Under the pieces are notes generated by a model. It made no database searches. It saw nothing but the letters and a program-made list of their open reading frames with translations, and was not told where the DNA came from. From Calditrichota bacterium (GTDB taxonomy: Bacteria; Calditrichota; Calditrichia; RBG-13-44-9; J042), in contig JAADJD010000027.1 of the NCBI GenBank assembly GCA_013150955.1, forward strand, positions 1-64,000: 64,000 nt of DNA, read 5' to 3'. Position 1 is the stretch's first letter. Each line of letters starts with the position of its first letter. Positions 1 through 64,000 of this stretch are shown here, piece by piece. The position numbers and the translations under genes are program-made.

Positions 1-1000
1 TAATGCTTTGTAGTGACAAATCGCCCATTTTTGGTTTGAGATATCCTGTTGATATTACAAGGCTTAGCAAAATTTTGCTGTCAAACTCGGGTTCCAGCAC
101 CTGAATGGCGGTTTTAAACATCTCGATCTGAAATGGATAATTGATATTCACATGGTAATCCACCGAATAAGACGTTCGGTAGCGGTAAGTGGTGCCCGGA
201 TAACCCAGAATGAAGGTAAAATCCCCTTCCCTGACGCCTTCAGCCGAAATCGGCAGGTAAGCACGGGGTTGGTAGGGGATGTTGTCCCGGGAATATTCAG
301 CCGGTTTGCCTTCCTTGCTGGCATACACCCGGAAAAATGCGAAGTCTCCCGTGTGTCTTGGCCACATCCAGTTGTCGATGTCGCCACCGTATTCGCCAAT
401 GCTTCGCGGAGGGGCATAGACCAGACGAACATCCTTGAAACGTTCATAAATAAACAGATAATATTTCACTCCCGAAAACATCTCCACCACACGCGCTTCA
501 ATCCCTTCTTCCTTCGCTTCCGTAGAATCTTCAATTTCTTCGATGCGTTTTTGAATCGCCTCGAATCGATCGGCCGGTGCCATATCCTCGGTAACCGCGG
601 AAAGGACATCGTCTGTAATTTCTTTAAAAGAGCGGGTCACCAGGACTTCGTAACCGGGAATGGGGATTTCTTCCGTCATGGTTTTCGCCCAGAAACCATT
701 CTCGATGTAATTATTTTCTGGAGTACTGGCCCGCTGAAGGGCACCATAAGCCACGTGGTGATTGGTTAATACCAATCCCTTGGGAGAAACAAACTCGCCC
801 GTCCCCCCATCGATAATGACCACGGCATCTTTTAACTTTTGGATTTCTTCCGGGGACAGCTGCAGACCACGTTGCTTGAGCGTTTTCCAGTCCAGTACCT
901 GTAGCTGATCCAGTAACCACATGCCTTCATCGGCAATGGCCGAAAGGGTCATCAGACACGCAAGAATCCACCCCATAAAAAAACCGGCAGCGCGTTTCAT
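1..1000 (-). CDS. S46 family dipeptidyl-peptidase (DPP7/DPP11-like), 3' end outside window
   Basis: Only the first 333 residues are in the window; the frame is open to base 1. The start ATG (complement of 998-1000) follows an AGGAGG site. A signal peptide covers about residues 1-23 (MKRAAGFFMGWILACLMTLS). The family motif TNHHVAYG places the catalytic histidine near residue 81, and the family signature GGDIDNWMWPRHTGDF carries the catalytic aspartate; the serine would lie in the missing C-terminal part. S46 enzymes are periplasmic or surface exopeptidases that release dipeptides from oligopeptides, and are common in Bacteroidota and relatives. DPP-IV is encoded about 12 kb away. The family call is firm; substrate preference (DPP7 or DPP11) cannot be judged without the C-terminal half. 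Confidence 0.9.
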   Translation of the reverse strand, partial: MKRAAGFFMGWILACLMTLSAIADEGMWLLDQLQVLDWKTLKQRGLQLSPEEIQKLKDAVVIIDGGTGEFVSPKGLVLTNHHVAYGALQRASTPENNYIENGFWAKTMTEEIPIPGYEVLVTRSFKEITDDVLSAVTEDMAPADRFEAIQKRIEEIEDSTEAKEEGIEARVVEMFSGVKYYLFIYERFKDVRLVYAPPRSIGEYGGDIDNWMWPRHTGDFAFFRVYASKEGKPAEYSRDNIPYQPRAYLPISAEGVREGDFTFILGYPGTTYRYRTSYSVDYHVNINYPFQIEMFKTAIQVLEPEFDSKILLSLVISTGYLKPKMGDLSLQSI

Positions 1001-1234
1001 GAGAGGGCCTCCTGATTATGATAAATTGCCATAAAACAATAAGGTAACAATAAAATTACGGCCTTTACAGGGGAAAAGTTACAAAAAATTCATTTTGCGG
1101 ATTGAAATCTGAAGGACCTGTTGGGTATTCCGACACACCAGCGGCTTTGTCCGTTTTCTGTCTACAGAAAATGAGGATGGAAATATTCCGGGAAAATGTT
1201 CAAAATTCGGGGAACAGATTCATATTTAATGATA

Positions 1235-1263
1235 TTGAATTAAGAATGGCTTTTATGTATATT
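1235..1263 (+). promoter_or_regulatory. Candidate sigma-70-type promoter of the 1329-5097 gene group
   Basis: TTGAAT, a 17-bp spacer, then TATATT, about 65 bp before the first gene. Found by eye. The rest of 1001-1328 shows nothing recognisable beyond AT-rich sequence. Confidence 0.45.
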
Positions 1264-1328
1264 TTGACGTTTATTTGAACGGCATTAGGAAGCGTACACT
1301 TAAATCTGGAGAGTGGGAGTAACTGTCG

Positions 1329-2534
1329 ATGGGAAACTGGCGTCTGCTGTTGGTGGCTCTGGCGGGTCTGGTCTTTTTCATGCGCTGTAGTGAGAATCCG
1401 GTGAATCTGGGAGAGAAGGTGCTTCCGGATCCTGAGCTAAGCGGGAAATTGTTGAAAGACACATTGTACGCCAATGTGTTGACTTCGGTAAAGAAACCGG
1501 AAAATTTAAAAACGAACAACACATCCCGGTTGTTAATCGGAAAATTTCAGGGATTGCAATTCCGACCCATCATAAAATTCACCAAGCCGGTGGCCTTCCC
1601 CAATAAGGTTTATGTTCACAAGGCAACGGTGGCCCTCATTGTACGGGCGGTACAGGGGGATACCCTCATTCCCTACCAGATTTCGGCTTTTCGGATTACG
1701 GAGGAATGGGAGGATAACACCGATGACATCTGGACGGATTATCGAACGAGCATTGACGCGGCGGTGCCCCTTGGAACGGTAACCCTGGAAGGCCGTGCGC
1801 AGGACACGCTATATTTGTCGCTGGAAGATACCGCCCTGGTCGCCACCTGGACGGATACCGGCAGTGCGATTCCCAACTATGGTTTTCTTCTGGACTTTGA
1901 TGATAGCCACCCGGACTTTATCATCGAGTTTCAGGCCCATCCGAAATTAATCATTGAGTACGAGGTTGAGCTGAATACTATTGTCCGGAAGGATTCGTCT
2001 TTCGCAGTAACCGATGCCTTTCTGATTGACGGAGATTTTAATAGTCTGGATACCACCCGGTACCATTATGTTTCCACATTGCGTCCGCGAAATATTGTGC
2101 TGGGGTTTGATTTTCAGCGGTTTGTGGATCGATTTCCCGATGGGGTGCTGGTAACTTCGGTTAATTTGCATTTGCCTTTCGTGAAGGAAAAAAGCTGGAT
2201 TCATCCGGAATACGGAGCCAACCTGTATTTACGGGCGTTAACCCAACCGCTGACGTCCGGAGAGCTAAGTTACGATACCACCCTGGCTCCCATTGGTTTC
2301 GATCGGCTGAACCTGGACAGCACGTATTTACAAATCGCTGCGGGCACCGAAAGGCGAAATTTCGCCATTCAATACCTTCAGCGATGGTTTAAGGAAGATC
2401 GTCCGTACGAGGGGTTTCTGATCGAATTTCGCAATGATACGGATTATTTTTCCTATTTTGCGGTGCCAGAGCTGGATCAGGCGGTACCCTACCTGATCAT
2501 CTATTACTGGATACCGCCCGGAACCCGATTTTAG
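1329..2534 (+). CDS. Secreted or lipoprotein-type envelope protein of unknown function
   Basis: A 401-residue protein with a short hydrophobic N-terminus (residues 5-18) followed by a cysteine at residue 20. The lipobox is poor (FMRC), so lipidation is uncertain. The rest is rich in beta-strand-like segments and aspartates. Two similar halves each contain a pattern of conserved aromatic residues ending in segments such as RPIIKF and LIIEYE. This resembles DNRLRE/DUF4270-type surface proteins of the FCB group, but I cannot assign a family firmly. It lies 14 bp before a beta-barrel gene and is probably cotranscribed with it and the following TPR gene, so a joint outer-membrane role is plausible. 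No catalytic motif was seen. Confidence 0.6.
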   Translation: MGNWRLLLVALAGLVFFMRCSENPVNLGEKVLPDPELSGKLLKDTLYANVLTSVKKPENLKTNNTSRLLIGKFQGLQFRPIIKFTKPVAFPNKVYVHKATVALIVRAVQGDTLIPYQISAFRITEEWEDNTDDIWTDYRTSIDAAVPLGTVTLEGRAQDTLYLSLEDTALVATWTDTGSAIPNYGFLLDFDDSHPDFIIEFQAHPKLIIEYEVELNTIVRKDSSFAVTDAFLIDGDFNSLDTTRYHYVSTLRPRNIVLGFDFQRFVDRFPDGVLVTSVNLHLPFVKEKSWIHPEYGANLYLRALTQPLTSGELSYDTTLAPIGFDRLNLDSTYLQIAAGTERRNFAIQYLQRWFKEDRPYEGFLIEFRNDTDYFSYFAVPELDQAVPYLIIYYWIPPGTRF

Positions 2535-2548
2535 ACTGAAGACGAAGA

Positions 2549-3763
2549 ATGGGATGGTTCATGAGAAATCTTCTGATAAGCCTGACTTTCATCACCGGTT
2601 TACTGGTCTCCCTGCATGCGGGGTCGTATTTTGAATCGCAGGCACACGGACTGGGACTCAAGGCCTACTTTACCAGTGTTCGAGGAATGGGGATGGGCAA
2701 TGCGGGCATTGCCATTCATGACTCCATCAGTCTGGCCCAGTATGCCCTGTCCCAGTGGCGCCATATTCGAGATACCCGATTTACGGTAGGGGTCGGATAT
2801 TACCAAAATTTTACCGACATCCCCCAGTTAAAATATTACACCTCCACAGCCAATTTTGGGGGATTAAGCCTGGCCATTCCCCTGCAGCGAAAAGTATGGG
2901 TGATTGGCTTCACCCTTTATCCCTATACCAATCTGGATGTTCAGTATCGTCGCAGTTTTCAAACCCCGGATGTGGAGTACGAGCAAACAATTTCCACCAG
3001 GGGAAACATTTCGAAAGCGCAATTTTTAGTGGTCTGGTCACCGCATCGGCGGATTGGGTTGGCGGTGGCTGGAAATTATTATTTTGGCCTCATTCGGGAT
3101 AAATTCCAGCTGCAATTTGATGACGGCAGTTTTTACGATGCCGGGCACGAGGTGGAATATCGCGTCAAGGGCCCGGGGGCGGGAATTTATCTGGATGTGA
3201 TCCCCTTTAATCCTTTTCGATTGGCCGGGTTTGTGGAGCTGCCCCCGTATTTAAAAGTGCGACGGGTGTTCAATTCGGTTTTAAGCACCGAGGCCGAATT
3301 TCTACCTGGCAGGAAGACGTTTCCTTTAAAGTATGGAATTGGCGGTGCACTTGCGTTGAGCGAACGCTGGACGCTGGTCGCCGATTATGTGATGCAGGAG
3401 TGGTCAAAAGGATTTGGACTGGAAAAAGAAATCCCGGAGAATCTGGACGATTGGTTTAATCTGGGAGTGGGATTGGAACGCCAGATCAGCCGCAAGCGGG
3501 ATGCGGGGTTCTTCAGCCGGCTGGATTGGCGGGTGGGTTTTTCAATACAGCAATTGGGATATAAATTTAATGGGAATTCAGTTTATCAATATGCGGCTCA
3601 TTTTGGGATGGGCATTCCCTTTTTCTTTTACATCAGCCGGCTGGATGTGGGGATTGTGGCCGGTGTGCGCGGAGATCGCGTGAAAAATGGCGCCCAGGAA
3701 CGGTTCATCAACCTGCGGGTCTCCATTTCCACCGGGGAACGTTGGTTCCTGAGGTTTCGTTAA
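2549..3763 (+). CDS. Outer-membrane beta-barrel protein (PorV/FadL-like fold), unknown substrate
   Basis: 404 residues with a signal peptide ending near LVSLHAG. The body has alternating amphipathic strands, many aromatics, and the early segment SVRGMGMGNAGIAIHDS. That segment matches the RGxGMGNAGxA pattern common to PorV-like and FadL-like barrels in the FCB group. The protein ends in FLRFR, with the aromatic C-terminal residue expected of a barrel protein. An internal ATG at 2561 (MRNLLISL) after GGGATGG is an equally good or better start. The gene follows the 1329-2534 gene by 14 bp. It is likely a structural or transport barrel in the outer membrane. Confidence 0.7.
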   Translation: MGWFMRNLLISLTFITGLLVSLHAGSYFESQAHGLGLKAYFTSVRGMGMGNAGIAIHDSISLAQYALSQWRHIRDTRFTVGVGYYQNFTDIPQLKYYTSTANFGGLSLAIPLQRKVWVIGFTLYPYTNLDVQYRRSFQTPDVEYEQTISTRGNISKAQFLVVWSPHRRIGLAVAGNYYFGLIRDKFQLQFDDGSFYDAGHEVEYRVKGPGAGIYLDVIPFNPFRLAGFVELPPYLKVRRVFNSVLSTEAEFLPGRKTFPLKYGIGGALALSERWTLVADYVMQEWSKGFGLEKEIPENLDDWFNLGVGLERQISRKRDAGFFSRLDWRVGFSIQQLGYKFNGNSVYQYAAHFGMGIPFFFYISRLDVGIVAGVRGDRVKNGAQERFINLRVSISTGERWFLRFR

Positions 3764-3816
3764 TTAGTAAATGATAATTTAAACCTTTTACTCGATAAAA
3801 CCAGAGGAGGTTTGTC

Positions 3817-5097
3817 GTGAAACTTCAAATATCCAGGCTGCTGTTGGTAGGGGTTGTGATGCTTTTATTGGGCATGTTTGGCAGTTCGTCCATCTACGCC
3901 CAGTTTGATGAATTTGAAGAAGAAGAATTGGAAGAAGTCAAATGTAAACCCGACACGCTAATCAGCGGATACGAACATTTCAAGGTGGATACGGTAACAC
4001 AACAGCAGATCGCCATCTGGTATAGCTTTGGACAGGAAGAATACAAATATAAACATTACGACCGGGCCATTCCTTACTTCTGGCGGGTGCTGATGAATGA
4101 TCAGACCGGAAAGTTTAGGGTGGTGTATTCCAAGCTGGCCGATTGTTATTTCCGCCTGAACAAGGTGGACAGCACCCTGCTGGTTGTGTACATGGGGCTG
4201 GAAAAGTATCCCAATTATGCCCGGTTGCATTATTGGGCGGGATTTGTACACGATCGCCTGGGGCATACTAAATGCGCCATTCCCCACTATGAATTTCTGG
4301 TAAAGCAATATCCCAAAGAAAAAGACTACTGGGTAAAGCTGGCCTACCTGTATTACAAAGTGGAAGATCCCAAAGCCATTGAGGCGCAGAAGAAGGTTGT
4401 GGATCTGGATCCCAAGGATGTGGAAGCCTCTCGACTTCTGGCCGAAATCATGACCCATTTTGGGGAAGATCCCCTGGAAGCCCTGAAAGCCACCTTTGAA
4501 AAAGATACCACCAATGTGGAAAATGCCTTGCGCTATGGAAAAGAGGCGTTCAATGTGGGAAATTACGAGGAAGCGCTTCGGCCATTTCGGGCCATTCTGA
4601 AAGTAGATCCCAAAAACACGCTGGCGATGGAGTACATTGGGCGGAGCTACGAAGGATTGAATCAACTGGGGAATGCCATCCGTGCCTACAAAGATATTTT
4701 AAAGATTGAGCCCAAAAATGTTAAGGTGATGAGTCTGATTGCTTCGGTTTATGCCCGGATGAATAATTTCACCAGTGCACGTTCATATGTGAATCGTGCC
4801 AAACGACTGGAACCGAATAACGGACTGCCGTACATGATCATGGCCGAGATTTACGAAACGGCGGTAAATTATTGTTCCAATAAGCGGAAAAAGAAAGAAT
4901 TTACTTACGACGATAAGCTGGTGTATCGGCTGGCCGCAGAGGAATATAAAAAAGCGGCTCGCGATCCCAATTATGCGGGAGATGCCAAACGGCGATTGAA
5001 ACAGCTGGAAACCCTGTTGCCAACCAAAGAAGATTACTTTATGCACAAGAATCGTTTAAAACCGAAAGATCCCTGTTATAAATGGATCAATCAGTAA
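3817..5097 (+). CDS. Exported tetratricopeptide-repeat protein
   Basis: 426 residues with a GTG start 6 bp after GAGGAGG. A signal peptide ends at SSIYAQ (about residue 28), followed by a very acidic stretch (FDEFEEEELEEVKCK). From about residue 60 to 350 there are TPR-like helical pairs, for example HYDRAIPYFWRVL, NYEEALRPFRAILKVDP and QLGNAIRAYKDILKIEP. TPR proteins act as scaffolds; no enzymatic domain is visible. It is the last gene before a strong terminator and follows the barrel gene by 53 bp, so it may be a periplasmic partner of that barrel. Confidence 0.85.
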   Translation: MKLQISRLLLVGVVMLLLGMFGSSSIYAQFDEFEEEELEEVKCKPDTLISGYEHFKVDTVTQQQIAIWYSFGQEEYKYKHYDRAIPYFWRVLMNDQTGKFRVVYSKLADCYFRLNKVDSTLLVVYMGLEKYPNYARLHYWAGFVHDRLGHTKCAIPHYEFLVKQYPKEKDYWVKLAYLYYKVEDPKAIEAQKKVVDLDPKDVEASRLLAEIMTHFGEDPLEALKATFEKDTTNVENALRYGKEAFNVGNYEEALRPFRAILKVDPKNTLAMEYIGRSYEGLNQLGNAIRAYKDILKIEPKNVKVMSLIASVYARMNNFTSARSYVNRAKRLEPNNGLPYMIMAEIYETAVNYCSNKRKKKEFTYDDKLVYRLAAEEYKKAARDPNYAGDAKRRLKQLETLLPTKEDYFMHKNRLKPKDPCYKWINQ

Positions 5098-5120
5098 TTT
5101 GAATTTAACCACACAGCCGG

Positions 5121-5153
5121 GGCTGCTTCTTAAAAGGGAGCAGCCTTTTTTAT
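5121..5153 (+). terminator. Rho-independent terminator after the TPR gene
   Basis: Perfect 7-bp stem GGCTGCT/AGCAGCC (5121-5127 with 5139-5145) followed directly by TTTTTT. It closes the 1329-5097 transcription unit. Confidence 0.9.
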
Positions 5154-5316
5154 TGTTCATAGAAAGTAGCGATGCCGTTACCCATCTATCAAATGCCCCC
5201 AATCGGCGTTTTTTAAAGGGGGTTAAAATAATTCCCGCTATTTCTTTTTTCTATTGGACGATTTAAATTGAGTCTTAAAAACAGGAAAGCTCCATTAAAA
5301 CAAAAGGGATACGACG

Positions 5317-6618
5317 ATGCTACAACACATTAAACAGACCGATCCGGAAGTCTATCAGGCCATCGTTGGCGAGATAAATCGCGAAAATCATACCCTGGAA
5401 CTCATTGCCTCGGAAAATTTTGTGAGTAAAGCCGTGCTGGAAGCCGCAGGCTGTGTTATGACCAACAAATATGCGGAAGGGTATCCGGGAAAACGCTACT
5501 ATGGTGGATGTGAGTGGGTGGACGTTGCGGAGAATCTGGCCCGGGAACGGGCAAAAGCTCTGTTTCAGGCTGAACATGTGAACGTTCAACCCCATTCGGG
5601 TACCCAGGCCAATATGGCGGTTTACTTTACATTTTGCAAACCCGGGGACACCATCCTGGGAATGAACCTTGCCCATGGCGGCCATCTCTCGCATGGGAGT
5701 CCGGTTAATTTTTCCGGCAAAATGTATCACGTGGTGGCTTACGGAGTCAGTCGGGAAACGGGTTACATCGATATGGATGATGTGGTGCGCAAGGCGCGGG
5801 AACATAAGCCGCGCTTGATCATGGTGGGGGCCAGTGCCTATAGCCGGTTCTATGATTATGCCAAGTTTCGGGAGATAGCGGATGAGGTGGGCGCCATACT
5901 GGTGGCCGATATTGCCCATCCTGCCGGTCTGGTTGCTGCAGGGGAACATCCCTCCCCCATGCCTTATTGTGATGTGGTAACCACCACCACCCACAAAACG
6001 TTACGGGGGCCACGCGGCGGCATGATCATGATCGGAAAAGATAAGGAGAATGATATGGGAATTGTGGCCCCGAAGTCCGGGCGCGTGAAGCGCATCTCGG
6101 AAATCATCGATAGTACAGTTATGCCGGGTATTCAGGGAGGGCCACTCATGCATATCATTGCCGCCAAAGCGGTGGCATTTCAGGAAGCGTTGCAGCCTTC
6201 GTTTAAAGAATATGCCCGCCAGATTGTTCGCAATGCCAAAGCACTGGCGGACGAACTGATTCGCCTGGGATATGATATCGTGTCCGGTGGCACGGACAAC
6301 CACTTGATGCTGGTAGATCTAACCGCCACCGGCATTACCGGTCGGGATGCTGAGGATGCCCTCCATGCGGCTGGCATCACGGTCAACAAAAATATGGTAC
6401 CCTTTGATGAACGCAGCCCCTTTGTCACCTCGGGCATCCGGCTGGGCACCCCGGCACTGACCACGCGGGGTTTTCGCGAGGATGAAATGCGCCGTGTTGC
6501 CCGATTAATCGACCGGGTACTAAAGAACATGGGGAATGAGAAAATTTACGAACAGGTTCGTGGAGAGGTGCGGGAAATGTGCGAAGCCTTTCCTTTATAT
6601 GATTTTGGGAGCCTGTAA
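5317..6618 (+). CDS. glyA: Serine hydroxymethyltransferase
   Basis: This PLP enzyme interconverts serine and glycine, with tetrahydrofolate carrying the one-carbon unit, in the cytoplasm. At 433 residues it is full length. [11 protein letters not shown] lies near residue 30, and the [14 protein letters not shown] motif places the PLP lysine at residue 227. After that lysine there is an extra segment (about residues 236-262, with KDKENDMG and [13 protein letters not shown]) before MPGIQGGPL. This insertion is typical of Bacteroidota-type GlyA and supports the lineage guess. The gene stands alone, with a terminator on one side and a repeat element on the other. It may connect to the glyoxylate-to-glycine step encoded at 42-43 kb. 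Confidence 0.97.
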
Positions 6619-6712
6619 ATCGATTTAGGAGAAGGCCAGTAAACCACTTTACCGAAAAGAGATCGGATCGTGTCCGAAATGACGCATGATCCCTCTGATT
6701 AACCGACGATTG

Positions 6713-6920
6713 AACCCAGGTAATACAATAAACCGCGAATCACGCGAATGAAACCAAAAAATATATACAAAAATCGCGAATAAACTCTGAACCACATTTT
6801 CATCCAGACACAATCCAATGTATTTTATTGGTTTTATTTGTGTTAATTCGTGTAATTCGTAGGCTAATGCATAATCTGGGATTAATTTTATTTGTGTTCA
6901 TTCGTGTCATTCGCGGTCTA
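6713..6920 (+). repeat. Dispersed intergenic repeat, copy 1 (forward)
   Basis: Begins AACCCAGG, then ACCGCGAATCACGCGAATG, a core with CATTTTCATCCAGACACA and CCAATGTATTTTATTGG, and ends GTGTTAATTCGTGTAATTCG plus TAATGCATAATCTGGG. A second right-hand half (ATTCGTGTCATTCGCGG) is tacked on at 6890-6920. It lies between two convergent genes. Confidence 0.85.
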
Positions 6921-6934
6921 TTTTGTCGAAAAGG

Positions 6935-6962
6935 AAAAGCCCGGTCCATAGACCGGGCTTTA
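6935..6962 (+). terminator. Bidirectional terminator between glyA and the SGNH gene
   Basis: Perfect 11-bp stem AAAGCCCGGTC/GACCGGGCTTT with a CATA loop. It carries A/T tails on both sides, so it can serve glyA (plus) and the converging esterase gene (minus). Confidence 0.85.
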
Positions 6963-6991
6963 TTATTGTAGGTATTATGGGAGCCCCGCAA

Positions 6992-8524
6992 TTATTTCGT
7001 ATCTCCCTTAACAAACAGATGTTTGACGCCCTCCAGTGCGCGTTCGGCCGCCTCGGTAATTCGGATCTTGCCGGAATATCCCTGCAGTTCCTTCAGATAC
7101 TGTCCCTTGAACTGGGCTGTATTCACTGGCGGAATTTCCAGCCCGATTGCCTGGCCGAAAGATTTGTTAATCACTTCAATAAATTCGTTGGCAATCAGGG
7201 CGTATCCGCCATTGTTGGGATGCACACCATCCAGACTGAAGGCTGTATTCTCTAAATCAAACAGCACATATTTTCCGGTATATCCATCAATACCAGACGT
7301 ATTTAATGTGGTAAGCATGGTATTGGCATCCACGATGGGAACCTGGTACGTCTGGGCCAGGGTGTTAATGATGTTATTGAACCCATCCACCGCGTCCCGA
7401 ATGGACTGGGTCTCGTCCGCGGTTAAAGAGAGATTGCCAGGAATGGGAATTCCGGTGGGGTTCAATCCGCTGGCGATCATCCCCTGCACGATCTGGCCCG
7501 CCTGAACGGCAGCGACGGCCGCATCCACACCGAGCTGGATGAGGAAATCCGCGATGAAAGCCGAATCCGGTACCCCGATGCCCTTCTTATAAGCCGTTAA
7601 GTATGGCAACAGCAGGTGGGCAACACCGGTTTCTTCCATTTTTAAAGGCAGATAAAGAACGGCACCGGCTGCGGTATCGGGATCGAAATCAACCGGCTGG
7701 AAGTTTTCATCAAACACGACGGGCAATTTCCCCAGTTGACCGAAATCCATAAAAATCCCGTCCAGAGCATTCACGTAAGGAATGTCTGTTACATAGGGGA
7801 TGTTTGCCATGACAATCTGGGCACTGCTCTTTTCACGGATGGTGGAGAGGATGGTTTCCAGGCGGGTTTGAAAATCTTCCTGAGACGTAATCTGGGTCAG
7901 ATCCCCACCATCGATTGCGGCACCCAGAACATCGTTATTCCCGATCCATAGCAAGATTAATGATGGATTTAAGAGCAATGCTTGTTCGAGCATGGTGAGA
8001 TTGCCGAGCTCCGGATTCCGTAATACAATTCTAAAAAATGGATTTGTTATGCTGATTTTTGTGTTTAACACATCATTCAGGTCTGCACCCGGCACCGCTA
8101 AATTATCATACGGTCGGGGCAGCTTGGCATTGGAAAGTAACTCCTCCACCTGATCGGCCAGGGTGGAGTCCACAACAGCCGGGCCCGTAGGGGTCATTCG
8201 CAATGGTCCCGCAACATAATTGGTGTCGCTCAATTCGGTAGACCCAATTCCCGGCTCTTCGATCCAAGGCATGGCAAATCGCCAGCTAATCCCCATCTGT
8301 TTGGCAATTAAATAGGGATAGCTATTTTCCTGGAAGGAACGAACCAATCCGGAAGATTGGTATCCCGCTGTCAGACTATTCCCGATGGCCACCACCTTCC
8401 GTAAAAACGAGTTTTGCAGCTGTTCGGGGGTCAGGGTGATTTTTTCCGGTGTCGGGGTGGGCAACTCACACCCAAACCAGAGCATAAAGGATAAAAGGAC
8501 AATGCATATGATGATTTTTTTCAT
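6992..8524 (-). CDS. SGNH/GDSL-type esterase lipoprotein
   Basis: 510 residues from the ATG at 8524, which follows AGGAGA by a normal spacing. This start gives a proper lipoprotein signal (MKKIIICIVLLSFMLWFGC, lipid cysteine 19); an upstream in-frame start at 8686 would run into the preceding gene and is rejected. SGNH blocks: AIGNSLTAGY (nucleophile Ser50), LLWIGNNDVL (block III Asn), and DGVHPNNGG (Asp432/His435). It is longer than simple GDSL lipases because of insertions between blocks III and V. The likely role is surface hydrolysis of lipid or carbohydrate esters. It lies 28 bp downstream of a FadL-like porin gene, so substrate release and uptake are probably coupled. Confidence 0.88.
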   Translation of the reverse strand: MKKIIICIVLLSFMLWFGCELPTPTPEKITLTPEQLQNSFLRKVVAIGNSLTAGYQSSGLVRSFQENSYPYLIAKQMGISWRFAMPWIEEPGIGSTELSDTNYVAGPLRMTPTGPAVVDSTLADQVEELLSNAKLPRPYDNLAVPGADLNDVLNTKISITNPFFRIVLRNPELGNLTMLEQALLLNPSLILLWIGNNDVLGAAIDGGDLTQITSQEDFQTRLETILSTIREKSSAQIVMANIPYVTDIPYVNALDGIFMDFGQLGKLPVVFDENFQPVDFDPDTAAGAVLYLPLKMEETGVAHLLLPYLTAYKKGIGVPDSAFIADFLIQLGVDAAVAAVQAGQIVQGMIASGLNPTGIPIPGNLSLTADETQSIRDAVDGFNNIINTLAQTYQVPIVDANTMLTTLNTSGIDGYTGKYVLFDLENTAFSLDGVHPNNGGYALIANEFIEVINKSFGQAIGLEIPPVNTAQFKGQYLKELQGYSGKIRITEAAERALEGVKHLFVKGDTK

Positions 8525-8552
8525 TTTTATCTCTCCTGTGTTTTTTGTCTCA

Positions 8553-9830
8553 TTACCTAATCGAATAACCAAAGCTGAAGAATACCAGCGATGCGTTTGA
8601 AGCATAGCTGCCATTAAATTCGGCGACGGGGATGCCATTTTCGATCGTGCTGCGAGTGCCAAAATTGACGAACATGTATCCCGCATCGACAGTTAATTTT
8701 CCTGTCTTGTAGCCGAATCCAAACGAGAAGTTGTTACGGTCATTATCCGGCAGCAGAGGAGAGACGGAATGGGTCGGTTGGGGTGTCTTATCCCGAATGT
8801 AACCGGCACGCAGGGATAAGTTGTCATTTAATTCATAATGGACGCCTAAGCGCAGGGTATAGCTGTCCCGATAGTCTTCTTCGATTTTGGTATCCAGCCG
8901 ATAATTTTCAAAATCCAGCACCAGTTCTTTAAAAATCGACCAGGTGTAGTAATTATAGTCTAATTCGACACCCAGTTTGGGGGTAACTTTAAAGTACATT
9001 CCTACGGTGATGATTCCCGGAAAGGGGATCTCGGTGGAACCTTTCTGGTCCACAAACAGCTGCAGGTTATCCACAAAAAGCGTCTTGTATTGATCGTAAA
9101 TGGTAAAATCAGCGGTGGCGTCCTCAAATTTGTTGATTATTCGATGGCGATAGGATAAACCGAAGCCAACCCGCTCAGAACGGGCCATTAAACTGGCGGT
9201 GAAGCCCACAGCCAGTTTGGATGTGCCTTCCATGTACACAGTACCCACTTCCACTCCGGGATCCGAATTGGGAGGATCGATGGACACCAGTAGATAGCGA
9301 TCCAGGATAACTTGAGAGGTGACGATATCCAGTCCACCACCCAGGCTGATGTAGGGGCTGATCTGATAGGCGACGACTGGAGAAATGTAAAACGAACGAA
9401 TTTCAGAATTCTTTGAGAAATATTTTCCGGGGAAATCGTCGGACCATTTCAGCCCCAGACCGAAGGGATTGGTTACTCCAATGCCAAAGCCCAGTCGTTC
9501 GGTAAATTTGTGGGCAATGTAGATGCCGATTGGGGTGAAGACCTGCGACTCGGCATCATAGACGTTGCCTGCCCAGGGATACGGTTCGGGTCCCACATAG
9601 CGGGCTTTGGGGAAAATCAAGGTCGTTCCCCCGTAAAATTGGGTCCCTTTCAGGAAGGCCAGACCGGCAGGATTGTAAAAAATGGTGGACGCATCCACTG
9701 CCTGGGCGACTGTTGCCCCGGCCATTGCCGATGCGCGGCCGCCGAATTCGTAAAGGGCAAATCCGCCTCCCAGAATACTGCTCGCCGAAAAGAGCAAAAT
9801 AACCACGATAGCGATGAATTTTTGATGCAT
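8553..9830 (-). CDS. FadL/TodX-family outer-membrane transport protein
   Basis: 425 residues with a signal peptide ending near SSILGGGFALYEFG. It carries the FadL-family N-terminal signature: GGRASAMAGATVAQAVDAS followed by IFYNPAGLAFL. The family includes FadL (long-chain fatty acids) and TodX (aromatics), 14-stranded barrels with an N-terminal hatch for hydrophobic compounds. The C-terminus SLVFFSFGYSIR fits an outer-membrane barrel. The start ATG (complement of 9828-9830) follows GGAGGAGG. It is the first gene of a two-gene operon with the SGNH esterase lipoprotein. Hydrophobic ligand uptake is inferred; the exact ligand is unknown. Confidence 0.88.
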   Translation of the reverse strand: MHQKFIAIVVILLFSASSILGGGFALYEFGGRASAMAGATVAQAVDASTIFYNPAGLAFLKGTQFYGGTTLIFPKARYVGPEPYPWAGNVYDAESQVFTPIGIYIAHKFTERLGFGIGVTNPFGLGLKWSDDFPGKYFSKNSEIRSFYISPVVAYQISPYISLGGGLDIVTSQVILDRYLLVSIDPPNSDPGVEVGTVYMEGTSKLAVGFTASLMARSERVGFGLSYRHRIINKFEDATADFTIYDQYKTLFVDNLQLFVDQKGSTEIPFPGIITVGMYFKVTPKLGVELDYNYYTWSIFKELVLDFENYRLDTKIEEDYRDSYTLRLGVHYELNDNLSLRAGYIRDKTPQPTHSVSPLLPDNDRNNFSFGFGYKTGKLTVDAGYMFVNFGTRSTIENGIPVAEFNGSYASNASLVFFSFGYSIR

Positions 9831-10030
9831 AGGGCCTCCTCCAGAGTTAGTTAAGTTTAGATTTTTGAAAACTTGCTTCTGCTGTTAAAGATTTTAAGAA
9901 AGCCATCTAAAAAAATCAAGAGGTATTGCGTGAATCCTTTGATATATCAATACATTAGGGGAAATTTTCGAAGAATGAAGGAGGGTGGGACAGGATTTGC
10001 CGAATGGGAACCGAAAAAAATTTTTTTCGT

Positions 10031-10059
10031 TTGGAAAAAGTGGAATTAGAAACTATATT
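10031..10059 (+). promoter_or_regulatory. Promoter of the ferritin/Fur operon
   Basis: TTGGAA at 10031-10036, a 17-bp spacer, and TATATT at 10054-10059. The -10 box abuts the Fur-type palindrome, the usual geometry for repression. Confidence 0.65.
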
Positions 10060-10073
10060 CATAATGATTATGA
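10059..10073 (+). promoter_or_regulatory. Fur/PerR-type operator (perfect 7-1-7 palindrome)
   Basis: TCATAATGATTATGA is a perfect inverted repeat of 7 bp around one base. It is close to the Fur (TGATAAT-N-ATTATCA) and PerR (TTATAAT-N-ATTATAA) consensus sites. It overlaps the promoter -10/start region, and the third gene of the operon encodes a Fur-family regulator, which suggests autoregulation. Confidence 0.75.
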
Positions 10074-10112
10074 TTTTGGTTATTGGCTAAACAAAAAACA
10101 GGAGGATGCATC

Positions 10113-10556
10113 ATGAGCAACACCAAAGTGGACAAGCAAACCCTCATTGACGGATTGAATGAAGATCTCGCCAATGAGTATCAGGCCGTCATCACGTATC
10201 TCACGTATGCCGCCTGCGTGAGCGGTATTCATCGCCAGGAATTAAAAGAGTTCTTTGAAAAAGAGATTCAGGAAGAACTCCAGCACGCTCAATTTCTGGC
10301 TAACAAAATTGCTGCACTGGGTGGTAAACCCACCACTGTTCCGGCAAACGTGCCTTACACCGAAAATCCGAAGGAGATGCTGGAAAACGTCTTGAAAGCC
10401 GAGACGGAAACCATTGAGCGTTATGTGGAACGCATGAAGCAGGCAGAAGCGTACGGTGACTATGGACTGGCCAACGATCTGCATGATATCATTAGCGACG
10501 AAACCAGCCACAAGGAAGAAACCGAGAAAATTTTAAAAGGTTATCAGGGTGACTAA
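10113..10556 (+). CDS. Ferritin-like diiron protein
   Basis: 147 residues from the ATG at 10113, 8 bp after AGGAGG; a longer upstream frame has no ribosome site and begins inside the promoter leader. The four-helix-bundle diiron ligands are visible: Glu22 (ANEYQAV), Glu55 and His58 (EELQHA), a helix-3 glutamate near 97-99, and Glu130/His133 (DETSHKE). The family (ferritin-like, bacterioferritin/rubrerythrin relatives without rubredoxin) oxidises Fe(II) with oxygen or peroxide, and some members store iron. A Fur-type box and a Fur-family gene in the same operon support iron or peroxide stress as the signal. Confidence 0.85.
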   Translation: MSNTKVDKQTLIDGLNEDLANEYQAVITYLTYAACVSGIHRQELKEFFEKEIQEELQHAQFLANKIAALGGKPTTVPANVPYTENPKEMLENVLKAETETIERYVERMKQAEAYGDYGLANDLHDIISDETSHKEETEKILKGYQGD

Positions 10557-10642
10557 TGCCCAATGGTTCGAGGGTTCCCGTAAGTGGAACCCTCGATTAA
10601 TAACGATTCCGATAAAACAAAATTAACGAATGGAGGAGTCCC

Positions 10643-11095
10643 GTGGTCGATATTTTGATCAAGTATGTTCACATTCTTTCCTTCATGGTGGTATTTACGG
10701 TGCTTTTTATGGAGATGATTTTTGTCAAATCCCAAAGTGCTGTAAGTGATCTGGTGCGGGTGCGCCGATATCAAAATATATTGCTGTTGTTTTTGGGGTT
10801 CACCCTGCTGTCTGGATTGATCAAATTGGTTACAATGGGAGAGCATGCGGCCATTTACATGAAAAATGGGGTATTTCACTTGAAAGTAACCCTGTTTCTT
10901 CTTATAACCATCTTAACATTCATCCCTTACCGGTTTTTCCGGAATATTTCGGCTGAACCGGCCGGAGCAGGGAGTCCACAGGAGGTTCCGGTTCCGCGAT
11001 CGGTACGGTTGATTGTTCACATTCAGATGATTCTTCTGGTATTATTGCCCTTGTTGGGGGTAATGATGGTGCGAGGCATCGGGTATTTTGGATAA
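10643..11095 (+). CDS. DUF2214-like inner-membrane protein
   Basis: 150 residues with a GTG start after GGAGG. Four predicted membrane segments lie at about 6-26, 48-66, 80-98 and 122-143. The start (ILIKYVHILSFMVVF) and the overall layout resemble the DUF2214 family, whose function is unknown. It lies between the ferritin-like gene (86 bp upstream) and the Fur-family gene (48 bp downstream), so it is likely part of the iron/redox regulon. Conserved histidines in the membrane segments (His10, His47, and another near His82) could bind a metal or haem; this is speculation. Confidence 0.65.
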   Translation: MVDILIKYVHILSFMVVFTVLFMEMIFVKSQSAVSDLVRVRRYQNILLLFLGFTLLSGLIKLVTMGEHAAIYMKNGVFHLKVTLFLLITILTFIPYRFFRNISAEPAGAGSPQEVPVPRSVRLIVHIQMILLVLLPLLGVMMVRGIGYFG

Positions 11096-11143
11096 TCCCC
11101 AAAACGGAGGGTGTAAATTGAATGCGAATGGAAGGTGAAAATA

Positions 11144-11608
11144 ATGAAAATTCAAATAGATCAGGCCATCACCCAGGCATTGCAACGGCACGGATTGCGC
11201 CCGACGCGTGCCCGGCAACTGATTCTGGCGTTGATTGAACAGGATAATCAACACTATACGCCGGAAGAAATGCTGGTGCGGTTGAATGCCATGGGAGAGC
11301 GGTTAAGTATTGCCACCCTGTATCAGAATCTGGCCAAGCTGGTGGATAAGGGATTGCTGGTGAAGTTTGTGGGATTGGATGGGGAATATCGCTACGATTA
11401 CAATAAAATGCCCCATCACCACCTGATCTGCAAGTCCTGTGGGCGTATAGTGGATGTGCTGGTGGATCAGACCCTGGATGCCATCGAACCGCAATTGATG
11501 GATGCAGATGGGCAAAAGAAGTTGCCGCCGGGATGGAAGATCCTGCAGCGTCGGGTGGATTTCATTGGCGTTTGCCCGGATTGCAGCCAGCATGGGACAG
11601 ATAATTAA
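11144..11608 (+). CDS. Fur-family metal-dependent repressor (Fur/PerR-like)
   Basis: 154 residues from the ATG at 11144, eight bases after AAGG (an in-frame GTG lies at 11135). The N-terminal winged helix includes GLRPTRARQLILALI and the recognition-helix region SIATLYQNLAKLVDKGLL. The dimer domain has the regulatory metal site PHHHLICKSCG and a second CPDC pair, so both structural zinc CxxC motifs are present, as in PerR, Zur and Bacillus Fur. Which metal or oxidant it senses cannot be read reliably. It sits in the operon behind a ferritin-like gene with a 7-1-7 operator, so iron or peroxide sensing with autoregulation is most likely. Confidence 0.88.
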   Translation: MKIQIDQAITQALQRHGLRPTRARQLILALIEQDNQHYTPEEMLVRLNAMGERLSIATLYQNLAKLVDKGLLVKFVGLDGEYRYDYNKMPHHHLICKSCGRIVDVLVDQTLDAIEPQLMDADGQKKLPPGWKILQRRVDFIGVCPDCSQHGTDN

Positions 11609-11639
11609 CCGGGTTTGGCAGTTGTGTAAAGTGGAGTCA

Positions 11640-11676
11640 CGCCACATCTGTTGAAGAGACAGGTGTGGCGTTTTTT
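11640..11676 (+). terminator. Rho-independent terminator of the ferritin/Fur operon
   Basis: 12-bp stem CGCCACATCTGT/ACAGGTGTGGCG with one wobble pair and a 7-base loop, followed by TTTTTT. Confidence 0.92.
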
Positions 11677-11802
11677 CTTCGTTCCATGAAATGGGACATT
11701 CGATGGGCCGCATCTGCAGGTGTGTGGAGAATCCGGGTTGGATGAGGTGCCCCTGGAGAGGGTGAGGGAAGTGGTATTTTCCCGCTGGTGAACGGCTCTT
11801 TT

Positions 11803-11990
11803 AATCCAAATAAAGCGTTAAACCACGAAGCACGCGAATGAATTCGAATGATCCAAAAAATGCAATTAACCGCGAATCACACGAATGAAGCTAAAACACA
11901 TCCACAAATTGCGGATAAATCACAAAAACAAGTTTTCATCCAGATACAATTCAATCTATTTTTTTTATGTTAATTCGTGTCATTCGTGGT
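11803..11990 (+). repeat. Dispersed intergenic repeat, copy 2 (forward, diverged)
   Basis: Contains a partial left arm (ACCACGAAGCACGCGAATG), a second left arm (ACCGCGAATCACACGAATG), the core TTTTCATCCAGATACAAT and the right arm TTAATTCGTGTCATTCGTGG. The doubled left arm suggests one copy inserted into another. It lies between convergent genes. Confidence 0.8.
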
Positions 11991-12007
11991 CAAAAGTATA
12001 ATTTAGA

Positions 12008-13030
12008 TTAATTGCGACTGGTTTCTTTCACTTCCGGGCTGATCCAGTCCCCCAGCGGGCCTCCAAAAGCCCCCTGATCGTTGCGGGTGCCGTCGGGATC
12101 CCGAAATTCTGGTGCGGGATTCCCCTGATCCCGGCAGGGTGAATTCGGTTGCAGGCGCAGATCCGTTTCCGACAAGAAGAGGGGATCCGGTTCATCCACT
12201 GAGAAGAAATTATACTGGCTGAGATAACTATCCGTCCCGGCGTGCAAAATTTCCAGTCGGGGATCCCCCTGATCGGATCGGTTCTGGAACACAATGTTGT
12301 TCTGGAGTTCGTCGAAGACAGGATTAAATAAAACCAGAGCACCCCCTACATTTTGAGAATAGTTTTTAAAAAACGTATTGTTAATTACCCGCGATCGGGA
12401 CTGGACGAGAAGCACGGCTCCTCCCATGGAAAGCGCCTGGTTTTCTTTAAAAATATTGTTGAACAGCTCCAGCTCGGATTCCAGCGCGACCAATCCCCCA
12501 CCCAGGAATGCTCGATTCTTCCGAATTAAACAGTTCATGAAGGTTGCCGAAGCGTTCTGAAGCACCACCCCACCGTAACCCGCATCACCGTAGGCTTCAC
12601 GCATGATCTTTTCAATGATGCAAAACCGAAATACCGAGGGGGTTTTCCGACCAAATAGTTGGATGCCCTGCCAGCTTTCGTCTTTTGCTGTGAAAGTAAT
12701 GAAGCTGTCCTGCCGGCCAATTGCACTGACGTTTCCCTGAACGATCAATGCGGTATGTGGTTCAAAATACAGGGTTACGCCGGCCTGGATGACCAGCGTT
12801 TTGTTCTCCGGGACGATCAGGCTTCCCGTTACCAGGAAGGGAGCATCTTTCAGGTAGAGGATCCCCTCAATGGTTCCCTGTAATTCCGTGTATTTGTTGG
12901 AATCGGGGCTTCCCGGGGCCAGCGGTTCCCGTACGGAGCAGGCAAACAGTATCACCAGTAGGGCCATCGCAGCACACCGCACCGGGCGCCATATTCCATC
13001 TGTTCTCTGTTGGGAGCCGAAAGTAATCAT
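12008..13030 (-). CDS. Right-handed beta-helix surface lipoprotein
   Basis: 340 residues. A hydrophobic segment (MALLVILFAC) ends in a cysteine consistent with a lipoprotein, but the 20-residue N-terminal extension and the lack of a good ribosome site make the start uncertain. From about residue 55 there are short repeated coils rich in N, G, V and I, for example ATFMNCLIRKNRAFLGGGL, LELFNNIFKENQALSMGG and RVINNTFFKNYSQNVGGAL. These are the pattern of right-handed parallel beta-helix (pectate-lyase-like, PbH1) proteins. A terminal segment with NSPCRDQGNP and DQGAFGG matches surface proteins that contain a choice-of-anchor or polymorphic repeat domain. Polysaccharide binding or cleavage is possible; no catalytic residues can be assigned. 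It lies 147 bp downstream of DPP-IV on the same strand. Confidence 0.72.
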   Translation of the reverse strand: MITFGSQQRTDGIWRPVRCAAMALLVILFACSVREPLAPGSPDSNKYTELQGTIEGILYLKDAPFLVTGSLIVPENKTLVIQAGVTLYFEPHTALIVQGNVSAIGRQDSFITFTAKDESWQGIQLFGRKTPSVFRFCIIEKIMREAYGDAGYGGVVLQNASATFMNCLIRKNRAFLGGGLVALESELELFNNIFKENQALSMGGAVLLVQSRSRVINNTFFKNYSQNVGGALVLFNPVFDELQNNIVFQNRSDQGDPRLEILHAGTDSYLSQYNFFSVDEPDPLFLSETDLRLQPNSPCRDQGNPAPEFRDPDGTRNDQGAFGGPLGDWISPEVKETSRN

Positions 13031-13177
13031 CTTAATCTTTTGTCGTCTTTGCTCTGTCCGACCAACAATGACCCGAATCCATCGTCTGGAGTCGAAAGCA
13101 ACTGCGAACGGATCATCGGCGTTCGACGGCCGGCTTTTTCCAGTTTGCTTTTCTGGCGACCACCGTGTCCCCAGGGA

Positions 13178-15373
13178 TTATTCCTGCTTCAAGTATCGTT
13201 CCAGAAATTGGGTCATCATATTAAACAGATGGATCCGGTCGGTGGTGGAGCCGATGCCGTGCATTTGCTGGGGATACACCATGAATTCAAATTGTTTTCC
13301 GGCATCGATGAGCCGATCGACCATGTGAATGGAATTCTGAAAATGCACATTGTCGTCCCCGGTACCGTGAACCAGCAGCAGATGGCCGTGCAGGCTGTCG
13401 GCAAAAAATACCGGCGAACTATTTCGATAGCCTTCTTCATTTTCCTGAGGCAGTCCCATATAGCGTTCGGTGTAGATGGTGTCGTAATCTCGCCAGTCGG
13501 TTACCGGGGCCACAGAAATGCCGGCCTTAAAAACTTTCGACCGGGTCATTGCATAAAGGGTCATGTACCCGCCATAGCTCCATCCCCAGATGCCGATGCG
13601 GTCTTTATCCACGTAAGGCAGGTTTTTCAAATAAGCGACTCCTCGTAATTGATCTTCCAGCTCGTATTTCCCCAGCTGGCGGTAAACCACTTTCTCCCAA
13701 TCGTGTCCGCGTCCCCAGGAACCGCGATTGTCCATACTGAAAATAATGTAACCTTTCTGGGCCAGCATCAGGTGCCATAGGAACCGGAATCCACCATACC
13801 GTTTGCGAATAACCTGCGCATGGGGGCCACCGTACACGTACACCAGCACCGGGTATGTCCGTTCCGGATTAAAATCGGGGGGTTTGATCATGCTGGCGTA
13901 ATAGGTAATCCCGTTATCCCCTTCGAAGGTGAAAAATTCAGGGAGTCGTACATTGTATTTTGCCGCGATGTCCACTTCGCTGGCGCGGAGTAGCCGCAAT
14001 TGTTTTCCGCTGCTTTTGTAAACAAACATTTCATAAGGGGTAAATACGTGGGAGTAGGTGTCCACAAAATAATTTCCACTGGCCGAAAGCGCAATGCTGT
14101 GGGTGCCTTCCCGCTGGGTCAATCGCTTAAATCCGCTACCATTAGTTTTTACCCGGTACAGGTGCCGTTCCCGGATGTCCTTTTCCGTGGCGGTGAAATA
14201 CACCCATCGTTCGTTCTTATCCACCCCCAGAAACTGAGTGACCATCCAGTCCCCCCGGGTGAGTTGGCGGATTTGCTTGCCGTTGTAATCGTATAGGTAA
14301 AGATGACGGAAACCCGTCCGCTCGGATCCCCAGATGAAACGCGGACTGTTTTTGAAGAAATAGACGAAATCTCCCACATTGATGAAATAAGGGTCGCGTT
14401 CTTCGAGAACCAGCCGACTTTCCCCCGTCTGAATATCGGCAAACAGAAATTCAAGATGTTGTTGATAGCGATCCAGGCGCATGAATGCCAGCTGATCCGA
14501 TGTGGGAAGCCAGTACACCCGGGGCAGGTAAATATCGGTATTTTCTCCAGTGTCGATCCACACCGTTTTGGCGGTGTTCAGGTTAACCACACCCAGTTTG
14601 ACAATGGGATTGGGATCCCCGGCTTTGGGATAGCGCATCATCTCCACCGTGGGATGATAGGGCATCCAGTCGACCAGTGGGTATTGCGGAACGGGTTCTT
14701 CGTTGAACTGCAAGTAGGCAATGAATTGAGAATTGGGTGCCCACCAGTAGCCACGGAAAATGCCCCGTCCCACCAGCTCTTCCTGATAGACCCAGTCCAG
14801 CTTACCATTCAGCAGATCGGCGTGTCCGTCAAAAGTTAGCTGTTTTTCTTCGCCGGTGGCCAGATCGATGACGTAAATATTAAAATCGCGCACAAAAGCC
14901 ACTTTGCGACTGTCCGGCGAAATTTGAATCTCTTCCTCCTTTTCGGGCGTGTTGGTCAGCCGGATTAATTGACGGGTTTTCAAAGGGAAATACCAGATGT
15001 CATTTTCGGAATCGAAGATCAATCCGGATTCATCCGGTAGCCATTGATATGCGTAAAGGGAGACCTCGATGGTGTCGTCTGCCGTAATGTGTTTTAAATC
15101 GTCGCTGGTCAGCACCACGGATTCTTTCCCGTTGCGCGCCTGGTGAACGATCAATTTCTGCACACCGGCTTCCCGGTCCGATTGGATGTAGGAGAAGCGA
15201 TCGCTTTTGGGAAGCCATTTCAATCGCGTGGGGTAATTCCGGTAGATCTCCCGGCTCAGCGAGGTGAAGATTTCTTCCACCGAAAGATCCTGCCGTTCCT
15301 GGGGTGCGGCGGATTGGGTTAAAACAACGACCAGCAGTAAAGCAACAAGCACGCGCAGATTTTTCCAGATCAT
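13178..15373 (-). CDS. Dipeptidyl-peptidase IV (S9B prolyl oligopeptidase family)
   Basis: 731 residues, the usual length. A signal peptide ends near LTQSAAPQ. The N-terminal eight-bladed beta-propeller carries DWVYQEEL, the glutamate pair that binds the substrate amino terminus and is diagnostic of DPP-IV. The C-terminal alpha/beta hydrolase has GWSYGGY (Ser599), GTGDDNVH (Asp673) and QQMHG (His705). It removes X-Pro or X-Ala dipeptides from peptides in the periplasm or at the surface. Together with the S46 enzyme at the window start it indicates peptide utilisation. The start ATG is preceded by GGGAGA. Confidence 0.94.
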   Translation of the reverse strand: MIWKNLRVLVALLLVVVLTQSAAPQERQDLSVEEIFTSLSREIYRNYPTRLKWLPKSDRFSYIQSDREAGVQKLIVHQARNGKESVVLTSDDLKHITADDTIEVSLYAYQWLPDESGLIFDSENDIWYFPLKTRQLIRLTNTPEKEEEIQISPDSRKVAFVRDFNIYVIDLATGEEKQLTFDGHADLLNGKLDWVYQEELVGRGIFRGYWWAPNSQFIAYLQFNEEPVPQYPLVDWMPYHPTVEMMRYPKAGDPNPIVKLGVVNLNTAKTVWIDTGENTDIYLPRVYWLPTSDQLAFMRLDRYQQHLEFLFADIQTGESRLVLEERDPYFINVGDFVYFFKNSPRFIWGSERTGFRHLYLYDYNGKQIRQLTRGDWMVTQFLGVDKNERWVYFTATEKDIRERHLYRVKTNGSGFKRLTQREGTHSIALSASGNYFVDTYSHVFTPYEMFVYKSSGKQLRLLRASEVDIAAKYNVRLPEFFTFEGDNGITYYASMIKPPDFNPERTYPVLVYVYGGPHAQVIRKRYGGFRFLWHLMLAQKGYIIFSMDNRGSWGRGHDWEKVVYRQLGKYELEDQLRGVAYLKNLPYVDKDRIGIWGWSYGGYMTLYAMTRSKVFKAGISVAPVTDWRDYDTIYTERYMGLPQENEEGYRNSSPVFFADSLHGHLLLVHGTGDDNVHFQNSIHMVDRLIDAGKQFEFMVYPQQMHGIGSTTDRIHLFNMMTQFLERYLKQE

Positions 15374-15425
15374 TCTTCTGTCTCCCTTTGTTATCGTTTT
15401 ACGGCTGAAAATTTTTGAACGAAAT

Positions 15426-15453
15426 AAATTAAGGCATAAAATTTTTTTCTCAA
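15426..15453 (-). promoter_or_regulatory. Candidate promoter of the DPP-IV gene
   Basis: On the minus strand, TTGAGA and TAATTT are separated by 16 bp, about 55 bp before the start codon. By-eye match only. Confidence 0.4.
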
Positions 15454-15542
15454 ATACGATTTTGCGCTCCTTGCCGAACGTTTCCCCGGTAAAAATCGCC
15501 GGTTTATCTTTCTAAATCGATGAAATTTTTGTATTTTTCTTT

Positions 15543-17231
15543 ATGTGGAATGAGCAATTAAAAGAACTGAAATGGTGGGGATGGGGGGAAGTGGATCGGC
15601 GATTCCCGCTGGAGCAGCGGCCGCATTTCTGGCCGCACCTGCGGAAATTGCTGCCCGTTCCCGAAAAACCCTTTTTATTTCCTCCCCGGCCAGAAGAAAT
15701 TTCCCTCCCCCCTTCCCGGCTAACCGACCCGATTTTACGGGAATTGCACGCCATTTTGCCCGATTCGCACATCGCGCGGGATGATTTCATGCGATTGGTA
15801 CACACGTACGGCAAAAGTTATCGGGATTTGATTCGGATTCGTTTGCGGCAATTTCCACGGGTACCGGATGCGGTTCTGTTTCCCGATAACGAAGACGAGA
15901 TTATTCAGATCCTGCGATGGGCGACCCGTCATCGGATTGCGGTGGTGCCCCGGGGTGGGGGTACCAGCGTGGTGGGGGGCGTGGAGTGTGTGCCGGCAGC
16001 GGCACATCAGGCGGTGGTGGTAATGAATCTTTGCGAACTGCGACGGGTGCTGGAAATCGATCCCGTCTCGTACACCGCAGAGGCTGAGGCGGGGATTACC
16101 GGGCCGGAGCTGGAAAGCGCGCTGAACCGGGAAGGCTTTACGCTGGGACATTTTCCGGAATCCTTCCATTACTCCACGCTGGGGGGCTGGGTGGCCACCC
16201 GTTCCGCCGGCCAACAATCCACCCGGTACGGAAAGATAGAGCACATGGTGGAGAGTATTCGGGTCATCACTCCCGAAGGGATCTGGCAAACGCCACCATT
16301 ACCCGCCGCCGCCGATGGCCCGGATTTCGATCAGCTGTTCATTGGTTCGGAAGGGGTGCTGGGCGTCATCTCCCGGGTGCGGGTGCACATTCGCCCCCTG
16401 CCGGAGCGAAAGTACTACACCGCCTATCTGTTTCCTGATTTTACCGCGGGTGTGGAGGCCGTGCAGCACATCATTCAGGAAGACCTGCTGCCGGCTACGA
16501 TCCGCCTGTCTGACCCCATCGAAACGGATTTCGTGTTTGCCTTGCGGGAACGCCCGGCTCATCGCTGGCAGCAGGTGGTTCAGGAATGGGGGCTGCGCTG
16601 GCTCGCCTTCAGGGGTTACTCCGCTTCCCGGCGAACCGTTCTGATCCTGGGTCTGGAGGGAGGCGCTGAGCGCGTAAAATGGCAACAACATACCATTCAT
16701 AAATTGATCCGGCGGTACCGGGCGTATCATCTGGGCGAATCCGTGGGGCAAAACTGGTACCGTCATCGGTTTGACAATCCTTATTTACGGGACGAACTGC
16801 TGAATTACAATCTGCTGGTGGAGACGCTGGAGACGGCTTCGGATTGGTCGCGTTTCTGGCCGCTTTACGAGGAGGTACGCGCCGCCATTCAAAAGGCGTA
16901 TGACCAGCTGAATATTCCGGGAATTGTGTTTGCCCATCTCTCCCACGTTTACGAGACCGGCACCTCCCTGTACTTCGTGCTGCTGGCCGTCCCCGAAAAT
17001 GGAAAGGAGCTGGAGCAGTGGGCTCACATTAAGCGGGCGGCTTCGGAAGCCATTCTAAAAGTAGGAGGAACCATCAGCCATCACCACGGTGTGGGATTGG
17101 ATCATCGGCCCTGGATTGCCCGCGAGATTGGAAGGCCCGCTGTGAAATTGTTGCAGCAGATTAAACAATCGCTGGATCCCGAACAGATATTGAATCCCGG
17201 AAAACTGATCCCCGATCTTGAGGATGAGTAA
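15543..17231 (+). CDS. FAD-linked oxidase, alkyldihydroxyacetonephosphate synthase-like
   Basis: 562 residues. The order of motifs follows the alkyl-DHAP synthase family: an N-terminal WWGWGE, the FAD-binding (VAO/p-cresol methylhydroxylase) fold with VPRGGGTSVVGG near residue 140, EAEAGITGPELE, STLGGWVATRSAGQQS, GSEGVLGVI, and the C-terminal SHHHGVGLDHRPW and ILNPGKL. In ether-lipid synthesis this enzyme swaps the acyl chain of acyl-DHAP for a fatty alcohol. Bacterial homologues are often annotated only as FAD-binding oxidases, so the substrate is inferred. It is the first gene of a likely operon with GlpD (43 bp downstream) and a lipid kinase. Confidence 0.85.
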   Translation: MWNEQLKELKWWGWGEVDRRFPLEQRPHFWPHLRKLLPVPEKPFLFPPRPEEISLPPSRLTDPILRELHAILPDSHIARDDFMRLVHTYGKSYRDLIRIRLRQFPRVPDAVLFPDNEDEIIQILRWATRHRIAVVPRGGGTSVVGGVECVPAAAHQAVVVMNLCELRRVLEIDPVSYTAEAEAGITGPELESALNREGFTLGHFPESFHYSTLGGWVATRSAGQQSTRYGKIEHMVESIRVITPEGIWQTPPLPAAADGPDFDQLFIGSEGVLGVISRVRVHIRPLPERKYYTAYLFPDFTAGVEAVQHIIQEDLLPATIRLSDPIETDFVFALRERPAHRWQQVVQEWGLRWLAFRGYSASRRTVLILGLEGGAERVKWQQHTIHKLIRRYRAYHLGESVGQNWYRHRFDNPYLRDELLNYNLLVETLETASDWSRFWPLYEEVRAAIQKAYDQLNIPGIVFAHLSHVYETGTSLYFVLLAVPENGKELEQWAHIKRAASEAILKVGGTISHHHGVGLDHRPWIAREIGRPAVKLLQQIKQSLDPEQILNPGKLIPDLEDE

Positions 17232-17274
17232 TGGCCCCGACGCGGGACAGGCTTGAAACAACCGCGAGCACTTT

Positions 17275-19011
17275 ATGAGAAAGAAAACCTGGGAATTTTC
17301 CCCGCAAACCCGATGGGAGTATCTTAACTGGCTGAAAAAGGAGACGCTGGACGTCCTGGTAATTGGCGGAGGCATTACCGGTGCCGGGATTGTTCGTGAC
17401 GCGGCCATGCGGGGACTGAAGACTGCCCTGATCGAAAAAGGCGATTTTGGCGGGGGTACCAGCAGTAAATCATCTAAATTAATTCATGGGGGATTTCGCT
17501 ACCTGTCTCAGTTTAAATTTGGACTGGTACACGAGGCGCTGATTGAACGTCGAACGCTGATGCAACTGGCTCCTCACCTGGTTTATCCGCAGGAATGCCT
17601 GCTGCCGATTTATGGACATTCCCGTAGTTCACCATTTATGATTCACATCGGCCTCTGGCTGTACGATTTGCTGGCCGGCCGGCGAAACATTGGCCGGCAC
17701 CGGATGGTTTCGGTGAATCGAATGTCTCGCATTGAACCCCTGTTACGCCGGGAAGATTTACGGCAGGTGGCCATTTATTATGATGGAAAGGCGGATGATT
17801 TTCGGCTTGTGCTGGCCACTTTACAAAGTGCCTCCTGGCACGGGGCGGCCATTGCCAATTATGTGCAGGCAGAGGAGGTGGCCATGGAGAACGGGCGCCT
17901 TGCGGCTGTGGCGGCTATCGATCACCTGACCGGCGAGCGCTTCTGGATCAAAACCCGCTGCGTGGTGAATGCCACCGGCCCCTGGAGCGATGTGGTGCGC
18001 CATCATCTTTTGCAGGTTACCGATCGACGGGTGCGCACCACCAAGGGAATCCACCTGGTCATTCATCGGGAAGATCTGCCCATCCGCCACGCCGTGATGG
18101 TGTTTGCCCCTCAGGATGGGCGTCCCATCTTTGCAATTCCCTGGAAACGCTTTGTCCTGCTGGGCACCACCGACACCGATTACACCGGCGATCCCGACTG
18201 GATCCCCACGGAGCGCAGCGATGTGGATTATCTGCTGGAGGCGTACAATGATTATTTCCCCGGGGCCCGACTGACCGACGAGAAGATCGTTTCCACATTT
18301 GCCGGGCTGCGGCCGTTAATTTACGAGGAAAACAAATTGGCATCGGATATCACGCGCGAACACTTCATTTTCGAGGGGCCGCCGCTGTTTTTTTCCATCA
18401 TCGGGGGCAAACTGACGACCTATCGGGTGATGGCGCGGGAAATTGTAGATCGGGTTCTGCAACGGCTGGATCGGGTGTATGGCGTGAAACCCCTGCATCC
18501 CGAATGTCGCACCGCACGGGAACCCCTGGCCGGTGGGGCCATTTCTTCCTTCCCCGCATTCCGTGAGCGATGGATCCAGCGATTGCACAGCGAAGACAAA
18601 CTTCCCCGGGATGTAGCGGAGCATCTCGTCGAAACCTACGGCAGCCAGCTGCCCACATTTCTGGAGGTGATGCACCGGGTGACGGATGGAACCGAGCGCC
18701 TGTTGCCCGATTTACCCTATGTGCGAGCGCAGATCGATTATGCCGTAAATTACGAGATGACCCTGGCCATGGACGATTTTTTGATCCGCCGAACCCATGT
18801 CTTTTCTCTGGATCGCGATCAGGGGCAGGCGGTTTACGAGTCCGTGGGGGATGTACTGGCCCGGTTGCTGGGTTGGGATCAGGAGGAGTGGCAACGTCAG
18901 GTGCAGCGTTACCGGAAAAAGATTACCTACACCCGTCGATACAGGGAGCAATCGGACAATGAAGACCAAACTCATCATCAATCCCAGAGCCGCCAACGGG
19001 AAGACCCGTAG
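17275..19011 (+). CDS. glpD: Aerobic-type glycerol-3-phosphate dehydrogenase
   Basis: 578 residues. An N-terminal Rossmann motif (VLVIGGGITGAGIVRDAAMRG, from about residue 28) is followed by the family signature SSKSSKLIHGGFRYL. A central FAD-dependent oxidoreductase domain and the C-terminal GlpD alpha-helical domain follow; GTTDTDY and GGKLTTYR match the family. It oxidises sn-glycerol-3-phosphate to DHAP and feeds electrons to quinone at the inner membrane. Placed between an alkyl-DHAP-synthase-like enzyme and a lipid kinase, it may supply DHAP for ether-lipid headgroups rather than only degrade glycerol. Its end overlaps the next gene by 53 bp in another frame. Confidence 0.94.
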   Translation: MRKKTWEFSPQTRWEYLNWLKKETLDVLVIGGGITGAGIVRDAAMRGLKTALIEKGDFGGGTSSKSSKLIHGGFRYLSQFKFGLVHEALIERRTLMQLAPHLVYPQECLLPIYGHSRSSPFMIHIGLWLYDLLAGRRNIGRHRMVSVNRMSRIEPLLRREDLRQVAIYYDGKADDFRLVLATLQSASWHGAAIANYVQAEEVAMENGRLAAVAAIDHLTGERFWIKTRCVVNATGPWSDVVRHHLLQVTDRRVRTTKGIHLVIHREDLPIRHAVMVFAPQDGRPIFAIPWKRFVLLGTTDTDYTGDPDWIPTERSDVDYLLEAYNDYFPGARLTDEKIVSTFAGLRPLIYEENKLASDITREHFIFEGPPLFFSIIGGKLTTYRVMAREIVDRVLQRLDRVYGVKPLHPECRTAREPLAGGAISSFPAFRERWIQRLHSEDKLPRDVAEHLVETYGSQLPTFLEVMHRVTDGTERLLPDLPYVRAQIDYAVNYEMTLAMDDFLIRRTHVFSLDRDQGQAVYESVGDVLARLLGWDQEEWQRQVQRYRKKITYTRRYREQSDNEDQTHHQSQSRQREDP

Positions 19012-19885
19012 AATCTGGCCCGTGTTGAAGTCGATATTGGCACAAAAGTGGCCGGGTGCGTTTGATGCGGAGTTTACCGAATATCCCGGACATGCCACGC
19101 GTCTCACCCACACCGCGCTGACTCAGGGCTATGCGTGCATTCTTTCCGTGGGGGGCGATGGTACCCTGAACGAGGTGTTGAATGGCTTTTTTGAAAACGG
19201 TACCGACCGTCCGTTACCCGGTGTACTGGGGGTGATCGAAATTGGTACCGGGTGCGATTTTGCTCGAACCATTGGCATGCCCACCGATCCGCGGGCGGCA
19301 GTGGACTATCTAATCCAGGCCCAACCCGTGCCCACGGATGTGGGACGAGCCCGTTTTCAGACGTTGTCTGGAGAAGAGAGCGTCCGGTATTTCATCAACA
19401 TCCTGGATTTTGGCATTGGTGGAGCCGTGGTAGAGCGGGTAAATCGCACCTCGAAGGCGCTGGGTGCCCGCATCACCTTCCTGTACGGTATTCTGGCCAC
19501 TCTGGCAACTTACACCAATAAGACCATTGAGTATCGTCTGGATGAAGCGGACTGGAAGCAGGCCCGGTTGAATAATTTTATTGTCGCCAACGGCCGGCAT
19601 TTTGGGGGCGGATTGACCCCGGCGCCAATGGCCCGTATCGATGATGGCTGCTTTGAGATTGTCCTGTTTGGCGATATTGGCCGCTGGCAGGCCGTTACCA
19701 ATCTCTCCCGCCTGCGAAAAGGCACGCACCTGGAGAATCCGCTGGTGACCACTGCCCAGGCCAGAACAGTGGTGGCGCGCTCGGCCGAAGAGGTGTTCAT
19801 CGATATGGACGGCGAGCTGGTGGGGAAGCTGCCGGTGACGGTGGAAATTTTGCCCGCAGTCCTGCCGGTGCTTCGGCAGGCATGA
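18959..19885 (+). CDS. Diacylglycerol/lipid kinase family protein (DagK/YegS type)
   Basis: 308 residues from the ATG at 18959, which follows AGGGAG; a longer frame starting at 18797 would overlap glpD by over 200 bp and lacks a ribosome site. DAGK_cat hallmarks are present: KLIINPRAANGK at the N-terminus, SVGGDGTLNEVLNG (the GGDGT nucleotide motif) near residue 62, and GTGCDFARTIGM. Family members phosphorylate diacylglycerol, sphingosine-like or other lipid hydroxyls with ATP at the membrane surface. The 53-bp overlap with glpD implies translational coupling. In this context a kinase for ether-lipid or glycerolipid intermediates is the best inference. Confidence 0.9.
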   Translation: MKTKLIINPRAANGKTRRIWPVLKSILAQKWPGAFDAEFTEYPGHATRLTHTALTQGYACILSVGGDGTLNEVLNGFFENGTDRPLPGVLGVIEIGTGCDFARTIGMPTDPRAAVDYLIQAQPVPTDVGRARFQTLSGEESVRYFINILDFGIGGAVVERVNRTSKALGARITFLYGILATLATYTNKTIEYRLDEADWKQARLNNFIVANGRHFGGGLTPAPMARIDDGCFEIVLFGDIGRWQAVTNLSRLRKGTHLENPLVTTAQARTVVARSAEEVFIDMDGELVGKLPVTVEILPAVLPVLRQA

Positions 19886-19887
19886 TT

Positions 19888-20040
19888 TAGGATAAAGCGT
19901 TAAACCACAAATCACGCGAACGAAACCAATAAATATCAATTTTTAATCGCGAATAAACCTCGAAACACATTTTCATCCAGAAATAATCCAATGTATTTTA
20001 TTAATCCTATTCGTGTTAATCCGTGTAATTCGTGGTTTAC
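19888..20040 (+). repeat. Dispersed intergenic repeat, copy 3 (forward)
   Basis: Left arm ACCACAAATCACGCGAACG, core ACACATTTTCATCCAGAAA and CCAATGTATTTTATTAAT, right arm TTAATCCGTGTAATTCGTGG. It lies between two genes on the same strand. Confidence 0.85.
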
Positions 20041-20151
20041 TGCAACATCTGAGACAAAAACCACCTGGCTGTTCCAGGAGCTTTCCCATTCTGCGAAAAT
20101 CCACCGACCTTTTATTTGCCTTTCCGGGAAATCTCCCTTAAACTTCATTGT

Positions 20152-23100
20152 ATGCGGAAAACCCTGTTGACATTGGGACTCCTCTGGTTTGCGCAGGTGC
20201 TCCAGGCGGGCACCGGTGTCGAAAAAATTCTTTTCCAGCGCTACACCATCGACGATGGGCTGTCCCAATCCAGTATTTACAGCATCGCGGAAGATAGCCT
20301 GGGGTTTCTCTGGTTTGGCACCCAGGATGGCCTCAACCGATTCGATGGGTACACGTTCAAAATCTTTCGCAGCGATCCCCACGATTCTACCACCATCTCG
20401 GACAATTATTGCTGGACGGTGATCGCTTCCCGCCGGGGTGGGCTGTGGATTGGCACCTACGATGGCGGGTTTTGTTATTACGATCCCATCACCGAATCCT
20501 TTACCCGGTATCGAGCGGGACGGGGAGCCGCGCGCATCATGCGCAGCAACAACGTTCCGGCATTGCTGGAAGAACCCTCCGGGGTGTTGTGGGTCGGTAC
20601 CTGGGGTGGCGGCCTTTACCGGTTTGATCCCCGCACCGGTGAGTGGCACGCATTCATCGCAGATGCTCAGAATCCTCACGCGTTGATTAGCAACCGCATT
20701 TCCAGTTTTGCGCTGGAGCAGGGGCGTTATCTCTGGATTGGTACCTGGGCGGGCGTTTGCCGCCTGGATCTTCAAAACTGGCGGAAGGGTATTTTTGAGC
20801 ATTATCGATATCCCGACACGGGGGCACAACCGGAGCTGGAAAACCAGGTGTGGAAGCTGTTTGTTTCCCGCACCGGAACCATCTTTGCCAGCAGCTGGGG
20901 CGGTGGGGTCAATCTGATCGATCGTCAGAATCGACGCATGATTGATTGGGAGGAGCGCTTGCCCCTTGCCCGGCAGGTGAGGGCGCGCTTCATCTCCGAG
21001 ATGTTCGAAGATGAAGAGGATCGATTGTGGATTTTGACCTACGACGCCGGGTTGTACATCTGGGATGCGGCTAACGGGGAGCTGCGCTGGATTCGCCATC
21101 GGTTAAACGATCCGCTCAGCCTGGTCAGCGATGCACTTTACTGTATTTACCAGGATCGATCGGGGCGCATCTGGATTGGGGGTGAGGGCGGTGTGGCGAC
21201 CACCGATCTGTCTGAATGGAAGTTCGAAAACTTTCGCTACATTCCGGGAGAGCGGGGAAGCCTGAGTCATCCCAACGTGCGCGCCATTCTGGAGGACAGT
21301 CGGGGCGGCGTATGGGTGGGTACGCTGGGAGGGGGCTTAAATTATCGCCCACCGGATGGAGACCGTTTCCAGCACTTTCGGTATACACCGGGACGGCGTC
21401 AGGGGCTTTCCAGCGACCGGGTGGTGGCGCTGATGGAAGACATGCAGGGAAACATCTGGATTGGTACCGAAAACAACGGCATCGACATTTACCATCCCGA
21501 TACCCGGAAGTTTTCTCACCTGCGCAGCGATCCTGATAATCCCAACAGCCTTTCCAGCAATGCCATTGTGGTGTTGTATCAGGATCGGCAGGGGATCATC
21601 TGGATTGGAACCTCTGGCGGAGGACTGAATCGGTACGATCCGCTAACCGGCCAGTTTCGGCATTACCGGATGAATTTGCACGATAGTACCTCTCTGAGTG
21701 GGGATTGGGTCTGGGCCATTCACGAAGACCCGCAGGGAAATTTGTGGGTGGGTACCTGGGGCGCCGGGGTGTGCCGGCTGGATCCGAAAACCGGCCGGTT
21801 TAAACGGTACTGGCACAAACCGGAGGATGATCGCAGTTTAAGTAAGAATTCCATCTTTGCGATTATGACCGATCGTCAGGGCAATCTCTGGCTGGGTACC
21901 TGGGGCGGCGGTCTGGAACGTTATGATCCCCGGATCGATGGATTTCATCATTTCACGGAAAAAGACGGTCTACCCAATAATGTGATTTACGGAATTCTGG
22001 AAGATGAAGATGGCAATTTGTGGCTGAGTACCAACAGGGGATTGTCCCGGTTTAATCCCCGTACCCGGCAGTTCACCAACTTTGGGATCGATGACGGCTT
22101 GCAGAGCAATGAATTTAATCAGGGAGCCTATTGTCGCGGGCGGGATGGCAGGCTGTATTTCGGGGGTATCCGCGGGGTAACCCGCTTTTATCCCCGGCAG
22201 ATTCGTCCTCATCGGTACCTTCCGCCGCTGGTGATTACCCGGTTCGAAGTGCTGGCAGAGCCCTTTCCCATTCAACCCTATATCAATTCCCCCCGAACGC
22301 TGGTTTTGAAGTACTGGGAAAACAACTTCTCTTTTCAAATGGCTTCGCTGGACTATCGCGCTCCCCAGAAGAATCAGTACATGTATTTTCTGGAAGGGTT
22401 TGACGAACACTGGACGTACAGCGGTACGCGGCGCTACGTGGCGTATACCAACGTTCCCCCTGGCGATTACATTTTACGCCTGAAGGGTTCCAACAGCGAT
22501 GGCATCTGGAATCCTCGTGGCATTTCAGTAAAAATCAAAATTCTGCCCCCGTTCTGGCAAACCTGGTGGTTTATTTTATTGTCGGTTTTGCTGGTGGGCG
22601 GCACCATTGCCGCTTTTGTGGTGTATCGGTTTCGACAGTTGCTGGCCATAGAGCGGCTCCGGGCGCGCATTGCCGCCGACCTGCATGACGACATTGGCGC
22701 AGGGCTTACTGAAATCTCCATATTGAACGAGATCCTGTATCAGAAATTGCCATCCGAATGGCAGCAGACCATTGGAAAAGAATTCCGCCAGATTGGTGAA
22801 CGGGCCCGCTTGTTGATCGATAAGATGAGCGATATTGTCTGGCTGGTGAATCCCCGGCGGGATACGTTGTTCGATTTGCTGTCCCGGCTGGGGGATTCTG
22901 CCAGGGAGATTTTACCGGCAGAACAGGCCATTTTTCGTACGGAGAATCTGGAATCCCTGAAAAACGTTCGGTTAAACATGGAAAATCGTCAACATCTGTT
23001 TTTGATTTTCAAGGAGGCCATTCACAATGCCCTGAAACACAGCGAGGCCACCGAAGTGGTGCTCTCCGCCACGTTTGATGGGCGAAAATTGCGAATGACG

Positions 23101-23259
23101 CTTCGGGACAATGGGAAGGGTTTTGTGCTGGAGGAAGTCCGTGGCGGCAATGGATTACAGAACATGCAGGATCGTGCCCGGCGTCTGGGCGGGGAATTGC
23201 ACATCCATTCCCGCCCCGGAGAAGGAACGGTTGTGGAATTCCACGGGCGGGTGCGTTGA
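20152..23259 (+). CDS. Hybrid-type sensor: Reg_prop beta-propeller, Y_Y_Y domain, membrane segment, histidine kinase
   Basis: 1035 residues from the ATG at 20152 (MRKTLLTLGLLWFAQ, a signal peptide). Residues about 30-690 hold many repeats of the Reg_prop type, recognisable by units like GFLWFGTQDGLNRFDGYTF and NIWIGTENNGIDIYHP; together they would form two seven-bladed propellers in the periplasm. A Y_Y_Y domain follows (FLEGFDEHWTYSGTRRY and NVPPGDYILRLKGSN). One membrane helix lies at about 805-830. The cytoplasmic kinase has DLHDDIGAGLTEISIL (phospho-His near 845, HisKA_3 type) and a HATPase_c domain with NALKHSEA and DNGKGF. Such proteins often sense polysaccharides. Its partner regulator is 122 bp downstream. 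Confidence 0.93.
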   Translation: MRKTLLTLGLLWFAQVLQAGTGVEKILFQRYTIDDGLSQSSIYSIAEDSLGFLWFGTQDGLNRFDGYTFKIFRSDPHDSTTISDNYCWTVIASRRGGLWIGTYDGGFCYYDPITESFTRYRAGRGAARIMRSNNVPALLEEPSGVLWVGTWGGGLYRFDPRTGEWHAFIADAQNPHALISNRISSFALEQGRYLWIGTWAGVCRLDLQNWRKGIFEHYRYPDTGAQPELENQVWKLFVSRTGTIFASSWGGGVNLIDRQNRRMIDWEERLPLARQVRARFISEMFEDEEDRLWILTYDAGLYIWDAANGELRWIRHRLNDPLSLVSDALYCIYQDRSGRIWIGGEGGVATTDLSEWKFENFRYIPGERGSLSHPNVRAILEDSRGGVWVGTLGGGLNYRPPDGDRFQHFRYTPGRRQGLSSDRVVALMEDMQGNIWIGTENNGIDIYHPDTRKFSHLRSDPDNPNSLSSNAIVVLYQDRQGIIWIGTSGGGLNRYDPLTGQFRHYRMNLHDSTSLSGDWVWAIHEDPQGNLWVGTWGAGVCRLDPKTGRFKRYWHKPEDDRSLSKNSIFAIMTDRQGNLWLGTWGGGLERYDPRIDGFHHFTEKDGLPNNVIYGILEDEDGNLWLSTNRGLSRFNPRTRQFTNFGIDDGLQSNEFNQGAYCRGRDGRLYFGGIRGVTRFYPRQIRPHRYLPPLVITRFEVLAEPFPIQPYINSPRTLVLKYWENNFSFQMASLDYRAPQKNQYMYFLEGFDEHWTYSGTRRYVAYTNVPPGDYILRLKGSNSDGIWNPRGISVKIKILPPFWQTWWFILLSVLLVGGTIAAFVVYRFRQLLAIERLRARIAADLHDDIGAGLTEISILNEILYQKLPSEWQQTIGKEFRQIGERARLLIDKMSDIVWLVNPRRDTLFDLLSRLGDSAREILPAEQAIFRTENLESLKNVRLNMENRQHLFLIFKEAIHNALKHSEATEVVLSATFDGRKLRMTLRDNGKGFVLEEVRGGNGLQNMQDRARRLGGELHIHSRPGEGTVVEFHGRVR

Positions 23260-23381
23260 CCGCATCAATAGGTAGTGGGATGCGGGGATTCCTCCCGGAA
23301 CCTGGAAAAACTACATCAATGGGCAATTGGAAAAACCCGAACAATTGACTACTTTTAAATGATCAAATCGGATAGACACCC

Positions 23382-24014
23382 ATGATACGCATTGTGATTG
23401 TGGAGGATAATCGCACCATTCGGGAAGGACTGACCGTGCTGATTAACGGCACGGAAGGGTTGCGTTGTGTGGCATCTTACCGGGATTGTGAAAAGATGCT
23501 GAGTCAGCTGGAGCAGGATCAACCCGATTTGATCCTGATGGACATTGGGTTGCCTGGTATGTCCGGGATTGAAGGGGTGAAGCGGGTCAAGGAAAAACGT
23601 CCGGAAACGCAGGTGGTTATGTTAACGGTTTATGAGGACGATGAATCCATTTTTAAAGCCCTGTGCAATGGCGCGATTGGTTATTTGTTGAAGAAGACGC
23701 CCCCGGCTCAGTTGCTGGAGTCCATTCGCAGTGCCTACGAGGGGGGCTCTCCCATGAGCAGCCAGATTGCGCGCAAGGTGGTAAATTTTTTCCAGCGGTT
23801 TGCCCCGGAAGAAAGCGAACAACCCACTTTGAGCAAGCGCGAGCTGGAAATTCTGGAGGGATTGTCCCGCGGGAACAGCTACAAAATGCTGGCTGATTCC
23901 CTGTGCATTAGCATGGACACAGTGCGCTACCACATCCGAAATATTTACAAGAAGTTGCATGTGCATTCCCAGTCCGAGGCGGTAGCCAAGGCGCTGCGTA
24001 AGGGGTGGATTTAG
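23382..24014 (+). CDS. NarL/FixJ-family response regulator
   Basis: 210 residues. The receiver domain has acidic residues E8/D9, phospho-acceptor Asp54 (ILMDIGLPG), a conserved Thr in MLTVYEDDES and a Lys in LLKKTPP. The C-terminal LuxR-type HTH has LSKRELEILEGLSRGNSYK and DTVRYHIRNIYKKLHVHS. It is the likely phosphorylation partner of the HisKA_3 kinase upstream, since NarL-type regulators normally pair with HisKA_3 kinases. The target genes are not evident in the window. Confidence 0.94.
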   Translation: MIRIVIVEDNRTIREGLTVLINGTEGLRCVASYRDCEKMLSQLEQDQPDLILMDIGLPGMSGIEGVKRVKEKRPETQVVMLTVYEDDESIFKALCNGAIGYLLKKTPPAQLLESIRSAYEGGSPMSSQIARKVVNFFQRFAPEESEQPTLSKRELEILEGLSRGNSYKMLADSLCISMDTVRYHIRNIYKKLHVHSQSEAVAKALRKGWI

Positions 24015-24173
24015 CCCAGGTTATGCATTCGCCTACGAATGAACCCAGATAAAAATAATGCCATCCTTTGGATGATGTCTGGATGAAAATGGGTTTTAGG
24101 GTTGATTTGCCATTTTTGTGGATATTTTTGGTTTCATTCGCGCGATTCATGGTTTAATGCTTTATTTGGGTTT
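24015..24173 (-). repeat. Dispersed intergenic repeat, copy 4 (reverse)
   Basis: Starts right after the regulator stop codon with CCCAGGTTATGCATTCGCC. The core is GATGTCTGGATGAAAATGGG, and it ends in TTTCATTCGCGCGATTCATG and TTTATTTGGG. Confidence 0.82.
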
Positions 24174-24319
24174 ATCCTGGCATGAATGGGTGGGTTGAGC
24201 CCGACTTTTGGCGACAATCCTGAAAAAATCTCACCTTTTATGCAGGTGACGCATTGCCCCTCCTGACTTAATTTATTGTGAAAAGGTAAGAAACCCGTAC
24301 CAAAAAGATATACCGGGAA

Positions 24320-24469
24320 ATGAAAGGATGGAGCCCATTACATCGTCGGTGGATGCGGCGCGGCTTACAGATTGTATTGCTGGTAATTAGCTGGATAATC
24401 GTGATGCTGGCATGGCTACAGATTGTCTTCCCGCGCGAACAGCAGCTCACCGTGTTCTTCAAATACTGA
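24320..24469 (+). CDS. Possible 49-residue single-pass membrane peptide
   Basis: A short open frame (ATG 24320, TGA 24467-24469) encodes a basic N-terminus (MKGWSPLHRRWMRRG), one strong hydrophobic stretch of about 22 residues (LQIVLLVISWIIVMLAWLQI) and a short tail. This topology is typical of small inner-membrane proteins (N-in by the positive-inside rule). The ribosome site is weak and no homologue is recognised, so it may be chance. It sits alone in a gap of over 900 bp between the two-component system and the next gene. Confidence 0.35.
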   Translation: MKGWSPLHRRWMRRGLQIVLLVISWIIVMLAWLQIVFPREQQLTVFFKY

Positions 24470-24723
24470 GACCTGGTGTGCGTTTGAACCGGATCGGTGA
24501 GTGGAATGGCCGATATGGAGTACCGGAGAGCGTCAGCAGGCAAGAGGAGGAGCCGGGAAGGAGGTTTACCGTTACCCGCATGGATCGGTTAATTTGATAT
24601 GTCTCAGGCGGGTGACCCGTGTGAAACTGCACTTTTGTGCGGTTGAATGGGAACGGGAGGAAAGGTATCTTGTTGTTGAATGAATCGCGTTGTCAGGGGA
24701 GGGGCCAGCCGACCAATTGTTTG

Positions 24724-24760
24724 GGGGACTGCATCACCCGGGATGGGTGGTGCAGTCCTC
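24724..24760 (+). repeat. Strong 16-bp stem-loop in a long leader region
   Basis: The arms GGGGACTGCATCACCC (24724-24739) and GGGTGGTGCAGTCCTC (24745-24760) pair over 16 positions with two wobble pairs and a 5-base loop. No T-run follows on either strand, so it is not an ordinary terminator. It lies 220 bp before the 24981 gene, in a stretch (24470-24980) with no other convincing gene. It may be part of a structured leader or small RNA. Confidence 0.55.
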
Positions 24761-24980
24761 TAAAATTTGCAGCCGTAAAGCCCTTCCCGCAATCGAGAGT
24801 GAGGTGTCCCGGAACCCATTCGCCCGTAGGTGCATGGAGATCGGGTAAAAAGTGTGACCGAGACGCTGCGGATTTTATTCAAATCGCTTTTTGAAAACCC
24901 GGATCCAAACCAACATCCGGGATGGGAAGGAAAGCGAAATCCAATTATTTAATCTTTTACCCCGGAGGGGAAGCCATTTT

Positions 24981-25316
24981 ATGGATGAACCAATGAATCG
25001 AACCGTATCGCCATTGCCCTTCCCGATTCCCCGTGATGGGAAGAATCTGACGCGAGTACCGGGATCTAATCTGGTGACGTTTCAGACGGGAATGGAAATG
25101 TCCCATATAGCGGATTTTTACCGGCAGGAGTTTGCCGAATGGGGATTCCAGGAGCGAACGGATCTTAATGCCGAGCGGCTGGATTTTCTCCGCCTGGTGT
25201 TCGAGAACCTGCAGGATGGTTCCATGGTGGTGGTTCAGATCATGAATTTAAAATACACCATGAGCATTGATATGCGGTATGTGAATATTTATCAGGAGCA
25301 TCAGCGTATTTGCTAA
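24981..25316 (+). CDS. Conserved-looking small protein of unknown function
   Basis: 111 residues from the ATG at 24981, after GGAGGGG; an in-frame upstream ATG at 24891 lacks a ribosome site. It has no signal peptide or membrane segment. The central region NLVTFQTGMEMSHIADFYR then QEFAEWGFQER looks like a small alpha/beta domain seen in uncharacterised proteins, in which a strand ending in a polar threonine is followed by a helix with FYRxEL and GW. I cannot name the family with confidence. It is preceded by a long leader with a strong stem-loop and converges with the HIRAN gene. Confidence 0.55.
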   Translation: MDEPMNRTVSPLPFPIPRDGKNLTRVPGSNLVTFQTGMEMSHIADFYRQEFAEWGFQERTDLNAERLDFLRLVFENLQDGSMVVVQIMNLKYTMSIDMRYVNIYQEHQRIC

Positions 25317-25382
25317 TCCCTGTATTCAGCCGTTCTTTCACTGTTAACCATCTTTAGAATCGAGCCAGGGGGCTGGCTGCCG

Positions 25383-25787
25383 TTATTGCTGCAACAGCCA
25401 GACCCGTATCTGCACCTGCTGCCAGGGGGGTGCTTCCGGCTGAATACCGGCGATGCGTCCAACCAGCGGCACCCCGTTTTGCAGCAACCGACTGATGTGA
25501 CGATTGTCGCTACGGGGCACGTAACCAATCTGTCGGCCCCGATAAAGAATTTTGACCGCAAATTCGTCGTGCGGATTGGTGGGTTCCACTTCAAGGGAGA
25601 TCCGTTCTCCGACCTTCATCAGGGGTAGCAATGCCGGCCCCCTGTAATATTGAAATCCCGCAATGCTGAACTGATTCATCAAAACTCCCCGTTCGGGATG
25701 TTCCTTTGCGGTCAATTCCCGAAATCCCAGCAGGCCCAATAATGGCAGGGCCAGAATTTGTTGTAGAAATTTCCGTCGCGATAGCAT
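25383..25787 (-). CDS. Tat-exported HIRAN-domain protein
   Basis: 134 residues. The N-terminus MLSRRKFLQQILALPLLGLL has the SRRxFLQ twin-arginine motif and a hydrophobic stretch, so Tat export is likely. Residues 38-130 match the HIRAN domain: SIAGFQYYRGPALLPLMKVG, EPTNPHDEFAVKIL and GYVPRSDNRHISRLLQNG. HIRAN domains usually bind 3' DNA ends in helicases or nucleases; stand-alone exported versions exist in bacteria but their role is unclear. The start follows AGGAGGG. It is monocistronic, converging on the 24981 gene. Export is inferred from the motif only. Confidence 0.82.
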   Translation of the reverse strand: MLSRRKFLQQILALPLLGLLGFRELTAKEHPERGVLMNQFSIAGFQYYRGPALLPLMKVGERISLEVEPTNPHDEFAVKILYRGRQIGYVPRSDNRHISRLLQNGVPLVGRIAGIQPEAPPWQQVQIRVWLLQQ

Positions 25788-25831
25788 CTTATCCCTCCTG
25801 GTTTTTCGCTGAATGTGTTATTCGGAAAACC

Positions 25832-25980
25832 GGTTAAACCCACGAATGAAACCAGAAAATATCTGCAAAATCGCGGATAAACCCCGGGACACATTTTCAT
25901 CCAGACATCATCCAATGGGTTTTATTATTTTATTCGTTTTTATTCGTGTCATTCGTAGGGCGATTGCATAATCCGGGTTA
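25832..25980 (+). repeat. Dispersed intergenic repeat, copy 5 (forward)
   Basis: Left arm shortened (CACGAATGAAACC), core AAATCGCGGATAAACCC, CACATTTTCATCCAGACATC, right arm TTATTCGTGTCATTCGTAGG and GCATAATCCGGGTTA. It lies between divergent genes. The rest of the gap to 26395 (about 415 bp) shows no gene or clear motif. Confidence 0.82.
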
Positions 25981-26395
25981 AACGCGCCATCCAGAAGCCG
26001 GTTTTTCAGATGGCATCCGAACGGAAGAGCGAATCGAACCACAACACCTGAATATCAGGATGCGCTTCTGTGGAACAACAATGTTTCTCCGGGCTATTCC
26101 CGAATCTTGAAAGAACCCGGGTTAATCATGTGGCTGTTCGCATCCGTTCGAGAAAAAGATCCGCATCGAAGAAGATTCACTTTCGCCCTGTTTCAGAGAA
26201 AATCCGTCCGTAAATTGATCGTTCATAAAAAGTACTTTTTATTAGATGCTCCGGAGTAAATGTTCCCGGAAAAAATATTCTGTGAAACGCCGGTTGTTCT
26301 AAGGAATCTAATCATGCGGCAGTGGATCGGGTACCCGGAAGTGAATTTATCTGGGTTTGTTGTGGAATTGCGGGCAATGAGGAAGGATTGGGGTT

Positions 26396-27727
26396 GTGGA
26401 AACGCGTCTATCATTTAAACGCATCTTGAAATTGTGGTTGCCGCTGGCTTCCACCTGGCTCATGATGGCGTTCGAAGGGCCATTTCTTTCGGCGGTGATT
26501 GCCCGATTGCCCGACGAAACGTTTAATCTGGCCGCTTACGGGGTGGCCTTCTCCTTTGCCCTCATTATCGAGGCGCCCATCATCATGATGCTCAGTGCTG
26601 CCACCGCTCTGGTCAGGGATGTACCCAGTTATCGAAAATTGCGCAACTTTACGTTTTTTCTGAATGGGGCATTGACCCTGGTGCTGGTTTTGTTGTTGAT
26701 CCCACCGGTATTCCATCGGGTAATGATTGACTGGATCCAGTTGCCGGCGGAAGTGGCCCGATTGACCCGGTGGGCGCTGTGGATTTTGTTGCCCTGGCCA
26801 GGAGCCATTGGTTACCGACGATTTTTTCAGGGAATTTTGATCCGGTTTAACCAGACCGGTAAGGTGGCACTGGGAACGCTCCTGCGATTGGGAACGGTGA
26901 TCACGGTCGCCTTGTCTCTGGCTTATTGGGGAAGCCTGCCCGGGGTGGTGGTTGGCGCCGCGGCACTTTCCGCGGGGGTAGTCGTGGAAGCCCTGGCCGG
27001 CCGCTGGATGGCCCAATCCATTATCCGATCTCTGTTTCGAGCCCCATCCCCGGACATTCCTTCCGATACCGGTAAATTAACCTACCGAAGCATTGCGGCC
27101 TTTTATTATCCCCTGGCACTGACGGCGCTACTGGCGCTGGCGGTGCATCCCATTGCCACATTTTTTATGGGGCGAAGCCGCCTGCCGGTGGAGTCCCTGG
27201 CCGTTCTTCCGGTCATGAATGCCCTGATTTTCATTTTCCGCAGTGTGGGATTGTCTTTTCAGGAAGTGGTCATTGCCCTGCTGGAAGAAAATCGCCGCTA
27301 TTATCCGACCATACGAAAATTTAGTTACCTTCTGGGTGGAGCATTGTTGACCGCCCTGGGACTGCTGGCCTTTACTCCCCTGCTGGATGTCTGGTATCAG
27401 ACCATCTCCGGGCTGAACCCCACACTCAGCCAGCTGGCAAAAATCCCGACCCGGATCATGGTCTGGATGCCGGTGTTGACCCTGTGGATTTCCTTTCAAC
27501 GGGCGGTTCTGGTGGTGACCCGGAAAACCCAGCCCATTACCCTGGCCAGCGTGCTGGAGGTTGGGGGGATTTCGCTGATTTTGTGGGTAACTATTTATCA
27601 CCTGGATTTTGTGGGGGTGGTTGCCGCAGCCCTGGCCTTCGTTCTGGGACGTTTGCTGGCCAATGGCTGGCTGTTTTTCCCGGTCTGGAAGGAAAGTCGT
27701 CGCTTTGGGGGCAATGCCATTTTGTAA
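26396..27727 (+). CDS. MATE-superfamily transporter-like membrane protein
   Basis: 443 residues with a GTG start about 9 bp after AAGGA. About twelve hydrophobic segments in two similar halves (each with a leading helix pair, for example LKLWLPLASTWLMMAFEGP and FYYPLALTALLALAVHPIA) fit the MATE/MOP flippase fold. The opening segment WLMMAFEGPFLSAVIARLP resembles bacterial relatives of the progressive-ankylosis (ANK) proteins more than drug-efflux MATE proteins. The substrate is unknown. It stands alone between repeat copies 5 and 6. The membrane-transporter call is firm; the ANK-like subfamily call is a guess. Confidence 0.75.
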   Translation: METRLSFKRILKLWLPLASTWLMMAFEGPFLSAVIARLPDETFNLAAYGVAFSFALIIEAPIIMMLSAATALVRDVPSYRKLRNFTFFLNGALTLVLVLLLIPPVFHRVMIDWIQLPAEVARLTRWALWILLPWPGAIGYRRFFQGILIRFNQTGKVALGTLLRLGTVITVALSLAYWGSLPGVVVGAAALSAGVVVEALAGRWMAQSIIRSLFRAPSPDIPSDTGKLTYRSIAAFYYPLALTALLALAVHPIATFFMGRSRLPVESLAVLPVMNALIFIFRSVGLSFQEVVIALLEENRRYYPTIRKFSYLLGGALLTALGLLAFTPLLDVWYQTISGLNPTLSQLAKIPTRIMVWMPVLTLWISFQRAVLVVTRKTQPITLASVLEVGGISLILWVTIYHLDFVGVVAAALAFVLGRLLANGWLFFPVWKESRRFGGNAIL

Positions 27728-27810
27728 ACCGTTTGCAGGAAATCGGGATCTGTTTCAGAGACATTGGTAACCGCATGCATCATCCGGATTGAAAATGCCG
27801 CCCAATATTT

Positions 27811-27987
27811 ATCCCGGATTATGGATTCGCCTACGAATGACACGAATTGAACGAATAAAAATAATTTGGTGATATCTGGATGAAAATGTGTTCCAGGGTT
27901 TATTCACGATCTTGTGGATATGTCTTGGTTTCATTCGCGTGATTCGCGGTTTAATGAATTATTTGGTTTAACGCATGATTTGGGTTT
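27811..27987 (-). repeat. Dispersed intergenic repeat, copy 6 (reverse)
   Basis: Starts ATCCCGGATTATGGATTCGC with CTACGAATGACACGAATTG. The core is GATATCTGGATGAAAATGTG, and it ends in TTTCATTCGCGTGATTCGCG, TTATTTGG and an extra GCATGATTTGGG. Confidence 0.85.
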
Positions 27988-28359
27988 GTTGCATCCTTGG
28001 ATTCGTCTGGCAAGTCCCTTTTTCCTGCCAATCAGATGTTCTGAACCCGGCGGGATTGAGGATACCGGCCTGGGCAGCAGCAGGTAGGAAGGCGCGTCCT
28101 GCTGGCATAAAATTTGGACAGTTTTATGGTGCTGGATGTGGAGCTGGAGACAATCTTTCCTGCGGGACAGTGGGAGAAGAAAGCCAGAAAAAGCGATTTA
28201 CCTGTTCCCGAACGGAAGAAGTAGGGATTATCGATTGAAAGCGGGGTTCTGTGGTGGTGAGTGTTGGGAATCGATATCGGGATGTCGGGAGCCACCTGTG
28301 TCAATTTTGCAACAATCCGGTGAATGATGTTGCCGATTGGAAACAGGGGAGTGGAACCC

Positions 28360-29727
28360 ATGAATCGAATCCTGGCCGTTAGTGAAGATGAAGAATTTTT
28401 GATGGCCCTGACCAACCGGCTCCAAGATCCTTTATTTCAGGTGGAAACGCTTGCGGATCCGCTGGCGGCGGAGACCGCCTGCCGAAAGAAATCGTACGAT
28501 TGCGTGTTTATTGATCTGGAAATGACGGCCAGGGAAAGGCTGGCGCTGGTGCAAAAACTACTGACCCTTCAACCCGGCGTTCCGGTAATCGTGACGGCCA
28601 CCCGGAATACTCTGCCGGCCGCAATGGAAGCCATAAACATCGGTGCATTTGATTTCGTTGAGAAGCCCGTCCCCGCGGAACGATTGCGGATCTCCCTGCA
28701 ACATGCAGTGGAATGGAAACACTGGCAGGAGGAAAAACGGAATCTACTGGTGCAACTGGAAGAAACGTATCTCATGATTGGGGTGAGTGATGGCATGCGT
28801 CAGGTGTTTGAGGCCATTCAGCGGGTGGCGCCCTCCAGGGCTCGTGTGCTGGTGCTGGGGGAAAGCGGGACGGGCAAGGAGCTGGTGGCACGGGCCATTC
28901 ATCATCAGAGTCCCCGGAATGGTAAACCATTCGTGAAAGTAAATTGTGCCGCCATTCCAGCGGAGGTACTGGAACGCAAACTTTTTGGGTTTCCCGGGAA
29001 CGGGTTGATGGCCGCAGCGGGGAATTCCAGCGGGAAAGTGCTGGCAGCCAACGGCGGCACGCTCTTCCTGGACGAAATTGCCGACCTCGATTTCCGGTTG
29101 CAGGCGCAATTGCTACGGGTGCTGGAACGGGAAGCCGTTGAAAGCCCGGGAGATCATCTGCCCCATCCGGTGGATGTGCGCATCATTGCCGCTACCAACA
29201 AGAATCTGGAACGGCGGGTGGCTGCCGGGAGGTTTCGGGAAGACCTGTACCATCGGCTCAATGTGGTTCAGATTTATGTGCCACCCCTTCGCGAACGTGT
29301 GGAGGACATTATTCCGCTGGCCAATTATTTCTTACAACATTTTGCCGAGATGTTCAACAAACCGTTGACCGGTTTTACCCCCGGCGCCCTGCGTCTATTA
29401 ACCGAGCATGAGTGGCCAGGAAATGTGCGTCAGTTGAAAAGGGTCATCGAATATGCCGCCTTTTTCGCTCAGGACGGGCTCATCCGCGAGGAGGACGTTC
29501 AAATGGCGTTTTATTCCCGAAATGGCCCGTTGATTGAATCCGACGATCCGGTGTCCCTGAAGGCAGCGCGAGATGCCTTTGAGCGGCAATTTATTTTGAC
29601 GCGGCTTCAGCGTACGGGCTGGAAGATCCAGGAAACCGCGCGGTTATTGAAAATTGACCGATCGGCACTATTTAAGAAAATGCGCAAGCTCGGGATCGTC
29701 CGCCAGTCTCACTCCGGGCCAAAATAA
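28360..29727 (+). CDS. NtrC-like response regulator lacking the GAFTGA loop
   Basis: 455 residues from the ATG at 28360 (AGGGGAG upstream; a second in-frame ATG lies at 28324). The receiver domain has phospho-acceptor Asp52 (VFIDLEM), E9/D10 and Lys in VEKPVPAE. The AAA+ domain has Walker A GESGTGKE and Walker B GGTLFLDEI. The sigma-54 contact loop, normally GAFTGA after ELFG, reads LFGFPGNGLMAAAGNSSGK, so the motif is gone. The C-terminal Fis-type HTH is intact (QETARLLKIDRSALFKKM). Without GAFTGA it probably cannot open sigma-54 complexes and may act on sigma-70 promoters, as Rhodobacter capsulatus NtrC does, or repress. No kinase is adjacent. Confidence 0.9.
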   Translation: MNRILAVSEDEEFLMALTNRLQDPLFQVETLADPLAAETACRKKSYDCVFIDLEMTARERLALVQKLLTLQPGVPVIVTATRNTLPAAMEAINIGAFDFVEKPVPAERLRISLQHAVEWKHWQEEKRNLLVQLEETYLMIGVSDGMRQVFEAIQRVAPSRARVLVLGESGTGKELVARAIHHQSPRNGKPFVKVNCAAIPAEVLERKLFGFPGNGLMAAAGNSSGKVLAANGGTLFLDEIADLDFRLQAQLLRVLEREAVESPGDHLPHPVDVRIIAATNKNLERRVAAGRFREDLYHRLNVVQIYVPPLRERVEDIIPLANYFLQHFAEMFNKPLTGFTPGALRLLTEHEWPGNVRQLKRVIEYAAFFAQDGLIREEDVQMAFYSRNGPLIESDDPVSLKAARDAFERQFILTRLQRTGWKIQETARLLKIDRSALFKKMRKLGIVRQSHSGPK

Positions 29728-29817
29728 ATCGTCTGCCCAATGGGTTCCAGTTCCATCGACCCAATTAAGTTGGGATACCCAAAATTAAGCAATCGTTTTA
29801 GCCGAAATCATGCTTTG

Positions 29818-29975
29818 ACCCAGATAATGCATGAAACCACGAATCACACGAATGAAAACAAAAAGTGTCTACAAAATCGCGAATCAATCCTGAAACACAT
29901 TTTCATCCAGATATCATCAAAATATTCTTATTCGTTTAATCCGTGTCATTCGTAGGCAAATGCCCAATCCGGGTT
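29818..29975 (+). repeat. Dispersed intergenic repeat, copy 7 (forward)
   Basis: Begins ACCCAGATAATGCATG, left arm ACCACGAATCACACGAATG, core ACACATTTTCATCCAGATAT, right arm TTTAATCCGTGTCATTCG and CAATCCGGGTT. Confidence 0.88.
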
Positions 29976-30171
29976 CAACGATGGTTGAGGGAAACGTTTC
30001 GACAGGGGGATGGGCTATCGGGCGGATAAAGGAGCAGGACAAACCGCACCATCCTGTGGCAGCATTCAGCCAGTGCAGGAAGTTCATCCTGGTTGACATT
30101 CAATGCCCCAGCGGTTATATTTTCCAGTTGATAATCGGATTCGAAAGAACATTTCGGTAGAGGAGGTTACC

Positions 30172-32016
30172 TTGAGAAAATCACCCATGCGGTTCACCCT
30201 GTTGTGGATTTTTATTTTTACATCCATTGCCTTTACCCAACCATCCGAAGATGCCCTGTTTCAACAGGGATTGTCTGCGTATCAGAAAAAGGATTATGCC
30301 AGAGCACAAACCCTGTTTTTTAAGCAGCTTCAATCCTTTCCACGAGGCCGTCTGGTGACCGCGGGCAAGCTGATGCTGGCAAAAAGTTATTACAAATTGG
30401 GGGATTACAATGCGGTGACCATTCTGTGCCGGGATTTCTTCAAACGCTATCCCGAAAGTCAGTACCTGGACGATATGCACCATTTATTGGGCAATACCCA
30501 CTTCCGGCAGGGGAAGTACGTACCCGCCATCGAGGAATGGTTCTGGGTCGTGGAAAATGGCACCGATGTACGGTTGAAAAAAATTGCTGCTCGATACATT
30601 TATCAGACGGCCAGTCGTTATCTGAGTGAGCCGGAATTGCAAACCCTGCAGCGGCGGTATCGCTCGGGCGTGTTGAATGGATTGTTAACGCTGCTGGAAG
30701 CCCGTCAGCTGCTGGAACAGGGACGGCGCGATCGGGCCGTGGAATTGCTGAACAAGTTCCTGCAGGAACAGCCCAATCATATATATGCGGATCAGGCCCG
30801 GCTGTTGTTGCAGTTTCAACAGAAACCGGTATCGGGGAATCCCACCATCGTTTACCTGAAGTCCATCTTCCCGGACGAAGAACCCGTTAGCGAAGCCATT
30901 GAGCTGGGGATGCGCTATGCGCTGCAGGAGTTTAAAGAACGCAAGAAAGCCGGAGGGGTGGATTTCGTGTCCATCCCGGTTGGCGAAAGTGTATTGAACA
31001 CCTTACAGGCTGCTCAACAGGGCGTCAGCAATAATAACACCCTGGCCCTGGTAGGGCCACTGGATACCGATCAGTGTGCTGCGGTGGCGCTGTTTTCTCA
31101 CTATGAGCAGATTCCATATGTCGTTCCTACCAGTGCGGCGGTGGGTTTCACCGAAATTAGCGAGTTTGCCTTCCAGTTGAATCCCGATGCCGAGACCAAA
31201 GGCCGGTTTCTGGGGAATTATGCCACCCGGGAGATGGGACTGAAAACCCTGGCAATTCTGGCGCCCGTCAGCGAGTACGGAGAAAGTTTTGTGCACAGTT
31301 TTATTGAGGCAGTTCAGGCCAACCAGGCCGAAGTGGTGACCACTCAGTGGTATTACGAGGACACCCAGGATTTCACCCGCCAGTTTCGGGCCATTCGAAA
31401 AAAGGGATTTTTTGTTTTTTATCGAGATTCCATTCGGCAGGTAGATTCGACCCTCTCGGATGAGGCCATCCAGAAAGGTTTCCGGGAGTGGATGGATGAA
31501 AAATTTTCCGCCAAAAAATTTGGCGCCAAGGTGGATTCCACGCAGATCCCATCCACCGGGATAGATGGTTTGCTAATCATCACCTCTCCCGATCTGATTC
31601 CTATTATTGCCTCACAATTTGCGTTTCACAACATCCAGTGTACCCTGCTGGGTAACGAAGGGTGGAATCATCTGGAGGCGTTGCAGAAAAATAAGGACTA
31701 TCTGCCGGATCTGGTGTTCATCAGTGCGGCGTATTACGATCCACAGTCCTGGGAATATCGCCAGTTTGTGACCCGCTTCCGAAGCCGGATGAAAACCACG
31801 CCGGAACTCTTTCACATGCTGGGTTACGATCTGATGACCTGGATGCTGGAGAAATACCGGCCGGCCATCACCCGGCAGGAATTTGCCTCTCGCCTTACCA
31901 ATCCCGGGAAATACCAGGGCATTGTGGAAAACATTGAGTTTCGGGAAAAGCCCAGAATTAACAGCCATCTTTTTGTGCTGCGGTTCAAGCTGGGCCAGTT
32001 GTTGAAGGTGAAATAA
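30172..32016 (+). CDS. LpoA-like protein: TPR region plus type-1 periplasmic-binding domain
   Basis: 614 residues from a TTG start at 30172, five bases after AGGAGG; an upstream ATG at 30103 lacks a site. A signal peptide covers residues 1-25 (to FTQ). TPR-like helices span residues 25-220 (DALFQQGLSAYQKKDYARA, KSYYKLGDYNAVTIL). A periplasmic-binding-protein type 1 domain spans about 235-605 (VGPLDTDQCAAVALFSHY, PYVVPTSAAVGF, TLAILAPVSEYGESF). The same domain order occurs in LpoA, the outer-membrane activator of penicillin-binding protein 1A, though a nutrient-sensing role is equally possible. No lipobox was found, unlike LpoA. Just downstream, 12 bp away, is the SatD-like gene. Confidence 0.8.
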   Translation: MRKSPMRFTLLWIFIFTSIAFTQPSEDALFQQGLSAYQKKDYARAQTLFFKQLQSFPRGRLVTAGKLMLAKSYYKLGDYNAVTILCRDFFKRYPESQYLDDMHHLLGNTHFRQGKYVPAIEEWFWVVENGTDVRLKKIAARYIYQTASRYLSEPELQTLQRRYRSGVLNGLLTLLEARQLLEQGRRDRAVELLNKFLQEQPNHIYADQARLLLQFQQKPVSGNPTIVYLKSIFPDEEPVSEAIELGMRYALQEFKERKKAGGVDFVSIPVGESVLNTLQAAQQGVSNNNTLALVGPLDTDQCAAVALFSHYEQIPYVVPTSAAVGFTEISEFAFQLNPDAETKGRFLGNYATREMGLKTLAILAPVSEYGESFVHSFIEAVQANQAEVVTTQWYYEDTQDFTRQFRAIRKKGFFVFYRDSIRQVDSTLSDEAIQKGFREWMDEKFSAKKFGAKVDSTQIPSTGIDGLLIITSPDLIPIIASQFAFHNIQCTLLGNEGWNHLEALQKNKDYLPDLVFISAAYYDPQSWEYRQFVTRFRSRMKTTPELFHMLGYDLMTWMLEKYRPAITRQEFASRLTNPGKYQGIVENIEFREKPRINSHLFVLRFKLGQLLKVK

Positions 32017-32028
32017 ACGGCTGCCGGG

Positions 32029-32682
32029 ATGAACACGCTGCAACTACACAGCTACTACCTGGCCATCATCGGGGATATTGTGCGTTCCCGGGAAATTGAA
32101 AACCGAAAGGCCTTCCAGCGGCAATTTCATCGCGTTATGGCGGAATTGAATCAGCAATTTCAATCGGAAATTGTGTCCCCGTTTACCGTTACCCTGGGGG
32201 ACGAGTTTCAGGCATTATTGCATCGCGCCGATGCGCTGTTTGAAATTTATCGGTTTCTGCACCAGCAGTTACATCCCCGGCAGCTGGTGATTGGTGTGGG
32301 GGTGGGCGAGATCGAGACCGAAATCAATCGGGAATCGTCCATAGGAATGGATGGCCCCTGTTTGCGGCTGGCCCGCGAAGAAATTGAGGCCGCCAAGCGT
32401 CAGCCCCCCCGATTGCGATTTAACGTTCAGGGATTGGAAGTGCCCGTTTTAAATGTGCTGATGCAGCACATCGAACGGCTGGAGGCAAAACGCACGCCGC
32501 GTCAGCGGGAAATTGTGGCGGTCTATCGGAACGTTCGACATCAGGAAACCGTCGCCCGGCAGCTGGGCATCTCCCAGGCAGCCGTTAGCCAGGCGCTGGA
32601 AAACGCCCATTATTTTCTGGTGGAGGAAAGTCAGGCGGCCATCGTGCAATTTCTGAATCAGTTTATAAAACCCATTGTATAA
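32029..32682 (+). CDS. SatD-family protein with C-terminal helix-turn-helix
   Basis: 217 residues. The N-terminus YYLAIIGDIVRSREIENR is the SatD-family opening, followed by VTLGDEFQALLHRADALFEIYR and GVGVGEIETEI. The C-terminal part (about 155-205) is an HTH: RTPRQREIVAVYRNVRHQET, then RQLGISQAAVSQALENAHY, with a clear recognition-helix pattern. SatD proteins are poorly understood; their genes often stand next to DUF3307 membrane proteins, as here. The HTH suggests regulation, and three regularly spaced palindromes follow the stop codon, before the DUF3307-like gene. The start lies 13 bases after the preceding stop codon. Confidence 0.83.
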   Translation: MNTLQLHSYYLAIIGDIVRSREIENRKAFQRQFHRVMAELNQQFQSEIVSPFTVTLGDEFQALLHRADALFEIYRFLHQQLHPRQLVIGVGVGEIETEINRESSIGMDGPCLRLAREEIEAAKRQPPRLRFNVQGLEVPVLNVLMQHIERLEAKRTPRQREIVAVYRNVRHQETVARQLGISQAAVSQALENAHYFLVEESQAAIVQFLNQFIKPIV

Positions 32683-32758
32683 GCGATATGGCTTATATGT
32701 GTTGTGCATAAGTAATATTGCTTATATGTTCCCTTTATAAGGTGAATCGCTTATATGG
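32678..32758 (+). promoter_or_regulatory. Three operator-like palindromes at exact 29-bp spacing
   Basis: ATAAG-N8-CTTAT occurs at 32679-32696, 32708-32725 and 32737-32754, starting every 29 bases; each is followed by ATG or ATGG, giving the shared core GCTTATATG. The first is extended to a 20-bp palindrome (TATAAGC/GCTTATA) and overlaps the SatD stop codon. The 29-bp period is close to three DNA turns. This looks like an array of sites for one dimeric regulator, plausibly the SatD HTH protein, controlling the downstream DUF3307-like gene. Confidence 0.78.
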
Positions 32759-32843
32759 TCCTTCCGGCCGGACGACAGGATGCATTGCGCGGTTTGGGAT
32801 GGAGGATGCAGGAAGCGGTTGGGGCAAGCTGAGTCATTGGGCT

Positions 32844-32959
32844 GCCTCGTTCGCCAGATCCGGTAGAAGGACCAATCCGAAACGTCGGGTTCTGGTGGTG
32901 GACGGAATATTTTGGATTCGGTCGTCAGTGGATTCATCCGCCAAAATAGGCAACGAGGC
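32844..32959 (+). other. Possible structured leader with nested long-range stems
   Basis: GCCTCGTT (32844-32851) can pair with AACGAGGC (32952-32959), and inside it ATTTTGG (32909-32915) with CCAAAAT (32941-32947). Both pairings are perfect and nested, in the 270-bp leader of the DUF3307-like gene. This could arise by chance in a region this long; no known riboswitch was recognised. Confidence 0.3.
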
Positions 32960-33028
32960 AACCGCAAGGTAAGAATCCGTAAAAAAGGGTTTATCGGTAT
33001 AGAACCATCAATTGCTAACAATTTGCCA

Positions 33029-33793
33029 ATGTCCATGACGCCTCAGACCTGTCAATTGCTGGTGAGTGTACTGCTGGCTTATTCGGTGGCTTATTTCTGG
33101 GTTATCTTTCGTGGAAATCGTGTGCAGAAGCCATCGGATTGGCAGGATGCCTGGCGGAATGGATGGAAATTTTTGTTGCCGCATCTGGTATTGGCGATTG
33201 CCCTGCCAAATTGGACAGTGGCGGGATATCTTTTCGCCGTGACGGTTGCGGTTGTACTGATTGTTCGTTACACCCACTGGCTGGACATGCCGGCCAGCCC
33301 GCTGCAGTTTACAGGGGTACAACTGGTTGCTGCCATCCATATCGCGATAATGATCCATCTCCTTCAAGGGACTTCCAGTTCCTGGATACAGCAGTGGGGG
33401 GTCGGGCGTGGGGAATGGTTGCTTCCCCCGGGAATATTTTTCCTGGCGATGTGGTATTTTGTTGGGTTTCTCTGGATGGTCTGGGGTGGCACCGCCTTTG
33501 TTCGCGCGGTGCTGGCGCCTTTTTCCAGCGACCGGTCGGGGGCCATTAGCGGCGAGGAACTGCAGCGCGGCAAGGTCATTGGGAATCTGGAGCGTCTGCT
33601 CATCTACCTGCTGATTCAGATGAACATGCTGGGGTTAATTACCCTGACCGTGGGATTAAAGGCCGTGGCCCGTTTTAAGAAACTGGAAGAAAAAGATTTT
33701 GCAGAATATTTTTTGATCGGCACGTTGTCCAGTCTTTTATTTGCGGTATCGCTGGCACTGGTGATTAAATATCTGGCACGGTTTGTTTCATGA
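33029..33793 (+). CDS. DUF3307-like integral membrane protein
   Basis: 254 residues from the ATG at 33029, chosen because it starts just before the first hydrophobic segment; no good ribosome site is seen and a longer frame begins at 32912. About six or seven membrane segments. The C-terminal third (VIGNLERLLIYLLIQMNMLG, LKAVARFKKLEEKDFAEYFL, IGTLSSLLFAV) matches the conserved C-terminal part of DUF3307 proteins; the N-terminal part is more diverged. Members often sit next to SatD genes. The function is unknown. It overlaps the HNH gene by four bases (ATGA), so the two are translationally coupled. Confidence 0.7.
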   Translation: MSMTPQTCQLLVSVLLAYSVAYFWVIFRGNRVQKPSDWQDAWRNGWKFLLPHLVLAIALPNWTVAGYLFAVTVAVVLIVRYTHWLDMPASPLQFTGVQLVAAIHIAIMIHLLQGTSSSWIQQWGVGRGEWLLPPGIFFLAMWYFVGFLWMVWGGTAFVRAVLAPFSSDRSGAISGEELQRGKVIGNLERLLIYLLIQMNMLGLITLTVGLKAVARFKKLEEKDFAEYFLIGTLSSLLFAVSLALVIKYLARFVS

Positions 33794-34065
33794 GATGCGA
33801 ACTTTGTGAACGCGAGGTTTCCCGGGTTACCATTCATCATTTGATTCCCCGGCAGAAGAACGGTGGAAAAGGCCCCACGGCACGGATCTGTTCGGCCTGC
33901 CATCGGCAACTCCATCATATTTTTGAAAACACGACCCTGGCAAGGGAGTTGAATACACTGGAAAAAATCCGTCAGCATCCGGAGATGCAGCGATTTTTAA
34001 ACTGGGTGCGCAAGCAGGATCCGGATCGGCGGATACGGGTGCGTCGGAAAAAGCCGCGGATGTGA
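33790..34065 (+). CDS. HNH-type zinc nuclease-like protein (YisB-like)
   Basis: 91 residues. Zinc-binding cysteines CELC and CSAC frame the HNH core (TIHHLIPRQKNGG, then RICSACHRQLHHIFEN). The layout matches small stand-alone HNH proteins of the YisB type, which are widespread and mostly uncharacterised; catalytic activity is plausible from the HH and ACH motifs but untested. It is the third member of a satD / DUF3307 / HNH group with a 4-base overlap. The rest is basic (RRIRVRRKKPRM), suggesting nucleic-acid binding. Confidence 0.82.
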   Translation: MRCELCEREVSRVTIHHLIPRQKNGGKGPTARICSACHRQLHHIFENTTLARELNTLEKIRQHPEMQRFLNWVRKQDPDRRIRVRRKKPRM

Positions 34066-34140
34066 TGCCCAACTCCGCACCCATTCGCAAAATAATCGAT
34101 TGGATGGGTTTTATTGGAAGACCATCTGACTGGCTAATGG

Positions 34141-35865
34141 ATGAACAAACGGCGAAGCAAGGAGACGAATGGTATCGTGATACCGCAATGGCGCAGGATT
34201 CGGGATTATTTCAGGTCGCTGTTTCCCTCCCGGGAAAAGACTCTGGTTATTCTCTACACCACCGATGTTCATGGATTCATTTACCCTTACGATTACATTC
34301 TGGGGCGAGACACCCAGTGGGGACTGGCCCGGGTGGCCACACTGATTGAGGCCTACCGCAAGCGCTACCCGGACGTATTGTTGCTGGATAATGGCGACTT
34401 CTTGCAGGGGTCACCCCTGACCTATTATTACAACTTTTTGCGGAAGCGCGGGAGTCATCCCGTAGCCCGGGTGATGAACGCCCTGAAGTACGATGCGGCT
34501 TCCGTTGGGAATCATGACATTGAACAGGGCCCGCGGGTTTACAACCGGGTCAGGCGTCAATTTCGCTTTCCCTGGTTGTCCGCCAATGCCAAAGTCGGCC
34601 GCAAGCGTTCCTATTTTCAGCCCTACACAATTCGAGAGTTTGGGGATATCCGCATTGCCATTCTGGGGCTGACCACCCCGGCCATTCCGCTGTGGTTAAA
34701 TCCGGATCTGTATCCCGGGATTCACTGGCAGGACATGGTGTCTGCTGCCCGCGGGTGGTTGCCGTATTTAAAGGAAAGCCAGCGGGCCAACGTGGTGATC
34801 GGGCTGTTTCATGCCGGCATTCATCCCAATGCCAACCGGCCGGACTGGCCGGAGGACATTCCCGAGGAAAACCCCTGCCTTCAAATCGCTGAAGAAATGC
34901 CCGGCTACGATGTGATTCTGGCCGCCCATGAGCATCGGTTGTACAATTCCCATCCCCTGGAAGGCGAACCGGACAATCCCCGGCGTCCCCTGGTGATGAT
35001 GGCCGGCAGTCATGGGCGGCACCTGGGGGTCATCTTTTTAAGATTAAAAAAGGAGAAAACCGGCTGGAAGGTGGTGGACAAATGGGGAAAAATCGAAAAT
35101 GCCCGCCGCGAATCGCCCCATCCTGCAATCGTGGACATCATGCGTCCCTACCATCAGCGCATCATGCGCTACATCAACTCCCGCATTGGGTATGCCCGGG
35201 ATACCATCTCCTCCCGATATTCTCGCCTGAAGGACGGCGGTTTTGTGGATCTCATCCATCAGACCCAGTTCCGGTTCAGTCAGGCGGACGTTTCGCTGGC
35301 GGCCAGTTTCACCACCACCTACGTGCTGAAAAAAGGGCCCATTCGCATCCGCGATGTGTACGGCCTCTACAAATATGAGAATTATCTGTATGTGGTTATT
35401 TTAACCGGGCAGCAGCTCATCGATCATCTGGAATGGACAGCGCAATATTTCAACACGGTGGATCCCGAAGATCCGCTGGCGCGTCCCCTGATCAACGCCG
35501 ATTTTATGGGATTTAATTACGACATGGCCGAGGGGATTACCTATGAAATTGACATCACCCGTCCCGTGGGGGAACGCATCCAGAATGTTCGCCTCACCGC
35601 GACCGGGGAGCCGCTGGATCGTCAGCAGTCGTTTCGAGTTGCGGTGAATAGTTACCGGGCGCAGCAATTGCGCAAACGCTTCCGCTGCCCGATCGTCTGG
35701 AAATCGAACAAAGAAATCCGGGATCTTATCGTGGAGTACATTAAGGAAAAACGGGAAATCCGGGACAAAACCACCCACAACTGGAAGCTGGTACCGGAAT
35801 GGATTGTGGAAAAGTACATCCGGGAGCGGCTGGAACGGGATTTGTCAGCCATTCGCGATGAGTGA
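34141..35865 (+). CDS. 5'-nucleotidase/UshA-CpdB family metallophosphatase without signal peptide
   Basis: 574 residues. The N-terminal calcineurin-like domain has LYTTDVHG (metal-binding Asp and His), LLDNGDFLQGSPL, SVGNHDIEQG, and AAHEHR. The C-terminal 5'-nucleotidase domain runs from about residue 350 to 520 (KYENYLYVVILTGQQLIDHL, NSYRAQQ). This family hydrolyses nucleotides or 2',3'-cyclic phosphates, usually in the periplasm. Here the first 35 residues are charged and basic, and no signal peptide is seen from any start, so the protein may be cytoplasmic or exported by another route. No ribosome site is clear at 34141; the next ATG would truncate the metal site. Confidence 0.82.
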   Translation: MNKRRSKETNGIVIPQWRRIRDYFRSLFPSREKTLVILYTTDVHGFIYPYDYILGRDTQWGLARVATLIEAYRKRYPDVLLLDNGDFLQGSPLTYYYNFLRKRGSHPVARVMNALKYDAASVGNHDIEQGPRVYNRVRRQFRFPWLSANAKVGRKRSYFQPYTIREFGDIRIAILGLTTPAIPLWLNPDLYPGIHWQDMVSAARGWLPYLKESQRANVVIGLFHAGIHPNANRPDWPEDIPEENPCLQIAEEMPGYDVILAAHEHRLYNSHPLEGEPDNPRRPLVMMAGSHGRHLGVIFLRLKKEKTGWKVVDKWGKIENARRESPHPAIVDIMRPYHQRIMRYINSRIGYARDTISSRYSRLKDGGFVDLIHQTQFRFSQADVSLAASFTTTYVLKKGPIRIRDVYGLYKYENYLYVVILTGQQLIDHLEWTAQYFNTVDPEDPLARPLINADFMGFNYDMAEGITYEIDITRPVGERIQNVRLTATGEPLDRQQSFRVAVNSYRAQQLRKRFRCPIVWKSNKEIRDLIVEYIKEKREIRDKTTHNWKLVPEWIVEKYIRERLERDLSAIRDE

Positions 35866-35962
35866 AGCTACCCGGAATGAGCGGGAAAGAAACAGGGGAT
35901 GCGATGATCGGCTGGCCTTTCTGAACGGGAAGCCGTTCTAAATGGCGCAATTTCGATTATTG

Positions 35963-35991
35963 TTGATTTTACAGGGGATTTTTAGTAAAAT
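35963..35991 (+). promoter_or_regulatory. Promoter of the HU gene
   Basis: TTGATT, a 17-bp spacer and TAAAAT, about 25 bp before the start codon of the HU gene. Confidence 0.55.
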
Positions 35992-36014
35992 CTTTGGCTT
36001 TTAGGAGGATTTTT

Positions 36015-36344
36015 ATGACGGTGACAAAGTCGGAGTTGGTGAATCTTTTATCCGATGCCACCGGTTTAACCAAGGTGGATGTGGAAGTGATTGTGAATGG
36101 CCTGTTGTACCACATCATGGAAGCGCTGCAAAATGGCGATCGGGTGGAGATTCGAGGCTTTGGCAGTTTTTATGCCAAGGAGCGGTTGCCCCGAAAGGTG
36201 AAGAATCCTCAAATGGGTCGCGAAATCGAGGTCGACCATCGATTTGTGCCTGTCTTTAAACCGGCAAAGTTTTTTCGGGAATCGGTAAATAACAGTTTAC
36301 GCAAAAAATATAACATAGGTGAATCGACTGATGAAAACCTGTAA
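36015..36344 (+). CDS. HU/IHF-family DNA-binding protein
   Basis: 109 residues from the ATG at 36015 (AGGAGG upstream). KSELVNLLSDATGLTK begins the fold; GDRVEIRGFGSFYAKERLPR carries the conserved dimer and beta-arm region, followed by KNPQMGREIEV. HU/IHF proteins bend and compact DNA as dimers. The divergent arm sequence makes it hard to choose between HU and IHF subunit. It overlaps the zinc-ribbon TPR gene start by 14 bases, so the two are likely cotranscribed. Confidence 0.92.
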   Translation: MTVTKSELVNLLSDATGLTKVDVEVIVNGLLYHIMEALQNGDRVEIRGFGSFYAKERLPRKVKNPQMGREIEVDHRFVPVFKPAKFFRESVNNSLRKKYNIGESTDENL

Positions 36345-37185
36345 CCATTGTGGAAAATCGGTACCTGAAGAGGCAAAATTTTGCCCTTACTGTGGTCAGG
36401 CATTGCAGGCCGAGCCGGTGATTTGTAAGAATTGTGGAACGGACAATCCTCCGGATGCCCGCTTTTGCCGTTCGTGTGGAACCGCGCTGGCTGCTCCCAA
36501 AAAAGCGGTCCGGGAACGTCCCCGGGAAGAGAAAGCGCCAGCAGCCGAGATGTGGCGTAATCCCTACGTCATTATCATGTTTGTTGCTGTTCTGGCCATG
36601 GCGGTGGCCACGGTGTACAACTACACCTACATCCGGATCGAACAAAAGAAAATCCGCTCAACTCCCACCGCGGGACAGCCCCACGTGCATGAGGAAACTC
36701 CTCAGCAGCCGGCTCAGGCCCAACCCGCCATGGATCCGGAAGAGCTGGAAGCCCATATTCAAACCATTAAGGAACAGATTGAAAAAGACCCCGATAATGC
36801 CGAACTTTACGTGCACATGGGAAATTTGCTGTTCGATAATCATCGGTTCGAAGAGGCCATTCCCTATTATGAAAAGGCCATTCAGCTGGATCCAACCAAT
36901 GCCAACGTCATCGTTGATCTGGGCGTGTCGTACTTCCAGGTGCAGAACTTTGATAAGGCCAAGCAGTTGTTTAATACCGCTCTGGCCATCGATCCCAATC
37001 ACGTATTTGCGTTATACAATTTAGGCGTGGTCAATTTACAATTAAAGGATATGAACGGTCTGATGGAGGCCTGGGGGAAGTTGCTGGAAATCGCTCCCAA
37101 CTCGCCGCAGGCACAGCGGGCCAATCAAATTCTGGAAGAAATTCATCAAACGGTTAACATGAATACAAATGGAGGGACTGATTAA
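36331..37185 (+). CDS. Zinc-ribbon, single-membrane-pass, TPR protein
   Basis: 284 residues from the ATG at 36331 (AGGTGA, 8 bases upstream). Two double-cysteine zinc ribbons (CNHCGKSVPEEAKFCPYCG and CKNCGTDNPPDARFCRSCG) are followed by one membrane helix (about 76-97, VIIMFVAVLAMAVATVYNYT) and a proline- and histidine-rich linker. TPR motifs run from about residue 150 to 270 (AELYVHMGNLLFDNHRFEEA, ALYNLGVVNLQLKDM). The zinc ribbons would face the cytoplasm and the TPRs the periplasm, by the positive-inside rule. Its role is unknown. It overlaps the HU gene and the next tiny gene (one base, TAATG). Confidence 0.85.
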   Translation: MKTCNHCGKSVPEEAKFCPYCGQALQAEPVICKNCGTDNPPDARFCRSCGTALAAPKKAVRERPREEKAPAAEMWRNPYVIIMFVAVLAMAVATVYNYTYIRIEQKKIRSTPTAGQPHVHEETPQQPAQAQPAMDPEELEAHIQTIKEQIEKDPDNAELYVHMGNLLFDNHRFEEAIPYYEKAIQLDPTNANVIVDLGVSYFQVQNFDKAKQLFNTALAIDPNHVFALYNLGVVNLQLKDMNGLMEAWGKLLEIAPNSPQAQRANQILEEIHQTVNMNTNGGTD

Positions 37186-37280
37186 TGCCGTGTGGTCGTA
37201 AACGTAAACGTCATAAAATGGCAACCCATAAGCGCAAAAAACGTCTGCGCAAGAATCGTCACAAAAAGAAATTACGGTAA
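37185..37280 (+). CDS. 31-residue AURKAIP1/COX24-type basic protein
   Basis: The frame (ATG 37185, TAA 37278-37280) encodes a highly basic 31-residue peptide with 21 Lys/Arg/His, starting MPCGRKRKRHKMATHKRKK. This matches the short AURKAIP1/COX24-domain proteins conserved in Bacteroidota relatives, homologous to the mitoribosomal protein mS38, so a ribosome-bound role is likely. GGAGGGACTG gives a good ribosome site. It overlaps the upstream stop codon (TAATG), indicating coupled translation. It is easily missed because of its length. Confidence 0.85.
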   Translation: MPCGRKRKRHKMATHKRKKRLRKNRHKKKLR

Positions 37281-37329
37281 TTCCCAACGGTTGATTGAGA
37301 GATTTCCCTGACACCCATTGGGGGAGGAA

Positions 37330-38532
37330 ATGGAAGAAAAATTCATATACACGGTCAGTCGCCTGACCCGCGAGATCAAAGAACTGCTGGAAATGAGCTT
37401 CCCCAGGCTCTGGGTTGAGGGTGAAATCTCCAATTTTAAACGCCACACATCCGGCCACCTGTATTTTACATTGAAGGATGAACATGCGCAGATTAACTGC
37501 GCCATGTGGCGGTTCCGGGCCAATGGCCTGCTGTTTGAACCCCGCGATGGCATGCAGGTGGTGGTGGAAGGCGAATTGCAGGTGTACGAAAAGGGTGGCT
37601 ATTACCAGCTGGTTGTGCATCAAATTCAACCGGCGGGTGTGGGTGCCCTGCAAATGGCCTTCGAGCAGCTGAAGCAAAAGCTGCATCAGGAAGGGCTTTT
37701 CGACGAGAAGTACAAAAAACCCATCCCCGATTTTCCCGAACGCATTGGCGTGGTCACTTCGCCCACAGGCGCTGCCATTCGCGATATTATCAGCGTTATC
37801 ACCCGGCGCTTTCCCGGGGTTCAAATCATTCTTTATCCCGTCCGGGTACAGGGAGATGGTGCGGCCGAAGAGATTGCCCGCGCCATTCGGGATTTCAACG
37901 AATTTGGCGATGTGGATGTGCTGATTGTGGGACGGGGCGGTGGGTCGCTGGAGGATTTGTGGGCATTTAACGAGGAAGTGGTGGCTCGCGCCATATTCGA
38001 ATCGCGCATTCCCATCATTTCTGCCGTGGGGCATGAAATCGATTTTTCCATCGCCGATTTTGTGGCCGATCGGCGGGCGCCAACCCCTTCTGCAGCGGCG
38101 GAAATGGTCGTAAAGGATCGGGCAGATTTGGTTATGAATATAAAGCAAATTCGTGAAAAAATCACTGTTTCTTTGCTCAAAGAAATTCATGCCTATCGGG
38201 AAAAGCTGCAGAGCCTGTTGCGCAGTTATGCCTTCCGTAAACCGGAAGACATCGTTTATCAAAAAATGCAGCGGGTGGACGAACTTCAGAAAAATATTTT
38301 CCTGGCAACCAGCCATATTCTGGCGTTAAAACGGAATCGGCTGGAGAGCCTTCAATATCAGTTACAGGCGTTGAATCCCACGGCCATTCTCAAGCGGGGT
38401 TACAGCATCTGCTACAAGGATGGGGAAATTGTAAAGGACGTGTCCCAGGTAAATGTGCTGGACATCGTTCAGGTGCGACTGGCCCGGGGCCAGTTTCTGT
38501 CGCAGGTTCAAATGCTGGGTGAAAGCACATGA
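37330..38532 (+). CDS. xseA: Exodeoxyribonuclease VII large subunit
   Basis: 400 residues from the ATG at 37330, directly after GGGGGAGG (a TTG at 37318 gives four more residues). The N-terminal OB-fold (LWVEGEISNFKRHTSGHLYF) binds DNA. The catalytic region has VVTSPTGAAIRDI and IVGRGGGSLEDLWAFNEE, then SAVGHEIDFSIADFVADRRA. The C-terminal part is helical. Together with XseB it degrades single-stranded DNA from both ends into oligonucleotides. It overlaps xseB by four bases. Confidence 0.96.
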   Translation: MEEKFIYTVSRLTREIKELLEMSFPRLWVEGEISNFKRHTSGHLYFTLKDEHAQINCAMWRFRANGLLFEPRDGMQVVVEGELQVYEKGGYYQLVVHQIQPAGVGALQMAFEQLKQKLHQEGLFDEKYKKPIPDFPERIGVVTSPTGAAIRDIISVITRRFPGVQIILYPVRVQGDGAAEEIARAIRDFNEFGDVDVLIVGRGGGSLEDLWAFNEEVVARAIFESRIPIISAVGHEIDFSIADFVADRRAPTPSAAAEMVVKDRADLVMNIKQIREKITVSLLKEIHAYREKLQSLLRSYAFRKPEDIVYQKMQRVDELQKNIFLATSHILALKRNRLESLQYQLQALNPTAILKRGYSICYKDGEIVKDVSQVNVLDIVQVRLARGQFLSQVQMLGEST

Positions 38533-38771
38533 GTGGATCGAGCAAGATGACATTCGAGAAAGCCCTGAGTCGGCTGGAAGAAATTGCCCGTCAGCTGGAA
38601 AGTGGAGACATCCCGCTGGAAGAATCCCTGAAGATGTACGAAGAGGGCATGAAGCTCATCGAATTTTGTAACGAAAAGTTGAATGAGGCCGAAAAGAAGG
38701 TTCAAAAGCTTACCCGAAATCAGGATGGCGAATTTGTTACCGAACCCCTGGATACCCCACCTGAAGAATGA
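38529..38771 (+). CDS. xseB: Exodeoxyribonuclease VII small subunit
   Basis: 80 residues with the whole family pattern: FEKALSRLEEIARQLESGDI, PLEESLKMYEEGMKL and CNEKLNEAEKKVQ. XseB binds XseA and is needed for a stable enzyme. ATGA overlap with xseA. The last gene of the operon before a complex repeat region. Confidence 0.95.
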   Translation: MSGSSKMTFEKALSRLEEIARQLESGDIPLEESLKMYEEGMKLIEFCNEKLNEAEKKVQKLTRNQDGEFVTEPLDTPPEE

Positions 38772-38792
38772 TTCCGATCCCCATTAGAAATG

Positions 38793-39222
38793 ATCCCGGA
38801 TAACGCATTAGACCACGAATTGCACGAATGAAAACGAATAAAAAAATCCCAAATAAAGCGTTAAACCACGAATCACTCGAATGAATTCGAATAAAATCAA
38901 CAAAATAGCGAATATATCCAGGAAAACATTTTTATCCAGATAGAATCAAGTGCATTTTATCCCAAATTATGCTTTAAACCACGAATTGCACGAATTAACA
39001 CAAATAAGAACAATAAAATCCATTGATTTAGATCTGTATGAAAATTCGCTCCGAGGTTTGTTCGTGATTTTATTGATATTTTTTGTGTTCATTTGCGTGA
39101 TTCGCGGTTTAATGCATTATCTGGGTTTATTATTTTTATTGGTGTTAATTCGTGTGATTCGTAGGCTAATGCATAATCTGGGTTCATTCGCGCGATTTGC
39201 GGTTTGATGCATCATCTGTGAT
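38793..39222. repeat. Dispersed intergenic repeat, compound copies 8a/8b (forward then reverse)
   Basis: 38793-38855 holds a partial arm. A forward copy follows to about 38960 (ACCACGAATCACTCGAATG, TTTTTATCCAGATAGAATC). A reverse copy runs from 38960 to about 39125 (GATCTGTATGAAAATTCGC, GATTTTATTGATATTTTTTG, GTGATTCGCGGTTTAATGCA). It ends in a further partial right arm to 39222 (TTAATTCGTGTGATTCG). The two copies face each other, so the block is a long inverted repeat. 39223-39646 has nothing recognisable. Confidence 0.85.
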
Positions 39223-39646
39223 GATTCGCTTTCTGCTGGTGGATTGGCCGTCTCCGTAAAATCGGTTCGAGATCCCGGTTGGAATGGCATCATGCATTGA
39301 TGGCGTTCTCGCCAGGTGACCTTTTCCGCAAACATAGGGTTTGCCGGAAATTTTATTTTTCGTAAAACTTTCTCCTTGTGCCCGACGTAATATTTTCGCA
39401 TAATTTTTGGGGCTTTTGAAAGAATCCGGGTGATTGCTTTTATGAAATGGGGGATGGCATTGTTTTTCGAAGGGCCGCTTTACGGTAGTTGAAGGCTGGG
39501 CGATTGAAAAGACCCCACAATTTCCATAGATTATCCACAGCCCCCGGAAAGAACGTAACGGATTTTCGCCCCTGGCCATTGCCGGAATGCCGTGGCCAGT
39601 GGGTGATTGAGTAACACAGTACGGATTGAAAAGGTAGAAGAGGCGT

Positions 39647-41869
39647 ATGCGGTATCTACAGTTTCTTTTATGGGTGGTCGTTTTGGGTCTGTTTGCAGAC
39701 GCGGTAATCGGGCAGCAGTCGACGATCATGCGTCTTCATCGCATTGATCAACCCATCAAGCTGGACGGGGTGCTGGATGAACCCGTCTGGGCGGAGATAG
39801 AACCCCTCCCTCTGGTCATGTCATCACCCACTTATGGGGCTCCACCGACTGAGCGGACGGAAATCCGCCTGGCTTATGATGAAAATTATCTCTACGCAGC
39901 GGGGGCGTTTTACGACTCGGATCCCGGTGGGGTTCGGGCCAATACCCTGACCCGCGATGGGATCAATTTCAGCGATGATCGTTTTGCCATCATTCTGGAC
40001 ACGTTCAACGACAACGAAAATGCGCTGGGGTTTGTGATCAATCCTGCCGGCGCTCGTAGCGATTTTGCCGTGTACAACGATGGGGAAAGCAATCGCGGCC
40101 CACCCCTGAATCGGAGCTGGGATACTTTCTGGGATGCAGCCGTTGTCCGTACGGAAGAGGGCTGGTTTGCGGAGGTGCGCATTCCCTTCTCCAGCCTGCG
40201 TTTTCAGGATGATGAGGGCCGGGTGATTATGGGCGTGATCACCTGGCGAGCCATTGCCCGCAAAAACGAAGTGGTCACCTTTCCCGCCATTCCGTCCAAA
40301 TGGCGCTGGGGATTGTACAAGCCATCCATTGCTCAGGATGTCCTCCTGGAAGGTGTTTATTCCCGAAAGCCCCTGTACGTAACTCCCTATTTGTTGGGTG
40401 GGGTGCAGCAAACACCATTCGTCGGAAGCAATGGATTGACCGGACAACTCACCACCGATCCCACCCGGGAAATAGGACTGGATGTGAAGTACAGCATCAC
40501 CAGCAATTTAACCCTGGACGTTACCCTGAACACCGATTTTGCGCAGGTGGAATCGGATGATGAGCAGATCAATCTGACCCGATTTTCCCTGTTTTTTCCG
40601 GAGAAGCGATTGTTTTTTCAGGAGCGTGCCAGCATCTTCGAATTTCAAACCGGGCAGCAGTCGCGGGTATTTTACAGTCGCCGCATTGGATTGACCCGCG
40701 ATGGCCAGCCGCTTCGGATTTACGGAGGCGTTCGGTTGATCGGGCGCATCGGCAACTGGGATGTGGGACTGCTGGACATGCAGACGGCCCCCTACGAATC
40801 CACACCCTCGGAAAATTTCGGTGTGCTGCGCCTCCGTCGGCGGGTGATTAATGAGAATTCCTATGTGGGCACCATTTTCACCAGTCGGTTGGGGACGGAT
40901 GGGCGGTTCAACTACGTGTACGGGGTGGATGGGATTATTCGGGTGGTCAATGATGATTACCTGACCATCACCTGGGCCCAGTCCTTTGAAAATGGCCGTT
41001 CCCGCTGGGATCCGGGGAGCGGACGGTTGCGACTGGCCTGGGATAAGCGATCCGATCGGGGGCTGTTTTATCGCGCCCGATTGGGATGGTCTGGTGCGGA
41101 TTACAATCCCGGCATCGGTTTTGTCCGCCGAAAAGATTTTACCCGCCTGGTGGGCGCCCTGGGTTATGGATGGTATCCGGGGCGGGAGTCGTTGTTATAC
41201 AAGATGTCCCTTACCCTGCGTGCGGCCGCTTTTGTGCGCAACTCCGATCGTTCCATCGAAACCGCAGACGCGGGCCCGGAACTGCGCCTGAATCCCAAAA
41301 TCGGGGGATTCCTGCGCATCTATGCTTCCACCAATTACGAATCCATTCTGGACACCTTCCGCATTGCCAGCGATGCCTGGGTGCCGCCCGGAAATTATCA
41401 GTTTTATAAGGTCAGCATGTTTTTCATTTCCCCGTTTGGGTATTTGATTCGGGCGCGAGTTAATATGGACGCCGGGGAGTTTTATGATGGCTGGCGGGTG
41501 ACTTTTGGATTGTCGCCCTCCTGGTCGATTTCCTCTCATCTGGAGGTGGGCGGAGAATATCAGATCAATCGAGTGCGCTTCCCTGGACGCAATCAAAAAT
41601 TCGATGCAGACATCTTTCGATTGCGGTTACGCGGCAACCTGGACACCCGCTTTTCCATGAGCTCGTTTATTCAGTACAATTCAGCCACCCAGAAAATTGG
41701 GATTAATGTGCGTTTCCGGTATAATCCGCGGGACGGGAACGACCTTTACCTGGTATACAACGAGAACCTGGATGTGAACGGCAGCGATGCCATGCTGGTG
41801 GAAAATCGGACGGTTCTGCTAAAACTGACCTACACCTTTCAGCAACCGTTTCGCATGCCTTTGCTTTAA
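39647..41869 (+). CDS. CBM9-like and DUF5916 outer-membrane protein
   Basis: 740 residues with a signal peptide (to VIGQ, about residue 22). The N-terminal part (about 30-230) is a carbohydrate-binding family-9-like domain: PIKLDGVLDEPVWAEIEPLP, RLAYDENYLYAAGAFYDSDP, SWDTFWDAAVVRTEEGWFAE and VRIPFSSLRF. The rest is DUF5916: TLDVTLNTDFAQVESDDEQ, then FFPEKRLFFQE, and a long amphipathic beta-strand region to the end, predicted as an outer-membrane barrel. The family is large in the FCB group and of unknown function. The start is preceded by GTAGAAGAGG. It stands alone between repeat copies 8 and 9. Confidence 0.88.
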   Translation: MRYLQFLLWVVVLGLFADAVIGQQSTIMRLHRIDQPIKLDGVLDEPVWAEIEPLPLVMSSPTYGAPPTERTEIRLAYDENYLYAAGAFYDSDPGGVRANTLTRDGINFSDDRFAIILDTFNDNENALGFVINPAGARSDFAVYNDGESNRGPPLNRSWDTFWDAAVVRTEEGWFAEVRIPFSSLRFQDDEGRVIMGVITWRAIARKNEVVTFPAIPSKWRWGLYKPSIAQDVLLEGVYSRKPLYVTPYLLGGVQQTPFVGSNGLTGQLTTDPTREIGLDVKYSITSNLTLDVTLNTDFAQVESDDEQINLTRFSLFFPEKRLFFQERASIFEFQTGQQSRVFYSRRIGLTRDGQPLRIYGGVRLIGRIGNWDVGLLDMQTAPYESTPSENFGVLRLRRRVINENSYVGTIFTSRLGTDGRFNYVYGVDGIIRVVNDDYLTITWAQSFENGRSRWDPGSGRLRLAWDKRSDRGLFYRARLGWSGADYNPGIGFVRRKDFTRLVGALGYGWYPGRESLLYKMSLTLRAAAFVRNSDRSIETADAGPELRLNPKIGGFLRIYASTNYESILDTFRIASDAWVPPGNYQFYKVSMFFISPFGYLIRARVNMDAGEFYDGWRVTFGLSPSWSISSHLEVGGEYQINRVRFPGRNQKFDADIFRLRLRGNLDTRFSMSSFIQYNSATQKIGINVRFRYNPRDGNDLYLVYNENLDVNGSDAMLVENRTVLLKLTYTFQQPFRMPLL

Positions 41870-41952
41870 TCAGACGAAAAGGCCTGCGGTAGGAAATGGG
41901 GAGTGTGAAAAATTTGTGATCCATCCGGGGAAAATTCGAGGGCGAATTTAAA

Positions 41953-42213
41953 AACCCGGATGATGCAATATCCTACGAATGACACGAATTCACCCAAATG
42001 ATGCTTTAGACCACAAATTGCACGAATTAACGCTAATAAAATTAATCCCAGATTAAGCAATAGCCTACGAATGACACGAATTAACACAAATAAAACTCAT
42101 AAAATACATTGGATTGTGTCTGGATGAAATGTGTTCCAGGGTTTATTCGCGATTTTATTGATATTTATGGGTTCGTTCGCATGATTTGCGGTTTCATGCA
42201 TCATCCGGGATAA
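41953..42213 (-). repeat. Dispersed intergenic repeat, copy 9 (reverse, with an extra arm)
   Basis: Starts AACCCGGATGATGCAATA, then two arms (CTACGAATGACACGAATTC and CTACGAATGACACGAATTA), the core TGTGTCTGGATGAAATGTG and the right arm ATGATTTGCGGTTTCATGCA. Between convergent genes. Confidence 0.86.
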
Positions 42214-42303
42214 ACGGTTTTGATTTTGTTTCACCTGGCCCCGGTCTTTTATCTCCAATGATTTACTCTTTATTCGCGGAATATGGGGTAACCCCATTTG
42301 AAT

Positions 42304-43434
42304 TCATGAACGGAATGTTTTCAGAACCGTCTCCAGGGCGCTGGCACAGTAGAGCACGTTTTTGGGATTGCTTCCGTAACCCATGAGGCCAATACGCCAG
42401 ATCTTTCCGGCCATCGGGCCCAGTCCCGCCCCGATTTCCAGACGGAATTCCTCCAGAAGCCGCTGACGTACCTGGGCATCGTCCACCCCGTCGGGAATCT
42501 GAACCGCATTTAGCTGGGGAATCCGTTCCGCTTCGGGGACAAAAAATTCCAGTCCAATGGCTTCCAGTGCGGTTTTCAGCCGGAGGTGATTTTCCCGATG
42601 CCGTTGCCAGGCATTTTCCAGTCCTTCTTCCTTTAACATCACCAGAGCCTCGTGCAGGCCATACAGGTTGTTAATTGGCGCGGTGTGATGGTATGCCCGA
42701 CGTTGTTGCCCGCCCCAGTACTGCATGACCAGATTGACATCCAGAAACCAGCTCTGAACCGGCGTCTTACGATTTTGGATGTGTGCCACTGCCCGCTCAT
42801 TAAAGGTGATGGGTGCCAGTCCCGGTGGAGCCGACAGGCATTTCTGGCTGCCGGAATAGACCACATCCAGTTCCCATTCATCCACCTTAAGGGGACATCC
42901 GCCCAGGGAGGTTACCGCATCGACGATCACCAGGCAGTCGTGTTGATGGGCGATGGCCGCCAGCGTGCGGGCGTCAGATAGAGCGCCGGTGGAGGTTTCC
43001 GCGTGAACGAATGTCACCACCCGTGCTTCGGGGTGGGCCTTTAAAGCGGCTTCCAGTTTTTCCGGTTCAATGGCCCGACCCCAGGGCGCTTCCACCACAA
43101 CGGGCTGTCCACCACACCGTTCGACCATGGCCTGCATGCGACCACCAAATACTCCGTTCACGCACACAATAACCGTATCGCCCGGCTCTACCATGTTCAC
43201 GATGGCGGTTTCCATGCCGGCAGATCCTGGCGCCGATACCACGAAAGTCATGTCGTTGCGGGTTTGAAAAGCGTACTGCAGCAATTGTTTTACCTGATCC
43301 ATCATGCGGATAAATTCCGGATCCAGATGGCCGATGGTGGGGCGGCTCATGGCCTCCAGCACACGTGGGCTGATGTCTGAGGGCCCTGGCCCCATTAAGA
43401 TGCGCTGCGGGGGATGAAACGAAGTGATTTCCAT
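42304..43434 (-). CDS. Alanine/serine--glyoxylate aminotransferase family protein
   Basis: 376 residues, a class V PLP aminotransferase. Markers are MGPGPSDISPRVLEAMSRP, the PLP-binding Asp in IVDAVTSLGG, and the PLP lysine at residue 198 (SGSQKCLSAPPG). The family moves an amino group from alanine or serine to glyoxylate, making glycine; some members act on other donors such as phosphonates (2-aminoethylphosphonate), but the SAGMETA and AETSTG motifs favour the glyoxylate type. It is on the same strand as isocitrate lyase and malate synthase, though separated by 660 bp with two repeats and a terminator. It could link glyoxylate to glycine and GlyA. Confidence 0.85.
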   Translation of the reverse strand: MEITSFHPPQRILMGPGPSDISPRVLEAMSRPTIGHLDPEFIRMMDQVKQLLQYAFQTRNDMTFVVSAPGSAGMETAIVNMVEPGDTVIVCVNGVFGGRMQAMVERCGGQPVVVEAPWGRAIEPEKLEAALKAHPEARVVTFVHAETSTGALSDARTLAAIAHQHDCLVIVDAVTSLGGCPLKVDEWELDVVYSGSQKCLSAPPGLAPITFNERAVAHIQNRKTPVQSWFLDVNLVMQYWGGQQRRAYHHTAPINNLYGLHEALVMLKEEGLENAWQRHRENHLRLKTALEAIGLEFFVPEAERIPQLNAVQIPDGVDDAQVRQRLLEEFRLEIGAGLGPMAGKIWRIGLMGYGSNPKNVLYCASALETVLKTFRS

Positions 43435-43468
43435 GAGATCCTCCTGATGGTCATTCTCTGCAATTTTT

Positions 43469-43678
43469 AACCCGGATTAGATATTCGTAACCGTTTCATT
43501 CGTATTAAACCCAGATTATGCATTAGCCTACGAATTACACGAATTAACACAAATAAAACAAATAAAGTACATTGGATTGTATCTCGATAAAAATGTGTTC
43601 CACGGTTTATTCGCGATTTTGTAGATATTTTTTGGTTTCATTCGTGTGATTCGCGGTTTATTGCATAATTTGGGTTAA
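43469..43678 (-). repeat. Dispersed intergenic repeat, copy 10 (reverse)
   Basis: AACCCGGATTAG, then CCCAGATTATGCATTAGCC, CTACGAATTACACGAATTA, core GTATCTCGATAAAAATGTG, and end ATTCGTGTGATTCGCGG with GCATAATTTGGG. Upstream of the aminotransferase. Confidence 0.9.
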
Positions 43679-43762
43679 AATCGATCGTTTCAATTAAAAT
43701 GATTTAAGCAAACACCGGATACATTTTGCTTACGAAAATATCGTATTCCAAGAATTTATTTT

Positions 43763-43971
43763 TATCCCAATTCATGCGTCAAACCGCGAATCATGCGAAT
43801 GAATTCGAATAATATCAACAAAATAGCGAATATATCAAGGAAAACATTTTTCGTCCAGATAGAATCCAGTGCATTTTATTTTATTTGTGTTCATTCGTGT
43901 CATTCGTGGTTCGAATGCATAATCCGGTTCTATTTTTTGCATCATTCGTGGTTACGGCAATATCCGGGTTT
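43763..43971 (+). repeat. Dispersed intergenic repeat, copy 11 (forward)
   Basis: AACCGCGAATCATGCGAATG, core TTTTTCGTCCAGATAGAAT, right arm GTTCATTCGTGTCATTCGTG and CAATATCCGGGTTT. Opposite orientation to copy 10, 85 bp away. Confidence 0.87.
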
Positions 43972-43982
43972 GGTGAATTTAG

Positions 43983-44021
43983 AAAAAAATCGGGCGAGCA
44001 TCCCGGAGGATACCCGCCCGA
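43983..44021 (-). terminator. Rho-independent terminator of the aceB-aceA operon
   Basis: On the minus strand an 8-bp outer stem TCGGGCGG/TCGCCCGA-type plus an inner GTATCC/GGGATG pairing, followed by ATTTTTTTC. It lies 73 bp after the isocitrate lyase stop codon. Confidence 0.85.
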
Positions 44022-44094
44022 ATGGAGGAAAGGCGCCTCGGAATCCGCCCCCAAGCTCTATGGTCAATCAAAGGATCGTCTCCCATTCACGGCT

Positions 44095-45465
44095 TTATTT
44101 TTCCGGACTTTTCACCGAAGCCAATTTCTCTCGCGAGGGCACAAATTTGCCGTTTCCACCGTCATCCGCTTCTGGCGATTCCTGAAATTGTTCCGCTTCG
44201 GTGGATTCATCCAGTGCGGTCAGGGAGGTGTTCCCACGCGTAATGACCTGAGTGATGGCATCGAAATACCCGGCCCCAACAAAGCTCTGATGTTTGATGG
44301 CTCGATAGCCATGGGTGCGTTCCAGTTCAAATTCCTGTTCCTGCAGCCGGGCATAGGCGGCCATGCCTTCTTCGCGGTAACGCCGGGACAGGTCAAACAT
44401 GATGTAATTGAGGGCATGAAAACCTGCCAGCGTAATGAATTGAAACTTGTATCCCATGGCTCCCAGTTCTTCCTGAAAACGGGCGATGGTGGCATCGTCC
44501 AGGTGCAGCTTCCAGTTGAATGACGGGGAGCAATTGTAGGCCAGGATCTTTCCGGGATATTTTTCGTGAATTGCCTGAGCAAACAGGCGCGCTTCTTCCA
44601 GATCGGGATGCGCCGTTTCGAACCAGAGCACATCGGCATAGGGCGCGTAATGCAGGGAGCGTGCAATGGCGGCTTCCAGGCCATGGCGAACCCGGTAAAA
44701 TCCTTCGGCGGTGCGTTCGCCGGTTAAAAATGGCTGATCCCGTTCGTCGATGTCGCTGGTTAGCAGTTTGGCGCTGTTTGCGTCGGTGCGGGCGATGATG
44801 ATCGTGGGAACGTCCAGAATGTCGGCAGCCAGTCGGGCAGCGACCAGTTTCTGAATGGCTTCCTGGGTGGGAACCAGTACCTTACCGCCCATGTGCCCGC
44901 ACTTTTTGGCGGAGGACAACTGATCTTCAAAATGGACGCCGGCAGCGCCGGCTTCAATCATGGCTTTCATCAGCTCAAAGGCATTGAGCACTCCACCGAA
45001 TCCCGCTTCTGCATCGGCAACGATGGGCGCCATCCAATAGGGCATATCCTGGGTGCGGCCTTCGGCACACATGATTTGGTCGGCCCGTAACAGGGCATTG
45101 TTGATGCGTCGTACCAGATTGGGCACGCTGTCTGCAGGATACAGGCTTTGATCGGGATAGGTGTGCAGGGCATCATTCATGTCTGCGGCCACCTGCCATC
45201 CGCTGACGTAAATGGCTTTCAGGCCTGCCTGTACCATCTGAACGGCCTGACTGCCTGTTTGAGCCCCCAGTGCCCGGATGAACGGTTCTGATTGGAATAA
45301 TTGCCACAGCCGCTCGGCTCCCAGGCGCGCCAGTGTATATTCAATCTTTACAGTTCCACGCAATCGTAGCACATCCGCGGCGGAATAAGGGCGTTCAATT
45401 CCTGCCCAGCGCGGATGGGTTTTCCATTCCTGTTCCAGCTTCTGAATCTCGGCCTTTTGTTGCAT
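44095..45465 (-). CDS. aceA: Isocitrate lyase
   Basis: 456 residues. Catalytic loop KKCGHMGGK (Cys189), [16 protein letters not shown] and the [16 protein letters not shown] region all match isocitrate lyase. It splits isocitrate into succinate and glyoxylate, the first step of the glyoxylate shunt. It is 43 bp downstream of aceB on the same strand, with GGAAGGAGCAACC before the start. The C-terminal tail ([19 protein letters not shown]) is an acidic and basic extension beyond the conserved part. The operon ends in a clear terminator. Confidence 0.95.
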
Positions 45466-45508
45466 GGTTGCTCCTTCCTGGTTTTCTAATGGATTGCTAT
45501 ACCTTATC

Positions 45509-47110
45509 TTACAGATATTTGTAAGCCACCAGCGTCAGAAAGTCTTCAAACGTCTCGGTGGTGGACAGGTAATTAAACAATTCGGTGGCCAGCTGGAATT
45601 TCCCTTTTTCAAACCGCTCATCCCCAACCAGTTTCCGAATCTTGTCCAGTTCTTCGGGAACCAGGCGGTGGTACAGTTCGGTGGATACTTCCCGGCCATC
45701 CACCATGCGTGCCCGGTTCCGAATCCACTGCCATACCTGCGCCCGCGAAATTTCCGCCGTGGCGGCATCTTCCATGAGATTGTATATCGGAACGCAACCC
45801 ACGCCGCGCAGCCAGGCTTCCAGGTACTGAATGGCCACGTTGATGTTGGTCCGCAGCCCTTCTTCGGTGATGGTGCCTTCGGGTACCCGGAGCAAATCTT
45901 CTTCGGTAATGGTCACGTCGTCCAGTTGCCGATGAATCTGATTGGGCGTGGGCATTTTTTCATCGAACACCGATTTGGCCACGTGGACCAATCCCGGATG
46001 CGCCACCCAGGTGCCGTCGTGTCCGTCACCGGCTTCTCGTTCCTTATCAGCACGGACCTTCTCCAGTGCCTGCTCGTTGGCCACCGGATCGTGTTTGATG
46101 GGAATCTGGGCGGCCATTCCGCCCATGGCATGGGCTCCCCGACGATGACAGGTCTGGATTAGCAGGCGAGAATACGAGCGCATGAAATGGGTGGTCATGG
46201 TGACCTGTGCCCGATCCGGTAGCACAAACTCCGGATAATTGCGGAATTTTTTAATGAAGCTGAAAATGTAATCCCAGCGACCACAATTGAGTCCGGCGGA
46301 GTGATCCTTTAACTCGTACAGGATTTCATCCATTTCAAACGCCGCCAGAATGTTTTCGATGAGCACGGTGGCCCGGATGGTGCCCCGCGGAATGCCCAGC
46401 GCATCCTGCGCGTAATTGAAGACGTCGTTCCAGAGGCGGGCTTCCAGATAATTTTCCAGCTTGGGCAGGTAGAAGTAGGGACCGGTTCCTTTTTCCAGCA
46501 AGGTGGTGGCGTTGTGGAAGAAGAAAAGGCCAAAATCAAACAAAGCGGCCGAGACCGGCTTGCCATTCAAAAGCACGTGTTTTTCTTCCAGATGCCATCC
46601 CCGCGGACGTACCATCAGGGTAGCAATCTGCGGCTTGAGCTTGTAGTGTTTTCCTTCTGGGCTGGTGTATTCAATGGTTCCCCGAACCGCATCCCTTAAA
46701 TTGACCTGTCCCTGCACCACGTTGAACCAGGTCGGGGAATTCGAGTCTTCAAAATCGGCCATGAACACATTGGCCCCGGAATTTAGCGCATTGATGATCA
46801 TTTTCCGATCGACCGGACCGGTAATTTCCACTCGCCGATCTTCCAGGTCTGGTGGAATGGGGGCCACTTTCCATTCCTTTTCGCGAATCGCCCGCGTTTC
46901 CGGCCGAAAGGTAGGCCATTTGCCGGCATCGATTTCGGCCTGGCGTTCTTCCCGCAGTTGCAAAAGCTGCCGACGGCGTTCCCCAAATTCCTTTTCCAGT
47001 CCGGCAATGAACTGCAGGGCCTGGGGCGTTAGAATTTCCTGAAATGGGGCTCTCATCTCGCCCACAATTTCAATTTCCTGCGCAATCTGGATTAATTCCG
47101 GGTACGGCAT
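45509..47110 (-). CDS. aceB: Malate synthase A
   Basis: 533 residues from the ATG at 47110, five bases after GAGG; an in-frame GTG at 47116 would add two residues. Family motifs: [39 protein letters not shown] (catalytic Arg region), [14 protein letters not shown] and [10 protein letters not shown]. It condenses acetyl-CoA with glyoxylate to malate, completing the shunt with aceA downstream. The long upstream region (47117-47676) shared with a divergent membrane-protein gene holds several palindromes. Confidence 0.96.
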
Positions 47111-47134
47111 AGACACCTCGTTATTTTTTGTCTG

Positions 47135-47151
47135 CTTGGTTAGATACCAAG
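47135..47151 (-). promoter_or_regulatory. 6-5-6 inverted repeat in the aceB leader
   Basis: CTTGGT-TAGAT-ACCAAG, 25 to 41 bp before the aceB start codon; possible operator or leader hairpin. Confidence 0.35.
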
Positions 47152-47260
47152 ATCATGCCAGTGTAATGACGGGATCCAGGATGGTGGTTGTAACATGTTG
47201 ATAAATAAGGGGATATGGTTGATTTGATTCCGATCCCTTTCGAAATGGGGATCGTGGCCG

Positions 47261-47278
47261 TGCGACATTTATGTCGCA
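47261..47278. promoter_or_regulatory. Perfect 18-bp palindrome upstream of aceB (site 1)
   Basis: TGCGACAT-TT-ATGTCGCA: eight-base arms pair perfectly around two bases. Located 151 bp before aceB. Two related sites lie at 47393 and 47418, so the three likely bind one regulator. Confidence 0.6.
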
Positions 47279-47392
47279 TCTTGTGCCATCGAATTACCCC
47301 GGCGGAATCGGGAATTGTTCCCGGATGCTCTTCAGAAATGCCCATTCGCTGATGGAATCGGTTAAAAATGGATCATTACCGTTTGCATGGGG

Positions 47393-47410
47393 TGCGACAT
47401 TTGAGTCACA
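47393..47410. promoter_or_regulatory. Operator-like site 2 in the aceB upstream region
   Basis: TGCGACATTTGAGTCACA has the left arm and the TT centre of site 1 intact, with the right arm partly kept. Begins 132 bp from site 1 and 25 bp from site 3. Confidence 0.5.
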
Positions 47411-47417
47411 CCCGGGG

Positions 47418-47435
47418 TGCGTTAGCATTGTCGCA
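47418..47435. promoter_or_regulatory. Operator-like site 3 in the aceB upstream region
   Basis: TGCGTTAGCATTGTCGCA shares TGCG and TGTCGCA with site 1 over the same 18-bp length. It ends 25 bp before the -35 box of the divergent membrane-protein promoter, an activator-like position. Confidence 0.45.
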
Positions 47436-47460
47436 CTTTGGGTCAGGCCGGCGAAAAATT

Positions 47461-47488
47461 TTGTTTTTCTGCATCCCGGCCTTATATT
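47461..47488 (+). promoter_or_regulatory. Candidate promoter of the 47677 membrane-protein gene
   Basis: TTGTTT and TATATT separated by 16 bp, with sites 2 and 3 upstream. A leader of about 180 bp follows. Confidence 0.4.
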
Positions 47489-47676
47489 ATTCGCCAGCTT
47501 AAATGATTGTCGGATTGGACGGCGTTCGAGAGGTTCCGGTCGAACGGTTCGGAGGACGATTTCCCCCGCCCGCTGAACCCGATGGATAAGCGGGTCCCCT
47601 TTTCTGAACCCGCCGACACGTTCGCATTTCGCCACCCTTTCCGGGTATGCTTACCAAAAAATGGAGGAAAGCGGTC

Positions 47677-48342
47677 ATGTTTGTGGGACATTACGCAGCC
47701 AGCCTGATGTTAAAACAAGTGGATCGGCGCCTGTCGCTGGGATGGTTGTTTCTGGCAGTCCAGTTTGTGGATATTCTGTTTTTCCCGCTGGTTTTGCTGG
47801 GCATTGAACGGTTGAACATTGTGGAAAATTATACCGCTTCCACTCACTTTGAACTGGTGTACATGCCCTTTACCCATAGCCTGGTGGCCTCGTTTATCTG
47901 GGCGTTCATTGTTTATGGTGGGGTGCGTTTGCTTTCCCGAAAACAGCGCTGGTTTTATCCCGCGGCAGCCGGTGCGATGGCGCTGGCGGTATTGTCTCAC
48001 TGGTTCCTGGATTTGCTGGTCCACACCCCGGACCTTCCCCTTCTGGGGGACAGTTCCCTGAAATTGGGATTGGGATTGTGGAATCATGCGCTGGCAACTT
48101 ACCTGCTGGAAGCGGGCCTGCTGATGCTGGGACTGTTCCTGTATTTGAAGTCCACCCGCGGCAGTGGATTTCTTGGAAAGTATGGAATGATTATGTTCAC
48201 GGTGTTTTTATTGCTGGCGAATGGTCACAACATTTTCGGACCGCCCATGGGTGAAAGTGTGGCCGCACTGTCGGTTTCAGCCCTGATGTCTTATTTCGGC
48301 TTTGCAGGATTGGCTTTCTGGCTGGATCGGTACCGGCATTAA
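47677..48342 (+). CDS. Multi-pass membrane protein of unknown function
   Basis: 221 residues from the ATG at 47677, 9 bp after GGAGG; an in-frame ATG at 47647 precedes that ribosome site. About six membrane segments. MFVGHYAASLMLKQVDRRLS at the start, MPFTHSLVAS and LSHWFLDLLVHTPDLPL contain a conserved set of histidines and aspartates like those of the YdjM/DUF457 metal-dependent membrane hydrolases, which may bind metal. Unknown substrate. It is transcribed away from malate synthase and shares the operator-rich region, so it may belong to the same regulon. Confidence 0.7.
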   Translation: MFVGHYAASLMLKQVDRRLSLGWLFLAVQFVDILFFPLVLLGIERLNIVENYTASTHFELVYMPFTHSLVASFIWAFIVYGGVRLLSRKQRWFYPAAAGAMALAVLSHWFLDLLVHTPDLPLLGDSSLKLGLGLWNHALATYLLEAGLLMLGLFLYLKSTRGSGFLGKYGMIMFTVFLLLANGHNIFGPPMGESVAALSVSALMSYFGFAGLAFWLDRYRH

Positions 48343-48350
48343 CCTAAAAT

Positions 48351-48533
48351 AATCCCAGATTATGCATTAGCCTACGAATGACACGAATTCACACAAATAA
48401 AACCAATAAAATACATTGGATTGTATCTGGATGAAAATGTGTTCTGGAGTTTATTCGCGATTTTGTAGATATTTTTGGGTTTCATTCGTATGATTCGCGG
48501 CCTAATGCATTATTTGGGATAATGCATAACCCG
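48351..48533 (-). repeat. Dispersed intergenic repeat, copy 12 (reverse)
   Basis: ATCCCAGATTATGCATTAGC, CTACGAATGACACGAATTC, core AAATACATTGGATTGTATC and GGATGAAAATGTG, end TTTCATTCGTATGATTCGCG and GCATTATTTGGG. Close to the family consensus; between convergent genes. Confidence 0.92.
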
Positions 48534-48575
48534 ATATTCATAAACGATATTCATAAACGGGTTCCTCTCCATGGA

Positions 48576-50015
48576 TCAGGAATGGGAGTCGGTTTTAAGG
48601 GGGCCGTTTTTAAAGGTATCGGCTTTGATGCGGTGTTTGGCCATCAGTCGCTGGAAGGTTCGGCGGGGGACACCGGCAGCACGGGCGGCACGGGAGACAT
48701 TCCCGTTGTTTTCGGCCAGGTAGCGACAGATGGCTTCATATTCGAACCGATCGACCACCGCCGCTTTCATGCGCATCAATCCCCCTTCCAGAGGTTCATC
48801 CGGCATCAGGGTTTTGAAATCATCAGGCTGCAACATGAGCGGTAGGTGAGGCAGGTCGATCTCGTCGGTATTGGTTAACACCACGGCATGTTCAATCACG
48901 TTTTCCAGTTCACGCAGGTTTCCTGGCCAGTCGTATTGCACCAGGGCGGCCATGGCAGCTGGCGAGATTTTGTTCACATGCTTATTGACTTTCGCCTGGG
49001 CAATTTTCAGGAAATGATAGGCAAACAGCGGAATATCCTCCTTTCGTTCCCGCAGGGATGGCATGTAAATGGTAAAAGCGTTCAGCCGGTAGAACAGGTC
49101 CATGCGGAATTTTCCTTCCTTGATGGCATCTTCCAGCTGGCGATTGGTGGCGGCGATGACCCGCACTTTTACGCGCTTGGTCACCGTATCGCCAATGGCC
49201 CGAATTTCCCCGGATTGCAGAAAGCGCAGCACTTTGGCCTGCATTTCCAGGGGCATGTCTCCCACCTCGTCCAGAAAAATGGTGCTTTCGTGCGCCAGCT
49301 CCAGCAGCCCGATTTTATCCTGCGTGGCGCCCGTAAAAGCGCCCTTTTTGTACCCGAATAGCTCGCTTTCGATTAACGATGCGCTGAAGGCGGTGCAGTT
49401 AACGGTGATCATTGGCTTGTGTCGCCAGGGACTTTTCTGGTGGATGAGGCGGGCGACCAGTTCTTTGCCGGTGCCACTTTCCCCGCGGATGAGCACCGTG
49501 GTCGGCGTGGGAGCCACCCGCTCAATGAGACGCATGATTTCCTGCATCTTACGGGTTTTTCCGATGATGAATTCACCTTCGGATAGACGATCCAGTTCGC
49601 GGCGCATCAGGTGATAGGTGCCTTCCAGAATTTGCTTCTGGCGGTATTCGTCCAGCAACATCCAGATCAGGCGAGCGCTGAGTCCCCCCAGGATTTCCAC
49701 CTCGGCCGGTTTTTCCCGCAGCAGGGATTCCTGTAAGGCGGCATCTCCGGTAACGTTGATGATGATGTCCATATTTCCCTGATCCAGGAAGTGCCGGTAG
49801 TCCCGGTGGACGGGAATCCGATATTCCCTGGCGAGGGCCACGCCCGGTGCGTCGGGATTAATTTCTGCTACCCCCACGACTTCCACCGAGGGATCATTCT
49901 TTAACAGCCGCAGGAGCATGCTACCCGCGCGCCCTGCACCGATGATCAATACCCGAAGGGTTTTCTGCCATTCTTCAGCCATGGGTGCGTTTCCTGAGTT
50001 TCCATCATTCTCCAT
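48576..50015 (-). CDS. Sigma-54 activator with N-terminal Rossmann (NAD(P)-binding) domain
   Basis: 479 residues (a shorter start at 49982, after AGGA, is possible). Residues about 19-130 form a Rossmann-type domain: LRVLIIGAGRAGSMLLRLL (GxGxxG), then VVGVAEINPDAPG and IIINVTGD, as in homoserine-dehydrogenase-like or DapB-like oxidoreductases, instead of a receiver domain. The AAA+ domain has GESGTGKELVARLIHQKSP, an intact KKGAFTGAT, FLDEVGDMPLEMQAKVLRF and a C-terminal Fis HTH (NVSRAARAAGVPRRTFQRLM). Probably it senses a dinucleotide or metabolite and activates sigma-54 promoters. Separated from the glyoxylate operon by the 47677 gene and repeat 12. Confidence 0.9.
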   Translation of the reverse strand: MENDGNSGNAPMAEEWQKTLRVLIIGAGRAGSMLLRLLKNDPSVEVVGVAEINPDAPGVALAREYRIPVHRDYRHFLDQGNMDIIINVTGDAALQESLLREKPAEVEILGGLSARLIWMLLDEYRQKQILEGTYHLMRRELDRLSEGEFIIGKTRKMQEIMRLIERVAPTPTTVLIRGESGTGKELVARLIHQKSPWRHKPMITVNCTAFSASLIESELFGYKKGAFTGATQDKIGLLELAHESTIFLDEVGDMPLEMQAKVLRFLQSGEIRAIGDTVTKRVKVRVIAATNRQLEDAIKEGKFRMDLFYRLNAFTIYMPSLRERKEDIPLFAYHFLKIAQAKVNKHVNKISPAAMAALVQYDWPGNLRELENVIEHAVVLTNTDEIDLPHLPLMLQPDDFKTLMPDEPLEGGLMRMKAAVVDRFEYEAICRYLAENNGNVSRAARAAGVPRRTFQRLMAKHRIKADTFKNGPLKTDSHS

Positions 50016-50355
50016 CTACCGGGGGTGTTCTCCAGCGGGATTTATATGTTGTACCCCGATTCGGTTCTCCTTCCGCTGATCAATGGTCGATACAGATGAG
50101 ATCATCTTCGATAAATTCCCTGAAATTTTAATGCTTTTTTTAAATTTATTCAGAAAGCCGGGGGAATCAAAAGCCGAAATCGCAATCCTGTACGCCAACT
50201 GAGTGGACCCCACCGGATCAAAGTCCTGAAAACTCGTCTGGCACCGGAATATTAGCGGCATTCTATCTCGCCAGAAGATGGTCAAATGTTCGCGTTCCAG
50301 GATGAGCGTTATTAGCCCTTTTTGGGAATTTAGCGAACTTTTGCCCCCTTAAGAT

Positions 50356-50384
50356 TTGTCTTTTCCCGAAAAAAGGGTTAAAAT
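50356..50384 (+). promoter_or_regulatory. Promoter of the site-2 protease gene
   Basis: TTGTCT, 17-bp spacer, TAAAAT, about 25 bp before the start codon. The remainder of 50016-50355 shows nothing recognisable. Confidence 0.5.
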
Positions 50385-50409
50385 CGGTAATTAAAAAAAG
50401 GATATTTGC

Positions 50410-51528
50410 ATGAACAAAAACACCATTTCGCTGGGGCGTATCTTTGGAATCCCATTGAATGTGGATTCATCCTGGTTTTTAATTTTCGCGTTGTTGTCCT
50501 GGATGCTGGCCAGTAATTATTATCCCCGCGAATTTCCCGGCTGGCCGCTGTGGCAGTACTGGTTCATGGGCATGTTTACTTCAATTTTTTTATTTGTGAG
50601 TGTGCTGTTGCATGAGCTGGGACATTCCCTGGTGGCACGCCATTTTCATCTACCGGTTCAGCGGATCACCCTGTTTGTTTTTGGAGGCATTGCGCAGATT
50701 GCCGGCGAACCTCCCAGTGCACGGGCGGAATTCTGGATAGCCCTGGCGGGTCCCATCGTCAGTTTTGCTTTAGCGGCCCTGTTTCATCTCATCACGCCGC
50801 TGGTGCAGGGCTGGGATGCGCTGTTTGCGTTCTTTAAATATCTGGCCTTCATCAATTTGATTCTGGCCGGTTTCAATCTGATTCCCGGTTTCCCGCTGGA
50901 TGGGGGGCGGATATTCCGATCCATTTTGTGGGGAATCACGAAAAATTTGCGCAAGGCCACCTTCATTGCCGCGAATGTGGGCCGATTTTTTGCCTTTGCG
51001 TTTATTTTTCTGGGGGCCATGCAGATCATTGCCGGTCATATCATGGATGGTCTGTGGACCATTTTCATTGGATTGTTTCTGGAGAGTGCGGCGTCATCTC
51101 AGATTCAACAGCAGGAGATGCGTACCCTGCTGGTACGCCATAAGGTCAACGAGGCCATGAATCCCAACTTCGCCATTGTGCCGGCGGATAGTTCCTTACA
51201 GGAGATCGTGGATCATCACGTGCTGGGGATGGGCAGGCGCGCCGTGATTGTGGTGGACGATGGGGAGATTGCCGGAATGCTAACCCTGCATCACCTGAAG
51301 TCGGTCTCTCCAGACAAATGGCCTCAGGTTCGGGTGGCCGAGGTCATGTTGCCTGCAAGCCAGATGCGCTGGGTAACGCCCGATACCGATTTGTGGAGCG
51401 CCCTGCAGGCCATGGATCGCGATGGGGTGAATCAACTGCCGGTGCTGCAGGACGGAAAATTGGTGGGCATCATCACCCGCGGCGACCTGATTTCGTTCCT
51501 GAACTATCTTCACAGCCTGTCCACCTGA
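50410..51528 (+). CDS. Site-2 protease family (M50B) membrane metalloprotease with CBS domains
   Basis: 372 residues. N-terminal six-helix membrane domain with the zinc motif HELGH (His68, Glu69, His72) and the second ligand motif GFPLDGGR near residue 165. This is followed by two CBS domains (about 240-370: VNEAMNPNFAIVPADSSLQE, VAEVMLPASQMRWVTPDT). S2P enzymes cut membrane proteins such as anti-sigma factors within the membrane, and CBS pairs often bind adenine nucleotides, so activity may be energy-regulated. SpoIVFB-like members share this layout. The only anti-sigma gene in the window is at 62.5 kb, so a link is possible but unproven. Confidence 0.9.
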   Translation: MNKNTISLGRIFGIPLNVDSSWFLIFALLSWMLASNYYPREFPGWPLWQYWFMGMFTSIFLFVSVLLHELGHSLVARHFHLPVQRITLFVFGGIAQIAGEPPSARAEFWIALAGPIVSFALAALFHLITPLVQGWDALFAFFKYLAFINLILAGFNLIPGFPLDGGRIFRSILWGITKNLRKATFIAANVGRFFAFAFIFLGAMQIIAGHIMDGLWTIFIGLFLESAASSQIQQQEMRTLLVRHKVNEAMNPNFAIVPADSSLQEIVDHHVLGMGRRAVIVVDDGEIAGMLTLHHLKSVSPDKWPQVRVAEVMLPASQMRWVTPDTDLWSALQAMDRDGVNQLPVLQDGKLVGIITRGDLISFLNYLHSLST

Positions 51529-51693
51529 AAATGGCGGCTCCCAATTTTCTGATCAAAGACTTTTGCACCGGAAAAAATTTTCTTATAATTAGCGGCGCAT
51601 TTTCGCACGGAATCGGATGTGGCCTTCGGCCAGAGTCGGGACGAATCCCCCGGCTGAAGGATCGGGCTGGCCGGATGGCATCGCGTTGGGTTA

Positions 51694-51838
51694 TACCCGG
51701 ATTATGGATAAGACCACGAATTAACACAAATAAAAGATTCTATCTGGATGAAAATTTGTTTCGGGGTTTATTCGCGATTTTGTGGATGTGTTTTGGTTTT
51801 ATTGGTGTTATTCGCGGTTTAATGCATTATTTTGGTTA
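51694..51838 (-). repeat. Dispersed intergenic repeat, copy 13 (reverse)
   Basis: ACCCGGATTATGGATAAGAC, CACGAATTAACACAAATA, core GATTCTATCTGGATGAAAA and GATTTTGTGGATGTG, end TTATTCGCGGTTTAATGCA. Slightly shortened left part. Upstream of speE. Confidence 0.87.
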
Positions 51839-51857
51839 AATTGGAAGGAGAGGTTCC

Positions 51858-52703
51858 ATGGCCATTCGTTTTACCGAGGAATATCCAGAGATCAACGGCG
51901 CGTTCAGTTTTGAAGTGACCAAAATCCTTTTCTCCGATCGCAGTCCCTACCAGAAAATCGAAATAGTTGAAACCACTCATCTGGGGCGGGTATTGCTGAT
52001 CGATAACCTGGTGATGTTCACCGAACGGGATGAATACGTGTATCACGAAATGATTGCGCATGTGCCGTTGTACACCCATCCCCGCCCCGAGAAAGTGCTG
52101 ATCATCGGCGGTGGCGATGGCGGCACCGTGCGGGAATGTGTCCGCCACCAGGTGGTGCAACAGGTGGATCTGGTGGAGATCGATGAGATGGTCAGTCAGG
52201 CCTGTTTGCAGTACGTACCTTCCCTGGCCAGCAAGTTGCTCTCGGAAAAGGTGAATTGTTATTTCCAGGATGGCGTGGAATACGTCCGCAACACCCGAGA
52301 GAAGTACGATGTGATCATTATCGATTCTACCGACCCGGTGAGTGTGGGAGAGGGATTGTTCACCCGCGAGTTTTACCGCAATTGTTACCAGATTCTGAAT
52401 GAAGACGGATTGCTGGTGGCGCAGAGTGAATTTCCCCCCTGGGCACCGGAGCTGGTTCGAGGCATTGCCAAAAAACTGAAAGCCATATTCCCCAGGGTAT
52501 TTTTCTACCAGGCGCACATTCCCACTTACCCCTCGGGTCACTGGGCCTTTGGCATGGGAAGTAAAAAGTATCACCCGATAAACGATTTTCAGGCCAGGCG
52601 TTACGAGGCCAATCAGCTGACCTATCGGTACTATAATCGGGATATTCACCAGGGAGCATTTGCGTTGCCCACGTTTTTCCGGGAGCTGGTCGATGCGGAG
52701 TGA
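51858..52703 (+). CDS. speE: Spermidine synthase (aminopropyltransferase)
   Basis: 281 residues. Motifs: DNLVMFTERDEYVYHEM, IGGGDGGTVRE (SAM-binding), VEIDEMVSQAC and DVIIIDSTDPVSVGEGLF (catalytic Asp). It transfers the aminopropyl group of decarboxylated SAM to putrescine, or in thermophile-type pathways to agmatine. AAGGAGAGG gives a good ribosome site. It overlaps the agmatinase gene by 11 bases, so the pair is coupled. Which amine is the acceptor cannot be read from the sequence. Confidence 0.94.
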   Translation: MAIRFTEEYPEINGAFSFEVTKILFSDRSPYQKIEIVETTHLGRVLLIDNLVMFTERDEYVYHEMIAHVPLYTHPRPEKVLIIGGGDGGTVRECVRHQVVQQVDLVEIDEMVSQACLQYVPSLASKLLSEKVNCYFQDGVEYVRNTREKYDVIIIDSTDPVSVGEGLFTREFYRNCYQILNEDGLLVAQSEFPPWAPELVRGIAKKLKAIFPRVFFYQAHIPTYPSGHWAFGMGSKKYHPINDFQARRYEANQLTYRYYNRDIHQGAFALPTFFRELVDAE

Positions 52704-53562
52704 TTATTTGTTACCCAGGATTCCCTTTGAGGGCTGTCAGTCCAGTTATGCCGATGCCCGTCTGGTGATTGTGGGGGCGGGTTTTGATGGCACCTCCAGC
52801 TATCGGCCCGGCTCGCGATTTGCACCGCAATCGATTCGCGCGGAGACGCTGCTGTCTCAGGAAAATTACAGCCCCTATTTTCAGGTGGATCTGACCGAAC
52901 TGGCCATTCACGACGCTGGCGATCTGGATCTTCCGTTCGGGAATAAAGAGGAAGCGCTGCGCCGCATTAAAGAAACCGTTCAGCAGATTGTGAGCGATGG
53001 TAAAATTCCCTGCGTGATTGGCGGAGAGCACCTGGTATCCCTGCCGGTGGTTCAGGCCGTTCACCGGGCGTACCCGGATGTGCATCTGCTACAACTGGAT
53101 GCCCATCTGGATTTAATGGATGAGCTGTTTGGGGATCGACTCTCCCACGGCACCGTCATGCGGCGCATTCTGGAAACCATTGGCGATGGCAGGCGACTGT
53201 TTCAGGTGGGGGTTCGCAGCGGGAGCCGCGAAGAATTTCAGTTTGCCCGGCAGCACACCCAGCTGTATCTCTTTCACACGCGGGAATTTCAGAAACATGT
53301 GCACCTGCTGGAAGATCGACCGGTCTATCTATCGCTGGATGTGGATGTGTTCGATCCCGCATTGCTGCCGGGCACGGGAACGCCAGAGGCCGGCGGCATC
53401 TTCTTCGACGAATTCATCGAGTTCCTGAAAGCCATTAAGCACCTGAATATCGTGGGATGCGATCTGGTGGAGTTGTCCCCCAAACTGGATCCCACCGGTA
53501 ATTCCACCATCACCACGGCGAAAATCCTGCGCGAGCTCCTGATTACGATCCTGATCGATTGA
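52693..53562 (+). CDS. speB: Agmatinase / ureohydrolase family
   Basis: 289 residues from the ATG at 52693, 7 bases after GGGAG; an upstream in-frame ATG lies at 52660. Manganese-binding motifs: IGGEH (110-113), QLDAHLDLMDE (Asp136, His138, Asp140) and SLDVDVFDPALLPGTGTPE near residue 215. It removes urea from agmatine to give putrescine or, in some thermophiles, acts on aminopropylagmatine. The gene overlaps speE upstream and converges with the pterin dehydratase gene, overlapping its end by 20 bases. Confidence 0.92.
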   Translation: MRSDYLLPRIPFEGCQSSYADARLVIVGAGFDGTSSYRPGSRFAPQSIRAETLLSQENYSPYFQVDLTELAIHDAGDLDLPFGNKEEALRRIKETVQQIVSDGKIPCVIGGEHLVSLPVVQAVHRAYPDVHLLQLDAHLDLMDELFGDRLSHGTVMRRILETIGDGRRLFQVGVRSGSREEFQFARQHTQLYLFHTREFQKHVHLLEDRPVYLSLDVDVFDPALLPGTGTPEAGGIFFDEFIEFLKAIKHLNIVGCDLVELSPKLDPTGNSTITTAKILRELLITILID

Positions 53563-53821
53563 TCTGCGCCGCCAGCTGGAAGTCCCTGTCGGTAATTCCC
53601 CCTTCCGAATGGGTCATCAACGAAAGGCGCACCCGGTTGTAAGAGATGTAAATATCCGGATGATGATCCATCGCTTCTGCCAGATCGGCTACCTGTTTTA
53701 CAAAGTGCATCGCTTCCCGGAAGTTGCGAAACGTCCACTCCCGTACCAGCATCTGGCCATCAAATTCCCATCCGGTGAGGGTGGTTAATCTATCCTGAAT
53801 TTCCTGGGGGAGCAACTTCAT
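53543..53821 (-). CDS. Pterin-4a-carbinolamine dehydratase
   Basis: 92 residues, full length for the family. GWEFDGQMLVREWTFRNFRE, FVKQVADLAEAMDHHPDIYI (the DHHP histidines 53 and 54 are catalytic) and SHNRVRL-type strand region. It dehydrates 4a-hydroxytetrahydropterin, supporting aromatic-amino-acid hydroxylases, or acts in molybdopterin metabolism; no hydroxylase is in the window. Its 3' end overlaps agmatinase on the opposite strand by 20 bases. GGAGG precedes the ATG. Confidence 0.92.
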   Translation of the reverse strand: MKLLPQEIQDRLTTLTGWEFDGQMLVREWTFRNFREAMHFVKQVADLAEAMDHHPDIYISYNRVRLSLMTHSEGGITDRDFQLAAQINRSGS

Positions 53822-54393
53822 GGGAGAACCTCCTCTATTGTTTGTGGATTCGGTTTAAATTATGCATTTTCATATAAATTTCCACGAATTATTTCCATGC
53901 GTTTGGCCGTTTTAGGTTGCAAAACATCCATTTCCGGAGATCGGATAATGCGCATTTAGAAAAAAGAGCGGAATAGGGATCGTATTTTTCATCCGGATGT
54001 TGCATTCCCCGACGGCTCACTCCGGCCATATTAGAGAGGCGATTTAACAAAGCCATCTGCCGGCATCTCTGGCCAATCTTCTTCTCGATGCCTCATTCAG
54101 TAACATATGGTTTCTCTTAATGTTCACGGGTATCCTTCGCGGTGCCGGATCGTTCAAATTAAAAAAATGTTCGGGCTCAATTTAACATTTGCCATTGCTT
54201 TTTAGCGCTATTTAATTAATACATGATTTCCAGAACAAGGGCAAGTAAATCCGAAATTTTGGGAAAATCGCTGGTAGAAAATGGCGGAGGTAGAGGCAGA
54301 ATGGAGTTTAATAATTTATTTTTTATTCATTTAACGCGCCTGCCGGGCGATAATAGCTTAGAATAAAAACACAAAAGGCGGTCGATATCCAGG
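53822..54393. other. AT-rich intergenic stretch without recognised features
   Basis: About 570 bp between divergent genes. Contains the ribosome site of the pterin dehydratase (53823-53833, minus) and, presumably, promoters for both genes. No repeat copy, no convincing small gene and no clear palindrome was found. Confidence 0.5.
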
Positions 54394-55290
54394 ATGGATT
54401 TAAAAACGCTGGAAAAGAAATACGCCAGTGGGGTGGAATTGTTAAAGCAATATGGCTATTACGATCGGGTCATTGAAGAAATCCACCTGCTGGTGAAGTA
54501 TTTCGATACCAATTATTTTCTCCAGCTGCTTACGGAAAATATTTTTGATGACATCAAGGGCACGTTTCGCTCCTTTGTGCAAAAGGAATTAAAAGCGGTT
54601 TACGATGAATTGCAGGACAATCCCACGCTCACGCTTTCCCCTTTTCTGGAACGGGAATTTAACAGCCTGACCATTTTGCTCAGTTGTTCGTTAAATGTCA
54701 AGTATCAGGTGAGTGGATTGATGCGCTATGAACAAACCCGGCGTTTGCCATTTAAGTCCAGCCTGTTGCAGGCCATTCACCGTAAATTAAACGGAGAGAT
54801 TCAGGAATACTACAAGGAACTGTCGGACAATTACAAGAAATACTTTCGGCGCCAGTTCAGTGCGCCCATGAATTCCAATTCCCACGTTTCCATTCATTGC
54901 ATTCGGGAATTGCAGAAAAGTTTTGAAGAATGTTTCATTCACCAGATGCAGAAGTTTTATGTGCTTTCGGAGGCATTACAATTTGTGCACGATTATTTCA
55001 TCATGGAACTGAGGGGCAGCATACAGGAGCGGGTATCGATTATTTTTCAGGAACGACGCGATCGGCTGGAGCGGATCATGACCTATTTTATTGAGGATTT
55101 AAAACGCAATTTCATCCGGGTGCTGGATCGCCAGCTGCGGCGGGGAAAAAGTTTTAAATGGATTCAGAAGGCATTCCTGTTATTCTTAGACAGCCCCCGT
55201 TTTGAAGAGCTGATGCGACGGGTGATTTATCAGAGCCTGTCGGCCTTGCAATATCGGTCGGAACCCAGCGACGCCCGTACCGGCACCTGA
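54394..55290 (+). CDS. All-helical cytoplasmic protein of unknown function
   Basis: 298 residues, charged, without signal peptide, membrane segment or cysteine-rich motif. Long amphipathic helices dominate (YYDRVIEEIHLLVKYFDTNY, RRDRLERIMTYFIEDLKRNF). I recognise no family. The gene has a long AT-rich upstream region and is monocistronic, followed by repeat copy 14. The start is preceded by CCAGG only, a weak ribosome site; no better start is visible. Codon use resembles the neighbouring genes. Confidence 0.6.
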   Translation: MDLKTLEKKYASGVELLKQYGYYDRVIEEIHLLVKYFDTNYFLQLLTENIFDDIKGTFRSFVQKELKAVYDELQDNPTLTLSPFLEREFNSLTILLSCSLNVKYQVSGLMRYEQTRRLPFKSSLLQAIHRKLNGEIQEYYKELSDNYKKYFRRQFSAPMNSNSHVSIHCIRELQKSFEECFIHQMQKFYVLSEALQFVHDYFIMELRGSIQERVSIIFQERRDRLERIMTYFIEDLKRNFIRVLDRQLRRGKSFKWIQKAFLLFLDSPRFEELMRRVIYQSLSALQYRSEPSDARTGT

Positions 55291-55324
55291 TCGCCAATCG
55301 GTGGTCTGCAATGAAGAGGCTTTT

Positions 55325-55552
55325 AACCCCGATTATGCCTTAGACCGCGAATTACACGAATGAACACCAATAAAAATAATAAAGTACATCGGGTTGTATC
55401 AGGATGAAAATGTGTTTCGGTGTTTATTTGCGGTTTTGTGGATACGTTTTGGTTTCATTCGCGTGATTCGCGGTTAAATGCATTATTTGGGTTTATTGCA
55501 TTATTGGGGTTAATTCGTGTGGTTCGTCGGCGATTGCGTGATCCGGGTTAAA
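55325..55552 (-). repeat. Dispersed intergenic repeat, copy 14 (reverse, with an extra arm)
   Basis: AACCCCGATTATGCCTTAG, ACCGCGAATTACACGAATG, core GTATCAGGATGAAAATGTG, end TTTCATTCGCGTGATTCGCG and GCATTATTTGGG, plus a partial duplicate (TTAATTCGTGTGGTTCG) to 55552. Between convergent genes. Confidence 0.87.
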
Positions 55553-55591
55553 CCCAGCAAAATGCAAAAGGGTTGGGCGGCCAGGAAGAGA

Positions 55592-56851
55592 TTAACGCGA
55601 ATGGTGCAAATCGGAACGCTGGGTCACGTTTCCAATTTGTTTGAAGATGGGGTGATTTTCCGGGAGGCATTTTTTAAAGTAGCCGCGGCTAATTTCCCAG
55701 AGTTTTCGCGCCTCGTCGGTCAATCCCTGACGAAAGAGGATATTCCCGCGGTACATGTAGATGTTGCCCATGGCCTCGTCGGAGCTTTCGAACTTTACAA
55801 TCAACTCTTCAAATAACTTTTCGCTGAATAGGAAGTTGTTGTATTTTACCACGAATTTTTCCAGATATTCAAACCCTTTGCGATCGTAGGGATTGTTTTT
55901 TAGCATTTCGCGGATCAGGTTTTCGATGGTGGCCACCTCCCCTTTGCGATCGTAATATTCCATCACATCCAGGTAGGCATCCTGTTGATCAGGCAGTAAA
56001 TGAATGGCCTCGAATTCGTAATCCAGGAATCGTTCTTCTTCGCCCAGATTTAGCAGAGAGAGCGCGGCCAGCCGCAGGGATTCGTAACGCATGTAAATTT
56101 CATCTTCGGAGAATTTTTGTAGCGCCAGATTGGCGTACTTAAAGCCCTGACTGTATTGCTTTTCCTGAAAGTAAATTTGCGCCAGCCGAAAGTAGGAGAT
56201 GGGATCCTCAAAATTGTTTTCCACATTGCGCAGGTAAAATTCCTTTGCCTTATTGAAGTGATCCTGTTTGAAATAATAGTCGCCCAACCAGCGAAATACG
56301 TAGGCATCTTTGATGCCCAGTTTGACCACTTTCTGATAGTTGTCAAAAATGCGATTTTCGATTTCCTGAATGGATTGCTTTTTGAGCATGTTGGATTCGG
56401 CCTGATAGGAAAGTTGCATATCGTAATAGTCGCCCAGCAATTTGTAAGCAGGGGCATAATCGGGGTGCAATTCGATGATTTTCTTCAGTACCCGATCAGG
56501 ATAGCGCAGGGAAACCACCTCGAAATTGCGCAGGGAGTCAGCACTGCCTCCATTCCACTGGCTGGGATAGTCCCGCAAATAAAAAATTTGAAAATTGCGA
56601 TGAGTGAAGTGATTTTTCAAGGCGTTTTCGACCATCTGGCAGGCGAACACCGGTTGCAGGCCAAAAGCCTGAATGGCGGCATCCAGCAGTTTGTGCGCGG
56701 ATGCGAACTGCTTTTTCTGGATCAGTTGCTGGGCGTCCTTCACCACGCTGGCCGAATCCAGGGCCGGAATTTCCTGAGCATACCCGACAAACGGCATGCC
56801 CAGCATTCCAATCATCATCAACAGATACAAAAGTGTCCGTGCTGCTGACAA
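55592..56851 (-). CDS. Exported TPR protein
   Basis: 419 residues from a TTG at 56851, 9 bases after AGGAGG; upstream in-frame ATG codons (for example near 56920) lack such a site and would give a long charged leader. A signal peptide ends near FVGYAQ. From about residue 130 on there are many TPR-like repeats (PAYKLLGDYYDMQLSYQAES, YVFRWLGDYYFKQDHFNKA, SYFRLAQIYFQEKQYSQGF, and NIYMYRGNILFRQGLTDEA). No catalytic domain. Probably a periplasmic scaffold; its partner is unknown. It is separated from the downstream repeat by 39 bases. Confidence 0.75.
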   Translation of the reverse strand: MSAARTLLYLLMMIGMLGMPFVGYAQEIPALDSASVVKDAQQLIQKKQFASAHKLLDAAIQAFGLQPVFACQMVENALKNHFTHRNFQIFYLRDYPSQWNGGSADSLRNFEVVSLRYPDRVLKKIIELHPDYAPAYKLLGDYYDMQLSYQAESNMLKKQSIQEIENRIFDNYQKVVKLGIKDAYVFRWLGDYYFKQDHFNKAKEFYLRNVENNFEDPISYFRLAQIYFQEKQYSQGFKYANLALQKFSEDEIYMRYESLRLAALSLLNLGEEERFLDYEFEAIHLLPDQQDAYLDVMEYYDRKGEVATIENLIREMLKNNPYDRKGFEYLEKFVVKYNNFLFSEKLFEELIVKFESSDEAMGNIYMYRGNILFRQGLTDEARKLWEISRGYFKKCLPENHPIFKQIGNVTQRSDLHHSR

Positions 56852-57138
56852 GTTCGTCTGCCCTCCTTTTACCCGCCGAATGAACCCTTCTTTTGTGAAA
56901 ATTATGCGCACTTTCATGTCTCCCATTCCGAACATTCCGGGGTGCCGATTCACCCCGGTCTGATGTAATTCCTTAAAAATCGGGTTGTTTCGCATCCTAC
57001 CCGCGACCGGCCACTTTGGCAACTTCCATATTGGGTTCAAAAAGCATACCAATCCGAAAATTCACCGGTCATGCCGGATGATGGCTGACTTTTCCCACGA
57101 TCTCCCGCTTGCAATTCACTACCACCCCAGCGGGCGTT

Positions 57139-57621
57139 TTATTGTTTATACCCGATCTTTCGCAGAAATTCTTTCCGCTCCTGAATATCGGCTTCGGTTT
57201 CGAAGCCCTGACTTACCGAACCGTCCACCACACCCAGCACGGAGCGTCCCATTTCTGTTTCGGCCAGAATCACTTCGGTGGGATTGGCCGTGGCGCAGTA
57301 GATGCGGCAGACTTCGGGTACCATTTTTACGGCGTTCAGCACGTTGATGGGAAAGGCGTTTCCCAGGAAGATAAAGAATGTGTGTCCCGCAGCCACATTG
57401 GCCGCGTTTTTTTTGGCAATTTCAATAAGCTCGGCATCATTGCCGGTATAGCGAATCAGGGTTTTTCCTGAGGCTTCACAAAAAGAGATGCCAAATTTAA
57501 TCCCTGGAGCGCTCTGCACCACCGCCTCGTACAGATCCTCCACGGTTTTGATGAAATGGCTATGCCCCATGATGAAGTTCATGTCGTCCGGCTTTTCAAT
57601 CTTGACCACTTTCAATTCCAT
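57139..57621 (-). CDS. Adenosine-specific kinase family protein (PF04008)
   Basis: 160 residues from the ATG at 57621 (GGAGGAG upstream); a frame from 57654 would add 11 residues without a site. Conserved segments: [63 protein letters not shown] and ILGVVDG. Members from hyperthermophiles are reported to bind adenosine and ATP; the biological role in bacteria is unclear. It is monocistronic. Found mostly in thermophiles and anaerobes, which fits the lineage guess. Confidence 0.9.
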
Positions 57622-57761
57622 TGCGAACTCCTCCCGGTTGATGATCTGCTTCAAATTTAATTGTATTCAATGGGTTACGCAACAGAAACAATCCGCGGTT
57701 GCGGCAAGTATATCCTTTAGAAATCGTGGGAAACGGCGCCATTTCGGTTTGTAAATTTTTC

Positions 57762-57790
57762 TTGACTGATCTGAGCGAAATGTCTATATT
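57762..57790 (+). promoter_or_regulatory. Promoter of tRNA-Lys
   Basis: TTGACT, a 17-bp spacer and TATATT, placed 33 bp before the mature 5' end. A strong consensus match. Confidence 0.75.
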
Positions 57791-57822
57791 TGCCCTGCTT
57801 TTTGGCGCGGAGATTGTGCTGT

Positions 57823-57898
57823 GGGCCCGTAGCTCAGCTGGTAGAGCAGCGGCCTTTTAAGCCGTTGGTCCCAGGTTCGAATCCTGGCGGGCTCACCA
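57823..57898 (+). tRNA. tRNA-Lys (anticodon TTT)
   Basis: 76 nt. Acceptor arms GGGCCCG/CGGGCTC (one G-T pair), D-arm GCTC...GAGC, anticodon arm GCGGC-CTTTTAA-GCCGT with TTT in the loop, T-arm CCAGG-TTCGAAT-CCTGG, and an encoded CCA end. All cloverleaf features are intact. Confidence 0.97.
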
Positions 57899-57899
57899 G

Positions 57900-57936
57900 A
57901 AAAGGGGATGCGAAAATCGCATCCCCTTTGTATTTT
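57900..57936 (+). terminator. Bidirectional terminator after tRNA-Lys
   Basis: 13-bp perfect stem AAAGGGGATGCGA/TCGCATCCCCTTT with a 3-base loop, followed by GTATTTT; the A-rich left side gives a T-run on the minus strand, so it can also end the converging 57961 gene. Confidence 0.88.
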
Positions 57937-57960
57937 CGAACGTTCAGGGGCTGCCACGGA

Positions 57961-58620
57961 TCAGGCCTTTCGACCGGAAAGCCAGCTTCCAAGTAATCCA
58001 TAAGCCATGAGTGCCACGCCGGGCAGGTAAAATCCCCACCAGAATCCACCCGGTTGAAATTGAAGAAATGCCTGCAGATCGCCACTTATCAGGTAGGGAA
58101 ACGCCGGCTGAAGAAAGGCCACCAGTGCCAGCACTGCACCCCCGATAAACGCAATCAGAAATTTTCCCGATAAGCAGGATTCTTTCGAGTCATTTAATAC
58201 CAGAAGTCCCCAAATGGCAAATAGCAGAGCGATGACCACCGGGGTTAACCAGGGACCAAACCAGGCCCAGGGAATTAAGAATAAAATGTCCCATTCTCCC
58301 CAGCGAACCGGCCATCCGATGGTGACCTTCAGCCAGATGTAATAAAACACGTCCCAGACGCCAAACTGGTACACAAAGGCCGCAAAAATGCGGGTGGCAT
58401 TTCCTGGAATCGCCAGAAACGCCACACTCAACATCATGATCAGCGTCGAAGCCTCGCGACCCAGCTCTACCACAAAATCCAGTGGTGTGAACATCTTTGG
58501 GGGAAAAATCTGTAAGATGTTTTCCGGGTAGTACAATTCCCGCAGGTACACCACCACCGCTGCTTCCAGAAAGGCCATGGCTATGGCATACAGGGTTAGC
58601 CAGAAAAGAACGCGTTTCAT
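57961..58620 (-). CDS. Multi-pass membrane protein of unknown function
   Basis: 219 residues, about six hydrophobic segments (for example VLFWLTLYAIAMAFLEAAVV and FLIAFIGGAVLALVAFLQPA). Aromatic-rich stretches (PWAWFGPWLTPVV, FGVWDVFYYIWLKV) and an early charged motif YLRELYYPE are the only visible landmarks. No family recognised; it does not look like a transporter of a known type. GGGAGG lies upstream of the start codon. Monocistronic, converging with the tRNA. Confidence 0.65.
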   Translation of the reverse strand: MKRVLFWLTLYAIAMAFLEAAVVVYLRELYYPENILQIFPPKMFTPLDFVVELGREASTLIMMLSVAFLAIPGNATRIFAAFVYQFGVWDVFYYIWLKVTIGWPVRWGEWDILFLIPWAWFGPWLTPVVIALLFAIWGLLVLNDSKESCLSGKFLIAFIGGAVLALVAFLQPAFPYLISGDLQAFLQFQPGGFWWGFYLPGVALMAYGLLGSWLSGRKA

Positions 58621-58774
58621 AGGTCTCCCTCCAATTTACGGTTTCGCCGTGAAGGTTCGCTGGAATTCAGCAAACTCGTAAAAAAAGATTCTGTTCCCCT
58701 CAATTATTGGTTAATTTAAGCAGGAATCGATCAACAGTAAACCGAATCTCGCTGGAATTGAGGTTGGAAGCGCA

Positions 58775-59899
58775 ATGCCCCAAAGACGATCCGAAACCCC
58801 ATCCGATGCTGCTTCTGGTAGTGGATTGAAGATTCTCCACACCGCCGATGTACACATTCGTGCGTTTCAGGATGACCGCTGGCAGGCGCTGCAGGTGGTT
58901 CTGACCGTGGCCACCCAGCAGAACGTGGATGTGGTGGTCATCAGTGGGGATTTGTTCGATGCCGCCTACCAGGGGGAACAGGTGCGGGATCGAATCCGGG
59001 AGCTGTTTCAGACGTTTCCCGGTCACATCGTATTGATTCCGGGGAATCATGATTATCAGGCGTTCCTGGATGGGTATCTGTGGGGCAACAATGTGCAGGT
59101 CATCCTGGACGCTCGGGAGCCGGTTGTGTTCGAGGGGGTGTATTTTTGGGGAATCCCCTACGAAACCCTGTCGGAGGAGCAGATCACCTGTCGGTTGATG
59201 GAGCTGGATGCAATGGCACGCAGGCAAGCCCCCGATGCCGTGCATGTGTTGCTTTACCATGGGGAGCTGCTGAATGCTCGCGGTGGGCCGGGAGCGTACG
59301 GGGAGGAAACCGAACGGAGCTACATGCCGGTACAGATCGAAGCTTTCAAAGGAAAAATCTGGCACTATGTTCTGTCGGGGCACTTTCACCAATCCTTTCA
59401 GTGCCATGAATTTGAATCCCGGAAATATTTTGTTTACCCCGGTTCGCCCATTTCGATTACCCGAAAAGAAACTGAAGCACGAAAAGTCAACATCTTTTCA
59501 CTGGGCGAGCCACCCGGTCCCGTGGTGCTGGAAACCCCGCATTACCAGCCGGTGGAAGTGACGTTAAGCCCGGAAGACACCTGGTCAGTTTTCTTGAAGC
59601 GCTGTGAGGATCAGCTGAAAGCCCTGAGCAATCTGGCTATCCCCTTGCTGACAGTTGGCGGCAGTTTCGATTCCCATCAGCTGGGGAAAACCGAAAGGGA
59701 ACTGCAGGATGCGCTACAGGAGGCCTTTCCACGGGTACAGATTGAGCGCATTCAGGCAGTGGATGTGCATCGCCTGTATGCCGATGACCTGTTTCAGACC
59801 CTTCGGGAAAAAATCGCGCAACGGACGGATTTAAATCCCGATCAGCGGGAGGAACTGCTGGCGCTGCTCATAAAAGTCATGACTCAGGAACGCGTATGA
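58775..59899 (+). CDS. Metallophosphoesterase, YhaO/SbcD-like DNA-repair exonuclease subunit
   Basis: 374 residues. The calcineurin-like motifs are HTADVHIR (Asp, His), VISGDLFDAA, IPGNHDYQAF, LLYHGELLN and SGHFHQS. The C-terminal capping part resembles YhaO. The partner ATPase overlaps by four bases (ATGA at 59896), as in SbcCD/Mre11-Rad50-type pairs and the Bacillus yhaO-yhaN pair. Likely a nuclease acting on DNA ends with its ATPase partner. No close ribosome site is clear, though GAGG occurs at 58758-58761, and the first 20 residues are poorly structured, so the true start may lie slightly downstream. Confidence 0.85.
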   Translation: MPQRRSETPSDAASGSGLKILHTADVHIRAFQDDRWQALQVVLTVATQQNVDVVVISGDLFDAAYQGEQVRDRIRELFQTFPGHIVLIPGNHDYQAFLDGYLWGNNVQVILDAREPVVFEGVYFWGIPYETLSEEQITCRLMELDAMARRQAPDAVHVLLYHGELLNARGGPGAYGEETERSYMPVQIEAFKGKIWHYVLSGHFHQSFQCHEFESRKYFVYPGSPISITRKETEARKVNIFSLGEPPGPVVLETPHYQPVEVTLSPEDTWSVFLKRCEDQLKALSNLAIPLLTVGGSFDSHQLGKTERELQDALQEAFPRVQIERIQAVDVHRLYADDLFQTLREKIAQRTDLNPDQREELLALLIKVMTQERV

Positions 59900-62223
59900 G
59901 GATCGAAAGTTTTCAAATCCACCACTACGGTCCCCTGGAGGAGTCGCCTCGCATCCATCTGCGGGCATTTAATCTGTTCTGGGGAAAGAATGAGGATGGG
60001 AAGACCCTGACGCTGGAAGCTCTGGTTCGACTCTTGCTGGGCAAGGACAGCCGTAAGTTGGAGCATTATTTGCGGGTTCCGGAAATGCCCAGCGGTTATG
60101 TGGTGGTTCAGATGGATGAAGGGAAGACGATTCGATTGGAGGGGAGCCAATCCATCAGTCAGGAGCTGGATATTCCGGTTGGAATATTTTTAAACCTGTT
60201 TGTGGTTCGGAATAGCGATTTGTTGTTCCGGGAAGGTGACCGGTTTTATGCAAATGTTACCGAATTGTTGACGCAATCGCGAATATCGCGCATCAGTGGC
60301 CTGATTGAACGTGTGCATGAAGAAACCCAGCTGACGTCTACGGGAGACATTCGCGATACCGAGAAAAGCCAGAAATTGAAGAGTCGTTACATTCAGGCGA
60401 AGGAAATATTGAAGGAAATTGACCGGCTCCAGGAAGAGGTGCGACGGCAGCGGTGGGATCAATTGTCACGAGAGCTGGCGGAAGTCCGGCAGCGGCTCAA
60501 AGAGGTGGATGAACGAATTGAGCGACTGGAAATGGCCGAACAGCAGACCCGTTACGAACAGGCGCGGCGGTTGTTGCAGGAGTACCAGGCCCTGCAGAAG
60601 CAGCTGCAACGCCTGAAAGGCATTACCCACCAGGCAGCACAGGATTGGAACCAGCTGGAAAGCGAAATGAAATATCACCAGCGGGAAATCGCCGATCTGG
60701 AGCGTGCGCTGGAACGGGCCGAGGCAGGCATACGCCAGGACCAGCAACAGCTGAATGCCATGCAGGCAGAACTGGACAGTCTGACTCCCATCCGGGTGGG
60801 GATTGAGGAAACCCTGTTGCCAGAGTGGAAGACGTATCAGAAATATGCGGAGCAACTGGCGCAACGGCGGATTGGCCGCACCCTGTGGAACGGGTTGCTG
60901 GGGGGTGCCCTCGCTGCCACATTGATCACCCTTTCCGCGGCATTGAGTGGGGGGAACATCATATTCCTGGTTATCTCGCTGGTCATTCTACTGGCTGTAA
61001 TAACGGGTTATGTATTTTACTGGATCCGACCTCAGCAGCGATTGAATCGCCTTGTCCATGGCCTGATTCATCGCGGCATCGAGCTGGGCGTATCCGGGCA
61101 GACCGTGGAGGAGGTGATTCGGGAAGCGGAAGCGTTTCGGCGGGAGTGGCAGCGTAAGGAATCGGAATTCCAGCATCTGAAGGCGCGTCGAGATGCCGAA
61201 ACCAGGCAGCTGGAGGAAAAGAAAAGGGATTTACAGTCCCGGATAAAAGACCATCATCAGTTGCAGGCTCGGCTGGAAGCATTGAAACGGGAGCTGAGCG
61301 TCTCTTCTCTGGATGAGCTTAACAATCGCCTGCAGCAAAAGCTGGAATGGGAGAAGCAGTTGACCGGTATTCGGCAGCGCCTCAATCAGCTGCTGGGAAT
61401 CCCCGAGCCGCCGGCCGGTCGGGAACAGGACATCTGGGCCAGTAGGCTGAAAGCCATTGCTCCCCCGGAAGGGGCCGGGCAACAGCTGGAAAACGTTACT
61501 TTCGATGAAAGCGCATTGCAGCGGTTACGCGCGGAGAAAAAACGGCTGGATCAGCGAAAAGAGAACCTGGAAGAAGCGGTGAGGAAGGTTCGAGAGCAGC
61601 TGGCGAACCTGGAGAATGAAGTTCGGCAGGTGTTGAGGGACTCTCCGGAACCGGTTCAGTGTCAGTCGGTGTTTGATCTGCCCCGAATTAAGGAACAACT
61701 GCAGGCATTTCGCAAAAGGGTGGAACGGCAGCAGTGGCGGGGAAAAACATTGGTTGATATTCTGAAACAGGCCCGGAAGGAGGAAGAGCATCGCATCGCC
61801 GATTTGTTTGGGAAGGAAAGTCCGGTCAGCCAGTATTTTTATGAGATTACGGGTGGACAGTATGCTTCCGTTCGGTATCATCTGGAGGAAAATCAGGTTC
61901 AGGTGATTCGGGAGGATGGGCAGCAGCTGTCCCCGGAACAACTCTCCGGTGGCACCTTCGATCAATTGTACTTTGCCATTCGAATGGCGCTGGGGACGAA
62001 GGTGCTGCAGGGACGCACCGGCTTCTTTATTCTGGATGATCCTTTTTTAAAAGCGGATCGGGAACGCCTGGAGATTATGATGAAGATGTTGCTGGAATTG
62101 AGCCAGCAGGGGTGGCAGATTCTGTACTTTTCTGCCAAAGATGAAATTCGCGAGGCACTGGCGCCTCTCATTGATGCGGGAGAGGTGGTGTTGCAGGATT
62201 TCCCTCACCCTCGTTATCATTGA
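59896..62223 (+). CDS. YhaN-like SMC/Rad50-type ATPase with two membrane-type segments
   Basis: 775 residues. Walker A GKNEDGKT at residues 30-37 in an N-terminal RecF-like ATPase half. Two long coiled coils (about 150-290 and 410-640) surround a strongly hydrophobic hairpin at about 330-380 (LWNGLLGGALAATLITLSAA, IIFLVISLVILLAVITGYVF). The C-terminal half carries the ABC signature LSGGTFDQLYFAIRMAL and Walker B FFILDDPFL. The same unusual layout is seen in YhaN. It is probably the DNA-tethering ATPase for the YhaO-like phosphoesterase upstream, and the hydrophobic hairpin suggests membrane anchoring. Confidence 0.87.
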   Translation: MRIESFQIHHYGPLEESPRIHLRAFNLFWGKNEDGKTLTLEALVRLLLGKDSRKLEHYLRVPEMPSGYVVVQMDEGKTIRLEGSQSISQELDIPVGIFLNLFVVRNSDLLFREGDRFYANVTELLTQSRISRISGLIERVHEETQLTSTGDIRDTEKSQKLKSRYIQAKEILKEIDRLQEEVRRQRWDQLSRELAEVRQRLKEVDERIERLEMAEQQTRYEQARRLLQEYQALQKQLQRLKGITHQAAQDWNQLESEMKYHQREIADLERALERAEAGIRQDQQQLNAMQAELDSLTPIRVGIEETLLPEWKTYQKYAEQLAQRRIGRTLWNGLLGGALAATLITLSAALSGGNIIFLVISLVILLAVITGYVFYWIRPQQRLNRLVHGLIHRGIELGVSGQTVEEVIREAEAFRREWQRKESEFQHLKARRDAETRQLEEKKRDLQSRIKDHHQLQARLEALKRELSVSSLDELNNRLQQKLEWEKQLTGIRQRLNQLLGIPEPPAGREQDIWASRLKAIAPPEGAGQQLENVTFDESALQRLRAEKKRLDQRKENLEEAVRKVREQLANLENEVRQVLRDSPEPVQCQSVFDLPRIKEQLQAFRKRVERQQWRGKTLVDILKQARKEEEHRIADLFGKESPVSQYFYEITGGQYASVRYHLEENQVQVIREDGQQLSPEQLSGGTFDQLYFAIRMALGTKVLQGRTGFFILDDPFLKADRERLEIMMKMLLELSQQGWQILYFSAKDEIREALAPLIDAGEVVLQDFPHPRYH

Positions 62224-62230
62224 GAACGGT

Positions 62231-62545
62231 CTATTTTAATTTAACCGCGGTGCCGTATGCCAGGATTTCGGAGGCGTTGGTCATGATGTAAGAGGTGCTA
62301 AAACGCACGTCGATCACGGCATCGGCACCCAGAGCTTCGGCCTGGGTAATCATCCGATCCAGTGCCTGTTCCCTGGCTTCGGCGATCAATTTGGTGTACT
62401 CTTCAATTTCCCCGCCCACGACGTTTTTGAAGAGAGCCACAATATCTTTTCCCAGGTGACGGCATCGCACGGTGTTGCCTTTCACAATGCCCAGAATTTC
62501 CTTCACCTCGCGTCCCGGTACGAAATTGGTGGTGGAAATAATCAT
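62231..62545 (-). CDS. YbjQ/UPF0145 family protein
   Basis: 104 residues with the conserved VKGNTVRCRHLGKDI, NVVGGEIEEYTKLI and ALGADAVIDVRFSTS segments. Predicted heavy-metal-binding-like fold of five-fold oligomers; function unknown. Overlaps the anti-sigma gene by four bases (62542-62545), so it is the third gene of the sigma/anti-sigma operon. Confidence 0.9.
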   Translation of the reverse strand: MIISTTNFVPGREVKEILGIVKGNTVRCRHLGKDIVALFKNVVGGEIEEYTKLIAEAREQALDRMITQAEALGADAVIDVRFSTSYIMTNASEILAYGTAVKLK

Positions 62546-62994
62546 CGCTGAACCTCCCGGTATTTATCGTGTCTGCGGATCATCAATTTTTCCCGAAGCA
62601 CGGAAACGAACAGCACAATCATGCCCAGCACCAACACCAGAATCCCCACCTTTTGGAGCGGGCTGAGCTGGGTGGTCTGGAGCACATCCCGCACAAAATC
62701 CACACTGGCGTATCCCAGCAGAATGATGATGCCCAGCGAGATGAGTATCCAGGCAATGCCTCGCTCCAGTCGATTGTACAGATGACGCCAGTATTCTTCC
62801 CAGGCCATTTCGGGTAAAAGTTGTTTTTTCATTTCACCGGTCACCTTTTTTATGGTTTTCAATTGATGAAATTCGTCCTGGCAAGGCTGACAGTGCCCCA
62901 GATGCCGCCGGAGCGCTTCCTGTTCTTCTGCGGAAGCTTCTTGATCCAGGTATTTCATCATCAGGATCTTTATTTCATCACAGGAGCGAATCAT
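62542..62994 (-). CDS. Zinc-finger anti-sigma factor
   Basis: 150 residues. The cytoplasmic N-terminus carries a zf-HC2 zinc site (Cys5; His31, Cys35 and Cys38 in RRHLGHCQPCQDEF), followed by a charged helix. The rest has two membrane helices (about 78-99 and 113-134). Such proteins hold an ECF sigma factor inactive at the membrane. Overlaps the sigma gene by four bases. Periplasmic portion is very small, so the signal is probably sensed in the membrane. Confidence 0.88.
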   Translation of the reverse strand: MIRSCDEIKILMMKYLDQEASAEEQEALRRHLGHCQPCQDEFHQLKTIKKVTGEMKKQLLPEMAWEEYWRHLYNRLERGIAWILISLGIIILLGYASVDFVRDVLQTTQLSPLQKVGILVLVLGMIVLFVSVLREKLMIRRHDKYREVQR

Positions 62995-63542
62995 CCGGGC
63001 ACCCCTTTTAACAATTCGGCCAATTTTTTCCGGGCGTAGTAAAGCCGGGACATGACCGTCCCCAGCGGAATGTGTAGCGTATCGGCAATTTCCTGATAGG
63101 ACAGTTCAGCCACTTCTTTTAGTAGAATGATTTCCCGATCCTTTTCCGGCAGCTGCTGCACCGCCTTCCAGATCCACCGGGCTTGTTCTTCCTGTTCCAG
63201 GCGATCCGGAAATGGTTCTGCCGGCTCCCGCAGTCGTCCGTTTTGACGCGCAAAAGCATCGCTAAACACGAACCATTTTCGGCGTTTCCGTTCCAGATAA
63301 TTTAAACACAGGTTTTTGACAATCTGATACAGCCACCCACCAAATGCATGGTCAAATCGATACTGATCCAGGTTCCGGTAAATCCGTAAAAAAGCTTCCT
63401 GCGATATATCCAGTGCGGCATCGGGATTCTTCACGAAGAACATGGCGGTTGCATAAGCCTTTTGATAGTAACGCTGTACCAGTTCCTCGAATGCCTGCTT
63501 ATCGCCCTGCTGACATTTCTGTATTAGTTCGGTGTCGGTCAT
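62991..63542 (-). CDS. ECF sigma factor
   Basis: 183 residues. Region 2: AFEELVQRYYQKAYATAMFF, DALDISQEAFLRIYRNLDQY-type helix and FGGWLYQIVKNLCLNYLERK. Region 4: LPEKDREIILLKEVAELSYQ, then EIADTLHIPLGTVMSRLYYA. Likely directs its own operon and others under envelope stress. Upstream (63543-63687) lies an AT-rich promoter region, then repeat copy 15. Confidence 0.95.
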   Translation of the reverse strand: MTDTELIQKCQQGDKQAFEELVQRYYQKAYATAMFFVKNPDAALDISQEAFLRIYRNLDQYRFDHAFGGWLYQIVKNLCLNYLERKRRKWFVFSDAFARQNGRLREPAEPFPDRLEQEEQARWIWKAVQQLPEKDREIILLKEVAELSYQEIADTLHIPLGTVMSRLYYARKKLAELLKGVPG

Positions 63543-63687
63543 CCCTCTGCCGCGATTTCTCCCTGATAAAGACCACTTTAATTACCCTTTGTGCGGGAAA
63601 ATATTCGACCCCACGACAAAAAGTTTACGAAAGAAGTACCAGGGAAACAAATCCCGCCGGACAATTTTAAGGGCCCGTTTGATACTT

Positions 63688-63857
63688 TATCCCAAATAAA
63701 GCAATAGCCTACGAATGACACGAATGAACAAAAAAAACCAATTAAATACATTGGATTGGGTCTGGATGAAAATGTGTTCCAAGGTTTATTCGCGATTTTG
63801 TTGATATTTTTTGGTTTCACTCGCGTGCTTCGTGGTTTAACGCATTATTTGGGTTTA
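63688..63857 (-). repeat. Dispersed intergenic repeat, copy 15 (reverse)
   Basis: TATCCCAAATAAAGCAATAG, CCTACGAATGACACGAATG, core ACATTGGATTGGGTCTGGA and GATGAAAATGTG, end TTTCACTCGCGTGCTTCGTG and GCATTATTTGGG. Confidence 0.9.
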
Positions 63858-64000
63858 CACTGGAAAAACGATTGGGGATCAGGGGATTGCCTTCCGACAT
63901 CAGGTTTGGTAGATAACGATCCAGAGCATGTGCTCTGTTCCCTGAAAATCATCATCGGGACGTTCTCACCAACGGATGGGAGTAAATAAAAAAAGGGAGC
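63858..64000. other. Window end without recognised gene
   Basis: About 140 bp; a short perfect hairpin AGAGCA-TG-TGCTCT (63930s) is present and the end is purine-rich (AAAAAAAGGGAGC), possibly a ribosome site or terminator for a feature beyond the window. Nothing can be assigned. Confidence 0.3.

Follow-up and report, generated by a model that had tools for sequence, protein, structure and literature searches.

A fixed-pitch palindrome array as the probable SatD operator beside a DUF3307-type membrane protein gene in bacteria and archaea

The SatD family of Pfam (PF16264) is named after satD of the sat operon of Streptococcus mutans. In the literature that we found, the family is annotated with 'secretion and acid tolerance', and an operator, regulation by this family or a cyclase fold are not described there. 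A search of the non-subscription literature, to which the original sat operon studies do not belong, returned nothing joining SatD to DUF3307 or citing PF16264; DUF3307 itself appeared there in a single paper, on a phage. An earlier note on the DNA studied here knew of no described operator array for this gene pair, and regulation of the pair is indeed undescribed in the searchable literature. In S. pyogenes, satD was classified as an 'essential accessory gene', being essential in every strain tested and carried by about 71% of genomes (PMC11323703). An S. suis study gives satD as a 'DNA-binding protein' and includes it among sRNA targets (PMC12005413). The system proposed below resembles autoregulated toxin-antitoxin systems and ligand-responsive multi-operator repressors in having a small HTH regulator, a multi-palindrome operator over the promoter and a linked, potentially harmful partner. 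SatD differs from these in its protein family, in its palm-type sensor domain and in the fixed 28–29 bp array found in two domains of life.

We analyzed a stretch of 64,000 nucleotides from a Calditrichota bacterium, referred to as the window (Table 1). Its satD product is a member of the Pfam SatD family (E 2.8e-34; 119.1 bits versus a curated cut-off of 29) and shares the kind of HTH, the partner and the array geometry with streptococcal members. The C-terminal HTH claimed in the earlier note was identified as sigma70_r4-like (residues 156–193). Three exact ATAAG-N8-CTTAT palindromes, each followed by ATG, occur at a period of 29 + 29 bp, exactly as had been read from the sequence, and the overlap of the array with the satD stop codon was verified as well.

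Table 1. Positions of the genes and putative operator units at the satD locus of the window.
Feature	Position	Strand	Remarks
satD	32029..32682	+	217 aa; palm ~5-137, HTH ~156-193, recognition helix 183-192
Putative operator unit 1 TATAAGCGATATGGCTTATA	32678..32697	.	palindrome 32679-32696; overlaps satD stop TAA 32680-32682
Putative operator unit 2 CATAAGTAATATTGCTTATA	32707..32726	.	palindrome 32708-32725; same-period arrays in G001, G002, G003
Putative operator unit 3 TATAAGGTGAATCGCTTATA	32736..32755	.	palindrome 32737-32754
DUF3307-type multi-helix membrane gene	33029..33793	+	254 aa; start 33029 or 33035; probable array target
HNH/HlpB-like gene	33790..34065	+	PF01844; NCBIfam HlpB-like E 6.6e-28, below cut-off

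The membrane protein encoded downstream of the array had been labeled DUF3307-like. The label is justified by C-terminal homology and gene position, not by a match to the DUF3307 model (PF11750): the window protein had no Pfam or NCBIfam match of its own, and no Pfam family was found at E values up to 1. Its C-terminal module matched a profile of satD partners with an E value of 1.7e-29, this profile consisting of 50 sequences from many phyla with the window protein among them. The C-terminal half also aligns with DUF3307-bearing satD partners elsewhere, and the module is characterized by the motif GxxIGxLER ... AxKxxARF ... FAEYxLIGTLxS. A genome scan by SatD alignment yielded 80 loci, 77 of them usable; by profile search, the module is encoded directly 3' of satD in 73 of these 77, and one of the four misses is a contig end. 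DUF3307 is matched by the N-terminal half of the partners in Firmicutes, haloarchaea, and Eisenbacteria. The window protein thus shares with DUF3307 proteins the C-terminal module and the position beside satD, whereas the Calditrichota partners tested differ in an N-terminal half that gave no match to the DUF3307 Pfam model. The structural model of the membrane protein had a pLDDT of 80, and a search of solved structures with this model gave nothing above Z 6 and no convincing match. As noted for the partner protein of the streptococcal locus L131, DUF3307 is also found in phages (phrog_2470, a 'moron' membrane protein), which hints at mobile relatives of the partner.

The earlier note had further proposed satD, the membrane gene and an overlapping HNH gene as a self-contained module and candidate new system. 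The HNH gene (PF01844) and its overlap with the membrane gene, which amounts to 4 bp, are real. However, the gene occurs only in the window and in two genomes of the same family (G001 and G002) and is absent from the third (G003) and from the other related loci scanned. HNH was therefore rejected as a third module member and is regarded as a neighbor only. What is supported is a regulated module of satD and the DUF3307-like gene, and this satD/DUF3307-type pair is deeply conserved and widespread rather than new to the window genome. The gene following HNH is 5'-nucleotidase-like. The gene directly 5' of satD (30103–32016) encodes BamD/TPR-like repeats fused to a periplasmic-binding (LivJ/ANF-receptor) domain, and in the window family satD apparently belongs to the operon of this fusion gene, with a gap of 12 bp here and an overlap in G002 and G003. 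Assignment to a defense system was rejected, as neither SatD nor the membrane protein of the window matched anything in PADLOC, which shows only their absence from the PADLOC library. A mobile or phage origin was likewise rejected: no SatD relative was found on viral contigs, and a plasmid search gave only 9 distant relatives.

We performed pattern searches throughout the 4,068,269-bp genome. Exact ATAAG-N8-CTTAT occurs in four copies, three of which are the window array; the fourth is a single copy elsewhere (G000:C35:27542-27559, L001). A two-unit pattern with up to three mismatches matched the window array only, and controls gave 0 matches. Single palindromes with up to two mismatches occur 16 times in the window versus 17 expected by chance, indicating that the evidence for the array lies in its three exact, evenly spaced copies. 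The family's four genomes all have the order satD, palindrome array, membrane gene: besides the window, G003 has three units at 29 + 29 bp, the third with two mismatches, and G002 and G001 have two units each at 29 bp. The distance from the array to the start of the membrane gene is about 270 bp in the window as opposed to about 40 bp in G001. Among 40 genomes of the class, the exact two-unit pattern gave 22 matches, 19 of them at satD, with the remaining three at the level of the reversed-pattern control. Unlike in the window, the array in the class relatives is located upstream of satD; the apparent position of satD in the operon of the upstream gene may explain why it has no array of its own in the window family. 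The window genome also encodes a second, distant SatD-like paralog (G000:C3:7130-7735, L055) with an altered HTH (GVTPQAIGDIL) and without a membrane partner. It lies beside other genes, recurs with similar neighbors elsewhere in the class and represents a separate regulator; such orphan paralogs were considered as further array owners and dismissed, as no array was found.

Arrays are present at homologous loci in related genomes, where the earlier note had suggested looking and where their absence would have counted against it. Array-type palindromes precede the satD/DUF3307-type pair in Calditrichota, Chloroflexi, Firmicutes, Gammaproteobacteria, Eisenbacteria, Bacteroidota/Ignavibacteria, Verrucomicrobiota, and haloarchaea. 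An array with a period of 28 or 29 bp was detected within 160 bp upstream of satD at 42 of the 77 loci (z at least 5.2), compared to 0–4 loci for other periods and 0–1 for dinucleotide shuffles; the loci are related, and shared ancestry inflates this and all other locus counts. With a stricter detector, the best spacing was 28–29 bp at 22 loci and double this distance at several more, as opposed to a best pair at 28–29 bp in 2 of 436 control upstream regions. We then predicted that loci without an upstream array would, like the window, carry it in the gap between satD and its partner. This was the case in 12 of the 14 loci with such a gap, among them Bacillus, Clostridium, Pelosinus, Sporomusa, Maledivibacter, and Chloroflexi; two of these loci come from close relatives of the window. 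Upstream arrays have a period of 28 bp in 16 cases, 29 bp in 25 and 30–31 bp in 3 (search range 26–32), and gap arrays one of 28 bp in 7 and 29 bp in 5. About 30% of the satD loci had no array above threshold. As the array precedes the membrane gene in both layouts, whether located upstream of satD or between the genes, the membrane gene is likely the essential target and autoregulation of satD optional. In two haloarchaeal loci (L108 and L116), the units form two pairs, each spaced at 29 bp and separated by about 76 bp, which points to either two promoters or a looped complex.

The array can be placed relative to the promoter in streptococci. Twenty satD genes from 20 Streptococcus genomes have two to four units, and neighboring units are spaced by exactly 28 bp in 36 cases; the remaining spacings comprise one across a skipped middle unit (56) and three that involve weak matches outside the array (17, 18, and 21). 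In 18 of the 20 arrays, a TATAAT motif occurs inside the last unit, just 5' of the ribosome-binding site. The other units hence lie upstream of the transcript, which favors repression and disfavors an RNA element. Of 118 Streptococcus genomes, 53 carry satD and 49 carry DUF3307 (over cut-off). DUF3307 was never seen alone, as satD accompanies it in all 49 (Fisher p 6.5e-29, without phylogenetic correction). Four genomes have kept satD and the array while the partner is gone, indicating that satD is not merely the antidote of its partner. In several genomes, the partner is broken beside an intact satD, e.g., by a frameshift in G120. Interrupted DUF3307 genes next to satD were seen in G120, G141, G200, G206, G112, and L173; G112 is the only genome with satD in two pieces, and its partner frame is short too. 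That DUF3307 never occurs without satD and that satD is reported as essential are both consistent with a repressor keeping a harmful partner in check, although in S. pyogenes essentiality could have other causes.

We consider it likely that the array is the SatD operator, that SatD represses the DUF3307-type membrane gene until a nucleotide-type signal induces it, and that the partner is harmful if unrestrained. SatD dimers would bind each palindrome via the C-terminal HTH, and adjacent dimers, 28–29 bp apart, would probably touch via their N-terminal cyclase-like domains, resulting in cooperative binding. Bound SatD would shut off the membrane gene and, where the array is located upstream of satD, satD as well. 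The inducer would probably be a nucleotide or metal-nucleotide that alters the dimer contacts, and the membrane protein would probably do harm once released from control. Alternatively, SatD might bind the array and activate its partner, which we regard as unlikely. Activation would be consistent with the window, where a sigma70-like consensus site was sought around the array and none was found, and with the far-upstream position of the first units in the two-pair arrays. However, a promoter-like site overlaps the array in 18 of the 23 loci having such a site, and the streptococcal -10 box lies inside a unit.

As judged from an AlphaFold2 model (pLDDT 95, pTM 0.90), the N-terminal domain of SatD is a class III nucleotidyl-cyclase-like palm fold. 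Foldseek matched it to class III adenylyl/guanylyl cyclases, GGDEF domains, GTP cyclohydrolase III, Cas10, and the mCpol protein OptS (E ~1e-4 to 1e-3). By VIA-align, the palm gave Z scores of 10–11.7 overall, with adenylyl cyclases at 10–11 and GTP cyclohydrolase III as best match (Z 11.7, rmsd 2.4 over 116 residues). An alignment of 78 SatD sequences revealed I14, D16, S20, R26, T55, G57, D58, E59, Q61, G93, D108, G109, A115, and R116 as invariant. SatD thus shares its fold with the class III cyclase, GGDEF and Cas10-mCpol palms, and judging by motif and fold, its invariant D16 and GDEF (D58/E59) would occupy the metal-site positions customary in these palms. It differs from them in the fusion of the palm to an HTH, and neither the lysine nor the VNxAAR motif of active cyclases is evident in SatD. 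In the modeled fold, the invariant palm residues suggest a functional nucleotide/metal site that serves in sensing or in catalysis, and the invariance of D16, GDEFQ 57–61, D108-G109, and A115-R116 makes a nucleotide or metal-nucleotide the probable inducing signal. In a further variant, distinctly unlikely in our estimate, SatD would be an active nucleotide-making or -hydrolysing palm enzyme whose product both releases SatD from the operator array and acts on the DUF3307 protein; this would constitute a one-operon nucleotide-signaling module of bacteria and archaea with a logic comparable to that of mCpol/OptS systems.

The half-sites differ between groups. They are of the ATAAG or TAAC type in Calditrichota, TTAACC/TCAACC in gammaproteobacteria, some Chloroflexi and Ignavibacteria, GTTCGC/GTTCGG in haloarchaea, TTAGCC in Eisenbacteria, and TGTCC/TTTCC in streptococci. 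We compared half-site profiles of 54 arrays with the corresponding SatD sequences while controlling for N-terminal-domain identity. Half-site similarity followed recognition-helix similarity (partial Mantel r = 0.405, permutation p = 0.0002, N = 54); joint inheritance of satD, operator and partner inflates any such covariation, although identity of the N-domain is controlled for in the partial test. The best-correlating 11-residue segments of SatD start at residues 178–181, in the recognition helix (0.41–0.43), and the next one outside the HTH reached 0.30. The TAA-type sites are separated by residue 188 alone: with Q188, the half-site is TAAG in 14 cases and TAAC in 1, and with K or R188 it is TAAC in 8, TAAA in 3 and TAAG in 0, counts that stem from related loci and are not independent events. 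A Bacillus locus far from Calditrichota (L068; K188, TATAAC) obeys the same rule. This covariation points to SatD itself as the very probable binder, and together with the conservation of arrays at related satD loci the sequence comparisons support the earlier proposal of an operator for the SatD-like protein. An array belonging to another regulator, with SatD as a mere neighbor, would agree with the lack of a detectable array at some satD loci, yet we find it quite improbable: no other part of SatD is tracked by the half-sites as closely as the recognition helix, the arrays accompany the pair across phyla and archaea in two positions, and no array was found at related SatD paralogs that lack the membrane partner.

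The window array region folds better than shuffled sequences (z -3.1), with units 1 and 3 paired, as would be expected if the palindromes acted in RNA as attenuator, riboswitch-like element or processing hairpins. Such folding is expected of any palindrome set, however, and the units 5' of the transcript in streptococci, together with a near-invariant 28/29-bp period that suits a DNA-bound protein better and an Rfam search of the region without a match, render this reading very improbable. A parS- or iteron-like partition or replication site, which multi-copy fixed-period palindromes beside an HTH protein gene might recall, is scarcely credible, since wherever the array occurs it is promoter-proximal to the same membrane gene, plasmid-borne relatives of SatD are few and distant, and no NTPase partner was located beside satD in the loci read.

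Repression by SatD through the array would give an uncharacterized family of bacteria and archaea a likely function class together with its DNA site, recognition code and target, and the array makes the uncharacterized satD/membrane-protein gene pair testable. As a regulator, a cyclase-like sensor joined to an HTH that acts on a fixed-pitch operator would be of unusual design. Restraint of a linked membrane protein would provide a simple reason why satD is both essential and accessory in S. pyogenes.
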